DNA of 64,000 bases, taken from Gemmatimonadota bacterium. GTDB taxonomy: Bacteria > Gemmatimonadota > Gemmatimonadetes > Gemmatimonadales > GWC2-71-9. Shown here piece by piece: positions 1 to 64,000 of this stretch. Positions within the stretch are counted from its first letter, which is position 1. The number at the start of each line of letters is the position of its first letter. The DNA lies in contig QHVB01000036.1 in NCBI GenBank assembly GCA_003222195.1, positions 1-64,000 on the forward strand, in the 5' to 3' direction. The translations under genes and the position numbers were made by a program. The notes under the pieces are model-generated. The model saw nothing but the letters and a program-made list of their open reading frames with translations, ran no database searches and had not been told where the DNA came from.

Positions 1-1
1 G

Positions 2-1069
2 CCCGTACTCCAGGGCGCGGCGATCATGCTGCTGTTCGACAACACTCTCGGCACCCACTTCTTCGACCCCGTGGCGGGCGGCCAGGCGCTGCTGTGGCAG
101 CATCTGTTCTGGTTCTTCGGCCATCCCGAGGTCTACATCCTGATCCTGCCCGCGATGGGCATGGTCTCCGACATCATCGCCAACGGTAGCCGCAAGCCGA
201 TCTTCGGCTATCACTCGATGGTGTTCGCCATCATCGGGATCGCCTTCCTGGGCTGGATCGTGTGGGGCCACCACATGTTCATGAGCGGCATGAACCCGAC
301 TCTGGGGTCGACGTTCATGGTCTCGACGCTGCTCATCGCGGTGCCCTCGGCGATCAAGGTGTTCAACTGGCTGGGCACGATCTGGCGCGGCAACATCCGC
401 TTCCACGTGCCGATGCTCAATGCCCTTGGGTTCGTTTCCATGTTTACCATCGGAGGCTTGTCGGGAATCTTCATGGCCGCCACGCCGGTGGACATCCCGC
501 TTCACGATACGCAGTTCATCGTGGCGCACATCCACTACGTGCTGTTCGGCGGATCGCTGTTCGCACTGTTCGCGGCGATCACCTACTGGTATCCCAAGAT
601 GTTCGGCCGGATGATGAGCGAGCGGATTGGGAAGGTGCATTTCTGGCTCACGTTCATCTTCTACAACATGACGTTCTTCCCGATGCACATCATCGGGATG
701 GGCGGCCAGATGCGGCGCATCTACGATCCCACGATCTACACCTTCCTGAAGCCGCAGCAGCCGCTGAACGTGTTCATCTCGTATTCCGCTTTTGCGCTCT
801 TCGCCGTGCAGATCCTGTTCGCGTTCAACTTCCTGTGGAGCCTCAAATTCGGGAAAAAGGCACCGCAGAATCCCTGGGACGACAACGGCATGGAGTGGTC
901 GCTGCCGAATCCCGCGCCGCACGGCAACTGGGAGCGAACGCCCAACGTCTACCGCGGGCCGTATGAGTTCAGCGCACCCGAGGCCGGCGAGAAGGACTTC
1001 TTGCCGCAGTACCTGAAGCTGCCCACCGACCGCGATCCTGTGCCGGCGCCGCTGCCGGCCGGACATTGA
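2..1069 (+). CDS. ctaD: Cytochrome c oxidase subunit I, 5' end cut by the window edge
   Basis: Catalytic subunit of an aa3-type haem-copper terminal oxidase in the inner membrane: it reduces O2 to water and pumps protons. The frame is already open at base 2, so the N-terminal part lies outside the window. Seen: HPEVY at 122-136, where the His ligates CuB and the Tyr is cross-linked to it; the paired His of WGHHMF near 269 (CuB); and HIHY near 527-538, holding the haem ligands. [12 protein letters not shown] (about 338-373) is typical of family A oxidases. The C-terminus ends in a Pro-rich, soluble tail. It opens a ctaD-ctaE-ctaF-ctaB run with short spacers. Identification is secure; only the missing start is uncertain. 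Confidence 0.97.
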
Positions 1070-1082
1070 CCGGGAGAGTGCG

Positions 1083-1805
<723 letters not shown>

Positions 1806-1815
1806 GGCCCGGTTC

Positions 1816-2115
1816 ATGACTGCCACGAGCTCTCCCCACGCCAGCACCGAGCACAAGCGGCCGAATTACGTTCTGATTTGGCTGTATTTGTTCGTGCTCA
1901 CGGTCGCCGAGGTCGCGTTGGCGTTCGAGCTGCCGGTGTCGCGTAACGTGAAGTTGTTGTTGCTGCTCTTCCTCGCGGTCTGGAAGGCGCTGCTGGTGGC
2001 GCTGTTCTTCATGCATCTGAAGTTCGAGCGCTGGCGCCTGCGCCTGATCTTCATCGTCCCATTGCCGCTCGCCGCGATCCTCGTGACCGTGGTCATCATG
2101 GAGAAGGTCTGGTAG
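1816..2115 (+). CDS. ctaF: Cytochrome c oxidase subunit IV (bacterial, CtaF-like)
   Basis: Small accessory membrane subunit of the terminal oxidase, 99 residues. After a polar N-terminus there are three hydrophobic helices (about residues 18-36, 44-65 and 72-95), the arrangement of the prokaryotic COX4/CyoD-like family. The motif KALLVALFFMHLKFE (about residues 56-70) is characteristic. It begins 10 bases after ctaE. Its last codons contain GGAGAAGG, which may serve as the ribosome binding site of the following ctaB. Confidence 0.9.
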   Translation: MTATSSPHASTEHKRPNYVLIWLYLFVLTVAEVALAFELPVSRNVKLLLLLFLAVWKALLVALFFMHLKFERWRLRLIFIVPLPLAAILVTVVIMEKVW

Positions 2116-2117
2116 CG

Positions 2118-2960
2118 CTGCTCGAGCTGACCAAGCCTCGGATCACGCAGCTGGTGCTCCTCACCGCTGCCGCGGGTTTCTACCTCGGCGCGGAAGATCG
2201 GGTTGACCTGCTGTTGCTCGCCAACACGTTGATCGGCACGGCGTTGGTGGCAGGCGGCACGAACGCCTGGAACCAGATTCGCGAGCGCGACGTGGACAGC
2301 CGCATGGCGCGCACCCGCCGGCGGCCGCTGCCCTCCGGGCGTCTCACCACCAGGGCCGCGATCTGGTTTGCGTCGGCGATTACGGCGGGCGGTGTCGCGT
2401 ATCTCGGTGTGACGGTCAATGTGCTCACCGCCGCGCTTGCCCTCCTGACATTCGCGAGCTACGTGCTCCTGTACACGCCGTTAAAGCGGAAGACATCGCT
2501 GAACACGCTCGTCGGTGCGGTCCCGGGCGCGCTGCCCATCGTCGGTGGCTGGACCGCCGCCGGCGGCAGCCTCGGCGTCGCCGCCGCCGCGCTGTTCTGG
2601 ATTCTGTTTCTGTGGCAATTGCCGCACTTTCTCGCGCTCGCCTGGCTGTACCGCGATGACTACCGCGCGGGCGGCTTGCGAATGCTCAGTGTGGCCGACG
2701 ATGACGGCCGCGACACGGGCCGCATGGCGCTGCTGTACGCCGTGGCGTTGCTCCCCATCAGCCTGCTCCCGACGCTCCTCGGCGTGACCGGTGCGTGGTA
2801 CTTCTTTGGGGCCCTGCTTCTCGGTGTCGGGTACGTGGCGGCAGGCACCGGACTCCTCGTCGGCGCGACCCCCGCGCGCGCGTGGCGCCTCTTTTTCGTC
2901 TCGATTCTCTACCTGCCGGCACTCCTGACGTTGATGGTGCTGGACAAGGTGGCGGCATAG
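2118..2960 (+). CDS. ctaB: Protohaem IX farnesyltransferase (haem O synthase), probable non-ATG start
   Basis: UbiA-type membrane prenyltransferase that adds a farnesyl group to haem B, giving haem O, the precursor of haem A for this oxidase. About nine hydrophobic segments are visible. The first prenyl-diphosphate binding motif is NQIRERDVDSRM with RTRRRPLPSGR behind it (2271-2342); a second Asp-rich loop is YRDDYRAGG (2653 on). The first canonical start is GTG 2154, but the in-frame codons before it read LLELTKPRITQ, the conserved N-terminus of the family, and must be translated. No ATG, GTG or TTG precedes them in frame; CTG 2118 lies ten bases after GGAGAAGG and is my choice of start. Confidence 0.9.
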   Translation: MLELTKPRITQLVLLTAAAGFYLGAEDRVDLLLLANTLIGTALVAGGTNAWNQIRERDVDSRMARTRRRPLPSGRLTTRAAIWFASAITAGGVAYLGVTVNVLTAALALLTFASYVLLYTPLKRKTSLNTLVGAVPGALPIVGGWTAAGGSLGVAAAALFWILFLWQLPHFLALAWLYRDDYRAGGLRMLSVADDDGRDTGRMALLYAVALLPISLLPTLLGVTGAWYFFGALLLGVGYVAAGTGLLVGATPARAWRLFFVSILYLPALLTLMVLDKVAA

Positions 2961-2967
2961 CGATTTC

Positions 2968-3135
2968 ATGATCCCGTTTCATCGTGTGCTGATCACCACC
3001 GGCATCGCGTTCTGCGCCGGCTTCGCGCTCTGGTCGATCTGGCGCGGGGAGATGGCGTTGGGTCTCGCGTTTGCGGCGCTGGGCGTGGGGCTCACCTACT
3101 ACCTGCGTCACCTGCGACGCTTCATCGGCCGATGA
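2968..3135 (+). CDS. Small membrane protein after ctaB (55 aa)
   Basis: A short ORF with ATG seven bases after the ctaB stop. The 55 residues form two hydrophobic helices (about 7-23 and 29-45) separated by WRGEM and end in a basic tail RHLRRFIGR, so an inner-membrane protein with the C-terminus in the cytoplasm is likely. Its stop overlaps the next ATG (ATGA), as do many gene pairs here. I do not recognise the family. Position suggests a role in oxidase or haem A assembly, which is inference only. Confidence 0.6.
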   Translation: MIPFHRVLITTGIAFCAGFALWSIWRGEMALGLAFAALGVGLTYYLRHLRRFIGR

Positions 3136-3275
3136 ATCCGCACATCGATCTGATCTATTTCTTCAGCTCGCTGGTCATGGTGGCGCTCCCGCTGGGCGTC
3201 TTTGGCTGGCTGACGTATCGCGTCGTCAAGGCATATTGGCGCGACCAAAAAGCAGCGAGCAAGGCGCCGCGTTAG
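3132..3275 (+). CDS. Small single-pass membrane protein (47 aa)
   Basis: ORF overlapping the previous gene by ATGA. It has one clear transmembrane helix (about residues 7-29, FFSSLVMVALPLGVFGWLTY) and a charged tail VKAYWRDQKAASKAPR. It ends ten bases before the HemQ start, bridging the oxidase and haem genes into one transcription unit. The family is unknown. It could be a small oxidase-assembly or haem-trafficking protein, but nothing in the sequence proves this. Confidence 0.55.
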   Translation: MNPHIDLIYFFSSLVMVALPLGVFGWLTYRVVKAYWRDQKAASKAPR

Positions 3276-3285
3276 ATTCCCGCGT

Positions 3286-4350
3286 ATGGCTTCGGAAAAA
3301 CGGCAAGTCGTTCGATACGCGTTTTATAAGCTCGACCCCGCCTGGCGGCGCTTGACGGCCGAGCGGCAGGCCTCCGCGAAAATCGAATTCGGCGAGACGC
3401 TGGAGCGCTATAACGGCCGGCTGTTGCTGCGGCCGTACGGCCTCGTGGGAATTCGTGGCGACACGGACTTCCTGTTGTGGCAGGTGGCCGAAGATCTCGA
3501 CGCGCTCGTCGAGCTCCAAACGGCGCTGAACCGCACCGATCTTGGCGCCTATCTGTCGATCCCGTACAGCTACCTCGCGATGACGCGGCGCTCGATTTAC
3601 GAGTTTCCGGCAGATCCGAATCACGAGCAGCGCCTCGTCATTCAGCCCAGTGCGGCGAAGTACCTGTTCGTCTATCCGTTCATCAAGACGCGCCCCTGGT
3701 ACGCGTTGCCCAAGCCGGAACGGCAGCGGATGATGGACGAGCACGTCCGCGTCGGCCGCAAGTACCCCGCGATTCGTTTGAATACGACCTACTCCTATGG
3801 CCTCGACGACCAGGAGTTCATCGTCGCCTTCGAGGGTGACAATCCCGGCGAGTTTCTCGATCTGGTGATGGAGCTGCGTGAGAGCGAGGCGTCGTCGTAC
3901 ACGCTGCGCGATACGCCGACATTCACCTGCGTCCAGATGTCCCTGTGGGACATGCTCGATACCCTCGGCGGCGCGGGCTCAGCGGATGCTGTGGCGCGGC
4001 GTCCCGCGAGAGCCGACGGTTTCACGCCCGTCGCCAATCTGTCCGAGCTGCCGCCCGGCACCGCCAAACGCGTGTACGCGGCCAACGAAGCAGTCGCGCT
4101 GTTCAACGTGAATGGCACCGTCTACGCCATTGCCAACCGCTGCACGCACGCGCGCGCCAGCCTGTCCGAGGGCACGGTCGATGCCGCGCGCTGCGCGGTG
4201 ACGTGCCCCTGGCACGAGGGCGTGTTTTCGCTCGAGACCGGCCGCGTGCTGGGTGGTCCGCCCGTTCACCCCGTGGCGGCGTTCCAGGTAAAACTGGACG
4301 GCGACACCATCCTGATCGCTCACGAGGCCCGCGAAGCTGCGATTTCTTAA
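3286..4350 (+). CDS. chdC: HemQ-type coprohaem decarboxylase fused to a C-terminal Rieske [2Fe-2S] domain
   Basis: Residues 1 to about 225 are a chlorite-dismutase-family HemQ/ChdC domain, the enzyme that decarboxylates Fe-coproporphyrin III to haem b. Tyr130 in FVYPFIKTRPWY matches the catalytic tyrosine and His153 in DEHVRVGRKYP the axial haem ligand. A linker leads to a Rieske/NirD-like domain (about 245-345) with ligands Cys286-Thr-His288 and Cys307-Pro-Trp-His310. Stand-alone HemQ proteins are about 250 residues, so this 354-residue protein is a genuine fusion in one open frame. It heads the chdC-hemE-cpfC-cgoX run, which fits the coproporphyrin-dependent route. The Rieske part may shuttle electrons or sense redox state (inference). 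Confidence 0.93.
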   Translation: MASEKRQVVRYAFYKLDPAWRRLTAERQASAKIEFGETLERYNGRLLLRPYGLVGIRGDTDFLLWQVAEDLDALVELQTALNRTDLGAYLSIPYSYLAMTRRSIYEFPADPNHEQRLVIQPSAAKYLFVYPFIKTRPWYALPKPERQRMMDEHVRVGRKYPAIRLNTTYSYGLDDQEFIVAFEGDNPGEFLDLVMELRESEASSYTLRDTPTFTCVQMSLWDMLDTLGGAGSADAVARRPARADGFTPVANLSELPPGTAKRVYAANEAVALFNVNGTVYAIANRCTHARASLSEGTVDAARCAVTCPWHEGVFSLETGRVLGGPPVHPVAAFQVKLDGDTILIAHEAREAAIS

Positions 4351-5347
4351 AGCGTGCCGTCGGGAGCGTACCGACGTCACTCCAGTGTGGTTCATGCGGC
4401 AGGCGGGGCGATACATGTCCCAGTACCGCAAGCTCCGCCGGCGTCACTCGATCCTCGACCTGTGCCATAGCCCCGAGCTCGCCGCGGCCGTTACGCTGCA
4501 GCCGGTCGAGCGGCTCGGCGTCGATGCCGCGATCATCTTCGCCGACATCCTGCTGCCGTTCGAGCCGCTGCGCCTCGGTTTGCGCTTTGCGAGCGGCGAG
4601 GGCCCGGTCATCGATCGCCCGATCCGAGATGCTGGGGATGTCGAGCGGCTGCCGTCGTTCAATGTGGAGGCTGAGCTCGGGTTCGTGCTCGACGCGATTC
4701 GCCTGGCGCGTCGCGCCCTGCCCGCGGACGTGCCGCTCATTGGGTTCGCCGGCGCGCCGTTCACACTGGCGAGTTACGCGATTGAAGGCGGAGCCAGCCG
4801 CACGTTCACCAAGACCAAGCAGTTGATGTACCAGGCACCAGACACCTGGCACCTGCTTTTGAGCAAGCTCGCCGACCTCGTGGGCCTGTACCTGGCAGCC
4901 CAAGCGCGCGCCGGCGCGCAGGCGCTGCAGCTGTTCGACAGCTGGGTCGGTTGCCTCTCGCCCGACGACTACCGCACCTACGTGCAGCCGCACAGTCGCA
5001 AGGCGCTCACGCTCGCCAAAGACGCGGGCGTGCCGCTCATTCACTTTGGCACGGGGACCGCCACATTCCTCGAAGATTTCACGGCGGCGGGCGGCGACGT
5101 CATCAGCGTCGATTGGCGAATCCCGCTCGACGCCGCGTGGTCGCGCATCGGCGATCGGGCGATCCAAGGCAATCTCGATCCGGCGGCGCTGTTAGCCCCC
5201 GCGGGCGAGCGCACGCGCCAGGTCCGCGACATCCTCGCGCGCGCGGGGCGACGGGCCGGCCACATTTTCAATCTCGGCCACGGCGTGCTGCCCGAGACCG
5301 ATGTCGCGGCGATCCGGGCGGTCGTGGACCTGGTGCATGGCGGCTGA
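4337..5347 (+). CDS. hemE: Uroporphyrinogen decarboxylase, probable CTG start
   Basis: Decarboxylates uroporphyrinogen III to coproporphyrinogen III in the cytoplasm, supplying the next haem enzymes. The first canonical start in frame is GTG 4385 (VWFMRQAGRYM), but the preceding codons read FLKACRRERTDVTP, the usual N-terminus of the family. A stop at 4313 closes the frame above, and no ATG/GTG/TTG lies between, so CTG 4337, overlapping the HemQ end by 14 bases, is the best candidate (336 aa). Other family motifs: IFADILLPFEPL (D near residue 70), GFAGAPFTLASY, and the C-terminal NLGHGVLPET. The segment at 4834-4855 nearly repeats an intergenic array at 54797. Confidence 0.93.
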   Translation: MRFLKACRRERTDVTPVWFMRQAGRYMSQYRKLRRRHSILDLCHSPELAAAVTLQPVERLGVDAAIIFADILLPFEPLRLGLRFASGEGPVIDRPIRDAGDVERLPSFNVEAELGFVLDAIRLARRALPADVPLIGFAGAPFTLASYAIEGGASRTFTKTKQLMYQAPDTWHLLLSKLADLVGLYLAAQARAGAQALQLFDSWVGCLSPDDYRTYVQPHSRKALTLAKDAGVPLIHFGTGTATFLEDFTAAGGDVISVDWRIPLDAAWSRIGDRAIQGNLDPAALLAPAGERTRQVRDILARAGRRAGHIFNLGHGVLPETDVAAIRAVVDLVHGG

Positions 5348-6260
5348 CCAGCTCGCCGTGCTGCTCATGGCGTACGGGGGACCCGGCAATCTCGCCGAGG
5401 TGGAGCCGTATCTCCTGGATGTTCGCGGCGGGCGCCCCACCAAGCCGCAGCTCGTCGAAGAAATCCGCGCGCGCTACGCGCGCATCGGTGGACGCTCACC
5501 CATTCTAGAGCACACGCGCGCCCAGGCGGCGGGCGTGGGGCGCGCGCTCGGGACGGGCTTTCGCACGTACGTGGGGATGCGGCACTGGCATCCCTACATC
5601 AAGGACTCGGTCGCCGAGATCAGACGGGCCGGCACCCAGCGCGTTGTGGGTGTCGTGATGGCGCCGCACTACTCCGGCATGTCGGTCGGTGCGTATGAAA
5701 AGAAGTTGCTGGAGGCGGCGCATGAGAGCGAGCCGCTCGAGGTCGCGCTGGTGCGAAGTTGGTGGGAACAGCCTGCGTTTCTCGACACCATGGCGAATCG
5801 CGTGCGGCAGGCGCTGCAACGCTTCCCGAAGCCTTCCGAGGTGCAGGTCATCTTCACGGCTCATAGCCTCCCGGAGCGCATTCTCGCGGCGGGCGACCCG
5901 TACCCGGAGGAACTGAAGGCGAGCGCGGCGGAAGTCGCGCGGCGACTCGAGCTGGGCGAGTGGCACTTCGCCTACCAGAGCGCGGGCGCGACCAACGAGC
6001 CATGGCTCGGCCCGGACGCTGCAGAGCTGATGACGAAGCTGGCCCGCGAGAAACGGGCGGACGCCATGCTGCTCGTGCCGATCGGCTTCGTCTGCGACCA
6101 CGTCGAGATTCTGTACGACATCGACATCGAATACCAGGCACTCGCCAGGCGGCTCGGCGTGCAGCTCGAACGAACGGCGTCCTTGAACGACGATCCCGGC
6201 CTCGTCGCCGCCGTCGCGCAAGTCGTGAAGCATGCGGCAGCCGAGCGAGACTGGCTGTGA
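5337..6260 (+). CDS. cpfC: Ferrochelatase (probably coproporphyrin III ferrochelatase)
   Basis: Inserts Fe2+ into a porphyrin. With HemQ and HemY beside it, the likely substrate is coproporphyrin III, as in the monoderm-type route; the sequence alone does not prove that. The 307-residue protein starts at ATG 5337 inside the hemE end; the N-terminus LAVLLMAYGGPGN is typical. The catalytic His is His176 in IFTAHSLPER and the paired Glu is Glu257 in FVCDHVEILYD. No C-terminal membrane helix is present. The stop overlaps the GTG start of the next gene. Confidence 0.94.
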   Translation: MAADQLAVLLMAYGGPGNLAEVEPYLLDVRGGRPTKPQLVEEIRARYARIGGRSPILEHTRAQAAGVGRALGTGFRTYVGMRHWHPYIKDSVAEIRRAGTQRVVGVVMAPHYSGMSVGAYEKKLLEAAHESEPLEVALVRSWWEQPAFLDTMANRVRQALQRFPKPSEVQVIFTAHSLPERILAAGDPYPEELKASAAEVARRLELGEWHFAYQSAGATNEPWLGPDAAELMTKLAREKRADAMLLVPIGFVCDHVEILYDIDIEYQALARRLGVQLERTASLNDDPGLVAAVAQVVKHAAAERDWL

Positions 6261-7309
6261 AGGTCATCGTTGTGGGCGCTGGAATCGCCGGGCTGGCCGC
6301 CGCGTGGGAGCTGGTGCGGGCAGGTGTTGGCGACGTCACCGTACTCGAAAGCGAGCGCCGGGCGGGCGGCGTGATCGTGACCGAGCACGTTCAGGAGTTT
6401 ATCGTCGAGGGCGGACCCGACGGCTTTCTCGCAGGGGAGCCTGAGTTACCTGCGCTCGCGACTGAGCTGGGCATCGCAGACCGTGTCGTCAACCAGCAGG
6501 CGCGCGGGACGGCGCTGTGGAATGGGAGGGAGCTGGCGCCGCTCGATGAAGGTCGCGCCGCAGCATTGCTGGGCATCGATGCGACGAAAGCGGACGTTGC
6601 CGCCGGGTTTCGTAGCTTCGCCGGAGGGATGGCGGAGCCGGTCGCGGCGCTTGTGCAGCGGCTCGCTGGTGTGGTGCGCTTCGCGCAGGGAGTGGCGGGC
6701 CTGGTCTCCAAACGCAAGCGCTGGCACCTGGCGATCACAGGCGGCTCAGCCCACGATGCGGATGGCGTCGTGCTCGCTCTGCCCGCCTACGCCGCCGGCC
6801 GCCTGCTCGAGGCGATTGGTGTTGCGCACGGGCGCGCGCTTGGGGAGGTCGTGTACGTGCCGAGCATCACGGTGTCGCTGGCGTATCGCGACGCGCAGAT
6901 CACCAAGCCGTTGCAAGGGTCGGGGTTCGTCGTCGAATCGCCCGAGCAGATCCGCGCGTGCACCTACGCGTCATCCAAGTTCCACGGTCGGGCTCCGGCG
7001 GGACACGTGCTCCTTCGTGCCTACCTCCCACCAACGGACGACGACCCGGCGAAGATCGCGCACACACAGCTCGCCATAATCCTCGGAATTCGCGGCGAGC
7101 CGCTCTGGTCGCGGGTGTTCTACTGGAACCGCGGACTGCCGCGCTACCGTCTCGGGCATCGAGACCATGTCGCCGAGGTTCGTCATCGGCTGGCTCGACT
7201 CCCGCCCCTGGCGATCGCAGGGGCGGGCTATGACGGAGCAGGGGTCTCGGCGTGCGTCCGGTCGGGACGAGACGCCGGTCGCCTCATCTCACGCCTGATG
7301 GCTCGTTGA
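6257..7309 (+). CDS. cgoX: HemY/CgoX-like porphyrinogen oxidase, internally shortened
   Basis: FAD-dependent oxidase that aromatises coproporphyrinogen III or protoporphyrinogen IX. The start is GTG 6257, overlapping the ferrochelatase stop. The Rossmann motif VVGAGIAGLAAAWEL (residues 4-18) and the GGPDGFLA motif (about 53-60) are clear, and the C-terminus has the FAD-closing stretch GAGYDGAGVSACVRSGRDAGRL. The protein is only 350 residues, while HemY proteins are usually about 450-480. The missing part is the middle, between GRELAPL (about residue 95) and SFAGGM (about 122), where the substrate and membrane-binding region normally lies. It may be a diverged minimal form or have lost activity. 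Its end overlaps the convergent monooxygenase by 26 bases. Confidence 0.85.
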   Translation: MKVIVVGAGIAGLAAAWELVRAGVGDVTVLESERRAGGVIVTEHVQEFIVEGGPDGFLAGEPELPALATELGIADRVVNQQARGTALWNGRELAPLDEGRAAALLGIDATKADVAAGFRSFAGGMAEPVAALVQRLAGVVRFAQGVAGLVSKRKRWHLAITGGSAHDADGVVLALPAYAAGRLLEAIGVAHGRALGEVVYVPSITVSLAYRDAQITKPLQGSGFVVESPEQIRACTYASSKFHGRAPAGHVLLRAYLPPTDDDPAKIAHTQLAIILGIRGEPLWSRVFYWNRGLPRYRLGHRDHVAEVRHRLARLPPLAIAGAGYDGAGVSACVRSGRDAGRLISRLMAR

Positions 7310-8333
7310 CGAGCGGGATCACCGCTTCGGCGAACCGCTCCATCTCCTCGAGCTGCGGGCTGAATTGCAGCAGCAAGAGATCGACCCCCGCCTGCTCGAA
7401 GTCCCGGATTCGTTCGGCGATTTGCTCCGGCGTTCCCGTCAGCCCCGCCTTCAGTCCTCGATTTGAAACCGAGTAGTCCTCCAGACTCACCCGCTGCTCG
7501 AGCTGGGTATTCGCGAGCCACTGCTCGTAATTGGCATAGCCGGCCGCGTTCTGGCGGACGTCGGTGATCCGCTCGATCTCACGACGGGCAGCGGGCTCCG
7601 TGGCGCGGCACACGACGTAACCGGCGACTCCATAGACCAGAGGCTCGAGCCCCCCCCCGTTCGTCTCGCGCAACGCCTGCATGTCGCTGATCTTTGCCGC
7701 GACGCGCTCCGGTGGGTCGCCATGCATGAGGTACCCGTCGCAGGATCGGGCAATCAGCGATTTCGCCGCCGGCGACTCTCCTCCGGCGTACACCGTCGGG
7801 CGCGGCCGGCGGGTGGGCTTCGGTTCGAGAATCGCATTCTCGACTCGGTAGTATTTGCCCGTGAAGCTGAACCGCGGCTGTGACCAGAGCCCATCCACCA
7901 CCGCCAGCCACTCGGCAGTCCGGGCGTAGCGCGCGTCGTGCGTGTCGAACTCCACGCCGTACTGCTTCGCTTCCTCGGCCCACCATGACGAGACGACATT
8001 CAGCGACAGCCGGCCACCCGAGATATGGTCGATGTTGGCCGCCTGCTTGGCGAGCAGGGCGGGCGGGTGGAATGTGGGCCGCACCGCCACCATCAACTCG
8101 AGCCGGTCAGTGACCGCCGCGAGGGCGGCGGCGGTGGACCAGGCATCCAGCGCGGGCGCTTCAGGTCCCTTGATGTCATTGAGATTCAATTCGGCGATGA
8201 GCGTGAGATCGAAACCCGACCGCTCGCTCGCGCGCGCGAGCCGGCGGACATAGGACCACTCGGCTTCCATGCGCTCGTCCTCGACATTGCGCAGCCACCC
8301 GCCGAACACCGGCAACCAATATCCGAAGCGCAT
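7284..8333 (-). CDS. LLM-class FMNH2-dependent monooxygenase (SsuD/SfnG-like)
   Basis: A luciferase-like alpha/beta-barrel monooxygenase of 349 residues that uses reduced flavin and O2. The N-terminus FGYWLPVFGGW, the region FDLTLIAELNLND, RLSLNVVSSWW with GVEFDTHDARYARTAEWL, and the closing FDLLLLQFSP-like segment match the alkanesulfonate/dimethylsulfone monooxygenase branch. It is the last gene of a three-gene operon; its ATG overlaps the ATP-grasp stop (TGATG). The first gene of the operon encodes an FMN reductase, the usual partner of such two-component enzymes. The substrate is not deducible: organosulfur compounds are likely by family, but the ATP-grasp gene suggests another product. 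Confidence 0.88.
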   Translation of the reverse strand: MRFGYWLPVFGGWLRNVEDERMEAEWSYVRRLARASERSGFDLTLIAELNLNDIKGPEAPALDAWSTAAALAAVTDRLELMVAVRPTFHPPALLAKQAANIDHISGGRLSLNVVSSWWAEEAKQYGVEFDTHDARYARTAEWLAVVDGLWSQPRFSFTGKYYRVENAILEPKPTRRPRPTVYAGGESPAAKSLIARSCDGYLMHGDPPERVAAKISDMQALRETNGGGLEPLVYGVAGYVVCRATEPAARREIERITDVRQNAAGYANYEQWLANTQLEQRVSLEDYSVSNRGLKAGLTGTPEQIAERIRDFEQAGVDLLLLQFSPQLEEMERFAEAVIPLVNEPSGVR

Positions 8334-9277
8334 CAGCGGGTCCCTCCGTGCTCTTCGAGGAAATCGACGAGACGCGCAAAGGGATCGAATCCCACGACGC
8401 GCGGCGCATCGGCGACGAAGTTGGACAAGGCATTGATGTCGTAGTAGTAGAGCCGGCCGTTGCGCTCATCGATCGCATACTCGATTCCGCCCACCTCGAT
8501 GCCGCACGCCGCCGCGATGCGCTCCACGTCGCGCACAACTTGCGACGGCGGCTCGTACCCCTCGACCCGCAGCCCATTGCGCGGTGCATCCACGGGACAG
8601 GCGCTGCGTACCAACTCGGCGCCCTCCGTCGTCTGGCACACATCGGCCGGGCAGAGATTGAAGGTCTCGCCCGACGAGTAGACACGAATCGCGTACAGAA
8701 AACGGCCGCCCAGTACCTCGACCCTGGTGATGCGGCCCTCTTCAGTCGGAATGAATTCCTGAACCAGAGCGGTGCGGTCGGGGCCCAGTTCGAGACTACC
8801 CGTCGCCGCGGCCGCACCGAGCTGCGCCGGGTTATCGAAGCGCTGCACGCCCGCACCGCTCCCGCCGACGTTTGGCTTCACGACGATGGGAAACTCGAGC
8901 CCCTCGGCCGCCGCCGCCGCGTCGGCGGGATCGTTGATGACGCGGGCCTGTGGGTACGGAAGACCCAGCTCGCGGAGCACGGATAGCTGCAACGCCTTGG
9001 ACGTCTCGGCCTGAAAAGCCCGGGTGCCGTTCACGACCCGCACGCCGTGGCGCTCGAGGTGTGCGAGAAAGTGATGCGTGTAGAACACCGCGTTTCCATG
9101 TCCGCGCAGCCAGGCGGATGGGCTCATCCGATTGAACACCAGGTCGTACGCCGGCCGCTCGCCCGGATCGAACGTATGACGCTCGGCATGCAGACGCGTG
9201 TACGGCGTCCCCCGGCGGTCGAGCTCCGCAAAGAGCGGCGTGAACCAGTGCGGATGCTCGTAGTAGATCCCGATCAT
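8333..9277 (-). CDS. ATP-grasp ligase (RimK/Ddl-like), substrate unknown
   Basis: 314-residue protein with an ATP-grasp fold, which forms an acyl-phosphate and joins a carboxylate to an amine or thiol. Seen: VVKPNVGGSGAGV (residues 132-144), the nucleotide loop with its Lys; LVQEFI (171-176); and a metal-binding end, IEYAID (265-270) with YYDINALSNF (278-287). The start ATG overlaps the reductase stop (ATGA) and its stop overlaps the monooxygenase start, so the three proteins are translationally coupled. An ATP-grasp enzyme between the two halves of a flavin monooxygenase system is not an arrangement I recognise. It may build or modify an amide that the monooxygenase then oxidises (inference). 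Confidence 0.85.
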   Translation of the reverse strand: MIGIYYEHPHWFTPLFAELDRRGTPYTRLHAERHTFDPGERPAYDLVFNRMSPSAWLRGHGNAVFYTHHFLAHLERHGVRVVNGTRAFQAETSKALQLSVLRELGLPYPQARVINDPADAAAAAEGLEFPIVVKPNVGGSGAGVQRFDNPAQLGAAAATGSLELGPDRTALVQEFIPTEEGRITRVEVLGGRFLYAIRVYSSGETFNLCPADVCQTTEGAELVRSACPVDAPRNGLRVEGYEPPSQVVRDVERIAAACGIEVGGIEYAIDERNGRLYYYDINALSNFVADAPRVVGFDPFARLVDFLEEHGGTR

Positions 9278-9801
9278 ATGGTCACCCCGGAGGCAAGCGA
9301 CGCCGCTTCGAGTGCCGCCCGTTCGATGCGCTCGACCAGGGCAGGCTCGGGAACGCCGGCGCGAAACTGCGCGTCGGTCCCATAGACGCCGGTAGCAACC
9401 ACCAGCGCGCCGACGCTCGCGAGCAGCGGCCGCAGACCGTGATCGACGGCGAGCAGATGAGTGGACCCTCCACCCGTGGCGATTGGAATGGCGACTTTCC
9501 GCGCGAGCGCATCTTGCGGCAGCAGATCGAAGAAGACCTTGAGGAGTCCGCTGTAGGTGGCGCGATAGATCGGAGTGCTCACGACCACAATTCCCGCATC
9601 GAGTACGCCCTGGATGGCGGCCGCCACCGCGGGGTCCTCGCGCCGGCCGAGTAGGGCGTCGGAGGGGAGCGCGGCGAGGTCGATCAGGCGGGACGGACCG
9701 GCAGCTTGCCGCTCGAGTGCCGCGAGTGCGAGCTCGAGCAGGGCACGCGATCGCGACGTCGCCTTCGGACTGCCCGACAACCCTATCACTGGTGCAGACA
9801 C
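9274..9801 (-). CDS. NADPH-dependent FMN reductase (SsuE/MsuE-like)
   Basis: Flavodoxin-fold reductase of 175 residues that supplies FMNH2 to a partner monooxygenase. The FMN phosphate loop is LSGSPKATSRSRAL (residues 8-21); STPIYRATYSGLLKVFFD (about 75-92) and PIATGGGSTHLLAVDHGLRPLL (about 104-125) are typical of SsuE/MsuE. The start is GTG 9801, chosen because a perfect AGGAGG lies five bases upstream. It leads the operon whose last gene is the flavin monooxygenase. Directly upstream of the ribosome binding site sits an intrinsic terminator structure, so expression probably depends on read-through. Confidence 0.9.
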   Translation of the reverse strand: MSAPVIGLSGSPKATSRSRALLELALAALERQAAGPSRLIDLAALPSDALLGRREDPAVAAAIQGVLDAGIVVVSTPIYRATYSGLLKVFFDLLPQDALARKVAIPIATGGGSTHLLAVDHGLRPLLASVGALVVATGVYGTDAQFRAGVPEPALVERIERAALEAASLASGVTI

Positions 9802-9812
9802 AATGCCTCCTC

Positions 9813-9857
9813 AAAAAGCGATCGACCGCGACTCGAAGCGTGGAGTCGCGGCCGATC
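9813..9857 (-). terminator. Intrinsic terminator or attenuator in the leader of the flavin operon
   Basis: Read on the reverse strand, a 15-bp stem with one G-T pair (arms 9843-9857 and 9820-9834, loop 9835-9842) is followed by GCTTTTTG. The T-run ends only a few bases before the AGGAGG of the FMN reductase gene, so no promoter fits in between. It may end the transketolase transcript, but it must also be passed by any transcript that makes the flavin operon. Confidence 0.75.
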
Positions 9858-9940
9858 GTGGTGCGTTTCTGGGTGGGGCCCGAGGCCCGGTGCTACCTCA
9901 TCTCATCCCGATACCGACGCGCCAGATCGTCCGCTCTCCA

Positions 9941-9974
9941 GGCAACACATGGAGCGGCAAACATGGCAACACAT
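9941..9974. repeat. Three short direct repeats in the leader of the flavin operon
   Basis: GGCAACACAT (9941-9950), GGCAAACAT (9956-9964) and GGCAACACAT (9965-9974) stand in tandem in the 206-bp gap between the transketolase and FMN reductase genes. They could be binding sites for a regulator or part of a folded leader RNA. No known riboswitch was recognised. Confidence 0.45.
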
Positions 9975-10007
9975 CAGCATCGTGAATGGCGTCATCGTTC
10001 GGGAAAC

Positions 10008-12020
10008 CTAGGCGAGGTCGGTGGCTTGTGCAACCACGGCGTCCACCGTCAGCCCGAACTCCTGGTAAATGCGCTGATAGGGCGCGGATTCTCCAAATCG
10101 TTCGATCCCCATGATGACGCCCTGGTTTTCCGGGACCCAGCGATACCAGGACTGTGGCGCCGCCGCTTCAACCGCGATCCGCGGCACGCCGGGCGGCAGC
10201 ACGGCTTCCCGGTAGTCCTGCTGTTGCTTGGCGAAGTACTCGAGACAGGGCATAGAGACTGCACGCGGCCGCCGGCCATCGGCCTTCAGCCTTTCGTACG
10301 CGCCGAGAATCAGCTCAACCTCTGATCCCGTCGCCATTAACACGACATCGGGGCGCGGCGAGTCGGCCAACACGTAGCCACCGCGATGCAGGCCAGCGGC
10401 GGGCGCGTATTTCGAGCGGTCGACCACCGTGATCTTCTGCCGCGTAAGGACGAGAGCCACGGGGCCGTTTCGATGTGCAATGGCCGCGCGCCACGCCTCA
10501 ACCACCTCGGTCGGATCCGACGGACGGATCACCGTCATGTTCGGAATCGCGCGTAGCGCCGCCAGCTGTTCGATCGGCTGATGCGTCGGTCCATCCTCAC
10601 CCAGGCCGATGGAATCGTGGGTAAAGACGTAAATCGGCTTGAGAGGGGTCAGCGCCGCCAGGCGAATCGATGGGCGCATGTAGTCGGAAAAGATGAGGAA
10701 CGTGCCACCGAACGGGATGAACCCGCCGTGCAGCGTGATCCCGTTCAATGCCGCGCCCATGCCGTGCTCGCGCACGCCGAAATGGAAATTGCGGCCGGTG
10801 CGCGCGGCCGCCGAGAAAACCCCACCGCCCTTGATTTCCGTGTTGTTCGAGCCCGTGAGGTCACCTGATCCGCCGATCAGCTCGGGAACCTTCGCGGCGA
10901 TGGCGTTCAACACCTTCCCCGACGCGGCCCGCGTGGCCTGCGCGTCCTTGGGTCCGAAGACTGGCAATGCCGCATCCCAACCGGCGGGTAGCTGCCCGGC
11001 GAGCCGGCGCTCCAGTTCCGTAGCGAGATCCGGATGGGCGCTGCGGTATCCATCCCACCTCTTCTGCCAGTCAGACTCGAGCCGCGCGCCGCGATCTTTC
11101 GCGCGACGCCAGTGCTCCAGCGCTTCCTCCGGCACGTAGAACGGTTCGAGCGAGGGCCAGCCCAAATTCTGCTTCGTGGCCTTCACTTCATCGACGCCCA
11201 GCGGCGCGCCATGCGCCTCCGCCGTGTCCTGCTTGTGCGGGCTCCCCCAGGCGATGTGAGTGCGCACGATGATCAGCGAGGGCCGATCCGTGACGCGCTT
11301 CGCCTGCGTGATCGCCGCGTCGATGGCGTCGAGGTCGTTGCCATCCTGAATGCGTTGGACGTGCCAGCCGTAGGCTTCGAAGCGTTTCGCAGTGTCGTCG
11401 GAGAATGCGAGGTCGGTGGAGCCGTCGATGGTGATGCGGTTGTCGTCGTAGAACCCGATCAGCTTGCCGAGCTTCAGGTGCCCAGCCAGCGAGCAGGCTT
11501 CGTGCGAGACGCCCTCCATCAGGTCGCCGTCCGAGGCGACAAAGTAGGTGTGGTGATCGATGATCGCATGACCGGGGCGATTGAACAGCGCCGCGAGCTG
11601 CGCCTCGGCGATCGCCATCCCGACGGCATTCCCCACGCCCTGCCCGAGCGGTCCTGTGGTCGCTTCGACGCCGGGTGTCACGCCATGCTCCGAGTGTCCC
11701 GGGGTGCGGCTGCCCCATTGCCGGAATTGCTTGATGTCGTCGAGCGTGAGGTCGTAGCCGGTGAGGTAGAGCACGCTGTAGAGCAGCATGCAGGCGTGAC
11801 CCGCCGACAACACAAAGCGATCGCGGTCCAGCCAATCGGGATTCGCGGGATTGTATCGCAGATGCCGCTGCCACAGCACATACGCGAGCGGTGCCAGCGC
11901 CATCGGCGTCCCCGGATGGCCGGACTCGGCTTGCTGCACGGCATCCATCGCGAGCGCGCGAACCGTATTGATGCAGAGTTGATCGAGCTCTCGCCCCACG
12001 CGCGTGACGGTCTCGGTCAT
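10008..12020 (-). CDS. tkt: Transketolase
   Basis: Thiamine-diphosphate enzyme of the pentose phosphate pathway, moving two-carbon units between sugar phosphates; cytoplasmic homodimer. The 670 residues match the usual length. Seen: the N-terminal ThDP-binding stretch with [10 protein letters not shown] and GPLGQG, the GDGxxxEG-type motif [14 protein letters not shown] followed by DDNRITIDG, and the central pyrimidine-domain motif [14 protein letters not shown] with the catalytic Glu. The start ATG 12020 overlaps the stop of the upstream small gene (ATGA). The terminator-like hairpin at 9813-9857 may end the transcript. Confidence 0.97.
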
Positions 12021-12337
12021 AGCAATCCGGACTTTGCCGCCTGCCAGAGTTTGGTCAGTCGATCGAAACCGCCTACCAGCAGCTCGACTTGCTGCGGTGA
12101 GGGCGACGCCTGTGCGGCGATCTTCAATTCCTCGACCAGCCTCGGCATCTCTTTCCGGCCCTGCTTCGCGCTCTCCGTTCCGATCTGCGTCAGGAGATCC
12201 AGGATTTTCTGCCGCGCGGCGGCATCCTTGGGAACCTGCCACAAATACTCAGCCGTCTCTTTGCCGTCGGCACACATCTGGCCGAGCGCGTCGAGCAACG
12301 GCCGACGCGATGGGCGGGGCGCTTTGGGATCATTCAT
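12017..12337 (-). CDS. Small helical protein coupled to transketolase (106 aa)
   Basis: Unrecognised 106-residue soluble protein starting [19 protein letters not shown]. It is predicted mostly helical, without signal peptide or membrane segment, and ends [15 protein letters not shown]. Its stop overlaps the transketolase start, so the two are made together. No catalytic motif is visible. A role as a small regulator or partner of the downstream enzyme is only suggested by position. Confidence 0.65.
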
Positions 12338-12356
12338 TGGAGCACATAATCTAACA

Positions 12357-12385
12357 TTGCCTGCCGCTTTGAATGACTCTAGCTT
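12357..12385 (+). promoter_or_regulatory. Promoter for the TolB-like gene
   Basis: TTGCCT (12357-12362), 17-bp spacer, TAGCTT (12380-12385). The start site would lie about three bases before ATG 12395, so the mRNA would be nearly leaderless. The divergent gene starts at 12337, only 57 bp away. Confidence 0.5.
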
Positions 12386-12394
12386 GCGAGTCCC

Positions 12395-13414
12395 ATGATA
12401 CCGTTTCTGCTTCCGATCCTCCTCCAGACCGTTCAGACCGTTCCCGCCGATTCCGGCGAGGTGCACCTCCGCAATATCCGGCAGCTCACCTTCGGCGGGC
12501 AAAACGCCGAAGCGTATTTCTCGCGCTCGGGACGCCAGATCATCTTGCAACGTACGGAAGCGGACTCCGGCTGCGACCAGGAGTTCGTGATGAACGTCGA
12601 CGGGACGGGTCTGCACCGCGTCTCGAGCGGGAAGGGCCGCACGACCTGCGGCTACTTCTTTGCCGACGACCGCCGCATTTTCTATGCGACGACGGAGCAT
12701 GCCGGCGCGGCGTGCCCGCCGCGTCCCGACTACTCCAAGGGATACGTGTGGGCGTTGTTCAACTACGACATCTACGTCGCGAATGCGGATGGCAGTGGCG
12801 CCCGGCGGATCACCGAAAACCCAGGCTATGACGCCGAAGGCACCCTCTCACCGGACGGCAAGACGATCGTTTTCACGTCGCTGCGAGACGGCGACCTGGA
12901 CATCTACACGATGGATCTGGATGGCAAGGACCTGAAGCGCCTGACACACACCCTCGGCTACGATGGCGGTCCGTTCTTTTCGCCTGATGGCAAGCAGATC
13001 GTCTATCGGGCCTGGCATCCACAGACGGCGACAGACTCGTCGGACTACCGCGCGCTGATCGCCCAGAACCTGGTGCGTCCGGTGCGCATGGACATCTGGG
13101 TGATGGACGCCGACGGCTCACATCAACGGCAAGTCACGAACCTCGGCGGCGCCAGCTTCGCGCCGTATTTCCACCCCAATGGCAAGCGCATCATCTTCGC
13201 TTCGAACTATAAGAATCCCCGTTCCCGCAACTTCGATCTGTATCTCGTGAACAACGACGGCTCGGGACTCGAGCAAATCACGACCAGCCCCGAGTTCGAC
13301 GCCTTCCCCATGTTTTCGCCGGACGGCAAACAGCTCGTCTGGGCCTCGAATCGCAACGGCAAGGTGCAGGGCGAGACGAACATCTTTATCGCCGACTGGA
13401 TCGAGGCGCCGTGA
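12395..13414 (+). CDS. Secreted TolB/PD40-type beta-propeller protein
   Basis: 339 residues. After a short hydrophobic N-terminus (MIPFLLPILLQTVQT, probable signal peptide) come at least five WD40-like PD40 blades. These are marked by repeats such as TLSPDGKTIVFTSLRDGDLDIYTM, FFSPDGKQIVYRA, YFHPNGKRIIFASN and MFSPDGKQLVWASN, each followed by a D-G-S/K strand and an R-x-L/I-T motif. Such propellers bind proteins or peptides in the periplasm; no enzyme site is visible. A second secreted-type feature is the pair of Cys at GCDQEF and TTCGYF. It is translationally coupled to lepB by a GTGA overlap. Confidence 0.85.
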   Translation: MIPFLLPILLQTVQTVPADSGEVHLRNIRQLTFGGQNAEAYFSRSGRQIILQRTEADSGCDQEFVMNVDGTGLHRVSSGKGRTTCGYFFADDRRIFYATTEHAGAACPPRPDYSKGYVWALFNYDIYVANADGSGARRITENPGYDAEGTLSPDGKTIVFTSLRDGDLDIYTMDLDGKDLKRLTHTLGYDGGPFFSPDGKQIVYRAWHPQTATDSSDYRALIAQNLVRPVRMDIWVMDADGSHQRQVTNLGGASFAPYFHPNGKRIIFASNYKNPRSRNFDLYLVNNDGSGLEQITTSPEFDAFPMFSPDGKQLVWASNRNGKVQGETNIFIADWIEAP

Positions 13415-14136
13415 CCGCCCCGCCTGCACCGCCTCCCAAGAAGACCGCAAAGGAAGAAGCGATCGCCTGGCTGAAGGCGATCGGCTCGGCGCTGTTGATC
13501 TGGATCGTCTTGCGGTCATACCTCGTGGAGGCCTTCCGGATTCCGTCGGCGAGCATGGAGAACACGCTGCTCGTCGGCGATTTCCTCTTCGTCAACAAGG
13601 CGGCGTTCGGCGGCGAGCTCGAGATACCGCTCATCGGCATTCACTGCTGCCGGCTCCCGGCCTTCGGGACACCACACCGGGACGAGGTGATCGTGTTCCG
13701 GTCGGTGGAGGACTCGACTCCCGATCTCAACATCGTGAAACGCCTGATCGGCATGCCCGGCGACACGTTGCAGATGGTCCACGACACCGTCACTCGCAAC
13801 GGCCAGCGCCTCGACGAGCCGTATGCGTTGCACACGGCGCTGACGCCTCCCGACGATCAGCAGTACCGCGGCCAAATCAGGGCGCTGCAGCTGCCACAGT
13901 ACGTGGGCCGGAACCCCGATCGCTATAACCCGACGACGCACGACTGGGGGCCGATCGTCGTGCCGCTGGAGCACTATTGGGTAATGGGAGACAACCGGGA
14001 CGAGTCCTACGACAGCCGGTTCTGGGGATTTCTGCCGCGCGACCACATCCGCGGTCGCCCGCTGTTCATCTACATGAGTGTCGCGACGCACCCGTTCCGG
14101 ATTCGCTGGAACAGGCTATTCCGCCACCCAGGCTGA
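13411..14136 (+). CDS. lepB: Signal peptidase I
   Basis: Inner-membrane serine protease that removes signal peptides from exported proteins. One N-terminal membrane segment (about residues 23-40) is followed by box B with the catalytic Ser48 in RIPSASMENTL, box C/D with the catalytic Lys110 in VKRLIGMPGD, and box E GDNRDESYDSRFWGF. Length 241 is usual. The start is GTG 13411, overlapping the stop of the propeller gene. It converges with infA two bases after its end. Confidence 0.96.
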   Translation: MTAPPAPPPKKTAKEEAIAWLKAIGSALLIWIVLRSYLVEAFRIPSASMENTLLVGDFLFVNKAAFGGELEIPLIGIHCCRLPAFGTPHRDEVIVFRSVEDSTPDLNIVKRLIGMPGDTLQMVHDTVTRNGQRLDEPYALHTALTPPDDQQYRGQIRALQLPQYVGRNPDRYNPTTHDWGPIVVPLEHYWVMGDNRDESYDSRFWGFLPRDHIRGRPLFIYMSVATHPFRIRWNRLFRHPG

Positions 14137-14137
14137 C

Positions 14138-14353
14138 CTATTTGTATCGGTAGGTAATGCGACCGCGCGTCAGGTCGTAGGGAGAGAGATCGACAGCGAC
14201 GCGATCGCCCTGCAAGATGCGAATGTAATTCTTGCGCATCTTCCCGCTCACGTACGCCAAGACTTCATGTCCATTTTCGAGTTTTACGCGGAACGTCGTG
14301 TTCGGCAGAACTTCGGTGACGGTCCCCATCATCTGTATGGCGTCACCAGCCAC
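14138..14353 (-). CDS. infA: Translation initiation factor IF-1
   Basis: OB-fold protein of 71 residues that binds the ribosomal A site during initiation. The sequence [37 protein letters not shown] and the end RGRITYRYK is typical and full length. It is not in a ribosomal-protein operon here; its neighbour upstream is a small zinc-ribbon gene. Confidence 0.97.
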
Positions 14354-14365
14354 GGGTACTCTCCC

Positions 14366-14632
14366 TCATATGCTCCTTGGATCCATGGTGGCGTCGCGCG
14401 GCGGCTCCATCCCCCGCGTGATGTAGAACGCGTGGCGGCTACAGGCCGCGCACGTGAGTGTGATCCGTTCCGACGCGAACAGCTCCCCGGGTCGCAAGCC
14501 GCGCCGTCGCGGAGAACGCTGGATCGTGCGAGTCCCGCAGGAAGGGCACACGAGTGGCTCATGCGCTCGGTCCGCTGCGATGAGCGCCAAAGCTTCCGGC
14601 GCCCGATACTCCTTGATCCCGCGTCTGCCCAC
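14366..14632 (-). CDS. Small zinc-ribbon protein (88 aa)
   Basis: Starts at GTG 14632 with GAGGGGAG upstream. CPSC (about residues 29-32) and CAAC (about 61-64) form a likely zinc ribbon; the rest is basic (RTIQRSPRRRG). This suggests nucleic-acid or ribosome binding. It lies 12 bases upstream of infA on the same strand, so co-transcription is likely. The family is not recognised. Confidence 0.6.
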   Translation of the reverse strand: MGRRGIKEYRAPEALALIAADRAHEPLVCPSCGTRTIQRSPRRRGLRPGELFASERITLTCAACSRHAFYITRGMEPPRDATMDPRSI

Positions 14633-14710
14633 GGCGACTCCCCTCGGGTGAAATCTACACTACCCTGGTCGTGACGCACTTCCCCGAAGGAAGCCGGTAA
14701 CCGTCAATTC

Positions 14711-14739
14711 TTGACGGGTTCGGGGGGGTCGTGTACCTT
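14711..14739 (+). promoter_or_regulatory. Promoter for the Lys-tail protein gene
   Basis: TTGACG (14711-14716), 17-bp spacer, TACCTT (14734-14739). The start site would be near 14746, which argues for ATG 14764 and against GTG 14731 as start of the next gene. Confidence 0.55.
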
Positions 14740-14763
14740 GCCGCCACCTTAACCACCCCTGTC

Positions 14764-15063
14764 ATGCCAGCCGAGCTCGGTGGTTCGCAAATCTCGTCGT
14801 TACTCGAAGCCCTTCCCGGCATCGCCAGCGTCTTGCGCAGTCCGGTGGCGGACGCGCTCATCAAGGCGATGCGGAGCGCGGCCGGCTTGGCCGACTTTAC
14901 GCCTGAAGATGCGGAAGAGCTGGTCCGCTACGCCGTGCGGCGCGGGCTCATCGGGCCCGACGAAGGGGACCGCGTACTCGCGGAAGTGCAAGAGGGGCTG
15001 CGCAAGAAGAAGCCGGTCGCCGTGAAGAAGGCCCCGGCCAAGAAGAAGAAAAGCCACCGCTAG
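14764..15063 (+). CDS. Small helical protein with lysine-rich tail (99 aa)
   Basis: Unrecognised cytoplasmic protein. Residues 1-80 are acidic to neutral and helical ([45 protein letters not shown]), ending in a histone-like tail [19 protein letters not shown]. Such tails often contact DNA or RNA. The start was set by the promoter just upstream. It converges with the chemoreceptor gene, overlapping by four bases. Confidence 0.6.
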
Positions 15064-16730
15064 ATCCGGAAGCCGCGGACCAACCCGCGCAGTTTCTCGG
15101 CCGCCTGGAGCAGCGTTCCGGCGGCCGCTGCCATTTCCTGGGTGGACGCGCCTTGTTGCTGGGTCGCAGCGGTGACCTGCTCGGCGCTCGACGCGTGCGA
15201 AACCGCCCGGCTGACGACGTGCTGCGCCTGCGCACCCAGCTGCTCGGTGACGCCGCGATTCTCGTGCGCCGCCCGCGTTACGCGCCCGGCGGCCTGTTCG
15301 ACCTGCGCGATGGCCGCGACGATTTCCGTGAGCCCGCGGGCGGCGCCCTCGGCGACCGATTCGATGCCGCGCACCTTCGCCTGGCCGACCGCCATGGTGG
15401 CGGTGACTCCCTCGACCTGTTCGCGAATCACGCGCGTAGTGCGCGCGACGTCCTCGGCAGCCCGCGAGGATTCGTCCGCCAGCTGACGCACCTCCTCGGC
15501 GACGACGGCGAAGCCGCGCCCGTGCTCGCCGGCGCGCGCCGCTTCGATCGCCGCATTCAGCGCCAGCAGATTCGTCTGCGAGGAGATTCGCTTGATCAGG
15601 TCCACAAAATCGTCGATGGCCGTGCTTTGCTGGGCCAGCTGCGTCACCTCCGTACCGGTCGTGCGCACGACTTCGCGGACGTCCAATAGCGTGTTCCCCG
15701 CGGCCGCGATGTCGTTGCGATGGCGGTCTGCCACGGTGCGGATTTCCTCGCCCAGCCGGGCGACATGGGACGCCGCGTCGGCCATCTCCGCCGTCGTCTT
15801 CCGTTGCTGTTCCAATGCGGATTGGGTCGCGTTCAGCTCGTTGCGCTGATTCTCCGCGCCGCTCGAGATCTCCAACATGGCGCTGGAAACCTGACTCGAC
15901 GACGCGGCGAGCTCTTCACTGATCGCCGAGAGATCGCTCGCCGAGGCCGCGATCTTGTCGGCCGCCCCGACGACTTCGGCGACGATGCCCCGCAGCTTCT
16001 CTCCCATGAGGCGCATGGCGTCGGCGAGCACCTGGAATTCGCGCGGCATTCGCCCTGTCGTCACGGGACGCAGATCGCCGCTGCCGAATCGCTCCGCCGC
16101 CGTCACCAGGCGGATCAGCGGGCCCTCCACCCACCGCAGCGTGAAGACGCCGACCACGGTGCCGATGATGGCCGTGGCGATCAGGACCAGCCAGAGCACG
16201 ATCTGGCGCTGGCGCGCGAGGGCCGCCAGCCGTTGGCCCGCGGCGCCCGCCTTATCCGACTGCCGCGCCGACAGGTCGCGCACCAGCCGCGTCAATTCGG
16301 TTACCGGCGCGCGTACCCCGACTATCAGCGCCTGCGCGTCGCGCGTGTGGCCCACGTCGGTTTCGGCATGCGCGAGGGAGTAGTCGACGTGGATCTCCGA
16401 CTGCAGCTGCTTGATGCGGTTCACGGTGATGCGCTCGGCCTCGCTCAGGCCTGAAAGCGCGTCGAGCCGCTTCTGGTAACTGAATGCCGTGTCGGCCGCA
16501 CCCTGAAACTGGTCGCGCGCCTGCTCAGCCGCGCGGATCTCGTCGAACACCGCCGTGACCAGGCCGTTGCCGATCTCGCTCGACGCGCGCAAATGCTCGA
16601 TTTCGAGCGCCAGGGAGGTCCGCAATGTCGCCAGCGCCGTCACGCCGACCACGGCCGCGACCACCAGCCCGGCGAGCAGGCCGGACAGCCCCAGGATGAT
16701 CCGCCACCGGATCGTGTCGACCGAGCTCAT
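15060..16730 (-). CDS. Methyl-accepting chemotaxis protein coupled to a binding protein
   Basis: 556-residue inner-membrane chemoreceptor. TM1 spans about residues 10-34 and TM2 about 177-199, with a helical periplasmic domain between them (a four-helix-bundle type, no Cache motif seen). The HAMP domain covers about 200-252. The signalling domain has the highly conserved hairpin tip [21 protein letters not shown] (about 381-401) that contacts CheA/CheW. No CheR-tethering pentapeptide is present at the C-terminus, which ends [10 protein letters not shown]. The start ATG 16730 overlaps the stop of the binding-protein gene. That suggests the receptor reads the ligand-loaded binding protein (inference). 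No other che gene is in the window. Confidence 0.93.
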
Positions 16731-17848
16731 TGGCCCGGTTCCGGGATCAGTTGTCCCTCCCGCACCGTGCCGATGACGACCGATTTCGCCGGGACGTCGC
16801 CGTGCGCATCGAACGCGATCCTGCCGGTCACGCCTTCGAACGCTCGCAGATCGCTGCCGACGCGCGCCAGGCGGTCGCGAACGGCCCGGCGATTCGGACC
16901 GGTGTCCCTGAGGACGCTGGCGAGCAGATAGACGATGTCGTACGTCGTGGCGCCGCGGTGGTCTGGCCGCTCCCCGGCGTAGGAGCGCGCGTACGCCGCG
17001 ACGAACTGCGCGTTGCGGTCCCCCGTCTGGTCCACGAGGTAAGCGACGGACATCCGGACGCCCTCGGCCAATGGACCGTTCTTCTCGATGCCGCTGAGCG
17101 CGTCGCCGCCAAGCGTCGTCCAGTGCACCCCGGCCCGTCCCATCTCCCGCAGGGCAAGCATCGCACCGCCAAGATCGGTAGCAAGCATGAGGGCATCGAC
17201 GCCACCCGACTGCCGCAGCCGGGACACGTACGGCTCGAGGCTCGACGTCGTGGAGAGCATCGGGTCCTCTTCTATCACGTCGCCACCCAACCGCCTGAAC
17301 TCGGTCGCAAAGCTGAGCCGCAGGCCCCGGCCGTAGTCGTCGTCGAGGTAAATCACCCCGACCCGACGCGCGTTCAGCATCCGGCGGGCGTAGCGGGCGA
17401 GCTGCGCGCCGTGGCTCAAGTCGCTGGGACATGCTCGGAAGACGAAGGGATTGATTCCCGACAAGTCGGGACTCGACGCCGAAGGCGAGATCATCACGAG
17501 GGGACGACGGGCCTCGCCGTAGATGCGTCCCGCGGCCAGGGAGGCGCTCGAGTTGAGATGGCCGATGACCGCGACGACCGACGGATCGTCGGACAGCTGC
17601 TGCGCGATGCGAATTGCGACTTCGGGGCGGCCGCTGTCGTCCATGATACGCAGCGCCAGCGGCTGGCCGCGGATTCCCCCGTGCGCGTTGATTTCTTTGA
17701 CGGCCAGCTCAGCGGCGTGCCGCATGGAGACGCCACGCGGCTGGGAGAAGGGTCCAGCGAGTCCGAGAACAATCGGTTCTCGGCTGCTGGCACCGGTGCA
17801 GGCGGTAACCGAGAGAATCGCGGCGAGAAAAGCCCGGCACCAGCGCAT
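16727..17848 (-). CDS. LivJ-like periplasmic ligand-binding lipoprotein
   Basis: 373-residue solute-binding protein of the branched-chain amino acid type (Peripla_BP_6). The N-terminus AAILSVTAC is a lipobox, so it is probably lipid-anchored at Cys17. Typical motifs: [51 protein letters not shown] and [14 protein letters not shown]. No ABC permease or ATPase gene is nearby. The only partner is the chemoreceptor joined by an ATGA overlap, which points to sensing rather than uptake. The ligand is unknown. Confidence 0.9.
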
Positions 17849-17913
17849 GAGCGGGCAAGGTTAAGCCTGCGAATGGGATAGCGCAATATCCACGCGCTTT
17901 CCACATTACGTGC

Positions 17914-18756
17914 ATGGATGCGATTCGGCGGCTCTGTGGGTTCGCGGCAGGACTCGAGCGCCTGCTCGCCGCCCGCGACGCCACCGAATTGGAAGCGACC
18001 TGGAGCGAGCTGACTCTCGGACAGGTGGGGTGGGAGGCGCTCGCGCTCGCGCGCCGCGCGAACACCGAGTCGCTCGAGCCGGCGCTCGCGGAAGTCGATC
18101 GCCGGCTGCTCGCGGTGCTGGAGCGCTGCCGTGCGTTTCTCGATCCGCACATCGTGACGTTCCGCGTCCCGGAGCTCGAGCGCTGGCAACATGCCGCAGC
18201 CGCCGCGCTCGTCGGTGCGCGCTGGGGCGTTGCGGGGCTGCGCACGGTCATTGCCGACACGCAGGCCCCGCTCGGCCGTCGCTATTTCGCGTTTCTCGCG
18301 CTCGCCGAGCGCCACCCGAAGGAAGCATGGCCGCTCTTCGCGAAGTATCTGCAGACGCCGGGGGCGCACCATGCGTTCGTCGCGGCCGCGGTCGAGGCGG
18401 CGCGCTACTATCCCGGCCAGGCGCCCGATGTGATTGCGTTATTCCAACGGATCCGGGGCGACGAAATGCTGCGTCGCTTCCTCGCACCCAAGATCCTGGC
18501 GTCGCTGTACGTGCTCGGCGATCCCGCCGCCCTTCCGTTGTACGAGGAGCTCCTCATCGCGGGCCATACGGACCCAGATGCCGGCCGCTGCGAAGTCACT
18601 CGCGCGCTCGTGGCGGTGCGGCAGCTGACGGGCCGGGTTGCGGCAAGCAGCAAGTTTCCTGATCCCGAGCAGCCGAATGTGATCCGCGCGCTCGATGCGG
18701 CGCAGCGCGTCTTCGAGGAGGAAAGGGACCGCCTGGACCCCGTCGTCGTTATCTGA
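17914..18756 (+). CDS. Hypothetical HEAT-like helical protein
   Basis: 280 residues, cytoplasmic, no membrane segment. The sequence is a series of helical pairs such as RWQHAAAAALVGARWGVAGL, PLGRRYFAFLALAERHPKEAW and VVEAARYYPGQAPDVIALFQR, reminiscent of HEAT/Armadillo solenoids that mediate protein contacts. No enzyme motif is seen. It is divergent from the binding-protein gene across 65 bp and converges with the hydrolase gene, overlapping it by eight bases. Confidence 0.6.
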   Translation: MDAIRRLCGFAAGLERLLAARDATELEATWSELTLGQVGWEALALARRANTESLEPALAEVDRRLLAVLERCRAFLDPHIVTFRVPELERWQHAAAAALVGARWGVAGLRTVIADTQAPLGRRYFAFLALAERHPKEAWPLFAKYLQTPGAHHAFVAAAVEAARYYPGQAPDVIALFQRIRGDEMLRRFLAPKILASLYVLGDPAALPLYEELLIAGHTDPDAGRCEVTRALVAVRQLTGRVAASSKFPDPEQPNVIRALDAAQRVFEEERDRLDPVVVI

Positions 18757-19552
18757 CGAACGCCGCCAGTTTTTGCTTGTACGCCTCCCCGCCCATGTCG
18801 TAGGTGTCGTTGTGCCCAGCTCCATCGATCATGACGAACTCTACCGGTCCACCGGCCGCCGCGGCGACGTCCCGGCCCATCGTGATGGGGACGAGCATGT
18901 CGGCCGTGCCGTGGAAAATGAGTGTCGGGCAGTGGATCCGCGGCATCGCGCCGATGTTGTCGAGGCGCAGCCGAACCAGGAAACGTGGGAAGATGCGGTA
19001 ATGCCGGGCGGCCATGCCGCGCGCGCTCGTGAATGGGGATTCGAGAATCAGGCCCGCCACGTCATGGGTGGCGGCGGTATGCGTGGCGACTGCGCTGCCC
19101 AGCGAACGTCCGTACACGTACACGCGCCGGCGGTCGACATCAGCGCGCTTGACCAGCGCGTCGTACGCAAGATCGGCTGCCTCGTAGATCCCCGCTTCAC
19201 TGGTGCGTCCGCCGCTTGCCCCGTAGCCGGGATAGTCGAGCACCAGCAGCGCTGCCTGAGGCGGGCGGAAGTCACGAATAATCGGCCAGATGGCGCCGAT
19301 CGTTTCACCGTTGCCGTAGAACCAGAGGACGGCGGCGGAGGGCGGCGAGGGGAGGCGAAGGGGCGGCAAATACCAGCCCACGAGCTTCGTCCCATCGTGC
19401 ATCCTCAATTCGACCTGCTCTCCATAACCCAGAGTCTTGAGCGGATCCGGCAACGCGCTTCTCGGCGCAGGGAACGTGATCTTCTCCTGCATCGCCCACA
19501 GCACTACCGACAGGACGACGTAGAGCGTTGGGATTCCCCAAACGAGCGCCAT
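18749..19552 (-). CDS. Membrane-anchored alpha/beta hydrolase (Bem46/ABHD13-like)
   Basis: 267 residues from ATG 19552; a longer start at 19588 would run into the divergent gene. One N-terminal membrane helix (about residues 5-21) is followed by an alpha/beta-hydrolase domain. The nucleophile elbow is GRSLGS with Ser150; Asp218 (FHGTADML) and His247 (GAGHND) complete the triad; the oxyanion region is FYGNGE (79-84). The family includes esterases and lipases with unknown natural substrates. It is divergent from the ADP-ribosylglycohydrolase, with only 23 bp between the starts. Confidence 0.85.
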   Translation of the reverse strand: MALVWGIPTLYVVLSVVLWAMQEKITFPAPRSALPDPLKTLGYGEQVELRMHDGTKLVGWYLPPLRLPSPPSAAVLWFYGNGETIGAIWPIIRDFRPPQAALLVLDYPGYGASGGRTSEAGIYEAADLAYDALVKRADVDRRRVYVYGRSLGSAVATHTAATHDVAGLILESPFTSARGMAARHYRIFPRFLVRLRLDNIGAMPRIHCPTLIFHGTADMLVPITMGRDVAAAAGGPVEFVMIDGAGHNDTYDMGGEAYKQKLAAFVR

Positions 19553-19575
19553 GACCGGTGTTAACTTGTGGCCCA

Positions 19576-20499
19576 ATGGGCGACCCACAGCTCATCTCGC
19601 GCGCCCGGGGCGCGTTGCTTGGTCTTGTTGCGGGCAATCAACTCGGCGTTCCCACCGAGCATCTGGGAACGCCGGACGCAATTCGAAAGGCCTTTCCGAA
19701 CGGCGTCCTCGATCTGACGCCACCTCCGAAGAACTCCCCCTACGATGATGATGCCGCGATGGCGCTCCTGCTCGGCGAATCGCTCCTCGCCTCTCGCGAT
19801 TTCGACGCCTCGGATGTGGCGCGCCGCTGGCTGAAGTGGATGAAGGTGGATGGCCGCGGCATCGGGCTCACGACCAAACGGGCGCTCACGCTGATCGAGC
19901 GCGGCAAGGAGCCGTTCGAGGCGGGCCGCCTCGCGAACCAGGAGAATCCGGGCCGTTCGGCCGGCAACGGCAGCGTGATGCGCTGCATCCCCGTGGCCCT
20001 GCGCTACCACGACAATATCGATCGCCTGATTCGTGTTTCCACGCAGCAGGCCGCAATCACGCACGCCGACGAGCGGTGCACCTGGGGGGCGGCAGCCGTG
20101 AATCTCGCCGCCCGCGAGCTGCTCCACGGCAACATCTACTTCATCGATGAAGTGCTGCACCGCATCAGCGACCGCGCGCCGCGCGCGTTGCGCGACGCCA
20201 TCCATCGGGTGCCGCGGGAACGCGAGGCGGATCTGCCGATCGCGGTGGTCGGGGAGGCCGGCTACGTCGTGCACTGTGTCGAAATCGCGTTCTGGTTCGT
20301 AACGCACGACCGGACGCTCGAAGAAGCGCTCATCGCTTTGGCGCAGGCGGGTGGCGATACCGACACCAACGCGGCCGTGGCGGGCGCGTTGCTGGGAGCG
20401 CGGTACGGAGAGGTAGCGTTGCCGCCGCGGTGGATCGATCAGCTCGTTGGTGCTCAAGGAATCGCCAAACTGGCCGAAGATCTCGTGCGCGCTGCTTAG
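19576..20499 (+). CDS. ADP-ribosylglycohydrolase family protein (DraG-like)
   Basis: 307-residue helical enzyme that removes ADP-ribose from proteins or other acceptors using a binuclear Mg2+/Mn2+ site. The first metal motif is SPYDDDAAMAL (Asp57-59), where family members usually have TDDT; the second is GGDTDTNAAVAGALLGARYG near the C-terminus. HADERCTWGAAAV lines the ligand pocket. Start ATG 19576 was preferred to GTG 19558 because the divergent gene begins at 19552. The target is unknown: nitrogenase reductase is not encoded here, so a DraG role in nitrogen fixation is unlikely. Confidence 0.85.
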   Translation: MGDPQLISRARGALLGLVAGNQLGVPTEHLGTPDAIRKAFPNGVLDLTPPPKNSPYDDDAAMALLLGESLLASRDFDASDVARRWLKWMKVDGRGIGLTTKRALTLIERGKEPFEAGRLANQENPGRSAGNGSVMRCIPVALRYHDNIDRLIRVSTQQAAITHADERCTWGAAAVNLAARELLHGNIYFIDEVLHRISDRAPRALRDAIHRVPREREADLPIAVVGEAGYVVHCVEIAFWFVTHDRTLEEALIALAQAGGDTDTNAAVAGALLGARYGEVALPPRWIDQLVGAQGIAKLAEDLVRAA

Positions 20500-21041
20500 G
20501 GCCTGCGCGGCTTGGGTTTCGGCAGGTAATTCCGAATTCGGTTCATGACGTCGCGGTCATTGAGCGTGATCGAGATCTTGCGCCACCCCGCGCCACCCCG
20601 CCAACTGAGCCGGATGAAGCGCCGCCCTCTCGTCCATTCCCAGGTGCTGCGCTCGCGGCGCTGCGGTGCGCCGAGCTGGACGCGCAAATCGTCCTGCCGC
20701 CGCTTGACCAACGCGACCACGCCCGAATCGACCAACGCGATGACGGACGTCCGGCCCTCGATGACATTCGCGCTCAAATAGAAACGCGCGCTGTCGACGG
20801 GATCGCGCACGTTCACCCCGCAATCCATCACTTGCGCGCTGGTGTGCATCGTCTGGCACGTCAGCTGCTCGCTATCGCCCGCCCCCCGGGCAATCATCCG
20901 CGCGCGGGCAGCGAAATCGCGGTAGACCATCCCGGGCGCGAAGCCGCGGTACGCGAACGGTCGTGTCGCAGCCGCCCGTGCCGCGGGCGTGGCGGCCGGC
21001 GGTGCCTGGAGCACGAACAGGAAAAGCAGCGCGGGCGTCAT
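20496..21041 (-). CDS. Secreted hypothetical protein (181 aa)
   Basis: Starts at ATG 21041 with a signal peptide (MTPALLFLFVLQAPPAATPA, cleavage around residue 20-24). The mature part contains LTCQTMHTSAQVMDCGVNV, whose two Cys may form a disulfide in the periplasm, and a beta-rich region ending in a basic tail KPKPRRP. No known domain is recognised. It overlaps the convergent ADP-ribosylglycohydrolase by four bases. Confidence 0.6.
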   Translation of the reverse strand: MTPALLFLFVLQAPPAATPAARAAATRPFAYRGFAPGMVYRDFAARARMIARGAGDSEQLTCQTMHTSAQVMDCGVNVRDPVDSARFYLSANVIEGRTSVIALVDSGVVALVKRRQDDLRVQLGAPQRRERSTWEWTRGRRFIRLSWRGGAGWRKISITLNDRDVMNRIRNYLPKPKPRRP

Positions 21042-21062
21042 GGGAGCCAATATATGGAAAGC

Positions 21063-21115
21063 AAACGGGCCCGGTGTGACCCGGGCCCGTTTCCCTGAGC
21101 GGATTGCCCGCTCAG
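21063..21115 (-). terminator. Terminator after the cold-shock gene, with a second hairpin
   Basis: On the reverse strand, a perfect 12-bp stem (arms 21081-21092 and 21063-21074, 6-nt loop) ends in GTTTGCTTTCC. It is preceded by an 8-bp stem (21108-21115 with 21095-21102) that reaches into the stop codon region of the cold-shock gene. Confidence 0.75.
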
Positions 21116-21312
21116 ACCTTGCGGACGTTCTGCGCTTGCAGCCCCTTTGGACCCTGGGCGACATCGAACTCGACGTTGTCGCCCTCGGCGAGGCTTCGGA
21201 AGCCTTCCGCCTGGATCGCTGTGAAGTGGACGAACACGTCTGGACCCGACTCCTGCGCGATAAAGCCAAAGCCCTTTGCGTCGTTAAACCACTTCACCTT
21301 ACCCTTAGCCAT
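21112..21312 (-). CDS. cspA: Cold-shock domain protein
   Basis: 66-residue OB-fold RNA chaperone. It has both RNP motifs, KGFGFI (RNP1, residues 13-18) and VFVHF (RNP2, 26-30), and the usual start [10 protein letters not shown]. Full length. It binds single-stranded RNA or DNA and can melt hairpins. Its own 5' leader carries a terminator-like hairpin about 80 bases before the start codon, so autoregulation by anti-termination is possible (inference). Confidence 0.96.
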
Positions 21313-21391
21313 ACTGTTCTAACCTCTGCACAATGGGGCACGGCCCCGGACTGGAACGACCTACGCCACCGCGGCGTGGGACGGGCTCAAA

Positions 21392-21424
21392 GCAAAAATC
21401 CGCGAGACATGTGGTCCTCGCGGA
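21392..21424 (-). promoter_or_regulatory. Terminator-like hairpin in the cold-shock gene leader
   Basis: Reverse strand: TCCGCGAG (21424-21417), 10-nt loop, CTCGCGGA (21406-21399), then TTTTTGC. No gene lies upstream on this strand that would need a terminator: the 307-bp gap 21313-21619 separates two divergent genes. It is best read as a leader attenuator of the cold-shock gene. Nothing else was recognised in the gap. Confidence 0.5.
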
Positions 21425-21619
21425 AGCGCAGACAGCCGGTGACGGTGCCACGTATGCTTGAACCGCGGGCAAAGGTATTGAGCGTGGTCAGACGTGTCAA
21501 TCACGACTGCCGCGAAGTCTCGCAAGCAGTATTGCGACAGCATTTGAACACTTCCGGAAGCGCCAAGCGGCCTGTAATCTCCGCATTCCCCTTTACCCGC
21601 CGTCAGATGGAGCGCCTTC

Positions 21620-23599
21620 ATGCTTTTGCCAGCGTTACTGTCGTTAGTCGCCCTCCAGCAATCCACTAGCACGGCCGCACCGCCACAGCAGATCGCCAAA
21701 GTCGAGGTCCAACCTTCCGGTGGTGAGGTACCGATCGGCGGCAAACTAAAGTTCACGGCTCGCGCACTCGACGCCGCGGGACAGCCAGTACCTGGCGCTC
21801 AGATCGGTTGGTACGACAACGCCATGCAAGGAGAAGTGGATTCGACGGGCGTATTCACCGGCGGGTATCAAGGATACTCGCGTGTTACCGCTGTCGCGTA
21901 CGTCCCCGGTGTGGCGGGAAGTCAGGTGTTCGGCACCGCCCTCGTCCACGTGCTCCCCGAACCGCCGGCGCGCATCGACCTCGATCCACGGCCCGCACGT
22001 CTGGTCGCGGGCTCGCGACTCACGGTATCCGCGACGGCGTTTTCCCGGCACGGTGACCGCCGGACTGACCCCGTGACCTTCACCTCGAGCAACCCGCGTG
22101 TGGCGGCGGTCACGACCGACGGCAGATTGCGCGCCCTGAGCTCCGGTCGAGCCACGATCACGGCGACATCCGGGCCCGCAACGGAGACCCTGGCGCTGCA
22201 GGTGCTGCCCAACACGGTCGCGCGCATCACGCTGGAACCGGCGCTGTCCAACGTGCGCACGGGTGACGTCGTGAAGTTCACGGCGACGGCCCGCGGTGCG
22301 GCCGGCCGTCCTGTTGGCGACGTCGCGGTAGACTGGGCCGTCGCAGCCGGAGCCGGCGTGGCGGAAATCGATCCCAGCGGCACGTTCGTCGCGGAGCTCG
22401 CGGGGGACTACACCGTGACCGCGTCGATCGGGGGCAAAGAGGCCGACGCGATCGTACACGTGGCGCCGCGAGAGGTGGGTCGGGGGATCGAGGTGCGGGG
22501 TCGCGTGCCGATCACGATGAGCGCTGCCGAAGTCTGGGTTCATCCCTCCGGCAGCTGCGCCTACCTGTCGACGATCGCCGATCGCGTTTACGCCATCGAC
22601 ATCACGGACGTGACGCATCCGAAAATCGTCGATTCCATGATGACGAACGCGCGCATCGTAAACGACGTGATGACGACCGAAGACGGCAAATACGGCGTAT
22701 TCTCGCGCGAGGGCGCGTCCGATCGGAAGAACGGCATCGTCGTATTCGACGCGAGCAATCCCTGTCATCCCAAGCCGGTTTCGGAATACACGCAGACGGT
22801 CTCCGGCGGCGTGCACAGCTCGTATGTCTACAGAGGTCACGCCTACATCACCGACGACGCCACGGGCTCGATGCGCGTGATCGACATCCAGGATCCCTTG
22901 CATCCCAGGGAGGTCGCCCGCTGGCAGACGGAACAGACCGAGGCGGGACGGTATCTCCACGACATCATGGTCGTCGACGGGCTCGCGTATCTCGCCTACT
23001 GGAACGACGGCCTCGTGATCCTCGACGTCGGCAACGGCATGCGGGGTGGCAGTCCCACGAATCCGCAGTTCGTTTCCCAATTCAAGTACGACTTGACCGC
23101 TACTTACGCGCGCGTCTGGCAGCTGTTTGGGCAGGGATTCGTGCGGGGGACTCACACCGCGTGGCGGCAAGGCCGCTATGTCTTTGTCGGCGACGAGGTG
23201 TACGCAGCACATCCGTACAAAGGCTTGCAGGACGGCAACAACCTGACCTTCGGACGACTGCACGTCATCGACGTCTCCGACATCACCAAGCCACGAGAGG
23301 TCGCCTGGTACGAGCCCACCGATGGCGGCGTTCACAACGTCTGGGTCGTCGGCGATACGCTCTATCTCGGCAACTATCAGGGGGGCGCGCGGGCCGTCGA
23401 TATCTCAGGTGATTTGAAGGGAGACTTGCTGCGTGAAGGACGGGAGATGAGCTGGATTCTGACGGTTGATTCGCTAGGTCATCGTCGTGCGCCCTTCGCG
23501 TGGGGAGCAGTCGTGCGGGACGGCAACATTTTCGTGCCGGACATCAATACGGGCCTCTGGATACTGCGGTTGGAGGCGAAGCAGCCGCCAGTTCCGTAA
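21620..23599 (+). CDS. Large secreted protein with Ig-like domains and an LVIVD-repeat propeller
   Basis: 659 residues. Signal peptide ([20 protein letters not shown]), then about three bacterial Ig-like (Big_2) domains to residue 285, seen as repeats like [37 protein letters not shown] with [16 protein letters not shown], and [21 protein letters not shown]. Residues 290-655 form an LVIVD-type propeller with repeats such as [55 protein letters not shown] and [17 protein letters not shown]. It probably acts as a surface or periplasmic adhesin or scaffold. No enzymatic residues are recognised. It has its own promoter region shared with the cold-shock gene. Confidence 0.88.
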
Positions 23600-23632
23600 G
23601 TTGTTGGTTCTTCGCTACTTAGCGCCGCTCGC

Positions 23633-24145
23633 CTATGGCTGACTGGCGGCCTTTGTGCTGTCCGGCCTGAGCGCGGTGCGGAAGGCCACCAGCGCATCGT
23701 CGTAGTTCTTGAGCCGAGTCGTCAATGTATTCGCGACAGTGGGATCCCGCCCTGCCGTCTGCTCACATTTCGGGAGCAACGCGGTCAGCGAGTCCAGCCG
23801 TGTCCTGAGCTGCTTCGCCAGTATCCCGAGCGAGTCGGCGTAGGCGCTGGGTTGCATCTTGGGTCGGCCGCTCACGATGAATGTCCGGGCGGTGCCGCAC
23901 AATCCCCCCAGCCGGCGGGCCGCACGGCGGCGCGTCAGCGAGTCGGCCTGCTGGGTGCGGGCGACGCGGTTCAGCCCGTCGCGGATCTGTGCCACACCGC
24001 GCGTGGCGGTCTTCAATCCCGCCATGTAGTGGATCTGCTCGATCGTGGGCGGCGCTGGCGGCGCCGTGTCTTTATGCACGGCGGTGTCCTGCACCTCCAG
24101 CGGAATTGCCACCATCGTGATCACCGTCACTATTCCAGCGAGCAT
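23633..24145 (-). CDS. Secreted hypothetical protein (170 aa)
   Basis: N-terminal hydrophobic stretch MLAGIVTVITMVAIPLEVQ looks like a signal peptide. The rest is a charged helical domain with heptad-like spacing (IRDGLNRVARTQQADSLTRRRAARRL, LAKQLRTRLDSLTALLPKC) and two Cys (LCGTARTF, PKCEQTAG). No known family. It is oriented tail to tail with the LVIVD protein gene. Confidence 0.6.
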   Translation of the reverse strand: MLAGIVTVITMVAIPLEVQDTAVHKDTAPPAPPTIEQIHYMAGLKTATRGVAQIRDGLNRVARTQQADSLTRRRAARRLGGLCGTARTFIVSGRPKMQPSAYADSLGILAKQLRTRLDSLTALLPKCEQTAGRDPTVANTLTTRLKNYDDALVAFRTALRPDSTKAASQP

Positions 24146-24194
24146 CCCTGCGACTCCTCTAACAGTTGAATTCCTGCTCCGTTATTATCCTCAG

Positions 24195-24815
24195 ATGTCG
24201 GTTCCCGCAACTACCCGCATTATCCGAACTTTCGAAGATCGTGCCGACGCGCTCGCGCATTTCTTTCAGCGCGCCGGCGAAGCGCCGCGCCTGATAGCAT
24301 ATGACGATGCCATCGGGCTTCCGTTAGATCAGGCGCTCGCGGCGCTCGAGTGGACCGCGCAAGTCGGCATTCTCGCCGCCGAGGATCTCGTGCATGCGGC
24401 GCGTCTCGGTCCTGATTCCGCCGCGATCGTCGTCGAGCGGCGCGAAGGCGACAACCGTGTGTTCGTCTACTTCGGTCCGCGCATGGATGCGCCACCCGCG
24501 GATCCATACGAAGGTACCCTGCTCTACGATGAGCCGGGAGTGCGCTCGTATATTTTCGCTCAGCGCGGTCATGCGATGGCGCACTTTCTCCGCGCCACGC
24601 ACGGACTCGGCGCCGCTTTGAGTCTGTTGTCACGCCGCGCGCCCGAGCTGCGTCACATTCGCCGCTGGACGCAGGCGCTGTTTGCGGAACCCGCCGTCGG
24701 CCGCTCGACCCAATTGCTCGCCGGCTGGTTCGCGACGAGCGGCGCCGGATTTCTATTCGTTCCCGCCGACTCCGAGGAGCCGTTTGCCTACTGCGAGGTG
24801 GCGGTCGAGGGGTAA
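24195..24815 (+). CDS. Hypothetical cytoplasmic protein (206 aa)
   Basis: Start ATG 24195 chosen: the frame is open further up, but that stretch overlaps the divergent gene at 23633-24145. The protein is mixed alpha/beta with no signal peptide. Segments include FEDRADALAHFFQRAGEAPRLIAYDDA, AAIVVERREGDNRVFVYFGPRMD and HAMAHFLRATHGLGAALSLLSRR. No family is recognised and no catalytic pattern is obvious. Confidence 0.6.
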   Translation: MSVPATTRIIRTFEDRADALAHFFQRAGEAPRLIAYDDAIGLPLDQALAALEWTAQVGILAAEDLVHAARLGPDSAAIVVERREGDNRVFVYFGPRMDAPPADPYEGTLLYDEPGVRSYIFAQRGHAMAHFLRATHGLGAALSLLSRRAPELRHIRRWTQALFAEPAVGRSTQLLAGWFATSGAGFLFVPADSEEPFAYCEVAVEG

Positions 24816-24957
24816 ATACCCCGATGTGGGAACGTGCGTGCTGTGGATTCACAACTCCACATCATGTGGACGATCGCTGGAATCGGTGCCAGGACCATCA
24901 GTTAGCATCCACAAACGATACACACGGAAGTGAGCTAACCCGAAGAAACATCGGCAC

Positions 24958-24985
24958 TTGCGCGTTTTCTGAGCACCTCTATATT
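24958..24985 (+). promoter_or_regulatory. Promoter of the candidate non-coding RNA
   Basis: TTGCGC (24958-24963), 16-bp spacer, TATATT (24980-24985), giving a start site near 24992. It stands alone in a region without a protein gene. Confidence 0.45.
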
Positions 24986-24991
24986 GATGCC

Positions 24992-25425
24992 ACGCGGGTT
25001 GAAGGGAAGGGTTGGGACCTGGCGTCTCAACAACGCCTTTAACTCGAGTCCGAACGGAAATTCCGGGGAGGGCGCCGATGCAACCAAGGGCTCAGGCGCT
25101 CGTTGATCCGGGAGCAGGCTCACCGGGTCGGACAGCTAGGGCCAGTCGCGTTGTCCTAGCCACGTCGAAATGGTGCCTCGACGTGCAGTGCGGAAGGTCG
25201 GTCCGCGACCCGATCTGACCCGTAGCACCCACATTGGTGAACTGGGCGACCCGACGGGGTTGCCTAGGGATGGAAGCCGGAGCCTCTGATTGCCCTACCG
25301 AGGACGGATCAGTCCAAAGGTGGCGACAGAGAGGAGAACGAAGGGCGCAAGCCCTCGACTCCGGGTAGCCAATGTGTCGGAGCCCCCGGGCGCGCTTTTG
25401 AGCCGTCCCGGGGGCTTCGTGTTTT
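24992..25425 (+). ncRNA. Candidate structured non-coding RNA, about 430 nt, family unknown
   Basis: The 609-bp stretch 24816-25424 holds no convincing protein gene. A promoter-like pair at 24958-24985 and a strong terminator at 25381-25425 bound about 430 nt rich in local stems: CGTCGA/TCGACG (near 25164-25186), AGGGC-GCAA-GCCCT (a GNRA-type tetraloop, near 25343-25359), and pairing in the GGTCGGTCCGCGACC stretch (near 25197-25211). The size would suit RNase P RNA or tmRNA. I find neither the CR-I/CR-V signatures of RNase P (only a partial resemblance, GGAAATTCCGGGG at about 25056) nor a tmRNA acceptor arm or tag frame. The class is therefore open. Confidence 0.55.
25381..25425 (+). terminator. 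Intrinsic terminator of the candidate RNA
   Basis: Arms AGCCCCCGGG (25381-25390) and CCCGGGGGCT (25407-25416), 16-nt loop, then TCGTGTTTT. It is also placed to block transcription from the convergent reverse-strand gene that ends at 25425. Confidence 0.85.
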
Positions 25426-25697
25426 CAGGAGCGCCGTAAGAGCTTCGGCAGATCGGTTTCGATCTCGTGCGCCTTGTGAAATAACGGGCGAGGACCACGG
25501 ATCGGAATCAGATGCGCGACAGAGTTGGCGTAATATTCCAGCAGCGGCCTGCCGCGCGGCAGAATGACCAGCGATTCCCCATCCACCACGACCAGCCGGC
25601 GCATTCGCAGCATGCGCCAGGCTCGATCCCACGCTCGCCGCGCCAGACGTGGCTCTTGCTTCTTGTAGCGACTCAGCCGAGCGCGGAACTCGTGAAT
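25425..25697 (-). CDS. Short ORF resembling the C-terminal end of PlsB-type acyltransferases
   Basis: About 90 residues. The stretch RLARRAWDRAWRMLRMRRLVVVDG and RPLLEYYANSVAHLI resembles the C-terminal helical region of glycerol-3-phosphate acyltransferases (compare the YYRNNILH-type motif). The catalytic HX4D domain is absent, so this is either a fragment or a small protein of another role. The start is unclear: no ATG, GTG or TTG lies before ATG 25613; an ATT at 25697 follows GGAGGGAGG. It overlaps the end of htpX by 25 bases. The resemblance is from memory of the motif only. Confidence 0.4.
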   Translation of the reverse strand: MHEFRARLSRYKKQEPRLARRAWDRAWRMLRMRRLVVVDGESLVILPRGRPLLEYYANSVAHLIPIRGPRPLFHKAHEIETDLPKLLRRS

Positions 25698-26686
25698 GAG
25701 CCTCCCTCCTTCTTCAGCTGCGCGTACCCCATGCCTTTCAGCCGCGAGATCCGCATGCTCATCGGCGGATGTGTGGCGAACCGGTCGGCGAGCCATCCCT
25801 CGTTGTTCGTGAGCCGACGCCCCAAGGGGTCGCAGATGCACAGGTGGGCGGCGCCGCGCTTGATCGACTCCGTCGGCGCCGCTGCTCCTTCGATCTTCTC
25901 GAGCGCGCTCGCCAGCGCCAGCGGATTGCGAGTGAATTGGGCACTCATGTCGTCGGCCAAATACTCGCGCCGCCGGCTCACGGCCAACGCCAGCAGCTGC
26001 GTCACGAGCGGGGCGATGATCCACGAAATGACCCACAGTGCCAGGAGAATCGCGACCAAGGGTCCCGCGTCCTTTGCCCGGCGACCAGTGTCGCGCCCCA
26101 GTCTGCCTCGGCCCATCATCCGGCCCATCCCGTCGCGCACGAGCAGCACGGCCCCCACGAGGGCGGCAAGCGTCGTCATGAGCCGGACGTCCAGGTTCTT
26201 GACGTGGCCGAGCTCGTGTCCGATCACGGCCTGGAGCTCGTCGCGGTTGCAGATCCTGAGCAACCCCTGGGTCACGGCGATGTGCGAGTCCAGCGGGTCG
26301 TGGCCCGTTGCGAAGGCGTTGGGATCGTCGTCCGGAACGATCCAGATCCGGGGGCGCGGCACGCCTGCGGCGATCGCCATCTCCTCCACGACGTTCACCA
26401 GCTGGCGCTCCGCGTCGGTCTGCGGGTCGATCAACTCATGCGCGCCCGTCGCCCACAGCACTTTCTCGGGACCCGTCTTGTAGGAGTACCAGGCGGTCAC
26501 GATCGCGACGATCGTGAGCAGGATCCCGAGCCACGGGAACGGATGATGACCCGTCGACATGGCCCAGATGTAGTCGCCACCGAACCCCAACCAGGCGAAA
26601 AACAGGATGAAGCCAATCACCAGCCAGGTCGTGCGCCGGCGATTGGCTTCCTGTTGTTGAAAGAGATTACCGTCGGGAGAGGTCAA
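25673..26686 (-). CDS. htpX: Membrane zinc metalloprotease HtpX (M48)
   Basis: Inner-membrane protease that degrades damaged membrane proteins. Two N-terminal helices (about residues 20-40 and 52-69) and a pair near 217-240 are seen. The zinc motif HELGH has His157, Glu158 and His161, with a further Glu ligand in SRRREYLADDMSAQF. The end LADRFATHPPMSMRISRL is typical for the family. 337 residues, somewhat longer than the E. coli protein. It overlaps lemA by 20 bases. Confidence 0.92.
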   Translation of the reverse strand: MTSPDGNLFQQQEANRRRTTWLVIGFILFFAWLGFGGDYIWAMSTGHHPFPWLGILLTIVAIVTAWYSYKTGPEKVLWATGAHELIDPQTDAERQLVNVVEEMAIAAGVPRPRIWIVPDDDPNAFATGHDPLDSHIAVTQGLLRICNRDELQAVIGHELGHVKNLDVRLMTTLAALVGAVLLVRDGMGRMMGRGRLGRDTGRRAKDAGPLVAILLALWVISWIIAPLVTQLLALAVSRRREYLADDMSAQFTRNPLALASALEKIEGAAAPTESIKRGAAHLCICDPLGRRLTNNEGWLADRFATHPPMSMRISRLKGMGYAQLKKEGGSFTSSALG

Positions 26687-27236
26687 CCTGCGGTACCGCG
26701 CGTTCTGCCTGATCTTCGATCTCCCACAGATCCGCCCGCTCGGCGTGCGCCACGCCCGCTACGAGGGTCGTGGGAAACTGCTGCTGCTTGGTGTTGTATT
26801 GCGTCGCGGTGTCGTTGTAGAGCTGGCGCGCGAACGCAATCCGGTTCTCCGTGGACGTCAACTCTTCCTGCAGCTGGCCGATGTTGCCGGTCGCTTTGAG
26901 CTCCGGGTAGCGCTCGACTGTGACCAGCAGCCGCGACAGAGCACCGGACAGGGCGTTCTCCGCCTGGCTGATCTGCTTGACGTTGTCAGGGCCGGACGCG
27001 TTGACTTTCACCGCCTGATTGCGCGCCTGAATCACCGCTTCGAGCGTGGAGCGCTCGAAATCCATCGCGCCTTTGACGGCGTTCACGAGATTGGGAATCA
27101 AATCGTGCCGCCGCTTGAGCTGCACGTCGATCTGCTTGAAGGCGTTCACCGTCTGGTTCTTCAGGGAAATCAAGCCATTGTACGCGGCGATCACCCATAA
27201 GACGATGACTACGGCAAGTATCAGCACCACCCACAT
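26667..27236 (-). CDS. lemA: LemA family protein
   Basis: 189 residues: one N-terminal membrane helix (about 2-18), then long helices with the family motifs NAFKQIDVQLKRRHDLIPNLVNAVKG (residues about 31-56) and AENALSGALSRLLVTVERYPELKA. The C-terminus lacks the usual FxxP end and is extended, overlapping htpX. LemA and HtpX genes are commonly paired; the protein probably anchors or helps membrane proteolysis or envelope stress response. The exact function is unknown in the family. Confidence 0.92.
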   Translation of the reverse strand: MWVVLILAVVIVLWVIAAYNGLISLKNQTVNAFKQIDVQLKRRHDLIPNLVNAVKGAMDFERSTLEAVIQARNQAVKVNASGPDNVKQISQAENALSGALSRLLVTVERYPELKATGNIGQLQEELTSTENRIAFARQLYNDTATQYNTKQQQFPTTLVAGVAHAERADLWEIEDQAERAVPQVDLSRR

Positions 27237-27259
27237 CGTCGACTCCAGGTTTCGAGAAA

Positions 27260-27287
27260 GTAGGGGCGCAACATGTTGCGCCCCTAC
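27260..27287. repeat. Perfect 28-bp palindrome
   Basis: The arm GTAGGGGCGCAACA is followed directly by its exact reverse complement. It lies between the MerR-type gene stop (27297) and the lemA start (27236). It could fold into a long hairpin that ends the regulator transcript, or be a dispersed REP-like element. Only one copy is in the window. Confidence 0.8.
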
Positions 27288-27296
27288 AGGAAATCA

Positions 27297-27932
27297 TTAC
27301 GTGCTGTGCGGCAGGAGTTTCGCGATCGCCTGGCGGATCGTCTCGGCGAGGCCCTGATCATCGGAACCGAGGCGCGCCAGCGGATGGTCGGCATCGACGT
27401 GCAGCTCTACGCCTCGCGTCACCGGAATCCGCCGCCACGTCGTGGTCCCCACCGTCTCCTTGACGGCATCGCGCGTCAGCCACGCCGTCAGCGCGCGGCC
27501 GGACCGGCCGCGCGGCATGCCTTCCGCCCCCTTCAGCGGCAGGCGCTCGGGGGTGGGGAGCGACGCCCCCAGGACCTGGGCACAGCGCCGTTCCAGGACG
27601 TCGCCGGTCTGGTCGTGCATGTCCTTGGTGATGGCGGCGAGCGTGGCTCCCTCCATCTGCCGCAGCTTGATCGCCAGCAGTTGGAGAAAATGCCGGTAGG
27701 AGTACGTCGCGGCGGTGCCGCGTCCTTCTGGAGGACTGACGAGCCCGCGCGTGACGTAGAAGCGGATGGTCCGCTCGCTCGGCGCCGCACGCGCGGCCGC
27801 GTTGATGGGAGTGACCGCTGAGGCATCGAGCACCGCCCCGACGACGACCGACAGATCTCGCAGGTTCCAAGGCGCGAGATTCCGGTATTCGCGCAGCACA
27901 TGGAGCGGATCCGCGTGGGCGACCGTCGTCAT
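27297..27932 (-). CDS. MerR-like transcriptional regulator
   Basis: 211 residues. The N-terminal half has a winged-helix of MerR type: PSERTIRFYVTRGLVSPPEGRGTAATYSYRHFLQLLAIKLRQMEG, where the RFYxxxGLxxPPEGR and YxxxHLLxL patterns are diagnostic. The C-terminal domain (about 110-211) is unfamiliar and may bind an effector. It is the third gene of an AraC-type / receiver / MerR-type operon joined by ATGA overlaps. Start ATG 27932. Confidence 0.85.
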   Translation of the reverse strand: MTTVAHADPLHVLREYRNLAPWNLRDLSVVVGAVLDASAVTPINAAARAAPSERTIRFYVTRGLVSPPEGRGTAATYSYRHFLQLLAIKLRQMEGATLAAITKDMHDQTGDVLERRCAQVLGASLPTPERLPLKGAEGMPRGRSGRALTAWLTRDAVKETVGTTTWRRIPVTRGVELHVDADHPLARLGSDDQGLAETIRQAIAKLLPHST

Positions 27933-28345
27933 GCGTCCATGGCGTCCGAGGAGCGATCCTGCTGCAGCGCGGTCGCGATCCAATCCACGACCTGCTTGAG
28001 GTTGAACGGCTTCCGGATCACGGTGCAGCGGTGGTGATCGAGCCAGGTGCGCACCTCTTCGGCTTCCGCGTCGCCCGTCATGATCGCGATACGCCCCTCC
28101 AGGGCCGGCCAGCGATGAATGATCGCCAGATAGAGCGCCAGTCCGGACATGGTGGGCAAATGGATGTCGAGGAGCAGCGCCTGAGCTGCTTCGGTCGCGA
28201 GCATTTCGTACGCCGCTTCGGCGGTACCCGCGCTCAGCACGCGATAGCCGTGGCGTTCGAGAAACCGCTCGAGCACGCGCCGCAGCCCCGCCTCATCGTC
28301 GACGATCAGGACGGTCGCGGGCTTGCGAGGAGGCGAAGTCATCAT
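27929..28345 (-). CDS. Single-domain response regulator
   Basis: 138-residue CheY-like receiver with no output domain. Acidic pocket Asp16-Asp17, phospho-acceptor Asp60 (LLLDIHLP), Thr90 in IMTGD and Lys112 in RKPF are all present, so phosphorylation is expected. No histidine kinase is adjacent. It sits between, and overlaps, an AraC-type and a MerR-type gene, which suggests the three act in one signalling path. Confidence 0.92.
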   Translation of the reverse strand: MMTSPPRKPATVLIVDDEAGLRRVLERFLERHGYRVLSAGTAEAAYEMLATEAAQALLLDIHLPTMSGLALYLAIIHRWPALEGRIAIMTGDAEAEEVRTWLDHHRCTVIRKPFNLKQVVDWIATALQQDRSSDAMDA

Positions 28346-29142
28346 GAGGCGCTGGCCGCCGCGCGGCTCGCCGGCGTCAGGAACCCCTGGATGATGCGAG
28401 CCGTCGCCTGATCTGCCGTGAGTGAAAGCTTCATCTCACCGGCGGTGAGCCCGAGGTATTTGCGGGCATGCTGCTGCAGGGTCTTCGCCTGGGCGTACCC
28501 GAGGCGCTTGGTCACGTCCTCAATGGTGAAGCCAGGGTCCTGGAGCAGGCGATGCGCGTAGAGCACGCGGGCCGCGGCGAGAATCTCCCGTGGGCTCGAC
28601 AGGCCCGCCCGCGCGAACCAGCGCGCGCACGTGCCGCGATCCACGCGCGCCCGTGCGGCGACCTGTTGAATCGTTTGAACCTCGCCGGGAGTGCGCAGCG
28701 CGTCTTCCAGGACCCAGCGCAGCTCGGGTGGCAGCGGCGCCAGTGCCGTCGTGAGCTGCTCGAGCAGCCGATGTGACGCGGAGTGCATCGCTTCCGCCGA
28801 CAACAGATCGCGCAGGCGATCGGGATGGTCTTCGGTGCGACTCAACACCACCTGGCTGATGCCGCATTTGCCCATCTGCAGCAGGACGGGTGCGAGCTCG
28901 GGCGTCATGACCGGCGTGTAGAGGATGAACGGCAGCGAGGGGAACAGGACCCGGAGCCGCTCGACCTCCTGGCCCCGCGCTCCGCCGAGCATCGGGTCGA
29001 CGACGGCGATTTCGACCGGCCGGCCCTTGATGGTCTCGAGGGCGACGTCCCACGTCTGGGCGCGGGCGAGTGTGAAGCGTGGCGTGATAGCGCCGCGCAG
29101 CCTCTGATATTGCACGTCCGAGACCGCTGCTAGTACCAGCAT
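28342..29142 (-). CDS. AraC-type DNA-binding regulator with receiver-like N-terminal domain
   Basis: 266 residues. N-terminal about 120 residues (LVLAAVSDVQYQRLRGAI, VEIAVVDPMLGG, LPFILYTPVMTPELAPVLLQ) look like a degenerate response-regulator fold. The C-terminal part (about 150-245) is a double HTH of AraC type: IQQVAARARVDRGTCARWFARAGLSSPREIL and EDVTKRLGYAQAKTLQQHARKYLGLTAGE. It starts the operon with the receiver and MerR-type genes. Two 18-bp direct repeats just upstream are a likely operator. Confidence 0.85.
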   Translation of the reverse strand: MLVLAAVSDVQYQRLRGAITPRFTLARAQTWDVALETIKGRPVEIAVVDPMLGGARGQEVERLRVLFPSLPFILYTPVMTPELAPVLLQMGKCGISQVVLSRTEDHPDRLRDLLSAEAMHSASHRLLEQLTTALAPLPPELRWVLEDALRTPGEVQTIQQVAARARVDRGTCARWFARAGLSSPREILAAARVLYAHRLLQDPGFTIEDVTKRLGYAQAKTLQQHARKYLGLTAGEMKLSLTADQATARIIQGFLTPASRAAASAS

Positions 29143-29174
29143 TCCCCTACAGCTCCTCCGAAGAGTTCCCTAAG

Positions 29175-29213
29175 TGCCGCAAAACCGCCCTACGATGCCG
29201 CAAAAACGCCCTA
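29175..29213. promoter_or_regulatory. Two 18-bp direct repeats, candidate AraC-type operator
   Basis: TGCCGCAAAACCGCCCTA at 29175-29192 and TGCCGCAAAAACGCCCTA at 29196-29213 differ at one base. The 21-bp spacing equals two helical turns. They lie in the 142-bp gap between the divergent AraC-type gene and the small lipopeptide gene. Confidence 0.65.
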
Positions 29214-29284
29214 AAACAATCTGCCGTTTTGATTCATGTTGGCTGCGGCTGTGAGTCCCTATTCAACCCGACAACGGAGGCCCT

Positions 29285-29416
29285 ATGTCGCGCCGGATCC
29301 GCACCCTTCTTGCGTTGTTCCTCGTCTCGTTTGCGCTGACCGCCGCGGCATGTGCCGATGCGTCAGGTCCGACCAGTGGCACCTGCGACCAGAACAACCC
29401 GAACGTCTGCCACTAA
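29285..29416 (+). CDS. Small Cys-containing lipopeptide (43 aa)
   Basis: Start ATG 29285 with a strong ACGGAGG five bases upstream. Residues 1-22 form a signal peptide whose end LTAAAC is a lipobox (Cys22). The mature part is only about 22 residues, CADASGPTSGTCDQNNPNVC plus one His, with two further Cys that could form a small disulfide ring. No family is recognised. It overlaps by four bases the stop of the convergent TPR gene, and is divergent from the AraC-type operon across the direct repeats. It could be a signal peptide-like factor or a small envelope lipoprotein. Confidence 0.65.
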   Translation: MSRRIRTLLALFLVSFALTAAACADASGPTSGTCDQNNPNVCH

Positions 29417-30675
29417 GGAGTAAGCGCCGCGAGGGAGGCAGAAACCTCCCTCAAAGCGTCACTCTGCAGTCTGGGCTCTGCGGCCGCGAGTTCAACCGAA
29501 TCGGGTAACTCGCAATCGCAGAGCCCGTTCATTATCCGCTCGATTCGAAACGTCAACTCGTGCAGCCCGTGGGCGCTCGCAATCTCGAGTGCTTGCCGCA
29601 AACTCGTTTCGCCCTTTGCAAAGTTTCCAAATCGCGCAAGTCCGATACCAACTTTGAGAGAATAGTCAGCACGTTGGTTCGGAGCCATCTGGTGAAGATG
29701 GTTGTAGCATCGCTCACGCAGTCGCTCGAATCCGAGGCGGTCTCGGCGGAACGAGGCGCAATGCATGAGCTCGATAAAGGCGTTGAAGTGGCTTTCACCG
29801 ATCTGTTCATGTCGTACGACTGCTTTCAACGCGCGCTCCGCCCCATCGACGTCGCCAATCGCCAGTAATGCGATGCCTAGGTCGTTGAGGACGCGGAGCT
29901 GATCGGCCTCATCTTCGTAGAGCTCGTAGGCTCGCCAGAGGTGCGGTGCCCCGGCCTGGCCTTCGCCGCGTCGCTGAAGCAGGTTCCCAAGTCCATGATT
30001 TGAGTGCGCCTGAATGACATGATCCCCGAGGTGGGTTGCGTCAGCCAACAAACCACGCCAGCGCCGCTCGGCTTCGGGCAAGTTGCCCCGGAAATGGAGC
30101 ACGTTGCAGTTACCAACTTGGCTGAGTAGCGCGGCGTGTCTGTCTCCCGATCTTTCCGCCAACAGCCCCGCCTCGCGATACGCCACGATGGCACCGTCAA
30201 AGTCAGCCTGCTGACGCCGGACACGTCCGAGCCGCATCCACGCAGAGATTGTATCCGTCGATTTCATTGCGCCAGCACCAACCCCGATCATCGTGTGCAG
30301 CGCGTCTTCCGCTTCCTCGAAATGCGACTCCTGCTCGAGGTAGAGGGCGTACGCAAACAGGGCTGGAGCGAGCGCGTCGATTTCCTTCGTGCGATGCGCT
30401 TCTCCGGTCGCTCGCACGATGCAGCTCAGATGCGCCGCTTCCGTGCCTTCACCCGCGAGCTCGGCGCAATAGCGCTCCGTTGCCGCCCACTGATAACGAA
30501 ACACGTCCGGAGTCGGCGGCTCGCGGTCCGGCGCGAGCAAATCCACGAACCGCAACGCCAAAAACGCGCCCTGACCCAGACGCACCTCGGGAGAGGTGGC
30601 TGGCTCATCGGCGACCCGTTGCAGGAAGACGGCATGCGGCAACCCGCTGCCGCGCGACAGGACCTTAGTGCTCAT
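29413..30675 (-). CDS. TPR-repeat protein (420 aa)
   Basis: Cytoplasmic helical protein with at least six tetratricopeptide-like repeats from about residue 100 to 385, for example ALFAYALYLEQESHFEEAEDALHTM, SAWMRLGRVRRQQADFDGAIVAYREAGLLAE, ALLSQVGNCNVLHFRGNLPEAERRW and GIALLAIGDVDGAERALKAVV. No DNA-binding domain is seen at the N-terminus (PHAVFLQRVADE). TPR folds of this kind bind peptides or proteins. The gene faces the small lipopeptide gene tail to tail, which is suggestive but not proof of a peptide-receptor pair. Confidence 0.8.
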   Translation of the reverse strand: MSTKVLSRGSGLPHAVFLQRVADEPATSPEVRLGQGAFLALRFVDLLAPDREPPTPDVFRYQWAATERYCAELAGEGTEAAHLSCIVRATGEAHRTKEIDALAPALFAYALYLEQESHFEEAEDALHTMIGVGAGAMKSTDTISAWMRLGRVRRQQADFDGAIVAYREAGLLAERSGDRHAALLSQVGNCNVLHFRGNLPEAERRWRGLLADATHLGDHVIQAHSNHGLGNLLQRRGEGQAGAPHLWRAYELYEDEADQLRVLNDLGIALLAIGDVDGAERALKAVVRHEQIGESHFNAFIELMHCASFRRDRLGFERLRERCYNHLHQMAPNQRADYSLKVGIGLARFGNFAKGETSLRQALEIASAHGLHELTFRIERIMNGLCDCELPDSVELAAAEPRLQSDALREVSASLAALTP

Positions 30676-30824
30676 CGCACCCGGTAATTGCAGCAGATAT
30701 GCCGAGAGGCAAGACCATCACGCACAGCAACATACCGCTCGCGCGCGACGTGCGTTAGCCCGCAAATGGCGCGTTTTCAGGCTTTTCGCCGTGTTTTTCG
30801 GATGCCGGAAGGGTTTCCCTGACA

Positions 30825-30833
30825 TGCTATAAA
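30825..30833 (+). promoter_or_regulatory. Extended -10 promoter element of the pseudopilin gene
   Basis: TGC-TATAAA (TATAAA at 30828-30833) ends six bases before ATG 30840, so transcription would begin at or next to the start codon and the message would be leaderless. No convincing -35 box is seen. Confidence 0.45.
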
Positions 30834-30839
30834 CGACCA

Positions 30840-31268
30840 ATGTCCAAGGGGTTCACGCTGATCGAGATCCTGGTCGTCCTCTGCATCGCGGCTGTGCTAC
30901 TGGCGTTCTGGGTACCCCGAGCCACACGGCTCATGGATTGGCTCGAAACCGAACGCGCGGTGCGCGACGTGACGACGGCGCTGGCCGTCGGACGCAATGG
31001 CGCCATCATGCAGTCGACCCGGGCTCGGATCACGTTCCGCGCGGACTCGATCCGAATCGACCGGCTTCGGGGGACGGGCTGGGAGCCGTGGTGGCGCATA
31101 GCTGGACCGGCCAGCCATGGTGTCACACTCGAAGTGTCGAATCCCATCGTGCAGTTCGGACCCATCGGCATGGGATGGGGCGTGTCGAACACGAAGATCG
31201 TGCTGCGTCGGGGGTCTCAAGCCGAAACGATCACGATGTCCCGCGTGGGACGTGTGAAGCACTGGTAG
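30840..31268 (+). CDS. Type IV pilin-like protein (GspH/FimT type)
   Basis: 142 residues with a class III signal peptide: KG followed by FTLIEILVVLCIAAVLLAFW, with the prepilin peptidase site after Gly4 and the conserved Glu at +5. The C-terminal domain has beta strands typical of GspH/FimT minor pseudopilins (ARITFRADSIRIDRL, GVTLEVSNPIVQFGPIGMGWG). Minor pseudopilins prime type II secretion or type IV pili. No other pilus gene is nearby, so this is an orphan gene. No ribosome binding site is evident in the short upstream region. Confidence 0.85.
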   Translation: MSKGFTLIEILVVLCIAAVLLAFWVPRATRLMDWLETERAVRDVTTALAVGRNGAIMQSTRARITFRADSIRIDRLRGTGWEPWWRIAGPASHGVTLEVSNPIVQFGPIGMGWGVSNTKIVLRRGSQAETITMSRVGRVKHW

Positions 31269-31377
31269 ATGCAACCGTTCAGCGGGTCGCTGCATCTAAT
31301 CGTATGAAACTTGGATGCGGTGCGGTACGTAACTCGAAGGGTCGCGGCTGAAGTGTGACGGCCACTTCGCCCGACCG

Positions 31378-31411
31378 CCAACCCCGGGGAGCTTTTCGCC
31401 CCGGGGTTTGG
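31378..31411. terminator. Bidirectional terminator between pseudopilin and HD-GYP genes
   Basis: Arms CCAACCCCGGGG (31378-31389) and CCCCGGGGTTTGG (31399-31411) around a short loop, with TCTTTC following on the + strand. A smaller hairpin GAAGTG/CACTTC lies about 30 bases upstream. Confidence 0.75.
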
Positions 31412-31416
31412 TCTTT

Positions 31417-32490
31417 CTAGAGGGCAGGTCCTGCGTCTTCGTCCAGGAACACCAGCGTTTGGCGGCGGCCCACGATGCGGACGAGAGCGTCGTAGACCTT
31501 GGCGTCGAGCACCGTCCCGGACAGATCCGCCATGCGCTCCACGGCCTGTTCGGGGGTCATTTTCTCCTGATAGGGGCGCGCTGTCGTGAGGGCGTCGTAC
31601 ACCTCGGCAGCCGCGATTATCCGCCCGCCGAGCGGCACTTCTTCACCGCGCAGGCCGTCGGGGTAACCGGTGCCGTCATAGCGCTCATGGTGGCTCTTCA
31701 CCATCGCGACGATATCACCGAGGTGCACTAGTGGCGCGAGAATCTGGGCGCCGATAATCACATGCTGTTTGACGTGCTCGAACTCTTCCGCAGTCAGCGG
31801 CCCTTCCTTATTAACCACCGCGTCTCGCGTTCCGATCTTCCCGAGATCGTGCAGGCGGCCGGCCACCCGAACGCGATCGACCTCCTCTTCACCCAGTCCC
31901 ATCTCCGTGGCGATGTTCGCCGAGAGATCGGCGACTCGCGCGGAGTGGCCGCGCAGATAGGGATCCTTCGCCTCGAGCGCATTGACGAGCGCCTCGAGCG
32001 TCGCGGTGGAAATCCGCTCCATGCGGTGCTGCTGGCGCTGGAGCTCCGCGGTCCGAGTGGTCACTTCCTCTTTGAGCCATTGATTCAGGTGACGGCTCTC
32101 GAGCTGCATCTCGCGGCGCTTCAGCGCGCGGTGGACGGCGCGACCGAGGTCGGCCAGCTCGATCGGCTTGGTGAGATAATCCATCGCGCCGCGCTGCATG
32201 CAAAGTGCGGCGCTGGTCGCGTCGTTGACCGCCGTGAGCATCAGGATGGCGAGGTCAGGCTCGATCTCGAGTGCCTGGGGCACGAGGTCCACGCCACTGG
32301 TCCCGGGCATGCGGATATCGGACAGCATCAACGCCACCTTGTGCAGGCGCAGCTGCTGGAGCGCTTCGTCCGCCGAGCTCGCCGCAAACACCTCGAACTG
32401 CTGCTGCTTCAGGTATTTCCGCAGCGCGTTCCGGATCGGCTCTTCGTCATCGACCACGAGAACCGTGACGATTCCGGCATGAGCGGTCAA
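31417..32490 (-). CDS. Response regulator with HD-GYP domain (c-di-GMP phosphodiesterase type)
   Basis: 357 residues. Receiver domain (1-125) with Asp14/Asp15, phospho-acceptor Asp58 (LSDIRMPG) and Lys108 (LTKPI). A coiled linker (about 125-160) follows, then an HD-GYP domain with His214-Asp215 (GRLHDLGKIG) and GYP at 275-277 (RYDGTGYPDGLRGEEVPLGGRI). The family hydrolyses cyclic di-GMP to GMP and regulates surface behaviour. All metal and GYP residues appear intact. The cognate kinase is not adjacent. Confidence 0.93.
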   Translation of the reverse strand: MTAHAGIVTVLVVDDEEPIRNALRKYLKQQQFEVFAASSADEALQQLRLHKVALMLSDIRMPGTSGVDLVPQALEIEPDLAILMLTAVNDATSAALCMQRGAMDYLTKPIELADLGRAVHRALKRREMQLESRHLNQWLKEEVTTRTAELQRQQHRMERISTATLEALVNALEAKDPYLRGHSARVADLSANIATEMGLGEEEVDRVRVAGRLHDLGKIGTRDAVVNKEGPLTAEEFEHVKQHVIIGAQILAPLVHLGDIVAMVKSHHERYDGTGYPDGLRGEEVPLGGRIIAAAEVYDALTTARPYQEKMTPEQAVERMADLSGTVLDAKVYDALVRIVGRRQTLVFLDEDAGPAL

Positions 32491-32520
32491 CCCGATGCTC
32501 CTTGTAAAGCCAAGGCCAAA

Positions 32521-33384
32521 CTAGGAATCGGCTGCGATGAACGCCAGAGCTACGGGGGCGGGAATGAGCTTGGCGGCATATGCTTGGCTGAGTAGCTCGG
32601 CGACGGCGCGTCGTCCGGTCGAGCCGTAGTCAACCGTGTAGGCGTTCACGTACATGCCGACAAACCGGTCGGTGCGCGCGGTGTCGAGCCCGCGGCTGAA
32701 CCCCTGCGCGTGCGCCAGCGCCTCGGCCCGATGGGCGAGACCGTACTCGATACTGGCTTTCAGATCGCGCGCGATCGCCCGCGTGAGCTCGTCGCCGAGG
32801 TCGCGCCGAACAACATTGCCGCCGAGCGGCAACGGAAGCTGGGTCTGTTGGTACCACCACTCGCCCATGTCGGCCCAGAGATGCAAACCGCGGTCGGCGA
32901 AGGTCAGTTGCCCCTCGTGGATCAGGAGCCCGGCATCGGCTTTTCCCGCGGCTACGTAGTCTTCGATTTGATCGAACGGCACCACGACGTGTCGCGCGGC
33001 GGGCTGATAGAGCCGCAGCGTCAGGAACGCCGTGGTCAGCTCCCCCGGCACCGCAACCAGACGGCCCGTAAGCGCGGCGCGTGGTCTCGTCGGCGGCCGC
33101 TTGCGGCTCACGATGAGCGGCCCATAGCGATCGCCGATGCTGGCGCCGTGAGCGAGCAGCGCATACCGGTCCGCGAGGTACGCGTAGGCGTGCAGCGAGA
33201 CGGCGGTGACCTCCAGTTCGCCGGCGAGCGCGCGGCGGTTCAGGCTTTCGATATCGCCGAGCTCGTGCACGTACCGCCGGTCGCCGGTGTCGATCTTGCC
33301 CTGAGCCATCGCCCAGAACATGAACGCATCGTCGGCGTCCGGGCTGTGGGCGACGTGGATCGTCCGGGAAATCGTCGCCGTCAT
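32521..33384 (-). CDS. mqnD: 1,4-dihydroxy-6-naphthoate synthase (futalosine menaquinone pathway)
   Basis: 287-residue periplasmic-binding-protein-like enzyme that converts cyclic de-hypoxanthine futalosine to 1,4-dihydroxy-6-naphthoate. The N-terminal motif HVAHSPDADDAFMFWAM, DIESLNRRALAGELEVTAVSLHAYAYLADRYALL, and the core PGELTTAFLTLRLY are characteristic of MqnA/MqnD. The D-D-A-F-M-F pattern and length favour MqnD over MqnA. It implies that menaquinone is made through futalosine. It overlaps the upstream gene by ATGA. Confidence 0.85.
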   Translation of the reverse strand: MTATISRTIHVAHSPDADDAFMFWAMAQGKIDTGDRRYVHELGDIESLNRRALAGELEVTAVSLHAYAYLADRYALLAHGASIGDRYGPLIVSRKRPPTRPRAALTGRLVAVPGELTTAFLTLRLYQPAARHVVVPFDQIEDYVAAGKADAGLLIHEGQLTFADRGLHLWADMGEWWYQQTQLPLPLGGNVVRRDLGDELTRAIARDLKASIEYGLAHRAEALAHAQGFSRGLDTARTDRFVGMYVNAYTVDYGSTGRRAVAELLSQAYAAKLIPAPVALAFIAADS

Positions 33385-34082
33385 GAAGCCGGTCTCCGGG
33401 GGTTCTGCGCCTGGCGTACCGCTTCAGTATGGAAGTTCGTCAACGACTCGCGGTGGTCGTCGTACTCGGAGCGTTTGAGCGCCAACTCGGCTTGCTCGTG
33501 ACGCAGGAAGTCGGCGTATGCCCGCTGCTCCTGGGCGGTATTGCCTTGCACCTGGTAGGCGTGCGCGCGCAGTACATAAATGAAGAGGTGATTGGGCGTC
33601 GCCCGCTGAATGGTGTCCGCCTGCGCGAGGGCGGCGGCGACATCCCCACCGGCGAGCTGTAACAAGCCGATATGGTAGCGTGCGTCCGCATCGAGCGTGG
33701 GTAGCTGCTCGTACGCGCCGAGCGCCATGGGGAGAAAGAATTGGACACTGTCTTGCTTGCCCGCTTCCGCCAACGTCATGACGCGATTGAACAAGCGATT
33801 CGCGCGCTCCTCCGGCGACATCTGCGAGATGTCGGGCGGCCGAACGCCCCCACCGCTGGCTGCTCCGTTGGCAAAGGGGGCGACGGCCTGGTCGCTGCGC
33901 GCCGGCCCGCTCGTGGCGCGCATGGCAACGACGGTAACGAGCGCTCCCAGCGCGGCGCCGGCGAGCGCCCAGGGGAAGCCGGCCCGCCACCCGGTCGCTC
34001 CGGTCGTGGCGACGGCCGCGCCGCACTTGTGACAAAATTTGGCGCCAGCCGATAACTGCGCGCCGCAGGCATGACATGTCAT
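33381..34082 (-). CDS. Zinc-ribbon membrane protein with TPR-like C-terminus
   Basis: 233 residues. Residues 1-22 are a zinc ribbon (CHACG and CHKCG), followed by one membrane helix (about 35-55), a low-complexity linker, and a periplasmic helical domain with TPR-like repeats (FFLPMALGAYEQLPTLDADARYHIGLLQLAGGDVAAALAQADTI). The zinc ribbon would lie in the cytoplasm. Similar layouts occur in uncharacterised envelope proteins. It precedes and is coupled to mqnD, with no obvious functional link. Confidence 0.75.
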   Translation of the reverse strand: MTCHACGAQLSAGAKFCHKCGAAVATTGATGWRAGFPWALAGAALGALVTVVAMRATSGPARSDQAVAPFANGAASGGGVRPPDISQMSPEERANRLFNRVMTLAEAGKQDSVQFFLPMALGAYEQLPTLDADARYHIGLLQLAGGDVAAALAQADTIQRATPNHLFIYVLRAHAYQVQGNTAQEQRAYADFLRHEQAELALKRSEYDDHRESLTNFHTEAVRQAQNPRRPAS

Positions 34083-34139
34083 AGGAGGAGAATGTAACCC
34101 GGCCTAGCGAGGCGCAGGAAAGCCGGTAGAGTAGGGCGC

Positions 34140-34391
34140 ATGACGGCAACCGAATACGGCAAGCACATGGGCGAGCTGAAGCGCGGCGAGCAGCGCTGGG
34201 ACGTGTATCTCGAGGGACAGCCCGATGCGTCACTCGGCGCCGTGCGCGGCCGCATTCACTTCGTCAGCGGGGGAGGACAGCTGCACAAAGTGACCGGCTG
34301 GATCTTCCTCGAATGGAAGGAGAAGGATATGCAGGAGCGATTCGGGGAGTTTTCCGCGGTGGAGCTGCTGCACTTCGTGGAGGCTCTGTAA
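34140..34391 (+). CDS. Small hypothetical protein (83 aa)
   Basis: Soluble beta-rich protein: RWDVYLEGQPDASLGAVRGRIHFVSG, HKVTGWIFLEWKEKDMQERFGEF, ending ELLHFVEAL. No membrane segment, no Cys. The family is not known to me. It is divergent from the zinc-ribbon gene across 57 bp. Confidence 0.6.
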   Translation: MTATEYGKHMGELKRGEQRWDVYLEGQPDASLGAVRGRIHFVSGGGQLHKVTGWIFLEWKEKDMQERFGEFSAVELLHFVEAL

Positions 34392-34411
34392 CGCAAATGC
34401 GGCATTCTTGA

Positions 34412-34513
34412 GCGAACAGTTCGCACATTTCCACACTATAAGCAGTACTTCACCCCATTTTTTTGCAGTTCGTGCAGCGATTTCTTGACACCTCCCTACG
34501 GCCCCTCTAGCTT
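34412..34513 (+). promoter_or_regulatory. Promoter and palindrome upstream of the first glutamine synthetase
   Basis: TTGACA (34485-34490), 17-bp spacer, TAGCTT (34508-34513) is a good promoter with start near 34520. Some 60 bases further up lies the perfect palindrome GCGAAC-A-GTTCGC (34412-34424), a possible operator. No NtrC or GlnR consensus was recognised. Confidence 0.6.
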
Positions 34514-34569
34514 CCGTTATGGCCCGCCGCTTGCGAAAGCGTTCATCGACTCGGGAAGGAGCCCACTCA

Positions 34570-36039
34570 ATGACAGCAACGTTGGAACCAACCGCCACCA
34601 CCGGCGGGAAAGCGTCGACTGGCACATCGCCGGCCGACGTCATCCGCCGCGCCAAGGAGGCGGGGGTGCAGATCGTGGACGTGCGGTTCACGGATCTGCC
34701 CGGCACTTGGCAGCATTTCTCGATTCCGTTGAAGGAGCTCGAGGAAGACACGTTTACCGACGGCCTGGGGTTTGACGGCTCGTCGATCCGCGGCTTTCAG
34801 GCGATCAACGAGAGCGACATGCTGCTCATACCGGATCCCTCCAGCGCCTTCGTCGATCCGTGCCTGCAGGTGCCGACGCTCTCGCTCACGTGCGATGTCG
34901 TGGATCCGATCACCCGCGAGCCGTACTCGCGCGATCCCCGGTACGTGGCGCGCAAAGCCGAAGCCTTTCTGAAGAAGAGCGGCGTCGCGACGACGGCGTA
35001 CTTCGGGCCCGAGGCGGAGTTCTACATCTTCAACTCCGTGCGCTTCGATCAGAACGCGCACGAAGGCTACTACCACATCGATTCCGAAGAGGGCATCTGG
35101 AACAGCGGCTCGAACGGCACGGCCAATCTCGGCCACCGCCCGCGCCACAAGGAAGGCTATTTCCCGGTTCCGCCGACCGACCGGCTGCAGGACTTGCGCT
35201 CCAAGATCATGCTGGCGATGATCGCGTCCGGCATCGAGGTGGAAGTCCACCACCATGAGGTCGGGACAGCGGGCCAGACCGAGATCGACATGCGCTACAG
35301 CACCCTGACGCGCATGGCGGACCAGGTCATGATGTACAAGTACATCGTCAAGAATGTGTGCGCGGCGAACGGCTACACCGCGACGTTCATGCCGAAGCCG
35401 ATGTTCGGCGACAACGGGTCCGGCATGCATGTGCACATGAGCCTCTGGAACGGCACGAACAACCTGTTCTACGACAAGAACGGCTACGCCCTGATCTCCG
35501 ATTCGGCGCGGTGGTACATCGGCGGGCTGATCAAGCACGCGGCGGCGCTGCTCGCCTTTGCGGCCCCGACGACGAACAGCTACCGCCGGCTGGTGCCGGG
35601 GTATGAGGCGCCGATCAACCTGATCTACTCGCAGCGCAACCGCTCGGCGATCTGCCGCATCCCGATGTATTCGACGTCGCCGAAGGCCAAACGGCTCGAG
35701 TTCCGGGCGCCGGATCCGTCAGCCAACCCATACCTCACGTTTGCGGCGCTACTCATGGCCGGTCTCGACGGCATCAAGAACAAAATCGAGCCGCCCAAGC
35801 CGATGGACGTGGACCTGTACGAGCTCGAGCCAGAAGAGCGGAAGCACGTGAAGAACACGCCGGGAAGCTTGCAGGAATCGCTAGCGGCGCTGCAAGCCGA
35901 CCACGCGTTCTTGCTCGACGGCGGCGTTTTTACCCAGGATCTCATCGATACCTGGCTCGCGATGAAGCGGGTCAAGGATGTGGACGCCGTCGCGTTGCGG
36001 CCGCACCCCTATGAGTTCTTCCTGTACTACGACGCGTAA
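34570..36039 (+). CDS. glnA: Glutamine synthetase type I, adenylylatable (beta-type)
   Basis: Dodecameric enzyme that makes glutamine from glutamate, NH4+ and ATP. Start ATG 34570 follows GGAAGGAG by eight bases; an earlier ATG at 34519 lies at the predicted transcription start and would add basic residues unlike the family. 489 residues. Seen: [17 protein letters not shown], the metal ligands [10 protein letters not shown] and [27 protein letters not shown], and [25 protein letters not shown]. The loop [11 protein letters not shown] places Tyr417 at the adenylylation site, so GlnE-type control is likely. It leads the glnA-glnA-amtB-porin block. Confidence 0.95.
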
Positions 36040-36049
36040 CCAAATTGAA

Positions 36050-36120
36050 GGCGGTTGAGCGGTTGGGCGGTTAGGAGCGGCATGCTTCTAACCGCCTAAC
36101 CGTCTAACCGCCTAACCGCC
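36050..36120. repeat. Inverted octamer array abutting the second glutamine synthetase start
   Basis: Three GCGGTTGR-type octamers (36050-36073) face four TAACCGCC-type octamers (36089-36120) across a short centre. The last unit ends directly at ATG 36121. The arms can pair into a long hairpin. It leaves no room for an ordinary ribosome binding site before the gene. Confidence 0.8.
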
Positions 36121-37446
36121 ATGACCAACAAACGTGAAATTCTCGACGCTGCCAAGAAGCAGGACGTCTCCTCCCTGCGCCTTCAATTCACCGACATCCT
36201 CGGCGTCAACAAGAACGTTGAGGTGCCCCAGAGCCAGTTCGAAAAGGCGCTCGAGGGCGACATCATGTTCGACGGTTCTTCGATCGAAGGCTTCGTCCGG
36301 ATCGAGGAATCGGACATGGTGCTGCGGCCGGATCTGCACACGTTCCGCGTGCTGCCGAACGGTGACGCGGCCGGCAGGGTCGCCCGCGTGATCTGCGACA
36401 TCTACAATCCGGACGGCTCGGCCTTCGCCGGCTGCACGCGGCAGGCGCTGCAGCGTCAGATCGCGAAAGCGAAAGCGCTCGGCTATGAGATGATGGCCGG
36501 TGTCGAGGCGGAGTTCTTCATCTTTCAATTGGATTCGGAAGGTGAGCCGACAACGGTGACGCACGATCACGGCGGCTACTTCGACCAGACGCCGGTGGAT
36601 CGTGCCGAAGAGATTCGCCGGCTGATCGTGAAGGATCTCGCCGCCATGGGGTTCGAGGTCGAGGCAGGCCATCATGAGGTGGCGCCGGGACAGCACGAAA
36701 TCGATTTTCGCTATGCCGAGGCGCTCGCGACGGCCGACAATCTCGCCACGTTTCGGTTCGTCGTCAGGAACGTCGCCTACCGCCACGGCTTCCTGGCGAC
36801 GTTCATGCCCAAACCGATCTTCGGCCAGAACGGTTCGGGGATGCACACCCACCAGTCGCTGTTCCGGAAGGGCGCGAACGCGTTCCACGATCCCAAGGCG
36901 AAATGGGAGCTGTCCGCCGTGGCACTGCAGTACATCGCCGGGCTGCTGAAGCACGCCCGCGGCTTCTGCGCGGTCACGAATCCGCTCGTCAATAGCTACA
37001 AGCGGCTCGTCCCCGGCTACGAGGCCCCGACCAACGTGGCCTGGTCGATGCGCAACCGGTCCCCGCTGGTGCGGATCCCCGACCGCCGCGGCATCGGCAC
37101 CCGCTGCGAGCTGCGCATGCCCGATCCATCCGCGAACCCGTATCTGGCCCTCGCGGTACAGCTCGCAGCCGGGCTGGATGGCGTCGAGCGCAAGCTCACC
37201 CCCCCCGACCCGGTGAACAAGAACATCTTCGAGATGAGCTTCCGCGAGCGGCGCAAGTATCGGATCGACGAGCTGCCGCGCGACCTCCACGAAGCGTTGG
37301 ACATGCTCGAGAAGGACGACGTGGTCCGTGACGCCCTGGGCTCACACATCTACGAGCGGTTCGTGGAGGCCAAGCGTGAGGAATGGCAGGAGTACATCGG
37401 CCGCGTGAGCGAGTGGGAGGTGGAACGCTACCTGGCCCAGTACTGA
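36121..37446 (+). CDS. glnA: Glutamine synthetase type I, feedback-regulated (alpha-type)
   Basis: 441 residues, the usual length of the shorter GSI-alpha class. It keeps the catalytic elements: FDGSSIEGFVRIEESDM, GVEAEFFIFQ, GHHEVAPGQHEIDFRY, FMPKPIFGQNGSGMHTHQSL and [25 protein letters not shown]. The adenylylation-loop tyrosine is replaced: NKNIFEMSFRERRKYRIDELP has Phe where the beta-type has Tyr. Arg60 in GFVRIEESDM corresponds to the feedback arginine of the Bacillus enzyme. Regulation by direct inhibition is therefore likely. No ribosome binding site is seen; the start codon abuts an octamer repeat hairpin. Two further strands of evidence, context and length, make the call secure. Confidence 0.95.
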   Translation: MTNKREILDAAKKQDVSSLRLQFTDILGVNKNVEVPQSQFEKALEGDIMFDGSSIEGFVRIEESDMVLRPDLHTFRVLPNGDAAGRVARVICDIYNPDGSAFAGCTRQALQRQIAKAKALGYEMMAGVEAEFFIFQLDSEGEPTTVTHDHGGYFDQTPVDRAEEIRRLIVKDLAAMGFEVEAGHHEVAPGQHEIDFRYAEALATADNLATFRFVVRNVAYRHGFLATFMPKPIFGQNGSGMHTHQSLFRKGANAFHDPKAKWELSAVALQYIAGLLKHARGFCAVTNPLVNSYKRLVPGYEAPTNVAWSMRNRSPLVRIPDRRGIGTRCELRMPDPSANPYLALAVQLAAGLDGVERKLTPPDPVNKNIFEMSFRERRKYRIDELPRDLHEALDMLEKDDVVRDALGSHIYERFVEAKREEWQEYIGRVSEWEVERYLAQY

Positions 37447-37532
37447 ACGTCGCCCGCTCTCCCCCTCCTGCCTCCGCCCCTTCCTTCCCGGTCTCTCGTC
37501 TTTCTCCTTGCTGGCACGGTGTATGCTGACTA

Positions 37533-37620
37533 GTGCACATAATGCACAGTTTTTTGGCCATTTTGCACAGCGTGTGCTATCATCTTGCAGAGTGTACACA
37601 GGTACGTGCATATTATGCAC
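37533..37620 (+). promoter_or_regulatory. Cluster of inverted repeats upstream of amtB
   Basis: GTGCA-N5-TGCAC occurs at 37533-37547 and again at 37606-37620; TGCAC-N5-GTGCT lies at 37564-37578 in reversed polarity; GTAC-ACAG-GTAC is at about 37594-37605. The AT-rich block 37548-37564 may include promoter elements. The half-sites resemble, but do not match in spacing, the NtrC consensus. The pattern suggests several binding sites for a nitrogen regulator. Confidence 0.6.
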
Positions 37621-37655
37621 GAATCTACTGACACTGCTAACCACCGAGAGGGGAC

Positions 37656-39083
37656 ATGGACGCCAACACCGTTGCCATCAACTTCGTCTGGACGCTGGTC
37701 GCTGGTTTCCTCGTGATGTTCATGCAGGCGGGCTTCGCGCTGGTCGAGACCGGTTTCACGCGGGCGAAGAACGCCGCGCACACCATGACGATGAATTTCA
37801 TGGTGTACGGCATCGCGATGTTGGCCTACTGGGCGGTGGGCTTCGCCCTGCAGGCGGGCGGCGTGGGGCCGCTCGGCACGCTGGGCGGCTACGATCAGCT
37901 GTCGCACGAAGTCGCGGTGACGATTGGCGGGAAGACGTGGGGCCTGTTCGGAGGAACCGGGTTCTTCCTTACCGGCGTCGCCTACACCGCGCCGGTCTTC
38001 GCCTACTTCCTGTTCCAGATGGTGTTCATGGACACTGCGGCCACGATCCCGACGGGAGCGCTGGCCGAGCGGTGGAGATTCGTCGCGTTCGCTGTCTTCA
38101 GCGTGTTCGTCGGTGCATTCATTTATCCGATCTACGCCAACTGGACTTGGGGCGGGGGCTGGCTCGCCATGCTCGGCAAGAACCTCGGGCTGGGCCACGG
38201 CCACGTCGACTTCGCGGGATCGTCCGTGGTGCACATGACGGGCGGCGTCATGGCGTTCGTCACCGCGATACTCCTGGGCCCGCGGCGAGGCAAGTACAGC
38301 CCCAATGGCACCGTGAATGCGATCCCCGGCCACAACATCCCGATGGCCCTGGTGGGCACTTTCATCCTCGCGTTCGGTTGGTTCGGGTTCAACGCGGGGT
38401 CGACGCTGGCGGGCTCTGACCTGCGCATCGGGGTCATTGCAACGAACACGATGCTGGCTGGGGCGGCGGGAGGGATCACCGCGATGCTCTACGTGTGGCG
38501 CAGGTACGGCAAGCCCGACCCGTCGATGCTCGCGAACGGAACGCTCGCCGGACTCGTCGCCATCACGGCGCCGTGCGCCTTCGTGACCGCTCCGGCCGCC
38601 GTCCTGATCGGCGGCGTGGCAGGAGTGCTCGTCTGCGCGGCGGTGGTGTTCGTCGAGCGCTCGCTCAAGATCGACGATCCCGTGGGCGCCATCTCGGTGC
38701 ACGGGGTGTGCGGCCTGTGGGGGATTCTGTCGGTCGGCTTGCTCGCCGACGGGACCTACGGCGCCGGGTGGAACGGCGTCGACGGGGCGGTGCGGGGGTT
38801 GTTCTACGGCGACGCCTCGCAACTCCTGGCCCAGCTGGTGGGCGGCGTGACCAACTTCGTCGCCGTCGGAGCCATGGCGTACGTCGCGTACAAGGTCACC
38901 GGCTTGGTGGTGGGCGGCCATCGCGTCTCGGCAGAAGTCGAGGAGCTCGGGCTCGACGTGCCGGAGATGGGTGTGGAGGGTTACACCAGCACGCCGGAAG
39001 CTGCGACGGTGGTGGTCATCGACGAGCAGCCCGTGACCGTGCCCGCCGAGCCGGCGTTTGAACCCCAGCCGGAGCCAATCTGA
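37656..39083 (+). CDS. amtB: Ammonium transporter
   Basis: 475-residue Amt/MEP/Rh family channel of about eleven membrane helices for NH4+/NH3 uptake. The twin pore histidines are His193 (SSVVHMTGG) and His349 (ISVHGVCGLWG); ANWTWGGGWLA and the conserved Asp of LAGSDLRI region are present. The C-terminal tail after residue 430 (EELGLDVPEMGVEGY) is the part that contacts PII proteins in the family; an acidic, Pro-rich extension follows. Start ATG 37656 has GAGAGGGG upstream. A PII gene (glnB/glnK) is not in the window. The stop overlaps the porin start (TGATG). Confidence 0.95.
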   Translation: MDANTVAINFVWTLVAGFLVMFMQAGFALVETGFTRAKNAAHTMTMNFMVYGIAMLAYWAVGFALQAGGVGPLGTLGGYDQLSHEVAVTIGGKTWGLFGGTGFFLTGVAYTAPVFAYFLFQMVFMDTAATIPTGALAERWRFVAFAVFSVFVGAFIYPIYANWTWGGGWLAMLGKNLGLGHGHVDFAGSSVVHMTGGVMAFVTAILLGPRRGKYSPNGTVNAIPGHNIPMALVGTFILAFGWFGFNAGSTLAGSDLRIGVIATNTMLAGAAGGITAMLYVWRRYGKPDPSMLANGTLAGLVAITAPCAFVTAPAAVLIGGVAGVLVCAAVVFVERSLKIDDPVGAISVHGVCGLWGILSVGLLADGTYGAGWNGVDGAVRGLFYGDASQLLAQLVGGVTNFVAVGAMAYVAYKVTGLVVGGHRVSAEVEELGLDVPEMGVEGYTSTPEAATVVVIDEQPVTVPAEPAFEPQPEPI

Positions 39084-40177
39084 TGCGCCCCGTCGCACTT
39101 GCCGGCCTGCTCCTCGTGACGGCATCGCTGGCGGCGCAAACGCCTCCACCGCTCAAGCTCAGCGGCTGGGCCGAGGCGTCCTACATCTACTCCCGGCACA
39201 GCGCTGGGGATACGATCATCGTCGGGCGGCTATACGATCGTCTGCAGAACCGGTTTACGCTGAACGCGTTCGGCGTCGTGCTGGACAAGCCGTATGACCC
39301 CGCGAAGCGCAGCGCCGGATTCCACACCGAGGTCCTGTTCGGCCAGAACGCCACGGTGATCAAGTCCGGGGGAGGGGCGCTCGACCTCGGCACCCAGGCC
39401 GATATCCCGCACCTCTACGTCACCCTGAACCTTCCAACCGCAAATGGGAGCGGCGTGCAGTTCAAGGCGGGGCGCATGCCCACACTGCTCGGGCTGGAGG
39501 TGATCGAGACCGCCGGCAACCAGAACTGGTCGGAGGGAAATCAGTTCATCTACGTCGAGAACTTCACCGCGGTGGGTGTGAGCGTCGAAACGAAGCTCAA
39601 CCGCCACGTCGACGTGCAGCTCCGGGTGATCAACGGATGGGACCAGGTTTCGGACAACAACAAACGCAAGTCGCTGATGGGACGTGTCGGGATCTCACCC
39701 GATACGCTCACCTCGGTAGGGATCGTTGGGTTCTGGGGCCCGGAGGAGGCGGGCAACGATAAGGCGAATCGCTACGGCGTCGACGCACTGATTTGGCGGA
39801 AGCTGGGCGCGGCGCAACTCTGGCTACAGGGTGACTACGGCCGCGAGCAGGCGAACGCTGCCTTGCCAACCACCACCCAGGATGCCACATGGTGGGCGTT
39901 GGGCGGCTGGATCACCTACGATTTCAACACGTCGCTTGGCCTGGCGTTGCGGGGCGACTACGTGAACGACGAGAACGGCGCGCGCACGAGCGGGTCGTTG
40001 GGCTTTCCCGCGAACACCGGGCAGAAGTTTGGCAGCGCCACGGCGACGTTGAACATCCGTGCGTGGCCGAATGCGATCGTCCGGCCCGAGGTGAGGTACG
40101 ATCGATCCACGTTGGCCGCTTTCAACGTTAAGAAGGATCAAGTCAGCGTCGCGCTAGGCGTGGCGTACTTGTACTGA
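39083..40177 (+). CDS. Outer-membrane beta-barrel porin (BBP2-like)
   Basis: 364 residues with signal peptide (RPVALAGLLLVTASLAAQ, cleavage after AQ likely). The mature protein alternates hydrophobic and polar residues as in a barrel: LKLSGWAEASYIYS, RFTLNAFGVVLDKP, VQFKAGRMPTLLGLE, VDVQLRVINGWDQVSDNN, SVGIVGFWGPEEAGND, LGLALRGDYVNDENGAR and the C-terminal strand QVSVALGVAYLY ending in an aromatic residue. It resembles the putative beta-barrel porin-2 group. Translation coupling to amtB suggests passage of nitrogen compounds across the outer membrane (inference). Confidence 0.85.
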   Translation: MRPVALAGLLLVTASLAAQTPPPLKLSGWAEASYIYSRHSAGDTIIVGRLYDRLQNRFTLNAFGVVLDKPYDPAKRSAGFHTEVLFGQNATVIKSGGGALDLGTQADIPHLYVTLNLPTANGSGVQFKAGRMPTLLGLEVIETAGNQNWSEGNQFIYVENFTAVGVSVETKLNRHVDVQLRVINGWDQVSDNNKRKSLMGRVGISPDTLTSVGIVGFWGPEEAGNDKANRYGVDALIWRKLGAAQLWLQGDYGREQANAALPTTTQDATWWALGGWITYDFNTSLGLALRGDYVNDENGARTSGSLGFPANTGQKFGSATATLNIRAWPNAIVRPEVRYDRSTLAAFNVKKDQVSVALGVAYLY

Positions 40178-40196
40178 TGCGGGGGCTGCAGCTTCA

Positions 40197-40237
40197 CCGC
40201 CGCACGGCCGCTCTGGCCGTGCGGCGGTATATCTTTT
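40197..40237 (+). terminator. Intrinsic terminator of the nitrogen operon
   Basis: A perfect 13-bp stem (40197-40209 with 40215-40227), 5-nt loop, then TATATCTTTT. It ends the amtB-porin transcript 20 bases after the porin stop. Confidence 0.9.
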
Positions 40238-40248
40238 GACGTTACCCG

Positions 40249-40773
40249 ATGACACTGTTTCGCGCGTTAGCCCTGATCGCCGGGGTGACCTCGGCGTGCG
40301 ACGTCCTGCCGCAGCCCGGCGACACACAAGGCATACAGCATGCAGGGGAATGGGACCAGCACGGCCGCATCATCGTCGACACGGATCCGCGCTACACGCT
40401 GGTTCGGCTCCGGGCGGATACTGGTCTCGCGGAGCGGCACGATGTCGTGGTCGCGCGATTCGATTTCGATCCAAGTGACGCGGTGGGGGACGAGTATGCG
40501 CTGACCGTCGCGCTCGATCTCGGCGATGTGCGTCGCCTGTCCGCCAACCACCCCTATCCGCTCGGCGATTTCATTCCCGCCTATGCCACCGTGACGTGTC
40601 TGTGCCGGCCGCTGCGTCCCGATTCGGTGCGCGGGACCTATGTGGTGCAGACCCGCGGGTTGCGTCAGCTCGCGGGGCGGATCGACGCGACCCTCTACTT
40701 CACGGCGTGGGATAACGCGAGCAAGCACGCGACCTACCGGCTACATCAAAGAATCCATGGGGTACGTCCCTGA
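40249..40773 (+). CDS. Hypothetical lipoprotein (174 aa)
   Basis: Signal peptide MTLFRALALIAGVTSAC with a lipobox ending at Cys17. The mature protein is beta-rich (TLVRLRADTGLAERHDVVVARFDFDP, EYALTVALDLGDVRRL) with a Cys pair in TVTCLCRPL. No family is recognised. It starts 12 bases after the terminator tail and its TGA overlaps the ATG of the Omp85-like gene, so the two envelope proteins are made together. Confidence 0.65.
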   Translation: MTLFRALALIAGVTSACDVLPQPGDTQGIQHAGEWDQHGRIIVDTDPRYTLVRLRADTGLAERHDVVVARFDFDPSDAVGDEYALTVALDLGDVRRLSANHPYPLGDFIPAYATVTCLCRPLRPDSVRGTYVVQTRGLRQLAGRIDATLYFTAWDNASKHATYRLHQRIHGVRP

Positions 40774-42311
40774 TGACGGTTCGGCGGCTTGGCGGTTGGG
40801 CGGTTGGGTTGGTTGTGCTAACCGCCCAACCGCTGAACCGCCTAACCGCCCAAACCGCTTCGCCGTCCCAGAGGATCGATACCATCCTCATCGAGAACCG
40901 CAACATTTTCGATCGTGAGGACGCCGCGCCCGATTGGGTTGCGCGTTTGGCGAACCGGCTGCACATGCGGACACGCCCGGGGGTGATCCGGAGGCGCCTG
41001 CTGCTCAATCGCGGCGATCCCTTTGATCTGGCGCGAATGGAGGAAAGCGAGCGGGCGCTCCGCACCCTCGGCGTGTTTCGGCAGGTGCGCGTCGATACGG
41101 TTCGCCAGGAGGACGGCAAGCTCGCCTTGCGGGCGGTGACCGCGGATGGCTGGAGCACGCAGCCGCAGGCGAGCTTCACGAGCGTCGGTGGCGACAACAC
41201 GTGGGACCTGGGCCTCGTCGAACGCAATTTCCTCGGCACGGCAACGGAGCTGGCGCTCGTGTACGGCCGCAATCCCGATCGCAGCCGGCTCGACTTCAAA
41301 TTCATCAACCCACATTTTTTCAGCCGCCGGACGCTGCTCAATGTGCGGTACAGCAACCTCTCGGACGGCCACCGCGGCCAATGGGAATTCGGGCTGCCGT
41401 TTCATGAGACCGCGGCGCCGCATTCCGTCGAAGCGTATGGCGAGCTCGCCCGCGAGCGCGTACTCCGCTTTCGCGATGACGTGCTCCTCGATAGCACGAG
41501 CCATCGGCTGTTTCGCGTCGGGCTGATGGCTGGGATCGCGGCGGCGGCGACGAGTCACCACTACACCCGGATCTGGGGTGGTTGGGAATGGCGACGCGAG
41601 GATTTCGGAGCTACTGATACCTCGCGCGTGCCGTACTCGGTGTTCACGACGGTGCGCGCGGGTGTCGAGCTCGGCGCGGTGCGCTTTCGCGTGCTGGAGC
41701 ACTTCAACTCCTACGCGCGACGCGAGGATGTAGACCTCTCGCCCACGCTGCGAGCCGGCGTCGTGTTGCAGTCCGGCGTGGGATACGAGATCAGCGGGCA
41801 GACGTCGGCGGTCTGGAAGCGCGGCTTTGCGGTGCTGCGCATCGCGGCGAATGGCCTGGACACGACGCGAACGCAGGCGGAGGTCACCATCGTGAGTCAG
41901 AACATTCCGCGCCACACGTGGATCGTGCACGCCGAGGGCGGGCTCGTGACGCATCCGAAACCCGGCGCGGAGTTCGACCCCTGGCAGGTGCAGCGCGGGC
42001 CGCGCCTGTTCGGCGTCCACGACTTCACCGGCACGCGCACGACCTGGTTCGTGCTCGAGGACCGGATTCTCGTGGCCGACCAAATTCTCGGCCTCATGGC
42101 CTTCGGGCTCGCGCCATTTCTCGACTATGGGGGCGCGTGGTACGGCGATGAGCCGGCCCGGCAGGGCGGGGATGTCGGACTATCGCTGCGGTTCGGGCCG
42201 ACGCGCGCGGTGCGCGGTGACGCGGCGGAGGTCGCCTTCGGGTACCGGTTCGGCCAGGGGGTGAGCGGCAAGCGCTGGGCGTTCACGTTGCGGAAAGGTT
42301 TCTTGTTCTAG
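40773..42311 (+). CDS. Omp85/BamA-like outer-membrane protein with one POTRA domain
   Basis: 512 residues. The signal peptide (about 1-27) is partly encoded by an octamer repeat array. Residues about 35-110 look like one POTRA domain (TILIENRNIFDRED, VIRRRLLLNRGDPFDLARMEESERALRTLGVFRQVRVDTV). The rest is a barrel with strands such as FTSVGGDNTWDLGLVERNFLGTATELALVYG and a C-terminal ending in Phe (KRWAFTLRKGFLF), the usual outer-membrane signature. A single POTRA suggests a TamA/TpsB-like or special-purpose translocator rather than the essential BamA. Confidence 0.82.
   Translation: MTVRRLGGWAVGLVVLTAQPLNRLTAQTASPSQRIDTILIENRNIFDREDAAPDWVARLANRLHMRTRPGVIRRRLLLNRGDPFDLARMEESERALRTLGVFRQVRVDTVRQEDGKLALRAVTADGWSTQPQASFTSVGGDNTWDLGLVERNFLGTATELALVYGRNPDRSRLDFKFINPHFFSRRTLLNVRYSNLSDGHRGQWEFGLPFHETAAPHSVEAYGELARERVLRFRDDVLLDSTSHRLFRVGLMAGIAAAATSHHYTRIWGGWEWRREDFGATDTSRVPYSVFTTVRAGVELGAVRFRVLEHFNSYARREDVDLSPTLRAGVVLQSGVGYEISGQTSAVWKRGFAVLRIAANGLDTTRTQAEVTIVSQNIPRHTWIVHAEGGLVTHPKPGAEFDPWQVQRGPRLFGVHDFTGTRTTWFVLEDRILVADQILGLMAFGLAPFLDYGGAWYGDEPARQGGDVGLSLRFGPTRAVRGDAAEVAFGYRFGQGVSGKRWAFTLRKGFLF
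40785..40857. repeat. Inverted octamer array inside the Omp85-like gene start
   Basis: CGGTTGGG-type octamers (40785-40808) and TAACCGCC/CAACCGCT-type octamers (40819-40857) in opposite orientation. It is the same unit family as the array at 36050-36120, but here it is translated and supplies residues 5-28 of the protein, including the hydrophobic core of the signal peptide. Confidence 0.75.
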
Positions 42312-42324
42312 AAGGGAGCAAGTC

Positions 42325-42768
42325 ATGGGGGAGCCATCGCAAGAGATTTTCGACGTCGTGCGGGCCGGCGATACCGGGAGGCTTCAGGCGCTGCTCACGG
42401 CCAATCCCAGCCTGGCGAACGCCCGCAACGAGCGGGGTCATTCTCCCGTCCTGATCGCTCAATACCATCACAAGACGGACGCGGTCGCGGTGCTGCTCGC
42501 GGCGCGGCCGGAGCTCGACATCTTCGATGCCGCGTCGGTGGGTGACACGCGCCGGGTCGCCGGCTGGCTGGACCGTGATCCCAGGCTTCTGACGGCGACA
42601 TCGAGCGACGGATTCTCACCGCTCGAGCTGGCCGCGTTCTTCGGCCAGTCCGACATCGTGCGTCTCCTGCTGGAGCGCGGCGCGGAACCGGCAAAGGCGG
42701 CCGGGCTCGCCGCTATGAAGGGACATCTCGAAGTGCTCAACCTGCTCAAAGCCCGAGGAAAGCCATGA
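42325..42768 (+). CDS. Ankyrin-repeat protein (147 aa)
   Basis: Small soluble protein made of about four ankyrin repeats: IFDVVRAGDTGRLQALLTANPSLANARNERGHSPVLIAQYHH, DIFDAASVGDTRRVAGWLDRDPRLLTATSSDGFSPLELAAFFGQSDIVRLLLERGAEPAKAAG. Such proteins bind other proteins. ATG 42325 follows GGGAGCAAG. It overlaps the next gene by four bases. No partner can be named. Confidence 0.85.
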   Translation: MGEPSQEIFDVVRAGDTGRLQALLTANPSLANARNERGHSPVLIAQYHHKTDAVAVLLAARPELDIFDAASVGDTRRVAGWLDRDPRLLTATSSDGFSPLELAAFFGQSDIVRLLLERGAEPAKAAGLAAMKGHLEVLNLLKARGKP

Positions 42769-42998
42769 TGACGCAGGTCGACTGGATCGGCTGGCTTGCG
42801 ACGGCGGTGTTTCTCGTCTCGTACTTCACCAGGAGCGCCATATCGTTGCGGCGCGTACAGGGCGTCGCCGCGGGACTGTGGGCGCTGTACGGTGTGCTGA
42901 TCCACTCGCTGCCCGTGATCGTGGCCAACATTCTCGTCGCCAGTGTGGCAGTGATCTCGTCGTTCAGGAAGCCTTCCGCTTTGGCTTCTCCTCCATGA
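42765..42998 (+). CDS. Small multi-helix membrane protein (77 aa, PQ-loop or YgjV-like)
   Basis: Three hydrophobic helices: DWIGWLATAVFLVSYFTRS, VQGVAAGLWALYGVLIH and LPVIVANILVASVAVISSF. The size and the pattern recall semiSWEET/PQ-loop or YgjV-type half-transporters, but the PQ motif is absent, so the call is tentative. It overlaps the ankyrin gene by ATGA and the convergent VOC gene by 35 bases. Confidence 0.6.
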   Translation: MMTQVDWIGWLATAVFLVSYFTRSAISLRRVQGVAAGLWALYGVLIHSLPVIVANILVASVAVISSFRKPSALASPP

Positions 42999-43338
42999 GC
43001 GCCATCGGGTTGTTGTCGGGGTCGTGAAAGAAGGCCATCCAGAGGTCGTAGTCCGCTGCCTCGTGCACCCGATGCGGCGTCCCCACGAACTTGACGCCTT
43101 TCCCGGCGAGCCTGCGATGCACGCTCTCGATGTCCTTCACGCGCAAATAGAGGACCGACCCGGGATGATCCTGCTCGGCATTCTCCGGCGGCGAGAGCAT
43201 CAGGCGCACTGCGCCGACCTGGAAGAACGCGAGCGAGGGCGGCGCCTGAAACAACAGCGGGATCCCGAGGGTGTCGCGGTGAAACTTGACCGCGCGATCG
43301 AGGTCGTGCACCACGTTGGTGACCTGGGCGAGCTCCAT
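42964..43338 (-). CDS. VOC (glyoxalase/dioxygenase superfamily) protein
   Basis: 124 residues with the beta-alpha-beta-beta-beta fold: TNVVHDLDRAVKFHRDTLGIPLLF, FFQVGAVRLMLSP, LYLRVKDIESVHRRLAGKGVKFVGTPH and MAFFHDPDNNPMALMEE. It is divergent from the MarR-type regulator gene across a palindrome, which may control both. Substrate unknown; members include glyoxalases and thiol transferases for antibiotics. Confidence 0.85.
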   Translation of the reverse strand: MELAQVTNVVHDLDRAVKFHRDTLGIPLLFQAPPSLAFFQVGAVRLMLSPPENAEQDHPGSVLYLRVKDIESVHRRLAGKGVKFVGTPHRVHEAADYDLWMAFFHDPDNNPMALMEEKPKRKAS

Positions 43339-43359
43339 TGCTCCTCCACGAGAAAGTAG

Positions 43360-43373
43360 TTAGCTTCAGCTAA
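43360..43373. promoter_or_regulatory. Palindrome between VOC and marR genes, candidate operator
   Basis: TTAGCT-TC-AGCTAA, perfect 6-bp arms. It lies six bases before the marR start codon and 22 bases before the VOC start, in a gap of only 41 bp. Confidence 0.5.
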
Positions 43374-43379
43374 GTAATT

Positions 43380-43838
43380 ATGGAAACGATCTCCCGTCAA
43401 GCCCCCCAAGCCTCCCCAGCCCCGGCGGTGCGGGCCATTGCCGACCGGCTGCACTCGGCCGCGATCCATCTGCTGCGCCGGTTACGCGTCGAGGACAAGG
43501 CGATGGGGTTGTCCGCACCGCGCGCATCGGCGCTGTCGGTCATCGTGTTTCGTGGTCCGGTTACCATGAGCGCGCTCGCCGAGGCCGAGCAGGTGCGGCG
43601 CCCGACGATCACGCGGCTCGTAGACGGCTTAGAGCGGCGCGGGCTGGTGCGCCGGGTTGGTCACGCCGAAGATGGTCGGGTGCAGTTGGTCGAGGCGACG
43701 GCGGCGGGCAAGCGCCTTCTCCAGAAGGGACGTTCGCGGCGTGTTGAGCGACTGATGCAGGACATCGCCCATCTTTCGGTGGAGGATCAGCAGGTGCTGG
43801 CGCGGGCCGCACAACTGATGGAAGCTCTGCGGGGTTGA
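43380..43838 (+). CDS. MarR family transcriptional regulator
   Basis: 152 residues with a winged-helix domain: RASALSVIVFRGPVTMSALAEAEQVRRPTITRLVDGLERRGLVRRVGHAEDGRVQLVEATAAGKRLLQ. The recognition helix and the DxRxxxLxLTxxG-like wing are clear. It probably dimerises and binds the palindrome in front of it, repressing itself and the divergent VOC gene (inference). The N-terminal Pro/Ala/Gln stretch (RQAPQASPAPA) is encoded by a G-rich repeat-like run and is probably disordered. Confidence 0.9.
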   Translation: METISRQAPQASPAPAVRAIADRLHSAAIHLLRRLRVEDKAMGLSAPRASALSVIVFRGPVTMSALAEAEQVRRPTITRLVDGLERRGLVRRVGHAEDGRVQLVEATAAGKRLLQKGRSRRVERLMQDIAHLSVEDQQVLARAAQLMEALRG

Positions 43839-43873
43839 GAAACCCAGGTGTTTTGGTGACTTTTGACGCCCAC

Positions 43874-43945
<72 letters not shown>

Positions 43946-44044
43946 CTCCCCCAACTCCCCATTTCCAATCGGAGCGTAGGCGTTCGAGCCCGTTGTGACG
44001 CAGTCTAGGCTGGCGGGGGTAGAGGAAGGTAAAGATCGAGCCTC

Positions 44045-45013
44045 ATGAGACTGATCACCTGGATTGCGCTGGTGCTCACCGCTGCGGGGTGCGGTGAATC
44101 GACGGGTCCCCTCTCCGACTTGAGCGGGCTCCGCTCGAGCCTCGCTCCGGTCCATACCGTCTTCGCGTCGCCGCTCGTTCGATCGCTCGGGATCTTTCGG
44201 TTCTCTGGGCCACTGCCCGCACCGGTGGCGGGCGGGCCGCTCATATCGGATTCGTTCCGCGGGAAGACGCTCGCGTTCAGCTGCGCGTCGCAGCACTACG
44301 CCGTGACGGCAGACTCCGGCGCCCCGGCCACGGGGGTTCGGGTCGTCCTCTACCAACGTGCTCCGGACGGGTCGATCGCGTGCCCGGCCGCGGCCATCGG
44401 GCAACTCGACCTGTTCGATGTCAGTGCGCCAGGTACGATGGCGGTGCGCGGCGTTGCAACGGGTCCGGGCGGAGGTGCGGCGCTGGTCGACTACGCGATC
44501 AGTCACAACGTGGCGGACACGCAGGGTGTGGCGAACGCGACCGGCTTTGTGAGCGACGGACAACAGCGCCTCGATTTTCAGGTGACCGGGGCCCCAGGGT
44601 CCGACTTCCACTCCCCGAGCGCCACGATGCAGCTCGACGATTCCGCCGCGCATCTGCACGCGGTGCTGCACCATGCGGGGCAGATGGGCGTCGACACCTA
44701 CAGTGACGACCTGGATCTCTCCGTCCAGCACGCCGCCGGGAGCGCCGAGCTGAAGGGCTCCGTCGGCTGGTTCAACACGTTCAGATCGTGGGATGAGATC
44801 GTTTCGCTCAACGAGGTGCCGTTTGCGAAGGTGGGGGGGAGCGTCGTACCGGAGGGCGAAGGGCCCACGATTACCCCTATCGGCGGGCCGCTCTTCCTCA
44901 CAGGCGAACAGCGTCAAGTCTTGCTCGACTTCGTGGGCGCGCCCGACTCCATCCGCGCTGGCCTTGCCGGCCTCCTCGGCGCTGGCGCGCGCCTCGTGTG
45001 GATCGCGCTGTAG
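44045..45013 (+). CDS. Hypothetical lipoprotein (322 aa)
   Basis: Signal peptide MRLITWIALVLTAAGC with lipobox LTAAGC (Cys16), then a Gly/Ser/Pro-rich region and a beta-rich domain (GKTLAFSCASQHYAVTADSGAPATGVRVVLYQ, GQLDLFDVSAPGTMAVRGVAT). It contains one possible disulfide (FSCAS and SIACPA). No known domain. It is convergent with the beta-lactamase-fold gene. Confidence 0.7.
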   Translation: MRLITWIALVLTAAGCGESTGPLSDLSGLRSSLAPVHTVFASPLVRSLGIFRFSGPLPAPVAGGPLISDSFRGKTLAFSCASQHYAVTADSGAPATGVRVVLYQRAPDGSIACPAAAIGQLDLFDVSAPGTMAVRGVATGPGGGAALVDYAISHNVADTQGVANATGFVSDGQQRLDFQVTGAPGSDFHSPSATMQLDDSAAHLHAVLHHAGQMGVDTYSDDLDLSVQHAAGSAELKGSVGWFNTFRSWDEIVSLNEVPFAKVGGSVVPEGEGPTITPIGGPLFLTGEQRQVLLDFVGAPDSIRAGLAGLLGAGARLVWIAL

Positions 45014-45029
45014 AGACTGTACCGCCCAT

Positions 45030-46355
45030 CTAATGCAGCTTTCGTCCCGGGAGATGCTGTCCGTTCTGATGTAGCACGAGGCCATCCGGCCGGAACGTCA
45101 TCTGCGCGTCCACCACTTTCAGGAAAAACGTCGAGTCCGATTCGGCAAAGATCGGAAACCGCGGTTGGGCGGTTGCCTGCAGAAACAGATGCGCGCCAGC
45201 GCGGGTGACCGTGATGTGAAACGCCGGCGCCAGCTCGTATTCCCCCACATACCGAGCCAGGATCACTGAATCGACAGCGACTTCGGTATGCTGTTGCGGC
45301 GGCGGCCGCAGCGGGAACGTCTCGTCGAGCAGATGAAAGCCGACGTCGTCGACTCCAGAATTCAGATTGGACAGAACCACCACGCCGATCCGCCGAGCTG
45401 GATCGAAGCCGGTGAACGACCGGTAGCCGCCGGTCCCGCCGTTGTGCCACACGATGCCGCCGCTCGGCCGCGAAAGGATGTGCCAGGCGAGGCCGATCCG
45501 CATACCCGCGCTTCCGGCATTGCGCCGTGCCGTGTGCGCATCCCGCATGGCGCGGGAGAGCGGCCCCACAACTGTATCGAGATTCGCTGCGAGATAGGTG
45601 ATCATGTCGCGTACCGTCGAGCGCAGGGCGCCCGCTCCCGCGAACGTGGGGAGGTCCCAGTTCGGTACGACCCTGCCGTCAATTTCGTGGCCAGGGGCGA
45701 GCCGCGCGCGCAGCGCCGGCGTGAGTGTAATCGCCGTCTCGTGCATGCCGAGCGGCCCGAGAATGCGCTGGCGGACTAACGCCTCGTAACTCGTCCCCGC
45801 TTTCAGGGCGAGCGCGTGGCCCAGCAGGCCCACGCCGAGGTTCGAGTACTCGTATTCCGCACCGACGTCACGCGTGAGCGCATAGCTCGACAGGAACGCG
45901 TACATCTGCTGCACGGTGTAATCGGCGTACGGATTCAGCGAATCCTTCGGCGTGAAGTTCGAGGGCATCCGCGGCAGGCCGGAGGACTGCGTGGCCAGGT
46001 CGAGCAGCGTGATCTGCTTGCCGTTGCGCGAAGGCACACGGACCGACGGCGGCAAGTACTTCGCGACCGGATCGTCGAGTCGCACTTCCCCGTGGTCCAC
46101 CATATCCGCCAGGATCGATGCGGTGAACGTTTTTGTGATCGAGCCGATCTCGAATACGGCGGCCTGATCGACGCCTACCGCGATGATCCGGCGCGCGCCG
46201 GAGGGGTCCAACAGTCCCACCACGATCCCCTCACCATGCCTACCGGTGTCGGGAAACGTCTTCACCCGTGACTCGAGCAGCGCCCTAACAGCGGAGTCGG
46301 ATGGCAGTGGCTGCTGCAGCGTGAGCAACAGCGCGAGGGCAGAGATGGAATGCAT
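45030..46355 (-). CDS. Secreted serine beta-lactamase-fold hydrolase (class C/DD-peptidase type)
   Basis: 441 residues from ATG 46355, with an N-terminal signal sequence (SISALALLLTLQQ). Catalytic SxxK is Ser72-Ile-Thr-Lys75; YxN is Tyr170-Ser-Asn172; the third box is HNGGTGG in GIVWHNGGTGGYRSF. The C-terminal about 90 residues form an extra beta domain often found in these esterase/peptidase relatives. Most such proteins are esterases or D-amino peptidases, not drug-resistance enzymes. It is divergent from the SulP transporter gene. Confidence 0.9.
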   Translation of the reverse strand: MHSISALALLLTLQQPLPSDSAVRALLESRVKTFPDTGRHGEGIVVGLLDPSGARRIIAVGVDQAAVFEIGSITKTFTASILADMVDHGEVRLDDPVAKYLPPSVRVPSRNGKQITLLDLATQSSGLPRMPSNFTPKDSLNPYADYTVQQMYAFLSSYALTRDVGAEYEYSNLGVGLLGHALALKAGTSYEALVRQRILGPLGMHETAITLTPALRARLAPGHEIDGRVVPNWDLPTFAGAGALRSTVRDMITYLAANLDTVVGPLSRAMRDAHTARRNAGSAGMRIGLAWHILSRPSGGIVWHNGGTGGYRSFTGFDPARRIGVVVLSNLNSGVDDVGFHLLDETFPLRPPPQQHTEVAVDSVILARYVGEYELAPAFHITVTRAGAHLFLQATAQPRFPIFAESDSTFFLKVVDAQMTFRPDGLVLHQNGQHLPGRKLH

Positions 46356-46382
46356 GCGCGAATTTAGTATCTTCTCGGCGCC

Positions 46383-48113
46383 GTGCTCGTCCCCAAGTTT
46401 TTCACCACCATCCAGGACTACAACCGGGAGCAATTTACCGGGGACCTGGTCGCCGGCGTCATCGTCGGCATCGTCGCGTTGCCGCTCGCGATTGCGTTCG
46501 CGATCGCGAGCGGGCTCAGTCCCGAGCGCGGACTCTATACCGCCATCGTCGCCGGTTTCCTCATCTCGCTGCTGGGCGGCTCGCGCGTCCAGATCGGGGG
46601 GCCGACGGGCGCGTTCGTGGTGATCGTGTCGGGAATCGTGCAGCAGCACGGCGTCGACGGGCTCGTCATCGCGACGCTCATGGCCGGCTTCATCCTCGTC
46701 GCCTTCGGCCTGCTCCGCCTCGGCGCCGCGATCAAGTTCATTCCCTACCCGGTGACGATCGGATTCACGAGCGGCATCGCGCTGATCATCTTCTCGAGCC
46801 AGATCCGTGACCTGCTCGGTCTCGAGATGCAGGCTGTGCCCTCGGCGTTCCTGCCGAAGTGGGACGCGTACGTCCACGCTTTTGAGACGGTCAACCCGTG
46901 GGCGTTGGTGGTCGCGGTTGCGACGCTGGCGATCATCACCGTCTGGCCGAGGATCTCGACGCGGATACCGGGCCCGTTTGTCGCGCTGATCGTCACCACG
47001 GCCCTCGCGCAGCTGCTGCACCTGCCGGTCGAGACGATTGGCGCGCGGTTCGGCGCGATCCACGCCGGCCTCCCGCAGCCGAGCATCCCGCATCTATCGA
47101 TTCCGGTCATCCAGGCGCTCGCTGGACCGGCCTTCACGATCGCGCTGCTTGCCGCGGTCGAATCGCTGCTCTCGGCCGTTGTCGCGGACGGCATGATCGG
47201 GGGACGCCATCGCTCGAACATGGAGCTGGTGGCGCAGGGCGTGGCGAATATTGCGTCGCCGCTGTTCGGCGGGATGCCGGCGACCGGCGCGATCGCCCGC
47301 ACGGCGACGAACGTGAAAAACGGGGGACGGACGCCGGTCGCCGGGATGACCCACGCCATCACACTGCTCCTGATCACGCTCTTCTTCGGGCGTTGGGCCG
47401 CGCTCATTCCCCTGGCGACGCTGGCCGCGATCCTGGTGGTCGTCGCCTTCCACATGAGCGAATGGCGGACGTTCATCTCCGAGTTTCGCGCCCCGAAGAG
47501 CGACGTCGCCGTGCTGCTCACGACCTTCCTGCTGACGGTCCTGGTGGACCTCACGGTCGCCATCGAGGTCGGCATCGTGCTCGCCGCCTTTCTCTTCATG
47601 CGGCGGATGGCGGAGGTGACGAACATCAGCGTCCTGACGCACGAGTTCACCGACCCCGTGGACGACTTCGAACATGATCCCAACGCGGTGCTCCGGCGGG
47701 CCATCCCCCAGGGCGTGCAGGTCTACGAGATCACGGGGCCGTTCTTCTTCGGCGCCGCCGAGATGTTCAAGGATCGGGTGGGGCGGATCGCGGGCAAGCC
47801 CAAGGTGCTGATCATCCGCATGCGGCACGTGCCCGCGATTGATTCGACGGGCCTGCACGCGCTGCGCGAGCTGGTGCACCGCAGCCGCAAGGAAGGGATG
47901 TTGGTGATTCTGTCCGACGTGCACGCGCAGCCGGTAGTCGCACTCGACCGGTCGGGATTGTACGACGAGCTCACGGAAGACAACATCCACGGCAACATCG
48001 ACGACGCGCTCAATCGCGCGCGCCAGTATCTGGGGCTGGAGCCGGTCGAGCGGCCTGGGTTTGCGACGCCGACGGTCGCGCGGGAGTCGAAAGAACTACC
48101 GCCGCTGCACTGA
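46383..48113 (+). CDS. SulP family anion transporter with STAS domain
   Basis: 576 residues from GTG 46383. The membrane part has about 12-14 helices and family motifs such as GDLVAGVIVGIVALPLAIAFAIASGLSPERGLYTAIVAGFL and GGPTGAFVVIVSG. The C-terminal STAS domain (about 450-550) carries VLIIRMRHVPAIDSTGLHALREL. Substrates in the family are sulfate, bicarbonate, or dicarboxylates; none can be assigned here, as no sulfate-assimilation or carbonic-anhydrase gene is adjacent. It overlaps the convergent lipoprotein gene by 18 bases. Confidence 0.92.
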   Translation: MLVPKFFTTIQDYNREQFTGDLVAGVIVGIVALPLAIAFAIASGLSPERGLYTAIVAGFLISLLGGSRVQIGGPTGAFVVIVSGIVQQHGVDGLVIATLMAGFILVAFGLLRLGAAIKFIPYPVTIGFTSGIALIIFSSQIRDLLGLEMQAVPSAFLPKWDAYVHAFETVNPWALVVAVATLAIITVWPRISTRIPGPFVALIVTTALAQLLHLPVETIGARFGAIHAGLPQPSIPHLSIPVIQALAGPAFTIALLAAVESLLSAVVADGMIGGRHRSNMELVAQGVANIASPLFGGMPATGAIARTATNVKNGGRTPVAGMTHAITLLLITLFFGRWAALIPLATLAAILVVVAFHMSEWRTFISEFRAPKSDVAVLLTTFLLTVLVDLTVAIEVGIVLAAFLFMRRMAEVTNISVLTHEFTDPVDDFEHDPNAVLRRAIPQGVQVYEITGPFFFGAAEMFKDRVGRIAGKPKVLIIRMRHVPAIDSTGLHALRELVHRSRKEGMLVILSDVHAQPVVALDRSGLYDELTEDNIHGNIDDALNRARQYLGLEPVERPGFATPTVARESKELPPLH

Positions 48114-48596
48114 CCAGCGGCCCGTCTGCGTAAGGCCGGACTGCAGTCTGGTCGTATACGTGCCCGCGATCCTGTTGCCTTTCACCTCGCCGTTGAATGT
48201 CGTGAGCAGGCGCTCGCCCGTCTGGGGATCCGCGTAGGGGTCGAGGGTCCCGCTCACATGGCCGGCCTCGACGTGCACGAAACGAATCGTGAGCACATTC
48301 GGCGTTTGGCTCATCCCGCCCGCCGGCCCCGGCTGGTTCCATGGCACCAAGGCACGGCCGAACCCCTTCGGAACCATCACGACATCGCCGAACGCGGTGT
48401 CGCCGGCCGAGCGGAGCGCGAAGGTGATGCTGCCGCTGCGACCCGACTCCACGCTGCTGTATTCGCCGGCCCATTCGCCGGTCAGTGACGAGACGTCAGT
48501 CGCCGCGCCCACGACGGGCACGGCGGATCGGGACGCGCCGCACGCAGCGAGCGCGGGAAGCAGGAGCACGGTGAGAAACGTCCGAGAGCGCAACAT
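48096..48596 (-). CDS. Hypothetical lipoprotein (166 aa)
   Basis: Start ATG 48596 has GAGG five bases upstream. Lipobox in LLLPALAACGAS. The mature part is beta-rich and contains SLTGEWAGEYSSVESGRSGSITFAL and TGTLDPYADPQTGERLLTTFNGEVKGNRIAGTY-like repeats, as in small envelope or lipocalin-like proteins. The function is not recognised. It overlaps the sulP gene end, tail to tail. Confidence 0.65.
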   Translation of the reverse strand: MLRSRTFLTVLLLPALAACGASRSAVPVVGAATDVSSLTGEWAGEYSSVESGRSGSITFALRSAGDTAFGDVVMVPKGFGRALVPWNQPGPAGGMSQTPNVLTIRFVHVEAGHVSGTLDPYADPQTGERLLTTFNGEVKGNRIAGTYTTRLQSGLTQTGRWSVQRR

Positions 48597-48710
48597 GAGC
48601 ACCTCGTGAATGAGAAATGCGTCGTTGCGCGTGACGGCGGCGCGCTGTGGCAGTCAGAAATATGTCCCCGCTCTTGCAGGCTCGCGAATCGCGACCGAGC
48701 TTAGGCGGCC

Positions 48711-50075
48711 ATGTCGCTTCGCCGCCAACTCGGTGTCCCCGCTGTGACCGCGCTCGTCGTCGGGGAAGTCATTGCCATCGGCATCTTTCTCACACCCGCC
48801 GGCATGGCGCGATCGCTCGGCTCACCCTTCTGGCTACTCATCGTTTGGCTGCTCATGGGTGTCATGGCGCTCAGCGGGGCACTCTGTTACGGTGAGCTTG
48901 CGGCGCGTGCCCCCGACGCGGGTGGCGGATACGTCTACCTGCGCGAAGCCTACGGGGCGGGTGTGGCGTTCCTGTACGGCTGGAAATGCCTGCTCGTGAT
49001 GGATCCGGGCATCACGGCCGCACTCGCGGCGGGACTCGCGAGCTACGTGGGGTACGCGGTGGGCGTCTCCGGCGTAGCGCTCAAATTCATCGCGATCGGG
49101 TCTATTCTGCTCATTGCGGCGGTGAACGTCGTGGGCCTGCGGCTCGGCTCCGGCCTCATGCAGGCGCTCACGGCGCTGAAGCTCGGTGCATTGGCACTCA
49201 TCGCGGTGCTCGCATTCGTGCTGCGCGCCGGCAGCTGGTCGAACTTCATCCCCTTTGTCGCTCAGCACGCGGGCTCCGCTCCGCTCCCGGGTGCGTTCGC
49301 TCCAGCCCTTGTGGGCGCGTTTTTCGCTTTCGGTGGTTGGTGGGAAATCAGCAAGCTGGCGGGGGAAGCCCGGGATCCAGCGCGGACGCTGCCTCGAGCG
49401 CTCGCCCTTGGCGTTGCGATCGTCACCGTGATCTACATCGTCACGAGCGCAGTGTTTCTCTATCTGGTCCCGCTGGAGCGGGTGACCTCCGGCGAGACGT
49501 TCGCGGCGCAGGCAGGCGAGCTGCTGTTCGGGCCGGCGGGCGGTCGCGTCTTTGCATGGATCGTGATCGTCGCGGTGCTCGGTAGCCTGCTCGGGCTCCT
49601 CATGGCGCTGCCTCGCGTCTATTACGCGATGGCGCGCGATGGGGTGTTTTTCAAGGCGGTCGCGGAGGTCCATCCCCGCTTCAGCACGCCGGCCCGTGCG
49701 ATTGCCATCCAGGCGGCGCTCGCGTCCGTCATTGTCGCATCGGGCGCGTTCAATCAGATCATCGCCTATTTCGTGTTCGTGACGGTGCTGTTCGTCGGCC
49801 TGACCGTGACTGGCCTTTTCCGCATCAGGCGGCGGGCCCCCGCCATCTCATACAGCACCTGGGGGTATCCCCTCACGCCGGTGCTGTTTCTCGCCCTGGT
49901 CGCGGTGCTGCTTGTCTTGCTCGGCGGCCACAATCCGTTGCAGGCGGCGCTTGGCGTCGGCATCGTCGCCCTCGGCGTGCCCGTGTATCTTATCGCTTTT
50001 CGTCGACGGACCACCCTGGAGCCCGTAGGATCCGATGACCTGGATTCGCACGATTCCGCTCACCGAGGCGGATGA
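48711..50075 (+). CDS. APC-family amino acid/polyamine permease
   Basis: 454 residues and about 12 membrane helices. The N-terminal motif GVPAVTALVVGEVIAIGIFLTPAGMARSLGSPFW has the unwound GxGIF-like TM1, and ALCYGELAARAPDAGGGYVYLREAYG is the family's second signature. It probably exchanges amino acids across the inner membrane. Its last 41 bases overlap the selenoprotein gene in another frame; co-transcription with it and trxC is likely. Confidence 0.9.
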   Translation: MSLRRQLGVPAVTALVVGEVIAIGIFLTPAGMARSLGSPFWLLIVWLLMGVMALSGALCYGELAARAPDAGGGYVYLREAYGAGVAFLYGWKCLLVMDPGITAALAAGLASYVGYAVGVSGVALKFIAIGSILLIAAVNVVGLRLGSGLMQALTALKLGALALIAVLAFVLRAGSWSNFIPFVAQHAGSAPLPGAFAPALVGAFFAFGGWWEISKLAGEARDPARTLPRALALGVAIVTVIYIVTSAVFLYLVPLERVTSGETFAAQAGELLFGPAGGRVFAWIVIVAVLGSLLGLLMALPRVYYAMARDGVFFKAVAEVHPRFSTPARAIAIQAALASVIVASGAFNQIIAYFVFVTVLFVGLTVTGLFRIRRRAPAISYSTWGYPLTPVLFLALVAVLLVLLGGHNPLQAALGVGIVALGVPVYLIAFRRRTTLEPVGSDDLDSHDSAHRGG

Positions 50076-50601
50076 GAAGCTGCGCTGGGCCGTAGAAGCC
50101 CAAAAAGCGCTCTATCCGAAGGAATACGCCACTCCCGTCCACCCGACTCCAGACGGGACATCCGGCATCGTCGCGTCACACAGTCTGATTCCCGACGCGC
50201 TCTATCATGCGTTCGCGACGTTCGGTGCCTTGCTGGCACCGGAGCTGCCGCTCACGCGACGGCAGCACGAGATGATCACCACGGTCGTCTCGGTCACCAA
50301 TCGCTGTCGCTACTGAATAGAATCCCACGCAGAGTTTCTGCGTCGGATCACGCTCAATCAATCGCTCGTCGCGGCGCTGGAGGCGGACTACACCACGGCT
50401 CCGATCTCGGAACAAGAGCGCGTGATGTTGGACTATGTTGCCCAGATCACGCGGGACGCCACGCGGATCACTCCCACGCACCACCAGGAGCTGCGCCGAG
50501 TCGGGTTCGATGATCGAGCAATTCTGCAGATCACCCTGATTGCCTCGTGGTTCAACTACATCAATCGCGTCGCTGACGCCCTTGGGGTGGGGCGCGGGTG
50601 A
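50035..50601 (+). CDS. AhpD-like selenoprotein (Sec94 encoded by TGA)
   Basis: The frame from ATG 50035 reaches a TGA at 50314-50316 after ...SVTNRCRY, then continues [11 protein letters not shown] to a true stop at 50599-50601 (188 residues with the inserted one). The two parts together make a complete carboxymuconolactone-decarboxylase/AhpD-like peroxidase. The redox motif is normally C-x-Y-C-x-x-S-H; here it reads C91-R-Y-Sec94-I-E-S-H. A perfect stem-loop follows the TGA at the spacing expected for a bacterial SECIS. The C-terminal part keeps the conserved tail [28 protein letters not shown]. The selenol probably reduces peroxides. A thioredoxin-2 gene follows. Ordinary annotation would cut the protein at residue 93. 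Confidence 0.88.
50327..50343 (+). promoter_or_regulatory. Bacterial SECIS element of the selenoprotein gene
   Basis: ACGCAGA (50327-50333), loop GTT (50334-50336), TCTGCGT (50337-50343): perfect 7-bp stem within the coding sequence. The loop begins 18 bases after the TGA, inside the 16-37 nt window known for SelB-bound bacterial SECIS, with the expected G in the loop. Confidence 0.8.
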
Positions 50602-50628
50602 TTGTTCCCCGGCCGGGTATACAGCACC

Positions 50629-51066
50629 ATGCCTGACAGCGCCACGGCGACGGTTGCCTGCCCGTTTTGCGAAACACTCAACCGCGTGGACCTCTCGCGA
50701 CTCGACCAGCATCCGAAATGCGGCAATTGTGGGCGACCGATCCTGCTCGACCGGCCTCTCGCGGTCGCGGACGCCAACTTCGCGCAAATCACGACTGATA
50801 CCACGGTGCCGGTGGTGGTCGACTTCTATGCCGATTGGTGTGGCCCGTGCAAGATGATGGCCCCGCTGCTGGATGACGTGGCGCACCGCCGCGCGGGCGA
50901 GCTGCTGGTGCTGAAGCTCGACACCGATCGCAACCCCGTCACGCAACAGCGCTTTGGGGTGCGGGGGATTCCTACGCTGATAGCGTTTCGCGGCGGGAAG
51001 GAAGTGGCGCGTCGAGTCGGTGCGGTCCCGCCGGCCGAGCTTGACGCGTTCCTGAGCGGGATCTAG
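50629..51066 (+). CDS. trxC: Thioredoxin 2 (zinc-ribbon thioredoxin)
   Basis: 145 residues from ATG 50629. An N-terminal zinc ribbon has CPFC (11-14) and CGNC (31-34), as in TrxC. The thioredoxin domain carries WCGPC with Cys71 and Cys74, and the cis-Pro in GIPTLIAF. TrxC proteins are induced by oxidative stress in other bacteria. Position 28 bases after the selenoprotein stop suggests that it reduces that enzyme (inference). The stop overlaps the convergent aconitase end. Confidence 0.93.
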
Positions 51067-53831
51067 CTCTTTCCAGCGAGTTGGCGCAGCACGTACTCCA
51101 GAATCCCGCCGTGCTTGTAGTACAGCAGCTCCTGCGGCGTATCGATACGGACCAGCGCCTTGAAGCTCGTGACCTTGCCCTCATCGGACGTCGCGGTGAC
51201 GGTCAGCTCTTTCGGCATGTCACTCAGGCCAGGAATGTCGAAGCGCTCTTTCCCCGAGAGGCCGAGTGTGTCGGCATTCTGACCCGGCGCGAACTGCAGC
51301 GGCAGGATCCCCATCCCGACCAGATTCGAGCGATGGATGCGCTCGAAGCTCTCGGCGATGACGGCGCGCACGCCCAGGAGTCGCGGGCCTTTCGCCGCCC
51401 AGTCGCGTGACGATCCCGCGCCGTACTCTTTTCCCGCGAGGACAATCAGCGGTGTACCCTCAGCAGCGTACTTGAGCGACGCGTCGAAGATCGTCATCCC
51501 CTCACCATCCGGGAGGTGGACCGTGAACGGTCCTTCGGTGCCCGGAGCGAGGAGGTTCTTGAGTCGCACGTTGGCGAACGTACCGCGGACCATCACTTCG
51601 TGATTACCGCGGCGCGCGCCATAGGAGTTGAAGTCGAGCGGCTGCACGCCAAGACTGACCAGATACTGACCGGCGGGACTCGTCTTGCGAATCGATCCGG
51701 CGGGAGAGATGTGATCGGTCGTGATGCTGTCCCCCAAGAGGCAGAGCACGCGCGCGCCGCGGATGTCGCGCACCGGTGCAGGCTCGACCGGCATGCCGTC
51801 GAAGTACGGTGCTCGGCGGATGTATGTGGACGTGGGCTCCCACGCGAAGCGATCGCCTTCCGGCACGGGCAAGCCGCGCCAGCGCTCGTCACCGTCGAAC
51901 ACCTGTGCGTAGCTCTTGCGGAACATCGCCGACTTGATCGAGCGAGCGATGACCTCGGCCACTTCTTTGCTCGAAGGCCAGATGTCGCGCAGGAACACGG
52001 GCCCGTCGATGCCGATGCCGAGCGGCTCGGTGTGGAAGTCGATATCGATGCGGCCCGCGAGCGCGTACGCCACGACCAGCGGCGGCGAGGCGAGGTAGTT
52101 GGCGCGCACTTCCTGTTGAATCCGGCCCTCGAAGTTGCGATTCCCCGAGAGCACCGAGCAGACGACGAGGTCGCACTCCGCGATCGCGGTGGACACGGCC
52201 TCTGGCAGCGGCCCGGAGTTGCCAATGCACGTCGTGCAGCCATAGCCGACGAGGTGAAAGCGCAGCGTCTCGAGCGGCTTCATGAGATCCGCCAACTCGA
52301 GATAGTCCGTGACCACTTTGGAGCCGGGGGCGAGGCTCGTCTTGACCCACGGCTTCGAGCGCAGGCCGCGATCGACCGCTTTCTTGGCCATGAGCGCCGC
52401 CGCGATCATGACAGAGGGGTTTGAGGTATTGGTGCAGCTCGTGATCGCGGCGATCACCACCGAGCCGTGATGCAGCACGCAGTCCTGGTTGTCGATGCGA
52501 AGTGTAGCCTTGGACGGTTTGGCGGGAGGTGCCGCGACCGCGGCGGCTGGGTGGCCGCCTTCGCCCTCCCAGCGTCCCATGGCGTTCACCGCCGGCACCG
52601 GCGCTGGCCTCATCAGCGTCGGCAACGCCTCCGCAAACTTGCGCGGCACTTCCCCCAGTCCCACGCGATCCTGCGGCCGGCGCGGCCCCGCCATGCTGGA
52701 TTCAACGGTCGCCAGGTTCAACTCGAGCGTGTCACTGTAGACCGGCTCGGCGGCCTCGGGCGTATGGAAGAGGCCCTGCTCCTTCATGTAGGCCTCGACC
52801 AGCTGCACGTGCTCGGCCGGGCGGCCCGTGAACTCGAGATAGCGCAGGGTCTCCTGATCGACCGGGAAAATGCCGATGGTGGCGCCGTACTCGGGGGCCA
52901 TGTTCCCGATCGTCGCGCGATCGGCCAGCGGCAGCGTAGACACACCTGGGCCGAAGAACTCGACGAACTTTCCCACGACCCCTTTGGCGCGAAGCATCTG
53001 CGTAACGGTCAGTACGAGATCGGTCGCCGTCGCGCCCTCGGTGAGGCGCCCGCTCAGTCGGAATCCAACGACCTGCGGAATGAGCATCGAGACGGGCTGG
53101 CCGAGCATGGCGGCTTCGGCTTCGATGCCTCCGACGCCCCAACCCACGACGCCGAGCCCGTTGATCATCGTCGTATGAGAATCGGTCCCGACCAGTGTAT
53201 CGGGATATGCTTGGGCAGGACCGTCCGACCGTCCGACCGCCCGACCATCCGACGTAAACACCACGCGCGCGAGGTACTCGAGGTTGACCTGGTGTACGAT
53301 CCCCGTGTCGGGCGGCACGACCTTGAAGCCCGAGAAGGCTTTTTGCGCCCAGCGCAGCAACGCGTAGCGCTCACGGTTGCGCTGGAACTCGAGGTCCGCA
53401 TTGACCTGGAAGGCGCGGGGCGTGCCGAACTCGTCCACGATCACCGAGTGGTCGATCACGAGCTCGGCGGGGAGCAACGGATTCACGCGCTTCGGGTCGC
53501 CGCCCATCTGCACCATCGCGTCACGCATGGCGGCGAGATCCACGACCGCGGGGACGCCCGTGAAGTCTTGCAGCAGGACGCGCGCAGGCATGAATGCAAT
53601 TTCTTCGTCCGGCACCTTCCGGGGGTCCCAGCGCGCCAGGTTCTCGAGATCTTCGGGCCGGACGACGCGCCCATCTTCGCGGCGCAGCAGGTTTTCGAGC
53701 AGGATCTTCAGCGAGTAGGGGAGTTTGGCGATGGACAGTCCACGGCGCTCGAGCGCGTCGAGGCGGTAGATCTCGTACGCCCGCCCGCCCGCCTTCAGCG
53801 TGGCGCGGCTCCCGAAACTGTTTCCACTCAT
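51063..53831 (-). CDS. acnA: Aconitate hydratase A
   Basis: 922-residue [4Fe-4S] enzyme of the TCA cycle, converting citrate to isocitrate. Cluster ligands: [10 protein letters not shown] and [12 protein letters not shown]. The swivel domain has [18 protein letters not shown], and [35 protein letters not shown] is conserved. The stretch [15 protein letters not shown] just before it is encoded by an octamer array (53219-53253) and replaces the short acidic loop usual at this place; a Pro/Ala-rich linker near residues 405-430 is also longer than usual. Start ATG 53831 overlaps the stop of the upstream membrane protein gene. Confidence 0.97.
53219..53253. repeat. Octamer direct repeats inside acnA
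   Basis: Four GACCGTCC-type octamers in a row (53219-53250) plus a partial unit. In the protein they encode [12 protein letters not shown], a surface loop. The unit is related in style to the arrays at 36050, 40785 and 60367. Confidence 0.75.
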
Positions 53832-54220
53832 TGCGGCAGTACCTTCACAGCGACGACGAAATACTCGGTTTCGCCGAAGCAGGTCGTGGGAACTCCCTTG
53901 TGTTGCTGATAGGTCAGCGCGACGCGCCTGCCCAGCGAATGATTGATGTACTCCGCGACCTGGTCATCCCGCACGGTGAAATAGAACTTCTCCGGGTTGG
54001 TCCCGGGCATCGATACCATCGCCAGCTCACCTTCCCACGTTTTGCAGAGCCACCCCTTGTTGGAGAACTTCTGCACGAAGCCGGCGCGCTCGCCTTCGGA
54101 ATAGCTCCAATTGAGTGCCGACCACGTGTACAGCGCAAAAACCAGGATGGGCGTGAGAAGGATCCCGGCGATGATGAGCTTGCGCTTGCGCGTGAGCTGG
54201 AAATTGAAATCGAAATTCAC
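53828..54220 (-). CDS. Hypothetical single-pass membrane protein (130 aa)
   Basis: Starts at GTG 54220. One membrane helix (about residues 14-32, [19 protein letters not shown]) precedes a periplasmic domain with [34 protein letters not shown] and ends [31 protein letters not shown]. Similar small proteins are widespread but uncharacterised, as far as I know; two Cys may form a disulfide. It overlaps the acnA start (ATGA) and the GNAT stop (GTGA). Confidence 0.75.
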
Positions 54221-54741
54221 GAGCGGGAATCTACTTCGTACGTTTCGGTCCGATAAGGCGTGAAGCCGCGTGCGAGGTAGTTCGGCAGGGCGTTGGGATG
54301 ATCCAGCGTGCACGTGTGCAGCCATACGCGGTTTGGCTCCAGCGCCCAGGCGTCGCGCACCGCGGTGGACAGCAGATGTTTCCCGAAGCCACGTCCGAAT
54401 TCGCGGGCCACGATCCCGAAATACGCGATCTCGACGGAGTCGTCCTCGGCGACGCGGCGCAGCTCGTACCATCCCGCGAGATCAGCCTGCTGTGCTCCGG
54501 CGATTCGGGTCGCGACAAACAGCTGAATGCCGGGGTCGGCGAGATGCTTCGTGATCTGCTCGTCCGACCAATCCCAGCGGTCGAACCAGTGAAAGGCTTC
54601 CCCGACGGTGCGATAGCACATGCGGTAGAGGTCCGGCGAGGGCTGCGGAGCACGCGCGATCGCGATGTTCGGGAAATCCCCGAATGCGGCCTTGAATTGC
54701 GTGGGCTCCTTGAGCTCCAGGTATGTGCGAGTTGCTTGCAT
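54217..54741 (-). CDS. GNAT family N-acetyltransferase
   Basis: 174 residues with the GCN5-related fold. The acetyl-CoA loop is EIAYFGIVAREFGRGFGKHLLSTAVRDAW (V-x-x-x-x-R/Q-G-x-G pattern), and the end HPNALPNYLARGFTPYRTETY is the classic C-terminal strand. Substrate unknown. It heads the reverse-strand run GNAT - membrane protein - acnA. Confidence 0.9.
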   Translation of the reverse strand: MQATRTYLELKEPTQFKAAFGDFPNIAIARAPQPSPDLYRMCYRTVGEAFHWFDRWDWSDEQITKHLADPGIQLFVATRIAGAQQADLAGWYELRRVAEDDSVEIAYFGIVAREFGRGFGKHLLSTAVRDAWALEPNRVWLHTCTLDHPNALPNYLARGFTPYRTETYEVDSRS

Positions 54742-54753
54742 GACCGAGAATCT

Positions 54754-54823
54754 AGGTGTCTGGTGTCAGGTGTCTGGTGTCAGTAGACACCACCTAGGCA
54801 CCTGACACCCGGCACCTGACACC
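54754..54823. repeat. Inverted 7/14-nt repeat array between GNAT and membrane-protein genes
   Basis: AGGTGTCTGGTGTC occurs twice (54754-54767, 54768-54781) and faces two GGCACCTGACACC(C) units (54797-54823). The arms can form a long imperfect hairpin. The right arm nearly matches a stretch inside hemE (4834-4855; 20 of 22 bases). Confidence 0.8.
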
Positions 54824-54837
54824 GTAGTTTTGTCCCA

Positions 54838-55197
54838 ATGACCTTCAACAAAATGGGCACCCTGCCCCTCCCGCTCGCGCTCCACCTCGCAACGTACACC
54901 GTGATCGGTTTGTTCTGCGCCTTCGCCGGCAGCCTCAACTTGATCGATCCCACAAAGATCTTCCCCAACGCCGTCATTTTCCTCGGCCTGGCAGGATTCA
55001 GCTGGGGATACGTGTTCGGCATTCTCATGGCGCGAAAGGAAGTGCTGGCTTTAGGACTGCTTGCCAGCATCGGCTACATCGTGGCGGGCATATGGCAGCT
55101 TGGCCCGCATTGGGCGCTGGGTGCGTTGCTCCTCGCGATCGGGGTCTACGGCCTGGCCGCACTCGCGTTGTACCGCCGGCAAATTCTCGAAGCCTAG
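54838..55197 (+). CDS. Four-helix membrane protein (119 aa)
   Basis: Nearly all hydrophobic: LHLATYTVIGLFCAFAGSLNLI, FPNAVIFLGLAGFSWGYVFGIL, VLALGLLASIGYIVAGIWQL and LGALLLAIGVYGLAALALY. No family is recognised. It begins right after the inverted repeat array and overlaps the convergent kinase gene by four bases. Confidence 0.6.
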   Translation: MTFNKMGTLPLPLALHLATYTVIGLFCAFAGSLNLIDPTKIFPNAVIFLGLAGFSWGYVFGILMARKEVLALGLLASIGYIVAGIWQLGPHWALGALLLAIGVYGLAALALYRRQILEA

Positions 55198-57111
55198 CCG
55201 ATCATGTTTTCGCGGACCGGAGCGGCCGGCAGCTCCACCACAAACCTGGCCCCGCCGAGGGTCTCGGAGTCCTCCAGCCAAATCCTGCCGCCGACCTCCG
55301 CCACCACACGCTGACAAATCGATAATCCCAGTCCCGACCCCTCGTCGGGACTCTTCGTTGTGAAGAATGGATCGAAGATGCGGCTGCGCACTTCCACCGG
55401 CACGCCCGGTCCTGAATCCTCGACGGTCAGGCGGACCCAGTCGTTGCGGGCTTCGGTCGCGAGCTCGATCACCGCCTTGGGGCGGCCGCGCACGGCGTGT
55501 TCGGCGTTGGTCATGAGATTGATGACGACCTGCTGGAGCTCCTGGCCGAGCCCTAACACCGCCTCGGCCGCCTGGTCCATGCGCGTGCGCACTTCGATGT
55601 TGTCCGCTCGCAGCACGCGCTGGCGGATCTCGGCGACGTCGCGGACCAGCTCGTTCAACTGGATGCGCACCGGCGTGAGGTCGGCCCGGCGTGCCAACCG
55701 CAGCAGGCTGCGCACAATGCGAGCCGCGCGATCGACTTCGCGCACGATCGTGGCGGCCGCGGTGCTGGCCTCTTCGTCCTTGGTCGAGCGCCCCAGGAGC
55801 TCGGCCTCCATGCGGATCGCGGCGAGCGGATTGTTGACCTCGTGCGCGACGCCGCTCGCGATTTCGCCGACCGTCGCGAGCTTCTCGCGCGCAATCAGCT
55901 CGCGCTGGGCGCGCAGCTCGTCGGTCCGGTCATAGAGCGCGACGAGCAGATCCTGCGATCCGAGGCCGCGCAGATCCGTCACCGTGCAATCACAAATGCG
56001 GCGATCGCCGGAGTCTTGCGTGACGAGCACGCGGCCATGCCATGGCTGCCCTTCCTGACGGCCGGTCAACACGAGTCGCACGGTGAGCCCGCTTGGCGAG
56101 AGCCCGAGCTTTTCGAGATGGCGCCCGACCGCCGCGTCTGTGGACTCCAGCCCGAAGACCTGCATTGCCGCCCCGTTCAGCTGTCGCACCGTCCCTGCTG
56201 TATCCACCAGCGCCATCGGCAAAGGACTCGCGTCGACCATCGCCCGTGCCCGGTCCGCGGCGGCGCGGGTCGCAGCGACGGCTTCGGAAAGCTCTATGCC
56301 CCCCGCGATGTGAGCGGCCACGGCAGACACGTACTGGAGCTCGTGCAGGCTGAACGGTGGCGGGTCCGGCGCGTCCGACTTCCGATACCGCAGCAGCCCG
56401 ACCGCGCCGACCGTTCCCTGCGAAATGCGCAGCGGTGCGATGAGCGCGGCGCGCACTCCCTCGGCCAGCCTCTTTGCGACGGGGCTCGCATCGGCATCCG
56501 CGCGCAAATCCGCCGTAATCATCGCCTCACCGGTCCGCACGACTCGACCGGTTGTGCTGTTCTCGAGGCCGAGGATCAGGCCCTCCCCTGCCGCGGCCTC
56601 GCCCAGCGCAGGGGACACCCGCAGGTGCTCGCCGTCCGGTTGTTTTAACGCGACGAAGGCGCCCTGCGCTTCGACTAGCTCCATCAGGCTTTGGAGTGTG
56701 TATCGCAAGAGCAGCTGCGTCTCCGGTGCCGCCAGCAGCCAGCGGGCCAACTCGACGACGAAGCTGCCGAGCCGCCGCTCGCGCTCGAGGGCCGCGCGCC
56801 GTCCCACCATCACTGCCAGCCGCGACGAAAACTCGATCGCCGCCTCGAGCTCCGAGACGGGGAGCGACGCCGGCGAGACTGACTTCGACGTGCCGTCCTT
56901 CCGGGTCGCGCCACTCCGCGCTCATGCTGCGTCCGGACCGGTCGTCGGCGCCCGCGGCTACCGAGCTGCTTTCGTTGACGCCGCGATAGCGAATCGACAC
57001 GCGCGCCCCGCCTGCCCAGTCGCTGAGGATACCAGCGGCGGCGCGCCAAAAGTCCCCCGAGCGTTTCGCCTCGCTCGCTTCCCGAAGCAGCGCCTGGAGA
57101 GCATCTCGCAT
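55194..57111 (-). CDS. GAF/PAS sensor histidine kinase with an apparent frameshift near 56870
   Basis: The long frame (55194-56813) encodes a GAF domain, a PAS domain (ARAMVDASPLPMALVDTAGTVRQLNGAAMQVFG), and a kinase core: H-box GVAHEVNNPLAAI, N-box INLMTNAEHAV, G1 DSGPGVP and G2 GSGLGLSI. Upstream, another frame from ATG 57111 encodes MRDALQALLREASEA... to GRHVEVSLAG, which looks like the missing N-terminus. It joins ASLPVSELEAAIEFSSRLAVMVGRR in the long frame only after a one-base shift at about 56866-56877. The gene is thus a frameshifted or mis-sequenced allele, or the kinase starts at 56813. There is no membrane segment, so it is a soluble sensor. Confidence 0.8.
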
Positions 57112-57181
57112 GCGGGCTCGAATATATGGGGCTTGGGGCTCGGGGGCTGGGTGCTGGGGAACCACGTGGCGTTGTGAAGGC

Positions 57182-58198
57182 ATGAGTACTGATCTCAGTT
57201 TGGTGGACGGCGAGCCCACCAAATCGGAGGCATTAGGGCCTCCCGCAGCATTTCCGGTCGATGCAGAGCTACTGGACGCTTATTCGCGTGCGGTGAGCGG
57301 GGTTGTCGAGCTTGCCGCGCCTGCCGTCGTCAGTGTCGAAGTTCAGCACCGCCGCCGCGGCGGTGCGGGAGGCGGTTCCGGATTCGTCTTTACGCCCGAT
57401 GGATTCATTCTCACCAATAGCCATGTCGCCCACGGTGCGAGCAAAACCGAGATCGCGTTCGCGGACGGCCGGCGCCTCCGCGCCGAGCTGGTGGGCGACG
57501 ATCCCGACACCGACCTCGCGGTGCTGCGAGTCGATGCCTCGTCACTCCTCGCGGTGCCGCTCGGCGACTCGGGGGCCTTACGCGTGGGGCAGGTGGTCAT
57601 CGCGATCGGCAACCCGCTCGGGTTTCAGAGCACCGTCACGGCCGGCGTCGTCAGTGCGCTGGGCCGGTCGTTCCGCTCCGTCTCCGGACGCCTGATCGAC
57701 AATGTGATCCAGACCGACGCCGCACTGAATCCGGGGAACTCGGGTGGTCCCTTGCTCGATTCGCGCGGCAACGTGATCGGCGTCAACACGGCGGTCATCC
57801 TGCCGGCGCAGGGCATCTGCTTCGCCGTCGCGGTGAACACGGTGAAGCTCGTCGTCGGGCACCTCATCGCGCACGGCCATGTGCGCCGCGCGCGGATCGG
57901 GGTGGGCGGGCAGAATGTGTCGCTGCCGCGCCTCGCGGTGCGCGCGCATCGCCTCATGCAGCCGAGCGGCGTGTTGATCACGACGGTAGAGACCGGCAGC
58001 CCGGCGGATCGGGCAGGACTCCAGCCGGGCGACATCGTCGTCGCGTTCGATGGCCAACCGGTGCATGGCATCGATGATCTCCATCGGCTGCTCACCGGCG
58101 AGCGCATCGGCGCCACGACCACGGTGGCAGCGGTTCGCAAAGCAGAACGTCTCGAGCTGCCAATTACCGCTACGGAGAGCGCAAAACCGAAGCCGTGA
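57182..58198 (+). CDS. HtrA/DegP-like trypsin-type serine protease with PDZ domain, no signal peptide
   Basis: 338 residues from ATG 57182. Triad: His81 (ILTNSHVAHG), Asp111 (PDTDLAVL) and Ser187 (NPGNSGGPLL). A PDZ domain covers about 240-330 (LITTVETGSPADRAGLQPGDIVVAFDGQPVHGIDDL). HtrA proteins are normally periplasmic, yet here the N-terminus MSTDLSLVDGEPTKSEALG is polar and no export signal is seen; the longer open frame above has none either. It may act in the cytoplasm, or the real start may differ. It is divergent from the sensor kinase. Confidence 0.88.
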   Translation: MSTDLSLVDGEPTKSEALGPPAAFPVDAELLDAYSRAVSGVVELAAPAVVSVEVQHRRRGGAGGGSGFVFTPDGFILTNSHVAHGASKTEIAFADGRRLRAELVGDDPDTDLAVLRVDASSLLAVPLGDSGALRVGQVVIAIGNPLGFQSTVTAGVVSALGRSFRSVSGRLIDNVIQTDAALNPGNSGGPLLDSRGNVIGVNTAVILPAQGICFAVAVNTVKLVVGHLIAHGHVRRARIGVGGQNVSLPRLAVRAHRLMQPSGVLITTVETGSPADRAGLQPGDIVVAFDGQPVHGIDDLHRLLTGERIGATTTVAAVRKAERLELPITATESAKPKP

Positions 58199-58220
58199 CG
58201 CGCTTGTGACAGCGCGGCAG

Positions 58221-58250
58221 TTGACCGGCGACGGCCCTCGTACCTACCTT
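58221..58250 (+). promoter_or_regulatory. Promoter of the leader peptide / HAD transcript
   Basis: TTGACC (58221-58226), 18-bp spacer, TACCTT (58245-58250). The expected start site coincides with ATG 58257, so the leader peptide message would be leaderless. Confidence 0.55.
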
Positions 58251-58256
58251 GGTGCC

Positions 58257-58328
58257 ATGACGAAGTGCGCCTGCAATCCGAAGATGCTCCTCACCGGGAA
58301 CCATTTGGGGGAGGCGGGCGCTAGCTAA
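58257..58328 (+). CDS. Candidate leader peptide (23 aa)
   Basis: ATG 58257 to TAA 58328 encodes MTKCACNPKM followed by LLTGNHLGEAGAS. It has no ribosome binding site, but its promoter is placed for leaderless translation. The near-adjacent Cys codons (C-A-C) and the terminator 28 bases after the stop recall a transcription-attenuation leader. It could also be a chance ORF. Confidence 0.45.
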   Translation: MTKCACNPKMLLTGNHLGEAGAS

Positions 58329-58356
58329 CGCGATGGGTTTAGTCGCAAACGCACAG

Positions 58357-58389
58357 AACGGCCCGCCCCACGATGGAGCGGGCCGTTTT
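58357..58389 (+). terminator. Terminator or attenuator before the HAD gene
   Basis: AACGGCCCGC (58357-58366), 11-nt loop, GCGGGCCGTT (58378-58387), then TTGTTGC. It lies 29 bases upstream of the HAD start codon and after a promoter that has only a 23-codon ORF in between, so it is well placed as an attenuator. Confidence 0.75.
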
Positions 58390-58417
58390 GTTGCGCAGCT
58401 TCAACGAAGGAGATGGA

Positions 58418-59242
58418 ATGAAGAGGCATTACCTGCTGGCAAGTGACTTCGATCAAACGTTGAGCTTCAACGACTCCGGCCTCGTGTTGAGCGAGATGCT
58501 GGGGATCAATAGTTTTCGCGAGCGCGTCGCCGCGCTTGCGCAGCTCAATCTGGTGCAACAGGGCGCCGAGCTGGCGTACCTGCTTGCCCACGATCCCGAT
58601 TTTCGCCGCGTGACCCGCAAGGACCTGCTGGCCGTGGGCCGGCGCGTGCGGCTCAAGCGGAATGTCGAGCTGCTCGGCCGGATGCTCGCGCAGGGAATCG
58701 ACGGACACCGCTTCGATTTCTACGTGATCTCGGCGGCTCCCGAGGAGGTCGTGCTGTCAGCCCTCGAGGGCATCGTCCCGGCCGATCACGTCGTGGGCAC
58801 CCGCTTTCAGTTCCAGGAAGACAGCGGTCAAATCGGCTCGCTCCTGCGGGTCGCCGCCGGCTACGGCAAGGTCGCCGCGGTCGAAGAGATCCGCGCGCGG
58901 CATGTCGTCCCACGCGATCAGGTGATTTATGTCGGCGACGGGCAGTCGGACATTCCGGTGATGCTGCACGTCAATCGCGGCGAGGGCTTCACGATCGCCG
59001 CGTCGGAGGCGCGGGAAATCGCGCAGATCGCCAAGCGCACGGTCATCAGCGACGACGCGCTGTCGGTGCTCGTGCCGCTGCTCGAGGAGATCGCCGGGTT
59101 CGGTCCGAGCCAGATCCGCGCGCTGTTCGAGGATCAGGGGCTCGTGATTCAGGAGTGGGACCGCGTGCGGACCGATTGGCTGACGATCCGCGACGGTGCC
59201 GGCGACGGCGTCATCCGGCTGGACGCCGCCGCCAGCGCCTAG
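58418..59242 (+). CDS. HAD-superfamily phosphatase (SerB-like)
   Basis: 274 residues from ATG 58418, with AAGGAG upstream. Motif I is ASDFDQTLS with nucleophile Asp10 and Asp12; motif II is YVISAAPEEV; motif III Lys in GYGKVAAVEEI; motif IV VGDGQSDIPVM. The helical cap between motifs I and II (about residues 25-95) places it with C1-type phosphatases such as phosphoserine phosphatase and relatives. The substrate is not certain. It follows a leader peptide plus terminator, so its expression may be set by attenuation. Confidence 0.87.
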   Translation: MKRHYLLASDFDQTLSFNDSGLVLSEMLGINSFRERVAALAQLNLVQQGAELAYLLAHDPDFRRVTRKDLLAVGRRVRLKRNVELLGRMLAQGIDGHRFDFYVISAAPEEVVLSALEGIVPADHVVGTRFQFQEDSGQIGSLLRVAAGYGKVAAVEEIRARHVVPRDQVIYVGDGQSDIPVMLHVNRGEGFTIAASEAREIAQIAKRTVISDDALSVLVPLLEEIAGFGPSQIRALFEDQGLVIQEWDRVRTDWLTIRDGAGDGVIRLDAAASA

Positions 59243-60499
59243 CTACCCGCGAATCGCGCCGAGGAATCGCCCCGGACTCGGTTCATAGCCCGGGAAGACG
59301 GCCCCAAGATCGGTCGCGCCGAGGTGACGCACGAGGATTTCGCCGAACAGATCGCGGAAATCGGTCGTGACGGCGACGTCGCGTCCCTCGAAGCGTTGCT
59401 CGACGCTGAGCCCCGGCCAACGCCCCAGCACCCGACCACCGTTCACGGGTCCACCGAGCGCGAGCATCGCGGTCGCGTGGCCGTGATCGGTGCCGCTGTT
59501 GCCGTTCTCGTGGATCGTTCGGCCGAACTCCGACATCGTGAGGACGACGACGTTGCGCATGCGGTCGCCGAGATCCTTGTCGAACGCGGCCAGCGCCAGG
59601 CCCAGCTCGCGCAGCCGCGCGGCCAGCTGGCCTTCGCTCGAGCCCTGATTCACGTGCGTGTCCCAGCCGCTGCAATCGGCGAAGGCGATCTCCAGCCCGA
59701 CGTCGGCTTTGATCAACTGCGCGATTTGCAGCAGGGTCTTGCCGAGCCGGCCCGGCGGATACTCGACGCCATTGTCGGGCCGGTACTGCGTGGGATCGGC
59801 GCGCTTCAACATCTGGACCGCTTCGAACCCCTCGCGCGACGACGACGCCAGCAAACCCGTGCCCGCGCCGTCGTACAGTTCTTCGAAGGCGCGTGTCAAA
59901 CGATCGCGCGCCGCTTCCTGCGGAACGCGTAGCCCGAACGCCTGGAGGTCGTCGATCGCAAGCGACGGGGCGCTGCCGGCGAGTGCGCGCGGCAGCTGGG
60001 GACCGAACGCGACCGCGCGGAACGGCGTATCGGCGTGCTCGCGGTCGTGCTGGCAGTAGCGATTCGCCCAGCCGTCCGCGGTGCTCTTCACCCCGGGCGT
60101 CCCTGTTTCCATGTAGTCCTGCGCGTCGAAGTGACTGCGCGTCGCATCGGGCGAGCCAATCGCGTGAATCGCGGCGAGGCTTTTGTTGTCCCACAGCGCT
60201 TTCAGCGGCGCCAGACTCGGATGCAGCCCGAAATGACCGTCGAGATCGACGACATCCGTCGCGGGAATGGCGATGCGCGGGCGCTCCTGGTAATACGCCG
60301 GCTCGCCGTGCGGCACGATCATGTTCAGGCCGTCGACCGCGCCGCGCTGAAACAGGCATACCAGGATCGGACGGTCGGACGGTCTGACCGTCGGACGGCG
60401 AGAGGCAAACGCCGCGCGGGCCAGGAACAGGGGATCGAGCCCCAGGCTCACCAGCGCGAGTCCACCAGCCCTGACAAACACGCGTCGCGAGATCGTCAT
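59243..60499 (-). CDS. DUF1501 protein with Tat signal
   Basis: 418 residues. The N-terminus ISRRVFVRAGGLALVSLGLDPLFLARAAFA is a twin-arginine signal peptide. The domain is related to the alkaline-phosphatase/sulfatase fold: CLFQRGAVDGLNMIVPHG, HFGLHPSLAPLKALWD, GWDTHVNQG, SEFGRTIHENGNSGTDHGHATAMLALGG. Such genes are usually paired with DUF1800 genes, as here (ATGA overlap); function unknown. Residues about 33-43 ([11 protein letters not shown]) are encoded by an octamer array. Confidence 0.92.
   Translation of the reverse strand: MTISRRVFVRAGGLALVSLGLDPLFLARAAFASRRPTVRPSDRPILVCLFQRGAVDGLNMIVPHGEPAYYQERPRIAIPATDVVDLDGHFGLHPSLAPLKALWDNKSLAAIHAIGSPDATRSHFDAQDYMETGTPGVKSTADGWANRYCQHDREHADTPFRAVAFGPQLPRALAGSAPSLAIDDLQAFGLRVPQEAARDRLTRAFEELYDGAGTGLLASSSREGFEAVQMLKRADPTQYRPDNGVEYPPGRLGKTLLQIAQLIKADVGLEIAFADCSGWDTHVNQGSSEGQLAARLRELGLALAAFDKDLGDRMRNVVVLTMSEFGRTIHENGNSGTDHGHATAMLALGGPVNGGRVLGRWPGLSVEQRFEGRDVAVTTDFRDLFGEILVRHLGATDLGAVFPGYEPSPGRFLGAIRG
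60367..60398. repeat. Octamer repeats inside the DUF1501 gene
   Basis: TCGGACGG at 60367-60374, 60375-60382 and 60391-60398, with TCTGACCG between. In the protein this gives [11 protein letters not shown], just after the Tat signal peptide. Same style as the array in acnA. Confidence 0.7.
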
Positions 60500-62061
60500 T
60501 GTCTTTGAAAATCAGGTCCGCCCAAGGCCAGACCCACAGCCAGGGTGCGTGCCTGCTCCGGATCGTTGATATCTGCCAACTGCTCGAGAATGACGCTTTT
60601 CGTATGAGCGGACATGGTGCCACCGAGCAGTTTCTGGTCGATCGCCTCCACGAGCTGCGAGTGATCGGGGACAGTGGGAATGCTGGAGCACTGCTTCGCC
60701 AGCATCAGTGCCGCATTCATGCGGGCGAGCAGCGCCCCGCTGTTCACCCAGTGCGCCTCCGTCTCCGCATACCCTGTCGGCGCCGGCTGCTGATACAGCG
60801 GCTCGCCGAGCCTGCCGACCAGCTGCGCAAGGCGCGGCGTCGAGTCGGGCTCGATGCCGGCCGCACGCACCGCGCTCACGACGAACTCGAGCGGCGTCTT
60901 CACCTTCGCACGAACCACCTGCGGGGCCCAGAAATCGGGAGACGTGAAGATGGCGCGCAACACCGCGCGGATGTCTCCGTGCGTCTTCTGCCACGCCGCC
61001 ACCGCCGCATCCACGCAGCCATCGGGCGGCTCATCCGCCACGAATCGCGCGCACAGCTTCGCGCTCACGTGGTGCATCGTCGCGTGTTGGCTGGCCAGGA
61101 ATTTGAGCAACCGGACGCCTTCATCCTCGCCGTCACTCTCGAACTTCTGGCCGAGCACGACCTTGTCACCTTGATCGTGTGCCCAATCGTGGTAGGAGAA
61201 TCCCGCGCCGCGCTCCGGAGGCTGAATGCTCCAGCCGGTGAAGATACGCGCCACGTTGATGACGTCCTGTTGCGTGTAGCCGCCGTCGACGCCGAGCGTG
61301 TGAAGCTCCATTAACTCGCGCGCGTAATTCTCGTTGATGCCGGTGGGCTGGCGCCGCCGCCGCTCTTCGTTCATCTCGTTCATCCCAAACCGCGGCCGGC
61401 GGAACGGCGACATCATTGGCCGCGGCGGCGCGGAGCCCGGCGCCACGCTCTGCGCATTATCCAGATAAAAGAGCATGGCGGGGCTGCGCGCCGTCGCGAT
61501 GAGCAAGTCCTCGAAGCGCCCGAGTGCGCGCGGCCGGATCGTTTCCTCTATATACGAAGGCAAGAGGAACCGATCGGCCCCCTTCCCGACGAAGACGTTG
61601 AAGTGGTTCGTCCAGAAATCGACCATCACCTCGCGCAGCTGCCGCTCCGACACCGCGGCCCGGACGATCGCGAGTTGCTGGAGCTGGCCGCCCAAATCGC
61701 GAAACTCTCGCATCGGGCCAACGGTATCCAAGTTCGTCGTGTCCCCGGCCTTCATTTCGCGTTGCAGGCGTTGCCGCTCGAGCTGCGCGGTGCGAAAACG
61801 CTCAGCGAGGTCACCGCGATCGTAGTGGAGGATCTTGAATTCATGCTCACGCTGTGCGAGACGGGAGTCCGAAATGTGGTCGGCGTCGAGCTGCTGCTCG
61901 ATCCAGCGCATGACGCCGACCTTGGCGACGCTGTCGGCTTCGCGGGGACGGGCGCCGTACGCCAGCCGATTCAGGGCATGAAATGCCGAATCGCGCGCGG
62001 TGAGGCCCGGACCGGGAGCTTGCGCGGTCAGCAAACAGACAGCGGCAACGATGGATAGCAT
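60496..62061 (-). CDS. DUF1800 secreted protein
   Basis: 521 residues with an N-terminal signal sequence (MLSIVAAVCLLTAQAPGPG). Family features: HALNRLAYGARPREADSVAKVGVMRWIEQQLDADHI, LREVMVDFWTNHFNVFVGKGADRFLLPSYIEETIRPRALGRFEDLLIATARSPAMLFYLDN and NYARELMELHTLGVDGGYTQQDVINVARIFTGWSI. It forms the usual pair with DUF1501, whose start it overlaps. The function is unknown in the family; an extracellular or periplasmic polymer-related task has been guessed. Confidence 0.92.
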   Translation of the reverse strand: MLSIVAAVCLLTAQAPGPGLTARDSAFHALNRLAYGARPREADSVAKVGVMRWIEQQLDADHISDSRLAQREHEFKILHYDRGDLAERFRTAQLERQRLQREMKAGDTTNLDTVGPMREFRDLGGQLQQLAIVRAAVSERQLREVMVDFWTNHFNVFVGKGADRFLLPSYIEETIRPRALGRFEDLLIATARSPAMLFYLDNAQSVAPGSAPPRPMMSPFRRPRFGMNEMNEERRRRQPTGINENYARELMELHTLGVDGGYTQQDVINVARIFTGWSIQPPERGAGFSYHDWAHDQGDKVVLGQKFESDGEDEGVRLLKFLASQHATMHHVSAKLCARFVADEPPDGCVDAAVAAWQKTHGDIRAVLRAIFTSPDFWAPQVVRAKVKTPLEFVVSAVRAAGIEPDSTPRLAQLVGRLGEPLYQQPAPTGYAETEAHWVNSGALLARMNAALMLAKQCSSIPTVPDHSQLVEAIDQKLLGGTMSAHTKSVILEQLADINDPEQARTLAVGLALGGPDFQRQ

Positions 62062-62096
62062 GTGTCTGGTCTGACGTCCTTCCCCAGGCCAAGTTA

Positions 62097-63974
62097 ATGC
62101 TCATGGGCAAACGGCGGCTGTATCGTGCGGCACGCGCCGCTCAGGGGGCCAGCCCCGACGCGCCGCCCACCTGGGGCGAGCGGCTCGCCGCCTTGAAACA
62201 CGTCCCCCCGCTCGTGCGGCTCGTCTATCAAACGCACCGCGGCTACACGATCTCCATCCTGCTGCTGCGGGCGATTCGGTCGTTCATCCCCGTCGCCGTC
62301 CTCTGGATCGGCAAGCTCATCATCGATGCGGTCATCGCGGGCGTCGCCACCGTCCGGGCCGGCGGGCTCCCCGACTGGTGGCATCTCGCCGTGCTCATCG
62401 CGCTGGAGCTCGGCATCGCGGTCGTGGGCGAAGGACTCGCCCGCCTCTCGTCACTGCTCGAGAGCCTGCTCGGGGACCTGTTCGCGAACCGGCTGAGCGT
62501 CCGGTTGATGCGCCACGCCGCGACGCTCGATCTCGCACAATTCGAAGACCCCGAGATCTACGATCATCTGGAGCGGGCGCGCCGCCAGACCGTCGGACGC
62601 ATCGGCCTGTTCACGCTCCTGCTCGGAACGGCACAAGACCTCGTCACACTGATCGCCCTGGCGAGCGTGCTGCTCGTGCAGCTGCCGTGGCTGCTGTTAC
62701 TGCTGACGGTCGCGGTGCTGCCGGCCTTCCTCGGCGAGGCGCATTTCGCTTCGCTGGGCTACTCGCTCCTCTTCAGGTGGACGCCGGAGCGGCGGTTGCT
62801 CGACTACCTGCGCTACATGGGAGCCTCGGACGAGTCGGCCAAAGAGGTGAAGCTGTTCGGCCTGTCGGACTTTTTGGTGAGTCGCTACGCCGACCTGTCC
62901 GAGAAGTTTTACCAGGAGAACAAGCAGCTGTCGATTCGGCGCAACATCGTCTCGACGCTGCTGGTCACGCTCGGCACACTGGGCTATTACGGCGCCTACG
63001 TGGTGATCATCTATCGCACCGTGCTCGGCGTGTTCTCGATCGGCACACTGACATTCCTGGCCGGCTCGTTCCGTCAGAGCAGAAGCCTGATCCAGAGCGT
63101 GCTGATCTCGCTCTCATCGATTTACGAACAGAGCCTCTACCTGAGCGACTTGTTCACGTTCTTCGACGTGCAGCCGACCGTCACCTCGAAGCCGGGCGCC
63201 CGCGCCGTGCCGAAGCCGATCGTGTCGGGATTCCGGTTCGAGAACGTCGGCTTCCGCTATCCCGGCTCGCAGCGCTGGGCGGTGCGCGGTCTCACGTTCG
63301 CGTTCGAGCCGCACGAGCGCGTCGCGCTGGTCGGAGAAAACGGAGCGGGGAAGACGACGTTGGTAAAGCTGCTGGCGCGGCTGTACGATCCCGACGAGGG
63401 CCGCGTGTTACTCGACGGTGTCGACCTGCGCGACTACGACCTGGAGAGCCTCCGCAGGAACATCGGCATCATCTTCCAGGATTTCGTCCGCTACGACTTC
63501 ATCCTGCGCGAGAACATCGGCGTCAGTCAGATCGAGGCGCTCGGCGACGAGGCCCGCATTCGCGAAGCCGCGCAGCGCAGCCTGGCGGACTCTGTCGTGC
63601 AGCGCGTCCCGCAGGGCTACGACCAGATGCTGGGGAAGCGCTTCGACAACGGCGTCGAGCTGTCGGGCGGCGAGTGGCAGAAAGTGGCGCTGGCGCGCGC
63701 GTACATGCGCGACGCCCAGGTCCTGATTCTGGACGAACCCACGGCTGCGCTCGACGCGCGCGCCGAGTACGAGGTCTTCTTACGCTTCGCCGAGCTGACG
63801 AAGGGCCGGATGGCGGTCTTGATCTCGCACCGCTTTTCGACGGTGCGGATGGCCGATCGCATCCTCGTCCTGAAGAGCGGCGAGCTGGTGGACGACGGCA
63901 CGCACGACGACCTGGTCGCGCGCGGCGGACTCTACGCCGAGCTGTTCAGTCTTCAGGCGGCGGGGTACCGCTAG
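62097..63974 (+). CDS. ABC exporter, fused permease and ATPase
   Basis: 625 residues. Six membrane helices lie between about residues 55 and 330 (RSFIPVAVLWIGKLIIDAVIAG, LLLLTVAVLPAFLG, LLVTLGTLGYYGAYVVIIY). The nucleotide-binding domain has Walker A GENGAGKTTLVKLLARL, Q-loop FQDFVRYD, signature LSGGEWQKVALARA, Walker B VLILDEPTAALDA and switch His in ISHRFSTVRMADRI. A half-transporter that must dimerise; the substrate (lipid, peptide or drug) is not deducible. Start ATG 62097 or 62103. The last 26 bases of the window hold nothing recognisable. Confidence 0.93.
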   Translation: MLMGKRRLYRAARAAQGASPDAPPTWGERLAALKHVPPLVRLVYQTHRGYTISILLLRAIRSFIPVAVLWIGKLIIDAVIAGVATVRAGGLPDWWHLAVLIALELGIAVVGEGLARLSSLLESLLGDLFANRLSVRLMRHAATLDLAQFEDPEIYDHLERARRQTVGRIGLFTLLLGTAQDLVTLIALASVLLVQLPWLLLLLTVAVLPAFLGEAHFASLGYSLLFRWTPERRLLDYLRYMGASDESAKEVKLFGLSDFLVSRYADLSEKFYQENKQLSIRRNIVSTLLVTLGTLGYYGAYVVIIYRTVLGVFSIGTLTFLAGSFRQSRSLIQSVLISLSSIYEQSLYLSDLFTFFDVQPTVTSKPGARAVPKPIVSGFRFENVGFRYPGSQRWAVRGLTFAFEPHERVALVGENGAGKTTLVKLLARLYDPDEGRVLLDGVDLRDYDLESLRRNIGIIFQDFVRYDFILRENIGVSQIEALGDEARIREAAQRSLADSVVQRVPQGYDQMLGKRFDNGVELSGGEWQKVALARAYMRDAQVLILDEPTAALDARAEYEVFLRFAELTKGRMAVLISHRFSTVRMADRILVLKSGELVDDGTHDDLVARGGLYAELFSLQAAGYR

Positions 63975-64000
63975 TCGGCGGAGCAGGACGCACGTTCCCG

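Follow-up and report, generated by a model that had tools for sequence, protein, structure and literature searches.

An AhpD-like gene with an in-frame TGA

Positions 50035–50601 of the window (the whole stretch of DNA analysed, 64,000 nucleotides from a Gemmatimonadota bacterium) almost certainly encode a full-length peroxide-handling enzyme with selenocysteine. We are highly confident that the product is a full-length AhpD-like selenoprotein, with Sec94 inserted under the direction of a SECIS element and SelB, and that it probably works as a thiol/selenol hydroperoxide reductase, with CxxU as its centre. An earlier note on this DNA had proposed that codon 94 encodes Sec in an AhpD-like protein. 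This proposal is borne out by homology that spans the TGA, by the Cys aligned with it in homologues, by conservation of the TGA across phyla, by a hairpin frozen at synonymous sites and by the selA, selC and selD genes that the genome contains.

The gene starts with an ATG at 50035, and the joined protein begins with MTWIRT. The motif around codon 94 is N-R-C-R-Y-TGA-I-E-S-H. Re-reading of the frame 50035–50601 reproduced both the C-R-Y-TGA-I-E-S-H string and the 94 open codons after it that the note had described. It had also predicted that standard gene calling would yield a 93-residue stub, and the Table 11 ORF indeed ends at 93 residues. With the standard code, reading stops at codon 93, half of the protein is lost and the active site is hidden from ordinary annotation. 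The features of the gene are as follows.

50035..50601, + strand: gene for an AhpD-like selenoprotein, TIGR01926 peroxidase-related, 188 residues including Sec94; stop codon TGA at 50599–50601
50269..50271, + strand: codon of Glu79, at the place of Glu118 of Mycobacterium tuberculosis AhpD; invariant column, spacing as in PA0269 (PMC3141380)
50305..50307, + strand: codon of Cys91, which pairs with Sec94 in C-x-Y-U and is presumably the resolving residue; invariant column, aligned to 2PFX, 2OYO and 6K40
50314..50316, + strand: in-frame TGA, codon 94, read as Sec94; TGA conserved in homologues, Cys in PDB and fetched homologues
50326..50328, + strand: codon of His98, the counterpart of His137 in M. 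tuberculosis AhpD; invariant column (PMC3141380)

Conservation of the TGA among relatives

The nearest 80 GTDB loci (L120–L199) are 73–90% identical to the window gene's product. The peptide pattern used in the search had Cys at the codon-94 site, so the search was unbiased towards TGA; a TGA was nevertheless present at codon 94 in 80/80 loci. The names of these records include Gemmatimonadetes, several groups of Acidobacteria, Latescibacterota and Pirellulales, but they are names of MAGs, of which single ones may be wrong. Matches with E values of 1e-20 or better were present in 111 of 395 Gemmatimonadota genomes, and the 133 matches in those genomes have one TGA (126 matches) or no stop (7 matches). 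All 20 Gemmatimonadota matches with at least 54% identity carry the TGA; in the phylum to which an Acidobacteria carrier belongs (396 genomes), the TGA is present in 29 of 30 matches. In the exception (L222, about 262–819), the codon is TGC, Cys91 is replaced by Thr (T-R-Y-C) and the hairpin sequence has disappeared; L222 is the sole non-TGA member of the clade that was found. Similarly, eight Cys homologues from other genomes (L202–L208 and L063) have no hairpin at the corresponding offset. A tree of 61 rows, in which L222 was not included, indicated that Sec and Cys have changed at least three times and that the window's clade is all Sec. One match (L218, G075:C105) has a TAG besides the TGA, which might reflect frame damage or a match that overruns the stop. 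No relatives were found in the viral contigs searched.

Relatives of this protein are encoded in hundreds of GTDB stretches, with Sec in nearly every member sampled. This suggests that selenium-dependent redox enzymes are common in soil Gemmatimonadota and Acidobacteriota.

The SECIS hairpin

Immediately after the TGA, the following elements were identified.

50327..50343, + strand: bacterial SECIS upper stem-loop, ACGCAGA-GTT-TCTGCGT, with a spacing of 17 nt from the UGA to the GTT loop
50322..50348, + strand: the hairpin with its predicted lower stem, 4 more pairs; minimum free energy (MFE) −14.5 kcal/mol for 50314–50350

The 7-bp stem and GTT loop had been spotted before and are located as described, the first paired base being the 11th and the loop G the 18th after the TGA. 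Published criteria for bacterial SECIS elements are a loop of 3–9 nt, an upper stem of 4–16 bp, a G in the first two loop positions, a UGA–loop spacing of 16–37 nt and an MFE of at most −7.5 kcal/mol (PMC13188914, Fig. 2). When scored in this way, as the note had recommended, the hairpin agrees with every one of them, with a 3-nt loop starting with G, 7 bp, 17 nt of spacing and an MFE of −8.2 for the 17-mer or −14.5 with its flanks. An Rfam scan of the region with E values up to 1 gave no match to a SECIS family, which carries no weight against a SECIS since the bacterial elements are too variable.

The 13 codons that follow the TGA were recoded synonymously 20,000 times. Equal fold stability was reached in 0.7% of the recodings (MFE of −14.5 vs a mean of −8.0, sd 2.7 kcal/mol), and 2.9% had a stem of at least 7 pairs. 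The single-sequence evidence for a hairpin beyond chance is thus moderate, and the case rests on comparison. In 84 orthologues, the share of the top codon is 0.96–1.00 at codons 98–103 (CAC GCA GAG TTT CTG CGT), as against 0.59 on average over 95 comparable sites (Mann–Whitney p = 0.0008 for codons 98–103 vs elsewhere, the sites not being independent). At the flanking codons 97 and 104, this share is down to 0.40 and 0.32, respectively, and hence the lower stem, unlike the upper one, is not frozen. The identical 17-mer is found in 77/84 orthologues, and the core of the hairpin is still present in matches of 54–70% identity, albeit with a different loop (L227) or stem (L225, L229) in some. As sequence comparison goes, we consider the combination of a conserved TGA and frozen hairpin codons decisive. 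A frozen SECIS, together with a rare Cys revertant devoid of the hairpin, also makes a clean natural test case for the constraint that a SECIS places on codon choice.

Selenium machinery in the genome

The genome from which the window comes (G000) is assembled in 95 contigs (3.5 Mb, 99.79% complete). It contains selA (535 bits, over the cut-off), selC (a tRNA-Sec with anticodon UCA) and selD, also over the cut-off (C17:261399–262331; L073 1201–2433). The selD gene has one in-frame TGA, in H-G-A-G-U-A-C-K, and its product, selenophosphate synthetase, is probably a selenoprotein as well. Of the four sel genes that the earlier note had proposed to look for, only selB was not found in the assembly. 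The two best hits of the selB profile in this genome are frames of 400–404 residues located by tRNA genes, as expected for EF-Tu, and there is an additional EF-G-like hit.

The likely reason why selB was not found is a gap in the assembly. In the sibling genome G008 (L115), the gene order is recO-selB-clpB; recO, which adjoins selB there, is absent from our assembly too, as is DNA matching this block. A DNA search with the block gave clp cross-hits only, and the hit on contig C85 is clpC rather than clpB. A selB gene over the cut-off is found in seven of nine siblings (G001–G003 and G005–G008), the two siblings with no such hit, G004 and G009, being 86% and 75% complete, and in 46 of the 61 relatives searched and four distant carriers. 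Thus, the strain likely has SelB.

These data bear on two other readings of the TGA. It might be a true stop or an error, the gene being a pseudogene or carrying a sequencing error in a metagenome assembly, so that only the 93-residue stub exists; the length of the Table 11 ORF and the absence of selB from the assembly would be in line with this. However, the TGA occupies the same codon in 80/80 independent loci, the protein downstream is kept at 73–90% identity and synonymous sites are frozen over the hairpin only. The conserved TGA and the conserved downstream frame refute this reading, which we regard as practically impossible. It is also very improbable that the UGA is recoded to Cys or Trp, either by a suppressor tRNA or by general reassignment of the stop codon. 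The gene itself terminates with TGA, canonical tRNA-Sec alone reads UGA among the 35 of 45 tRNA places that were typed, and the SECIS-like hairpin is kept in TGA versions only, in a genome with selA and selD. These observations argue against such recoding in spite of the Cys at this site in homologues and of the selB not found in the assembly, both of which it would accommodate.

Family, fold and active-site residues

The joined protein belongs to the TIGR01926 family, the peroxidase-related AhpD subfamily (104 bits vs a cut-off of 81.8), and to PF02627, the AhpD-like/CMD fold (46.5 bits, cut-off 23). Its comparison with Cys-containing homologues, another check suggested at the outset, aligned a Cys with codon 94 in the solved and the fetched homologues. 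In particular, the proteins of structures 2PFX, 2OYO, 3C1L, 2PRR and 6K40 align through the site, with C-x-Y-C where the gene has C-R-Y-U. They share their fold and an E...C-x-Y-C...H site with the window protein; in contrast, they have Cys in place of Sec, and their identity with it is 23–29%.

An AlphaFold model of the joined protein was built from 26 homologues. Its confidence, in blocks of ten residues, is 81–98 over most of residues 70–180, and most of the C-terminal half has pLDDT values >90; the model is poor over residues 1–60. The best PDB match of this model in Foldseek is 6K40, Deinococcus radiodurans AhpD (E 2.6e-8), which points to an all-helical CMD fold. The fold family of the Foldseek matches also includes the debrominase Bmp8 and AhpD adaptors.

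Five proton-relay residues have been given for M. tuberculosis AhpD (1GU9, 1KNC) and Pseudomonas aeruginosa PA0269 (2O4D), in a Glu-Cys-X-Cys-His arrangement (PMC3141380). In the window protein, the relay Glu, Cys, His/Tyr, Cys(Sec) and His correspond in their spacing to E79, C91, Y93, U94 and H98, and the spacing E-12-C-2-Y-1-U-4-H is the same as in PA0269 (PMC3141380), although both known proteins are distant from it in sequence. M. tuberculosis AhpD differs further in having the motif in its second repeat and a His where the window protein and PA0269 have a Tyr. None of the columns of E79, C91, Y93, position 94 and H98 varies among the 26 aligned sequences. Sec94 aligns with Cys133 of M. 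tuberculosis AhpD, the presumed peroxidatic residue of that enzyme.

Relation to known selenoproteins

AhpD-like selenoproteins had been said to be known from metagenomic surveys, and the literature does list the CxxU kind (COG2128/TIGR01926) since 2005, from the Sargasso Sea in 2005 (PMC1088965) and the GOS in 2008 (PMC2398784) and in the table of a review (PMC13188914). Like the window gene, they belong to the TIGR01926 family, have a CxxU motif and carry a SECIS-like hairpin just downstream of the UGA. As far as a comparison by description goes, they differ in origin: the published ones come from marine metagenomes, whereas the branch of the window gene is mostly found in soil and groundwater MAGs of Gemmatimonadota and Acidobacteriota. 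NCBIfam also has seleno-AhpD equivalogs, NF041238 (AhpD_rel_CFYUT) and NF053654 (GroundWater_YciW), two AhpD-related families that include Sec variants and align with the window protein over the core. It belongs to neither, scoring 54.9 bits against a cut-off of 175 and 37 bits against a cut-off of 310, respectively. In the open-licence literature on selenoproteins of Acidobacteria or Gemmatimonadota, we found no description of the soil clade, and neither Gemmatimonadota nor Acidobacteriota is named in two selenoprotein reviews. Thus, the enzyme type is already known with selenium, and the window gene is a new addition from a soil branch that is widespread and nearly always has Sec.

Neighbouring genes and proposed function

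The gene is flanked by two genes on the same strand.

48711..50075, + strand: APC-family amino acid permease, L-type-like (PF13520); its last 41 bases overlap the beginning of the selenoprotein gene
50629..51066, + strand: thioredoxin 2, TrxC-like, with a zinc ribbon and WCGPC (PF00085, PF21352, NCBIfam thioredoxin); lies directly downstream and may be the electron donor

In 48400–51400, no site resembling a promoter or terminator was found. About two dozen of the 80 GTDB loci, from both Gemmatimonadota and Acidobacteriota, have an APC permease upstream of and adjacent to the gene. The thioredoxin was rejected as a generally conserved neighbour, being adjacent only in the three nearest loci (L120–L122).

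From the name of the family, the relay residues and the adjacent thioredoxin 2, the protein looks like a selenol peroxidase with a dithiol as its reductant. In the mechanism that we propose, a ribosome reaching the UGA at 50314–50316 would meet the stem-loop 50327–50343, which would recruit SelB with Sec-tRNA(Sec), and Sec would become residue 94. In the protein, Glu79 and His98 would activate the selenol of Sec94, which would attack the peroxide; Cys91 would then form a selenenylsulfide, which a dithiol donor, perhaps the neighbouring thioredoxin 2, would reduce. Where the note had left open whether Sec94 is peroxidatic or resolving, we favour the peroxidatic role by alignment to the AhpD relay, Cys91 being the putative resolving residue. 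Peroxide is the presumed substrate by analogy, given the family name and the weak peroxidase activity of PA0269 (PMC3141380). We thus infer that a CxxU thiol/selenol hydroperoxide reductase using thioredoxin or a similar reductant is the most likely function.

A selenoprotein of the AhpD fold could instead have another job, as an AhpC-type adaptor with electrons from lipoamide, as a Bmp8-like selenol dehalogenase or in a step acting on a substrate of the permease. We deem this possible, if rather unlikely. All five AhpD proton-relay residues are kept with the same spacing, and the nearest solved structures are AhpD and peroxidase-related proteins, which argues for the hydroperoxide reductase. 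Nevertheless, Bmp8 and AhpD adaptors are members of the same fold family, and the recurrent neighbour is a permease rather than a peroxiredoxin, with the thioredoxin adjacent in three loci only, which leaves room for other roles. As a tentative and doubtful extension, the relatives might form a distinct, nearly Sec-only AhpD-like clade in soil bacteria of several phyla, whose 18-base SECIS core has stayed almost unchanged down to ~54% protein identity and whose tie to a permease would indicate a function other than generic peroxide reduction.

Other AhpD-like genes with in-frame TGA codons

In the phylum, at least four more AhpD-like subfamilies (L048–L069) have an in-frame TGA and hairpins of their own. 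Among the matches at E 1e-20, Sec forms exceed Cys forms by 126 to 7. The hairpins of other TIGR01926 or YciW-like subfamilies include ACGGAG-CGGGT-CTCCGT, CGCCGC-GGTC-GCGGCG and CCGCCTT-GGC-AAGGCGG, at a similar place, and CGACCTC-CGGGCT-GAGGTCG, which sits about 7 nt further on. Paired changes occur within such hairpins, for example CTCCGC/GCGGAG in L069 and TGCCTT/AAGGCA in L065. The genome of the window itself has a second AhpD-like gene (C18:154396–154719; L072 4397–4720, − strand), with an in-frame TGA in C-V-F-U and a TIGR01926 score over the cut-off. Its hairpin, CGCCGC-GGTC-GCGGCG, differs from that of the window gene.
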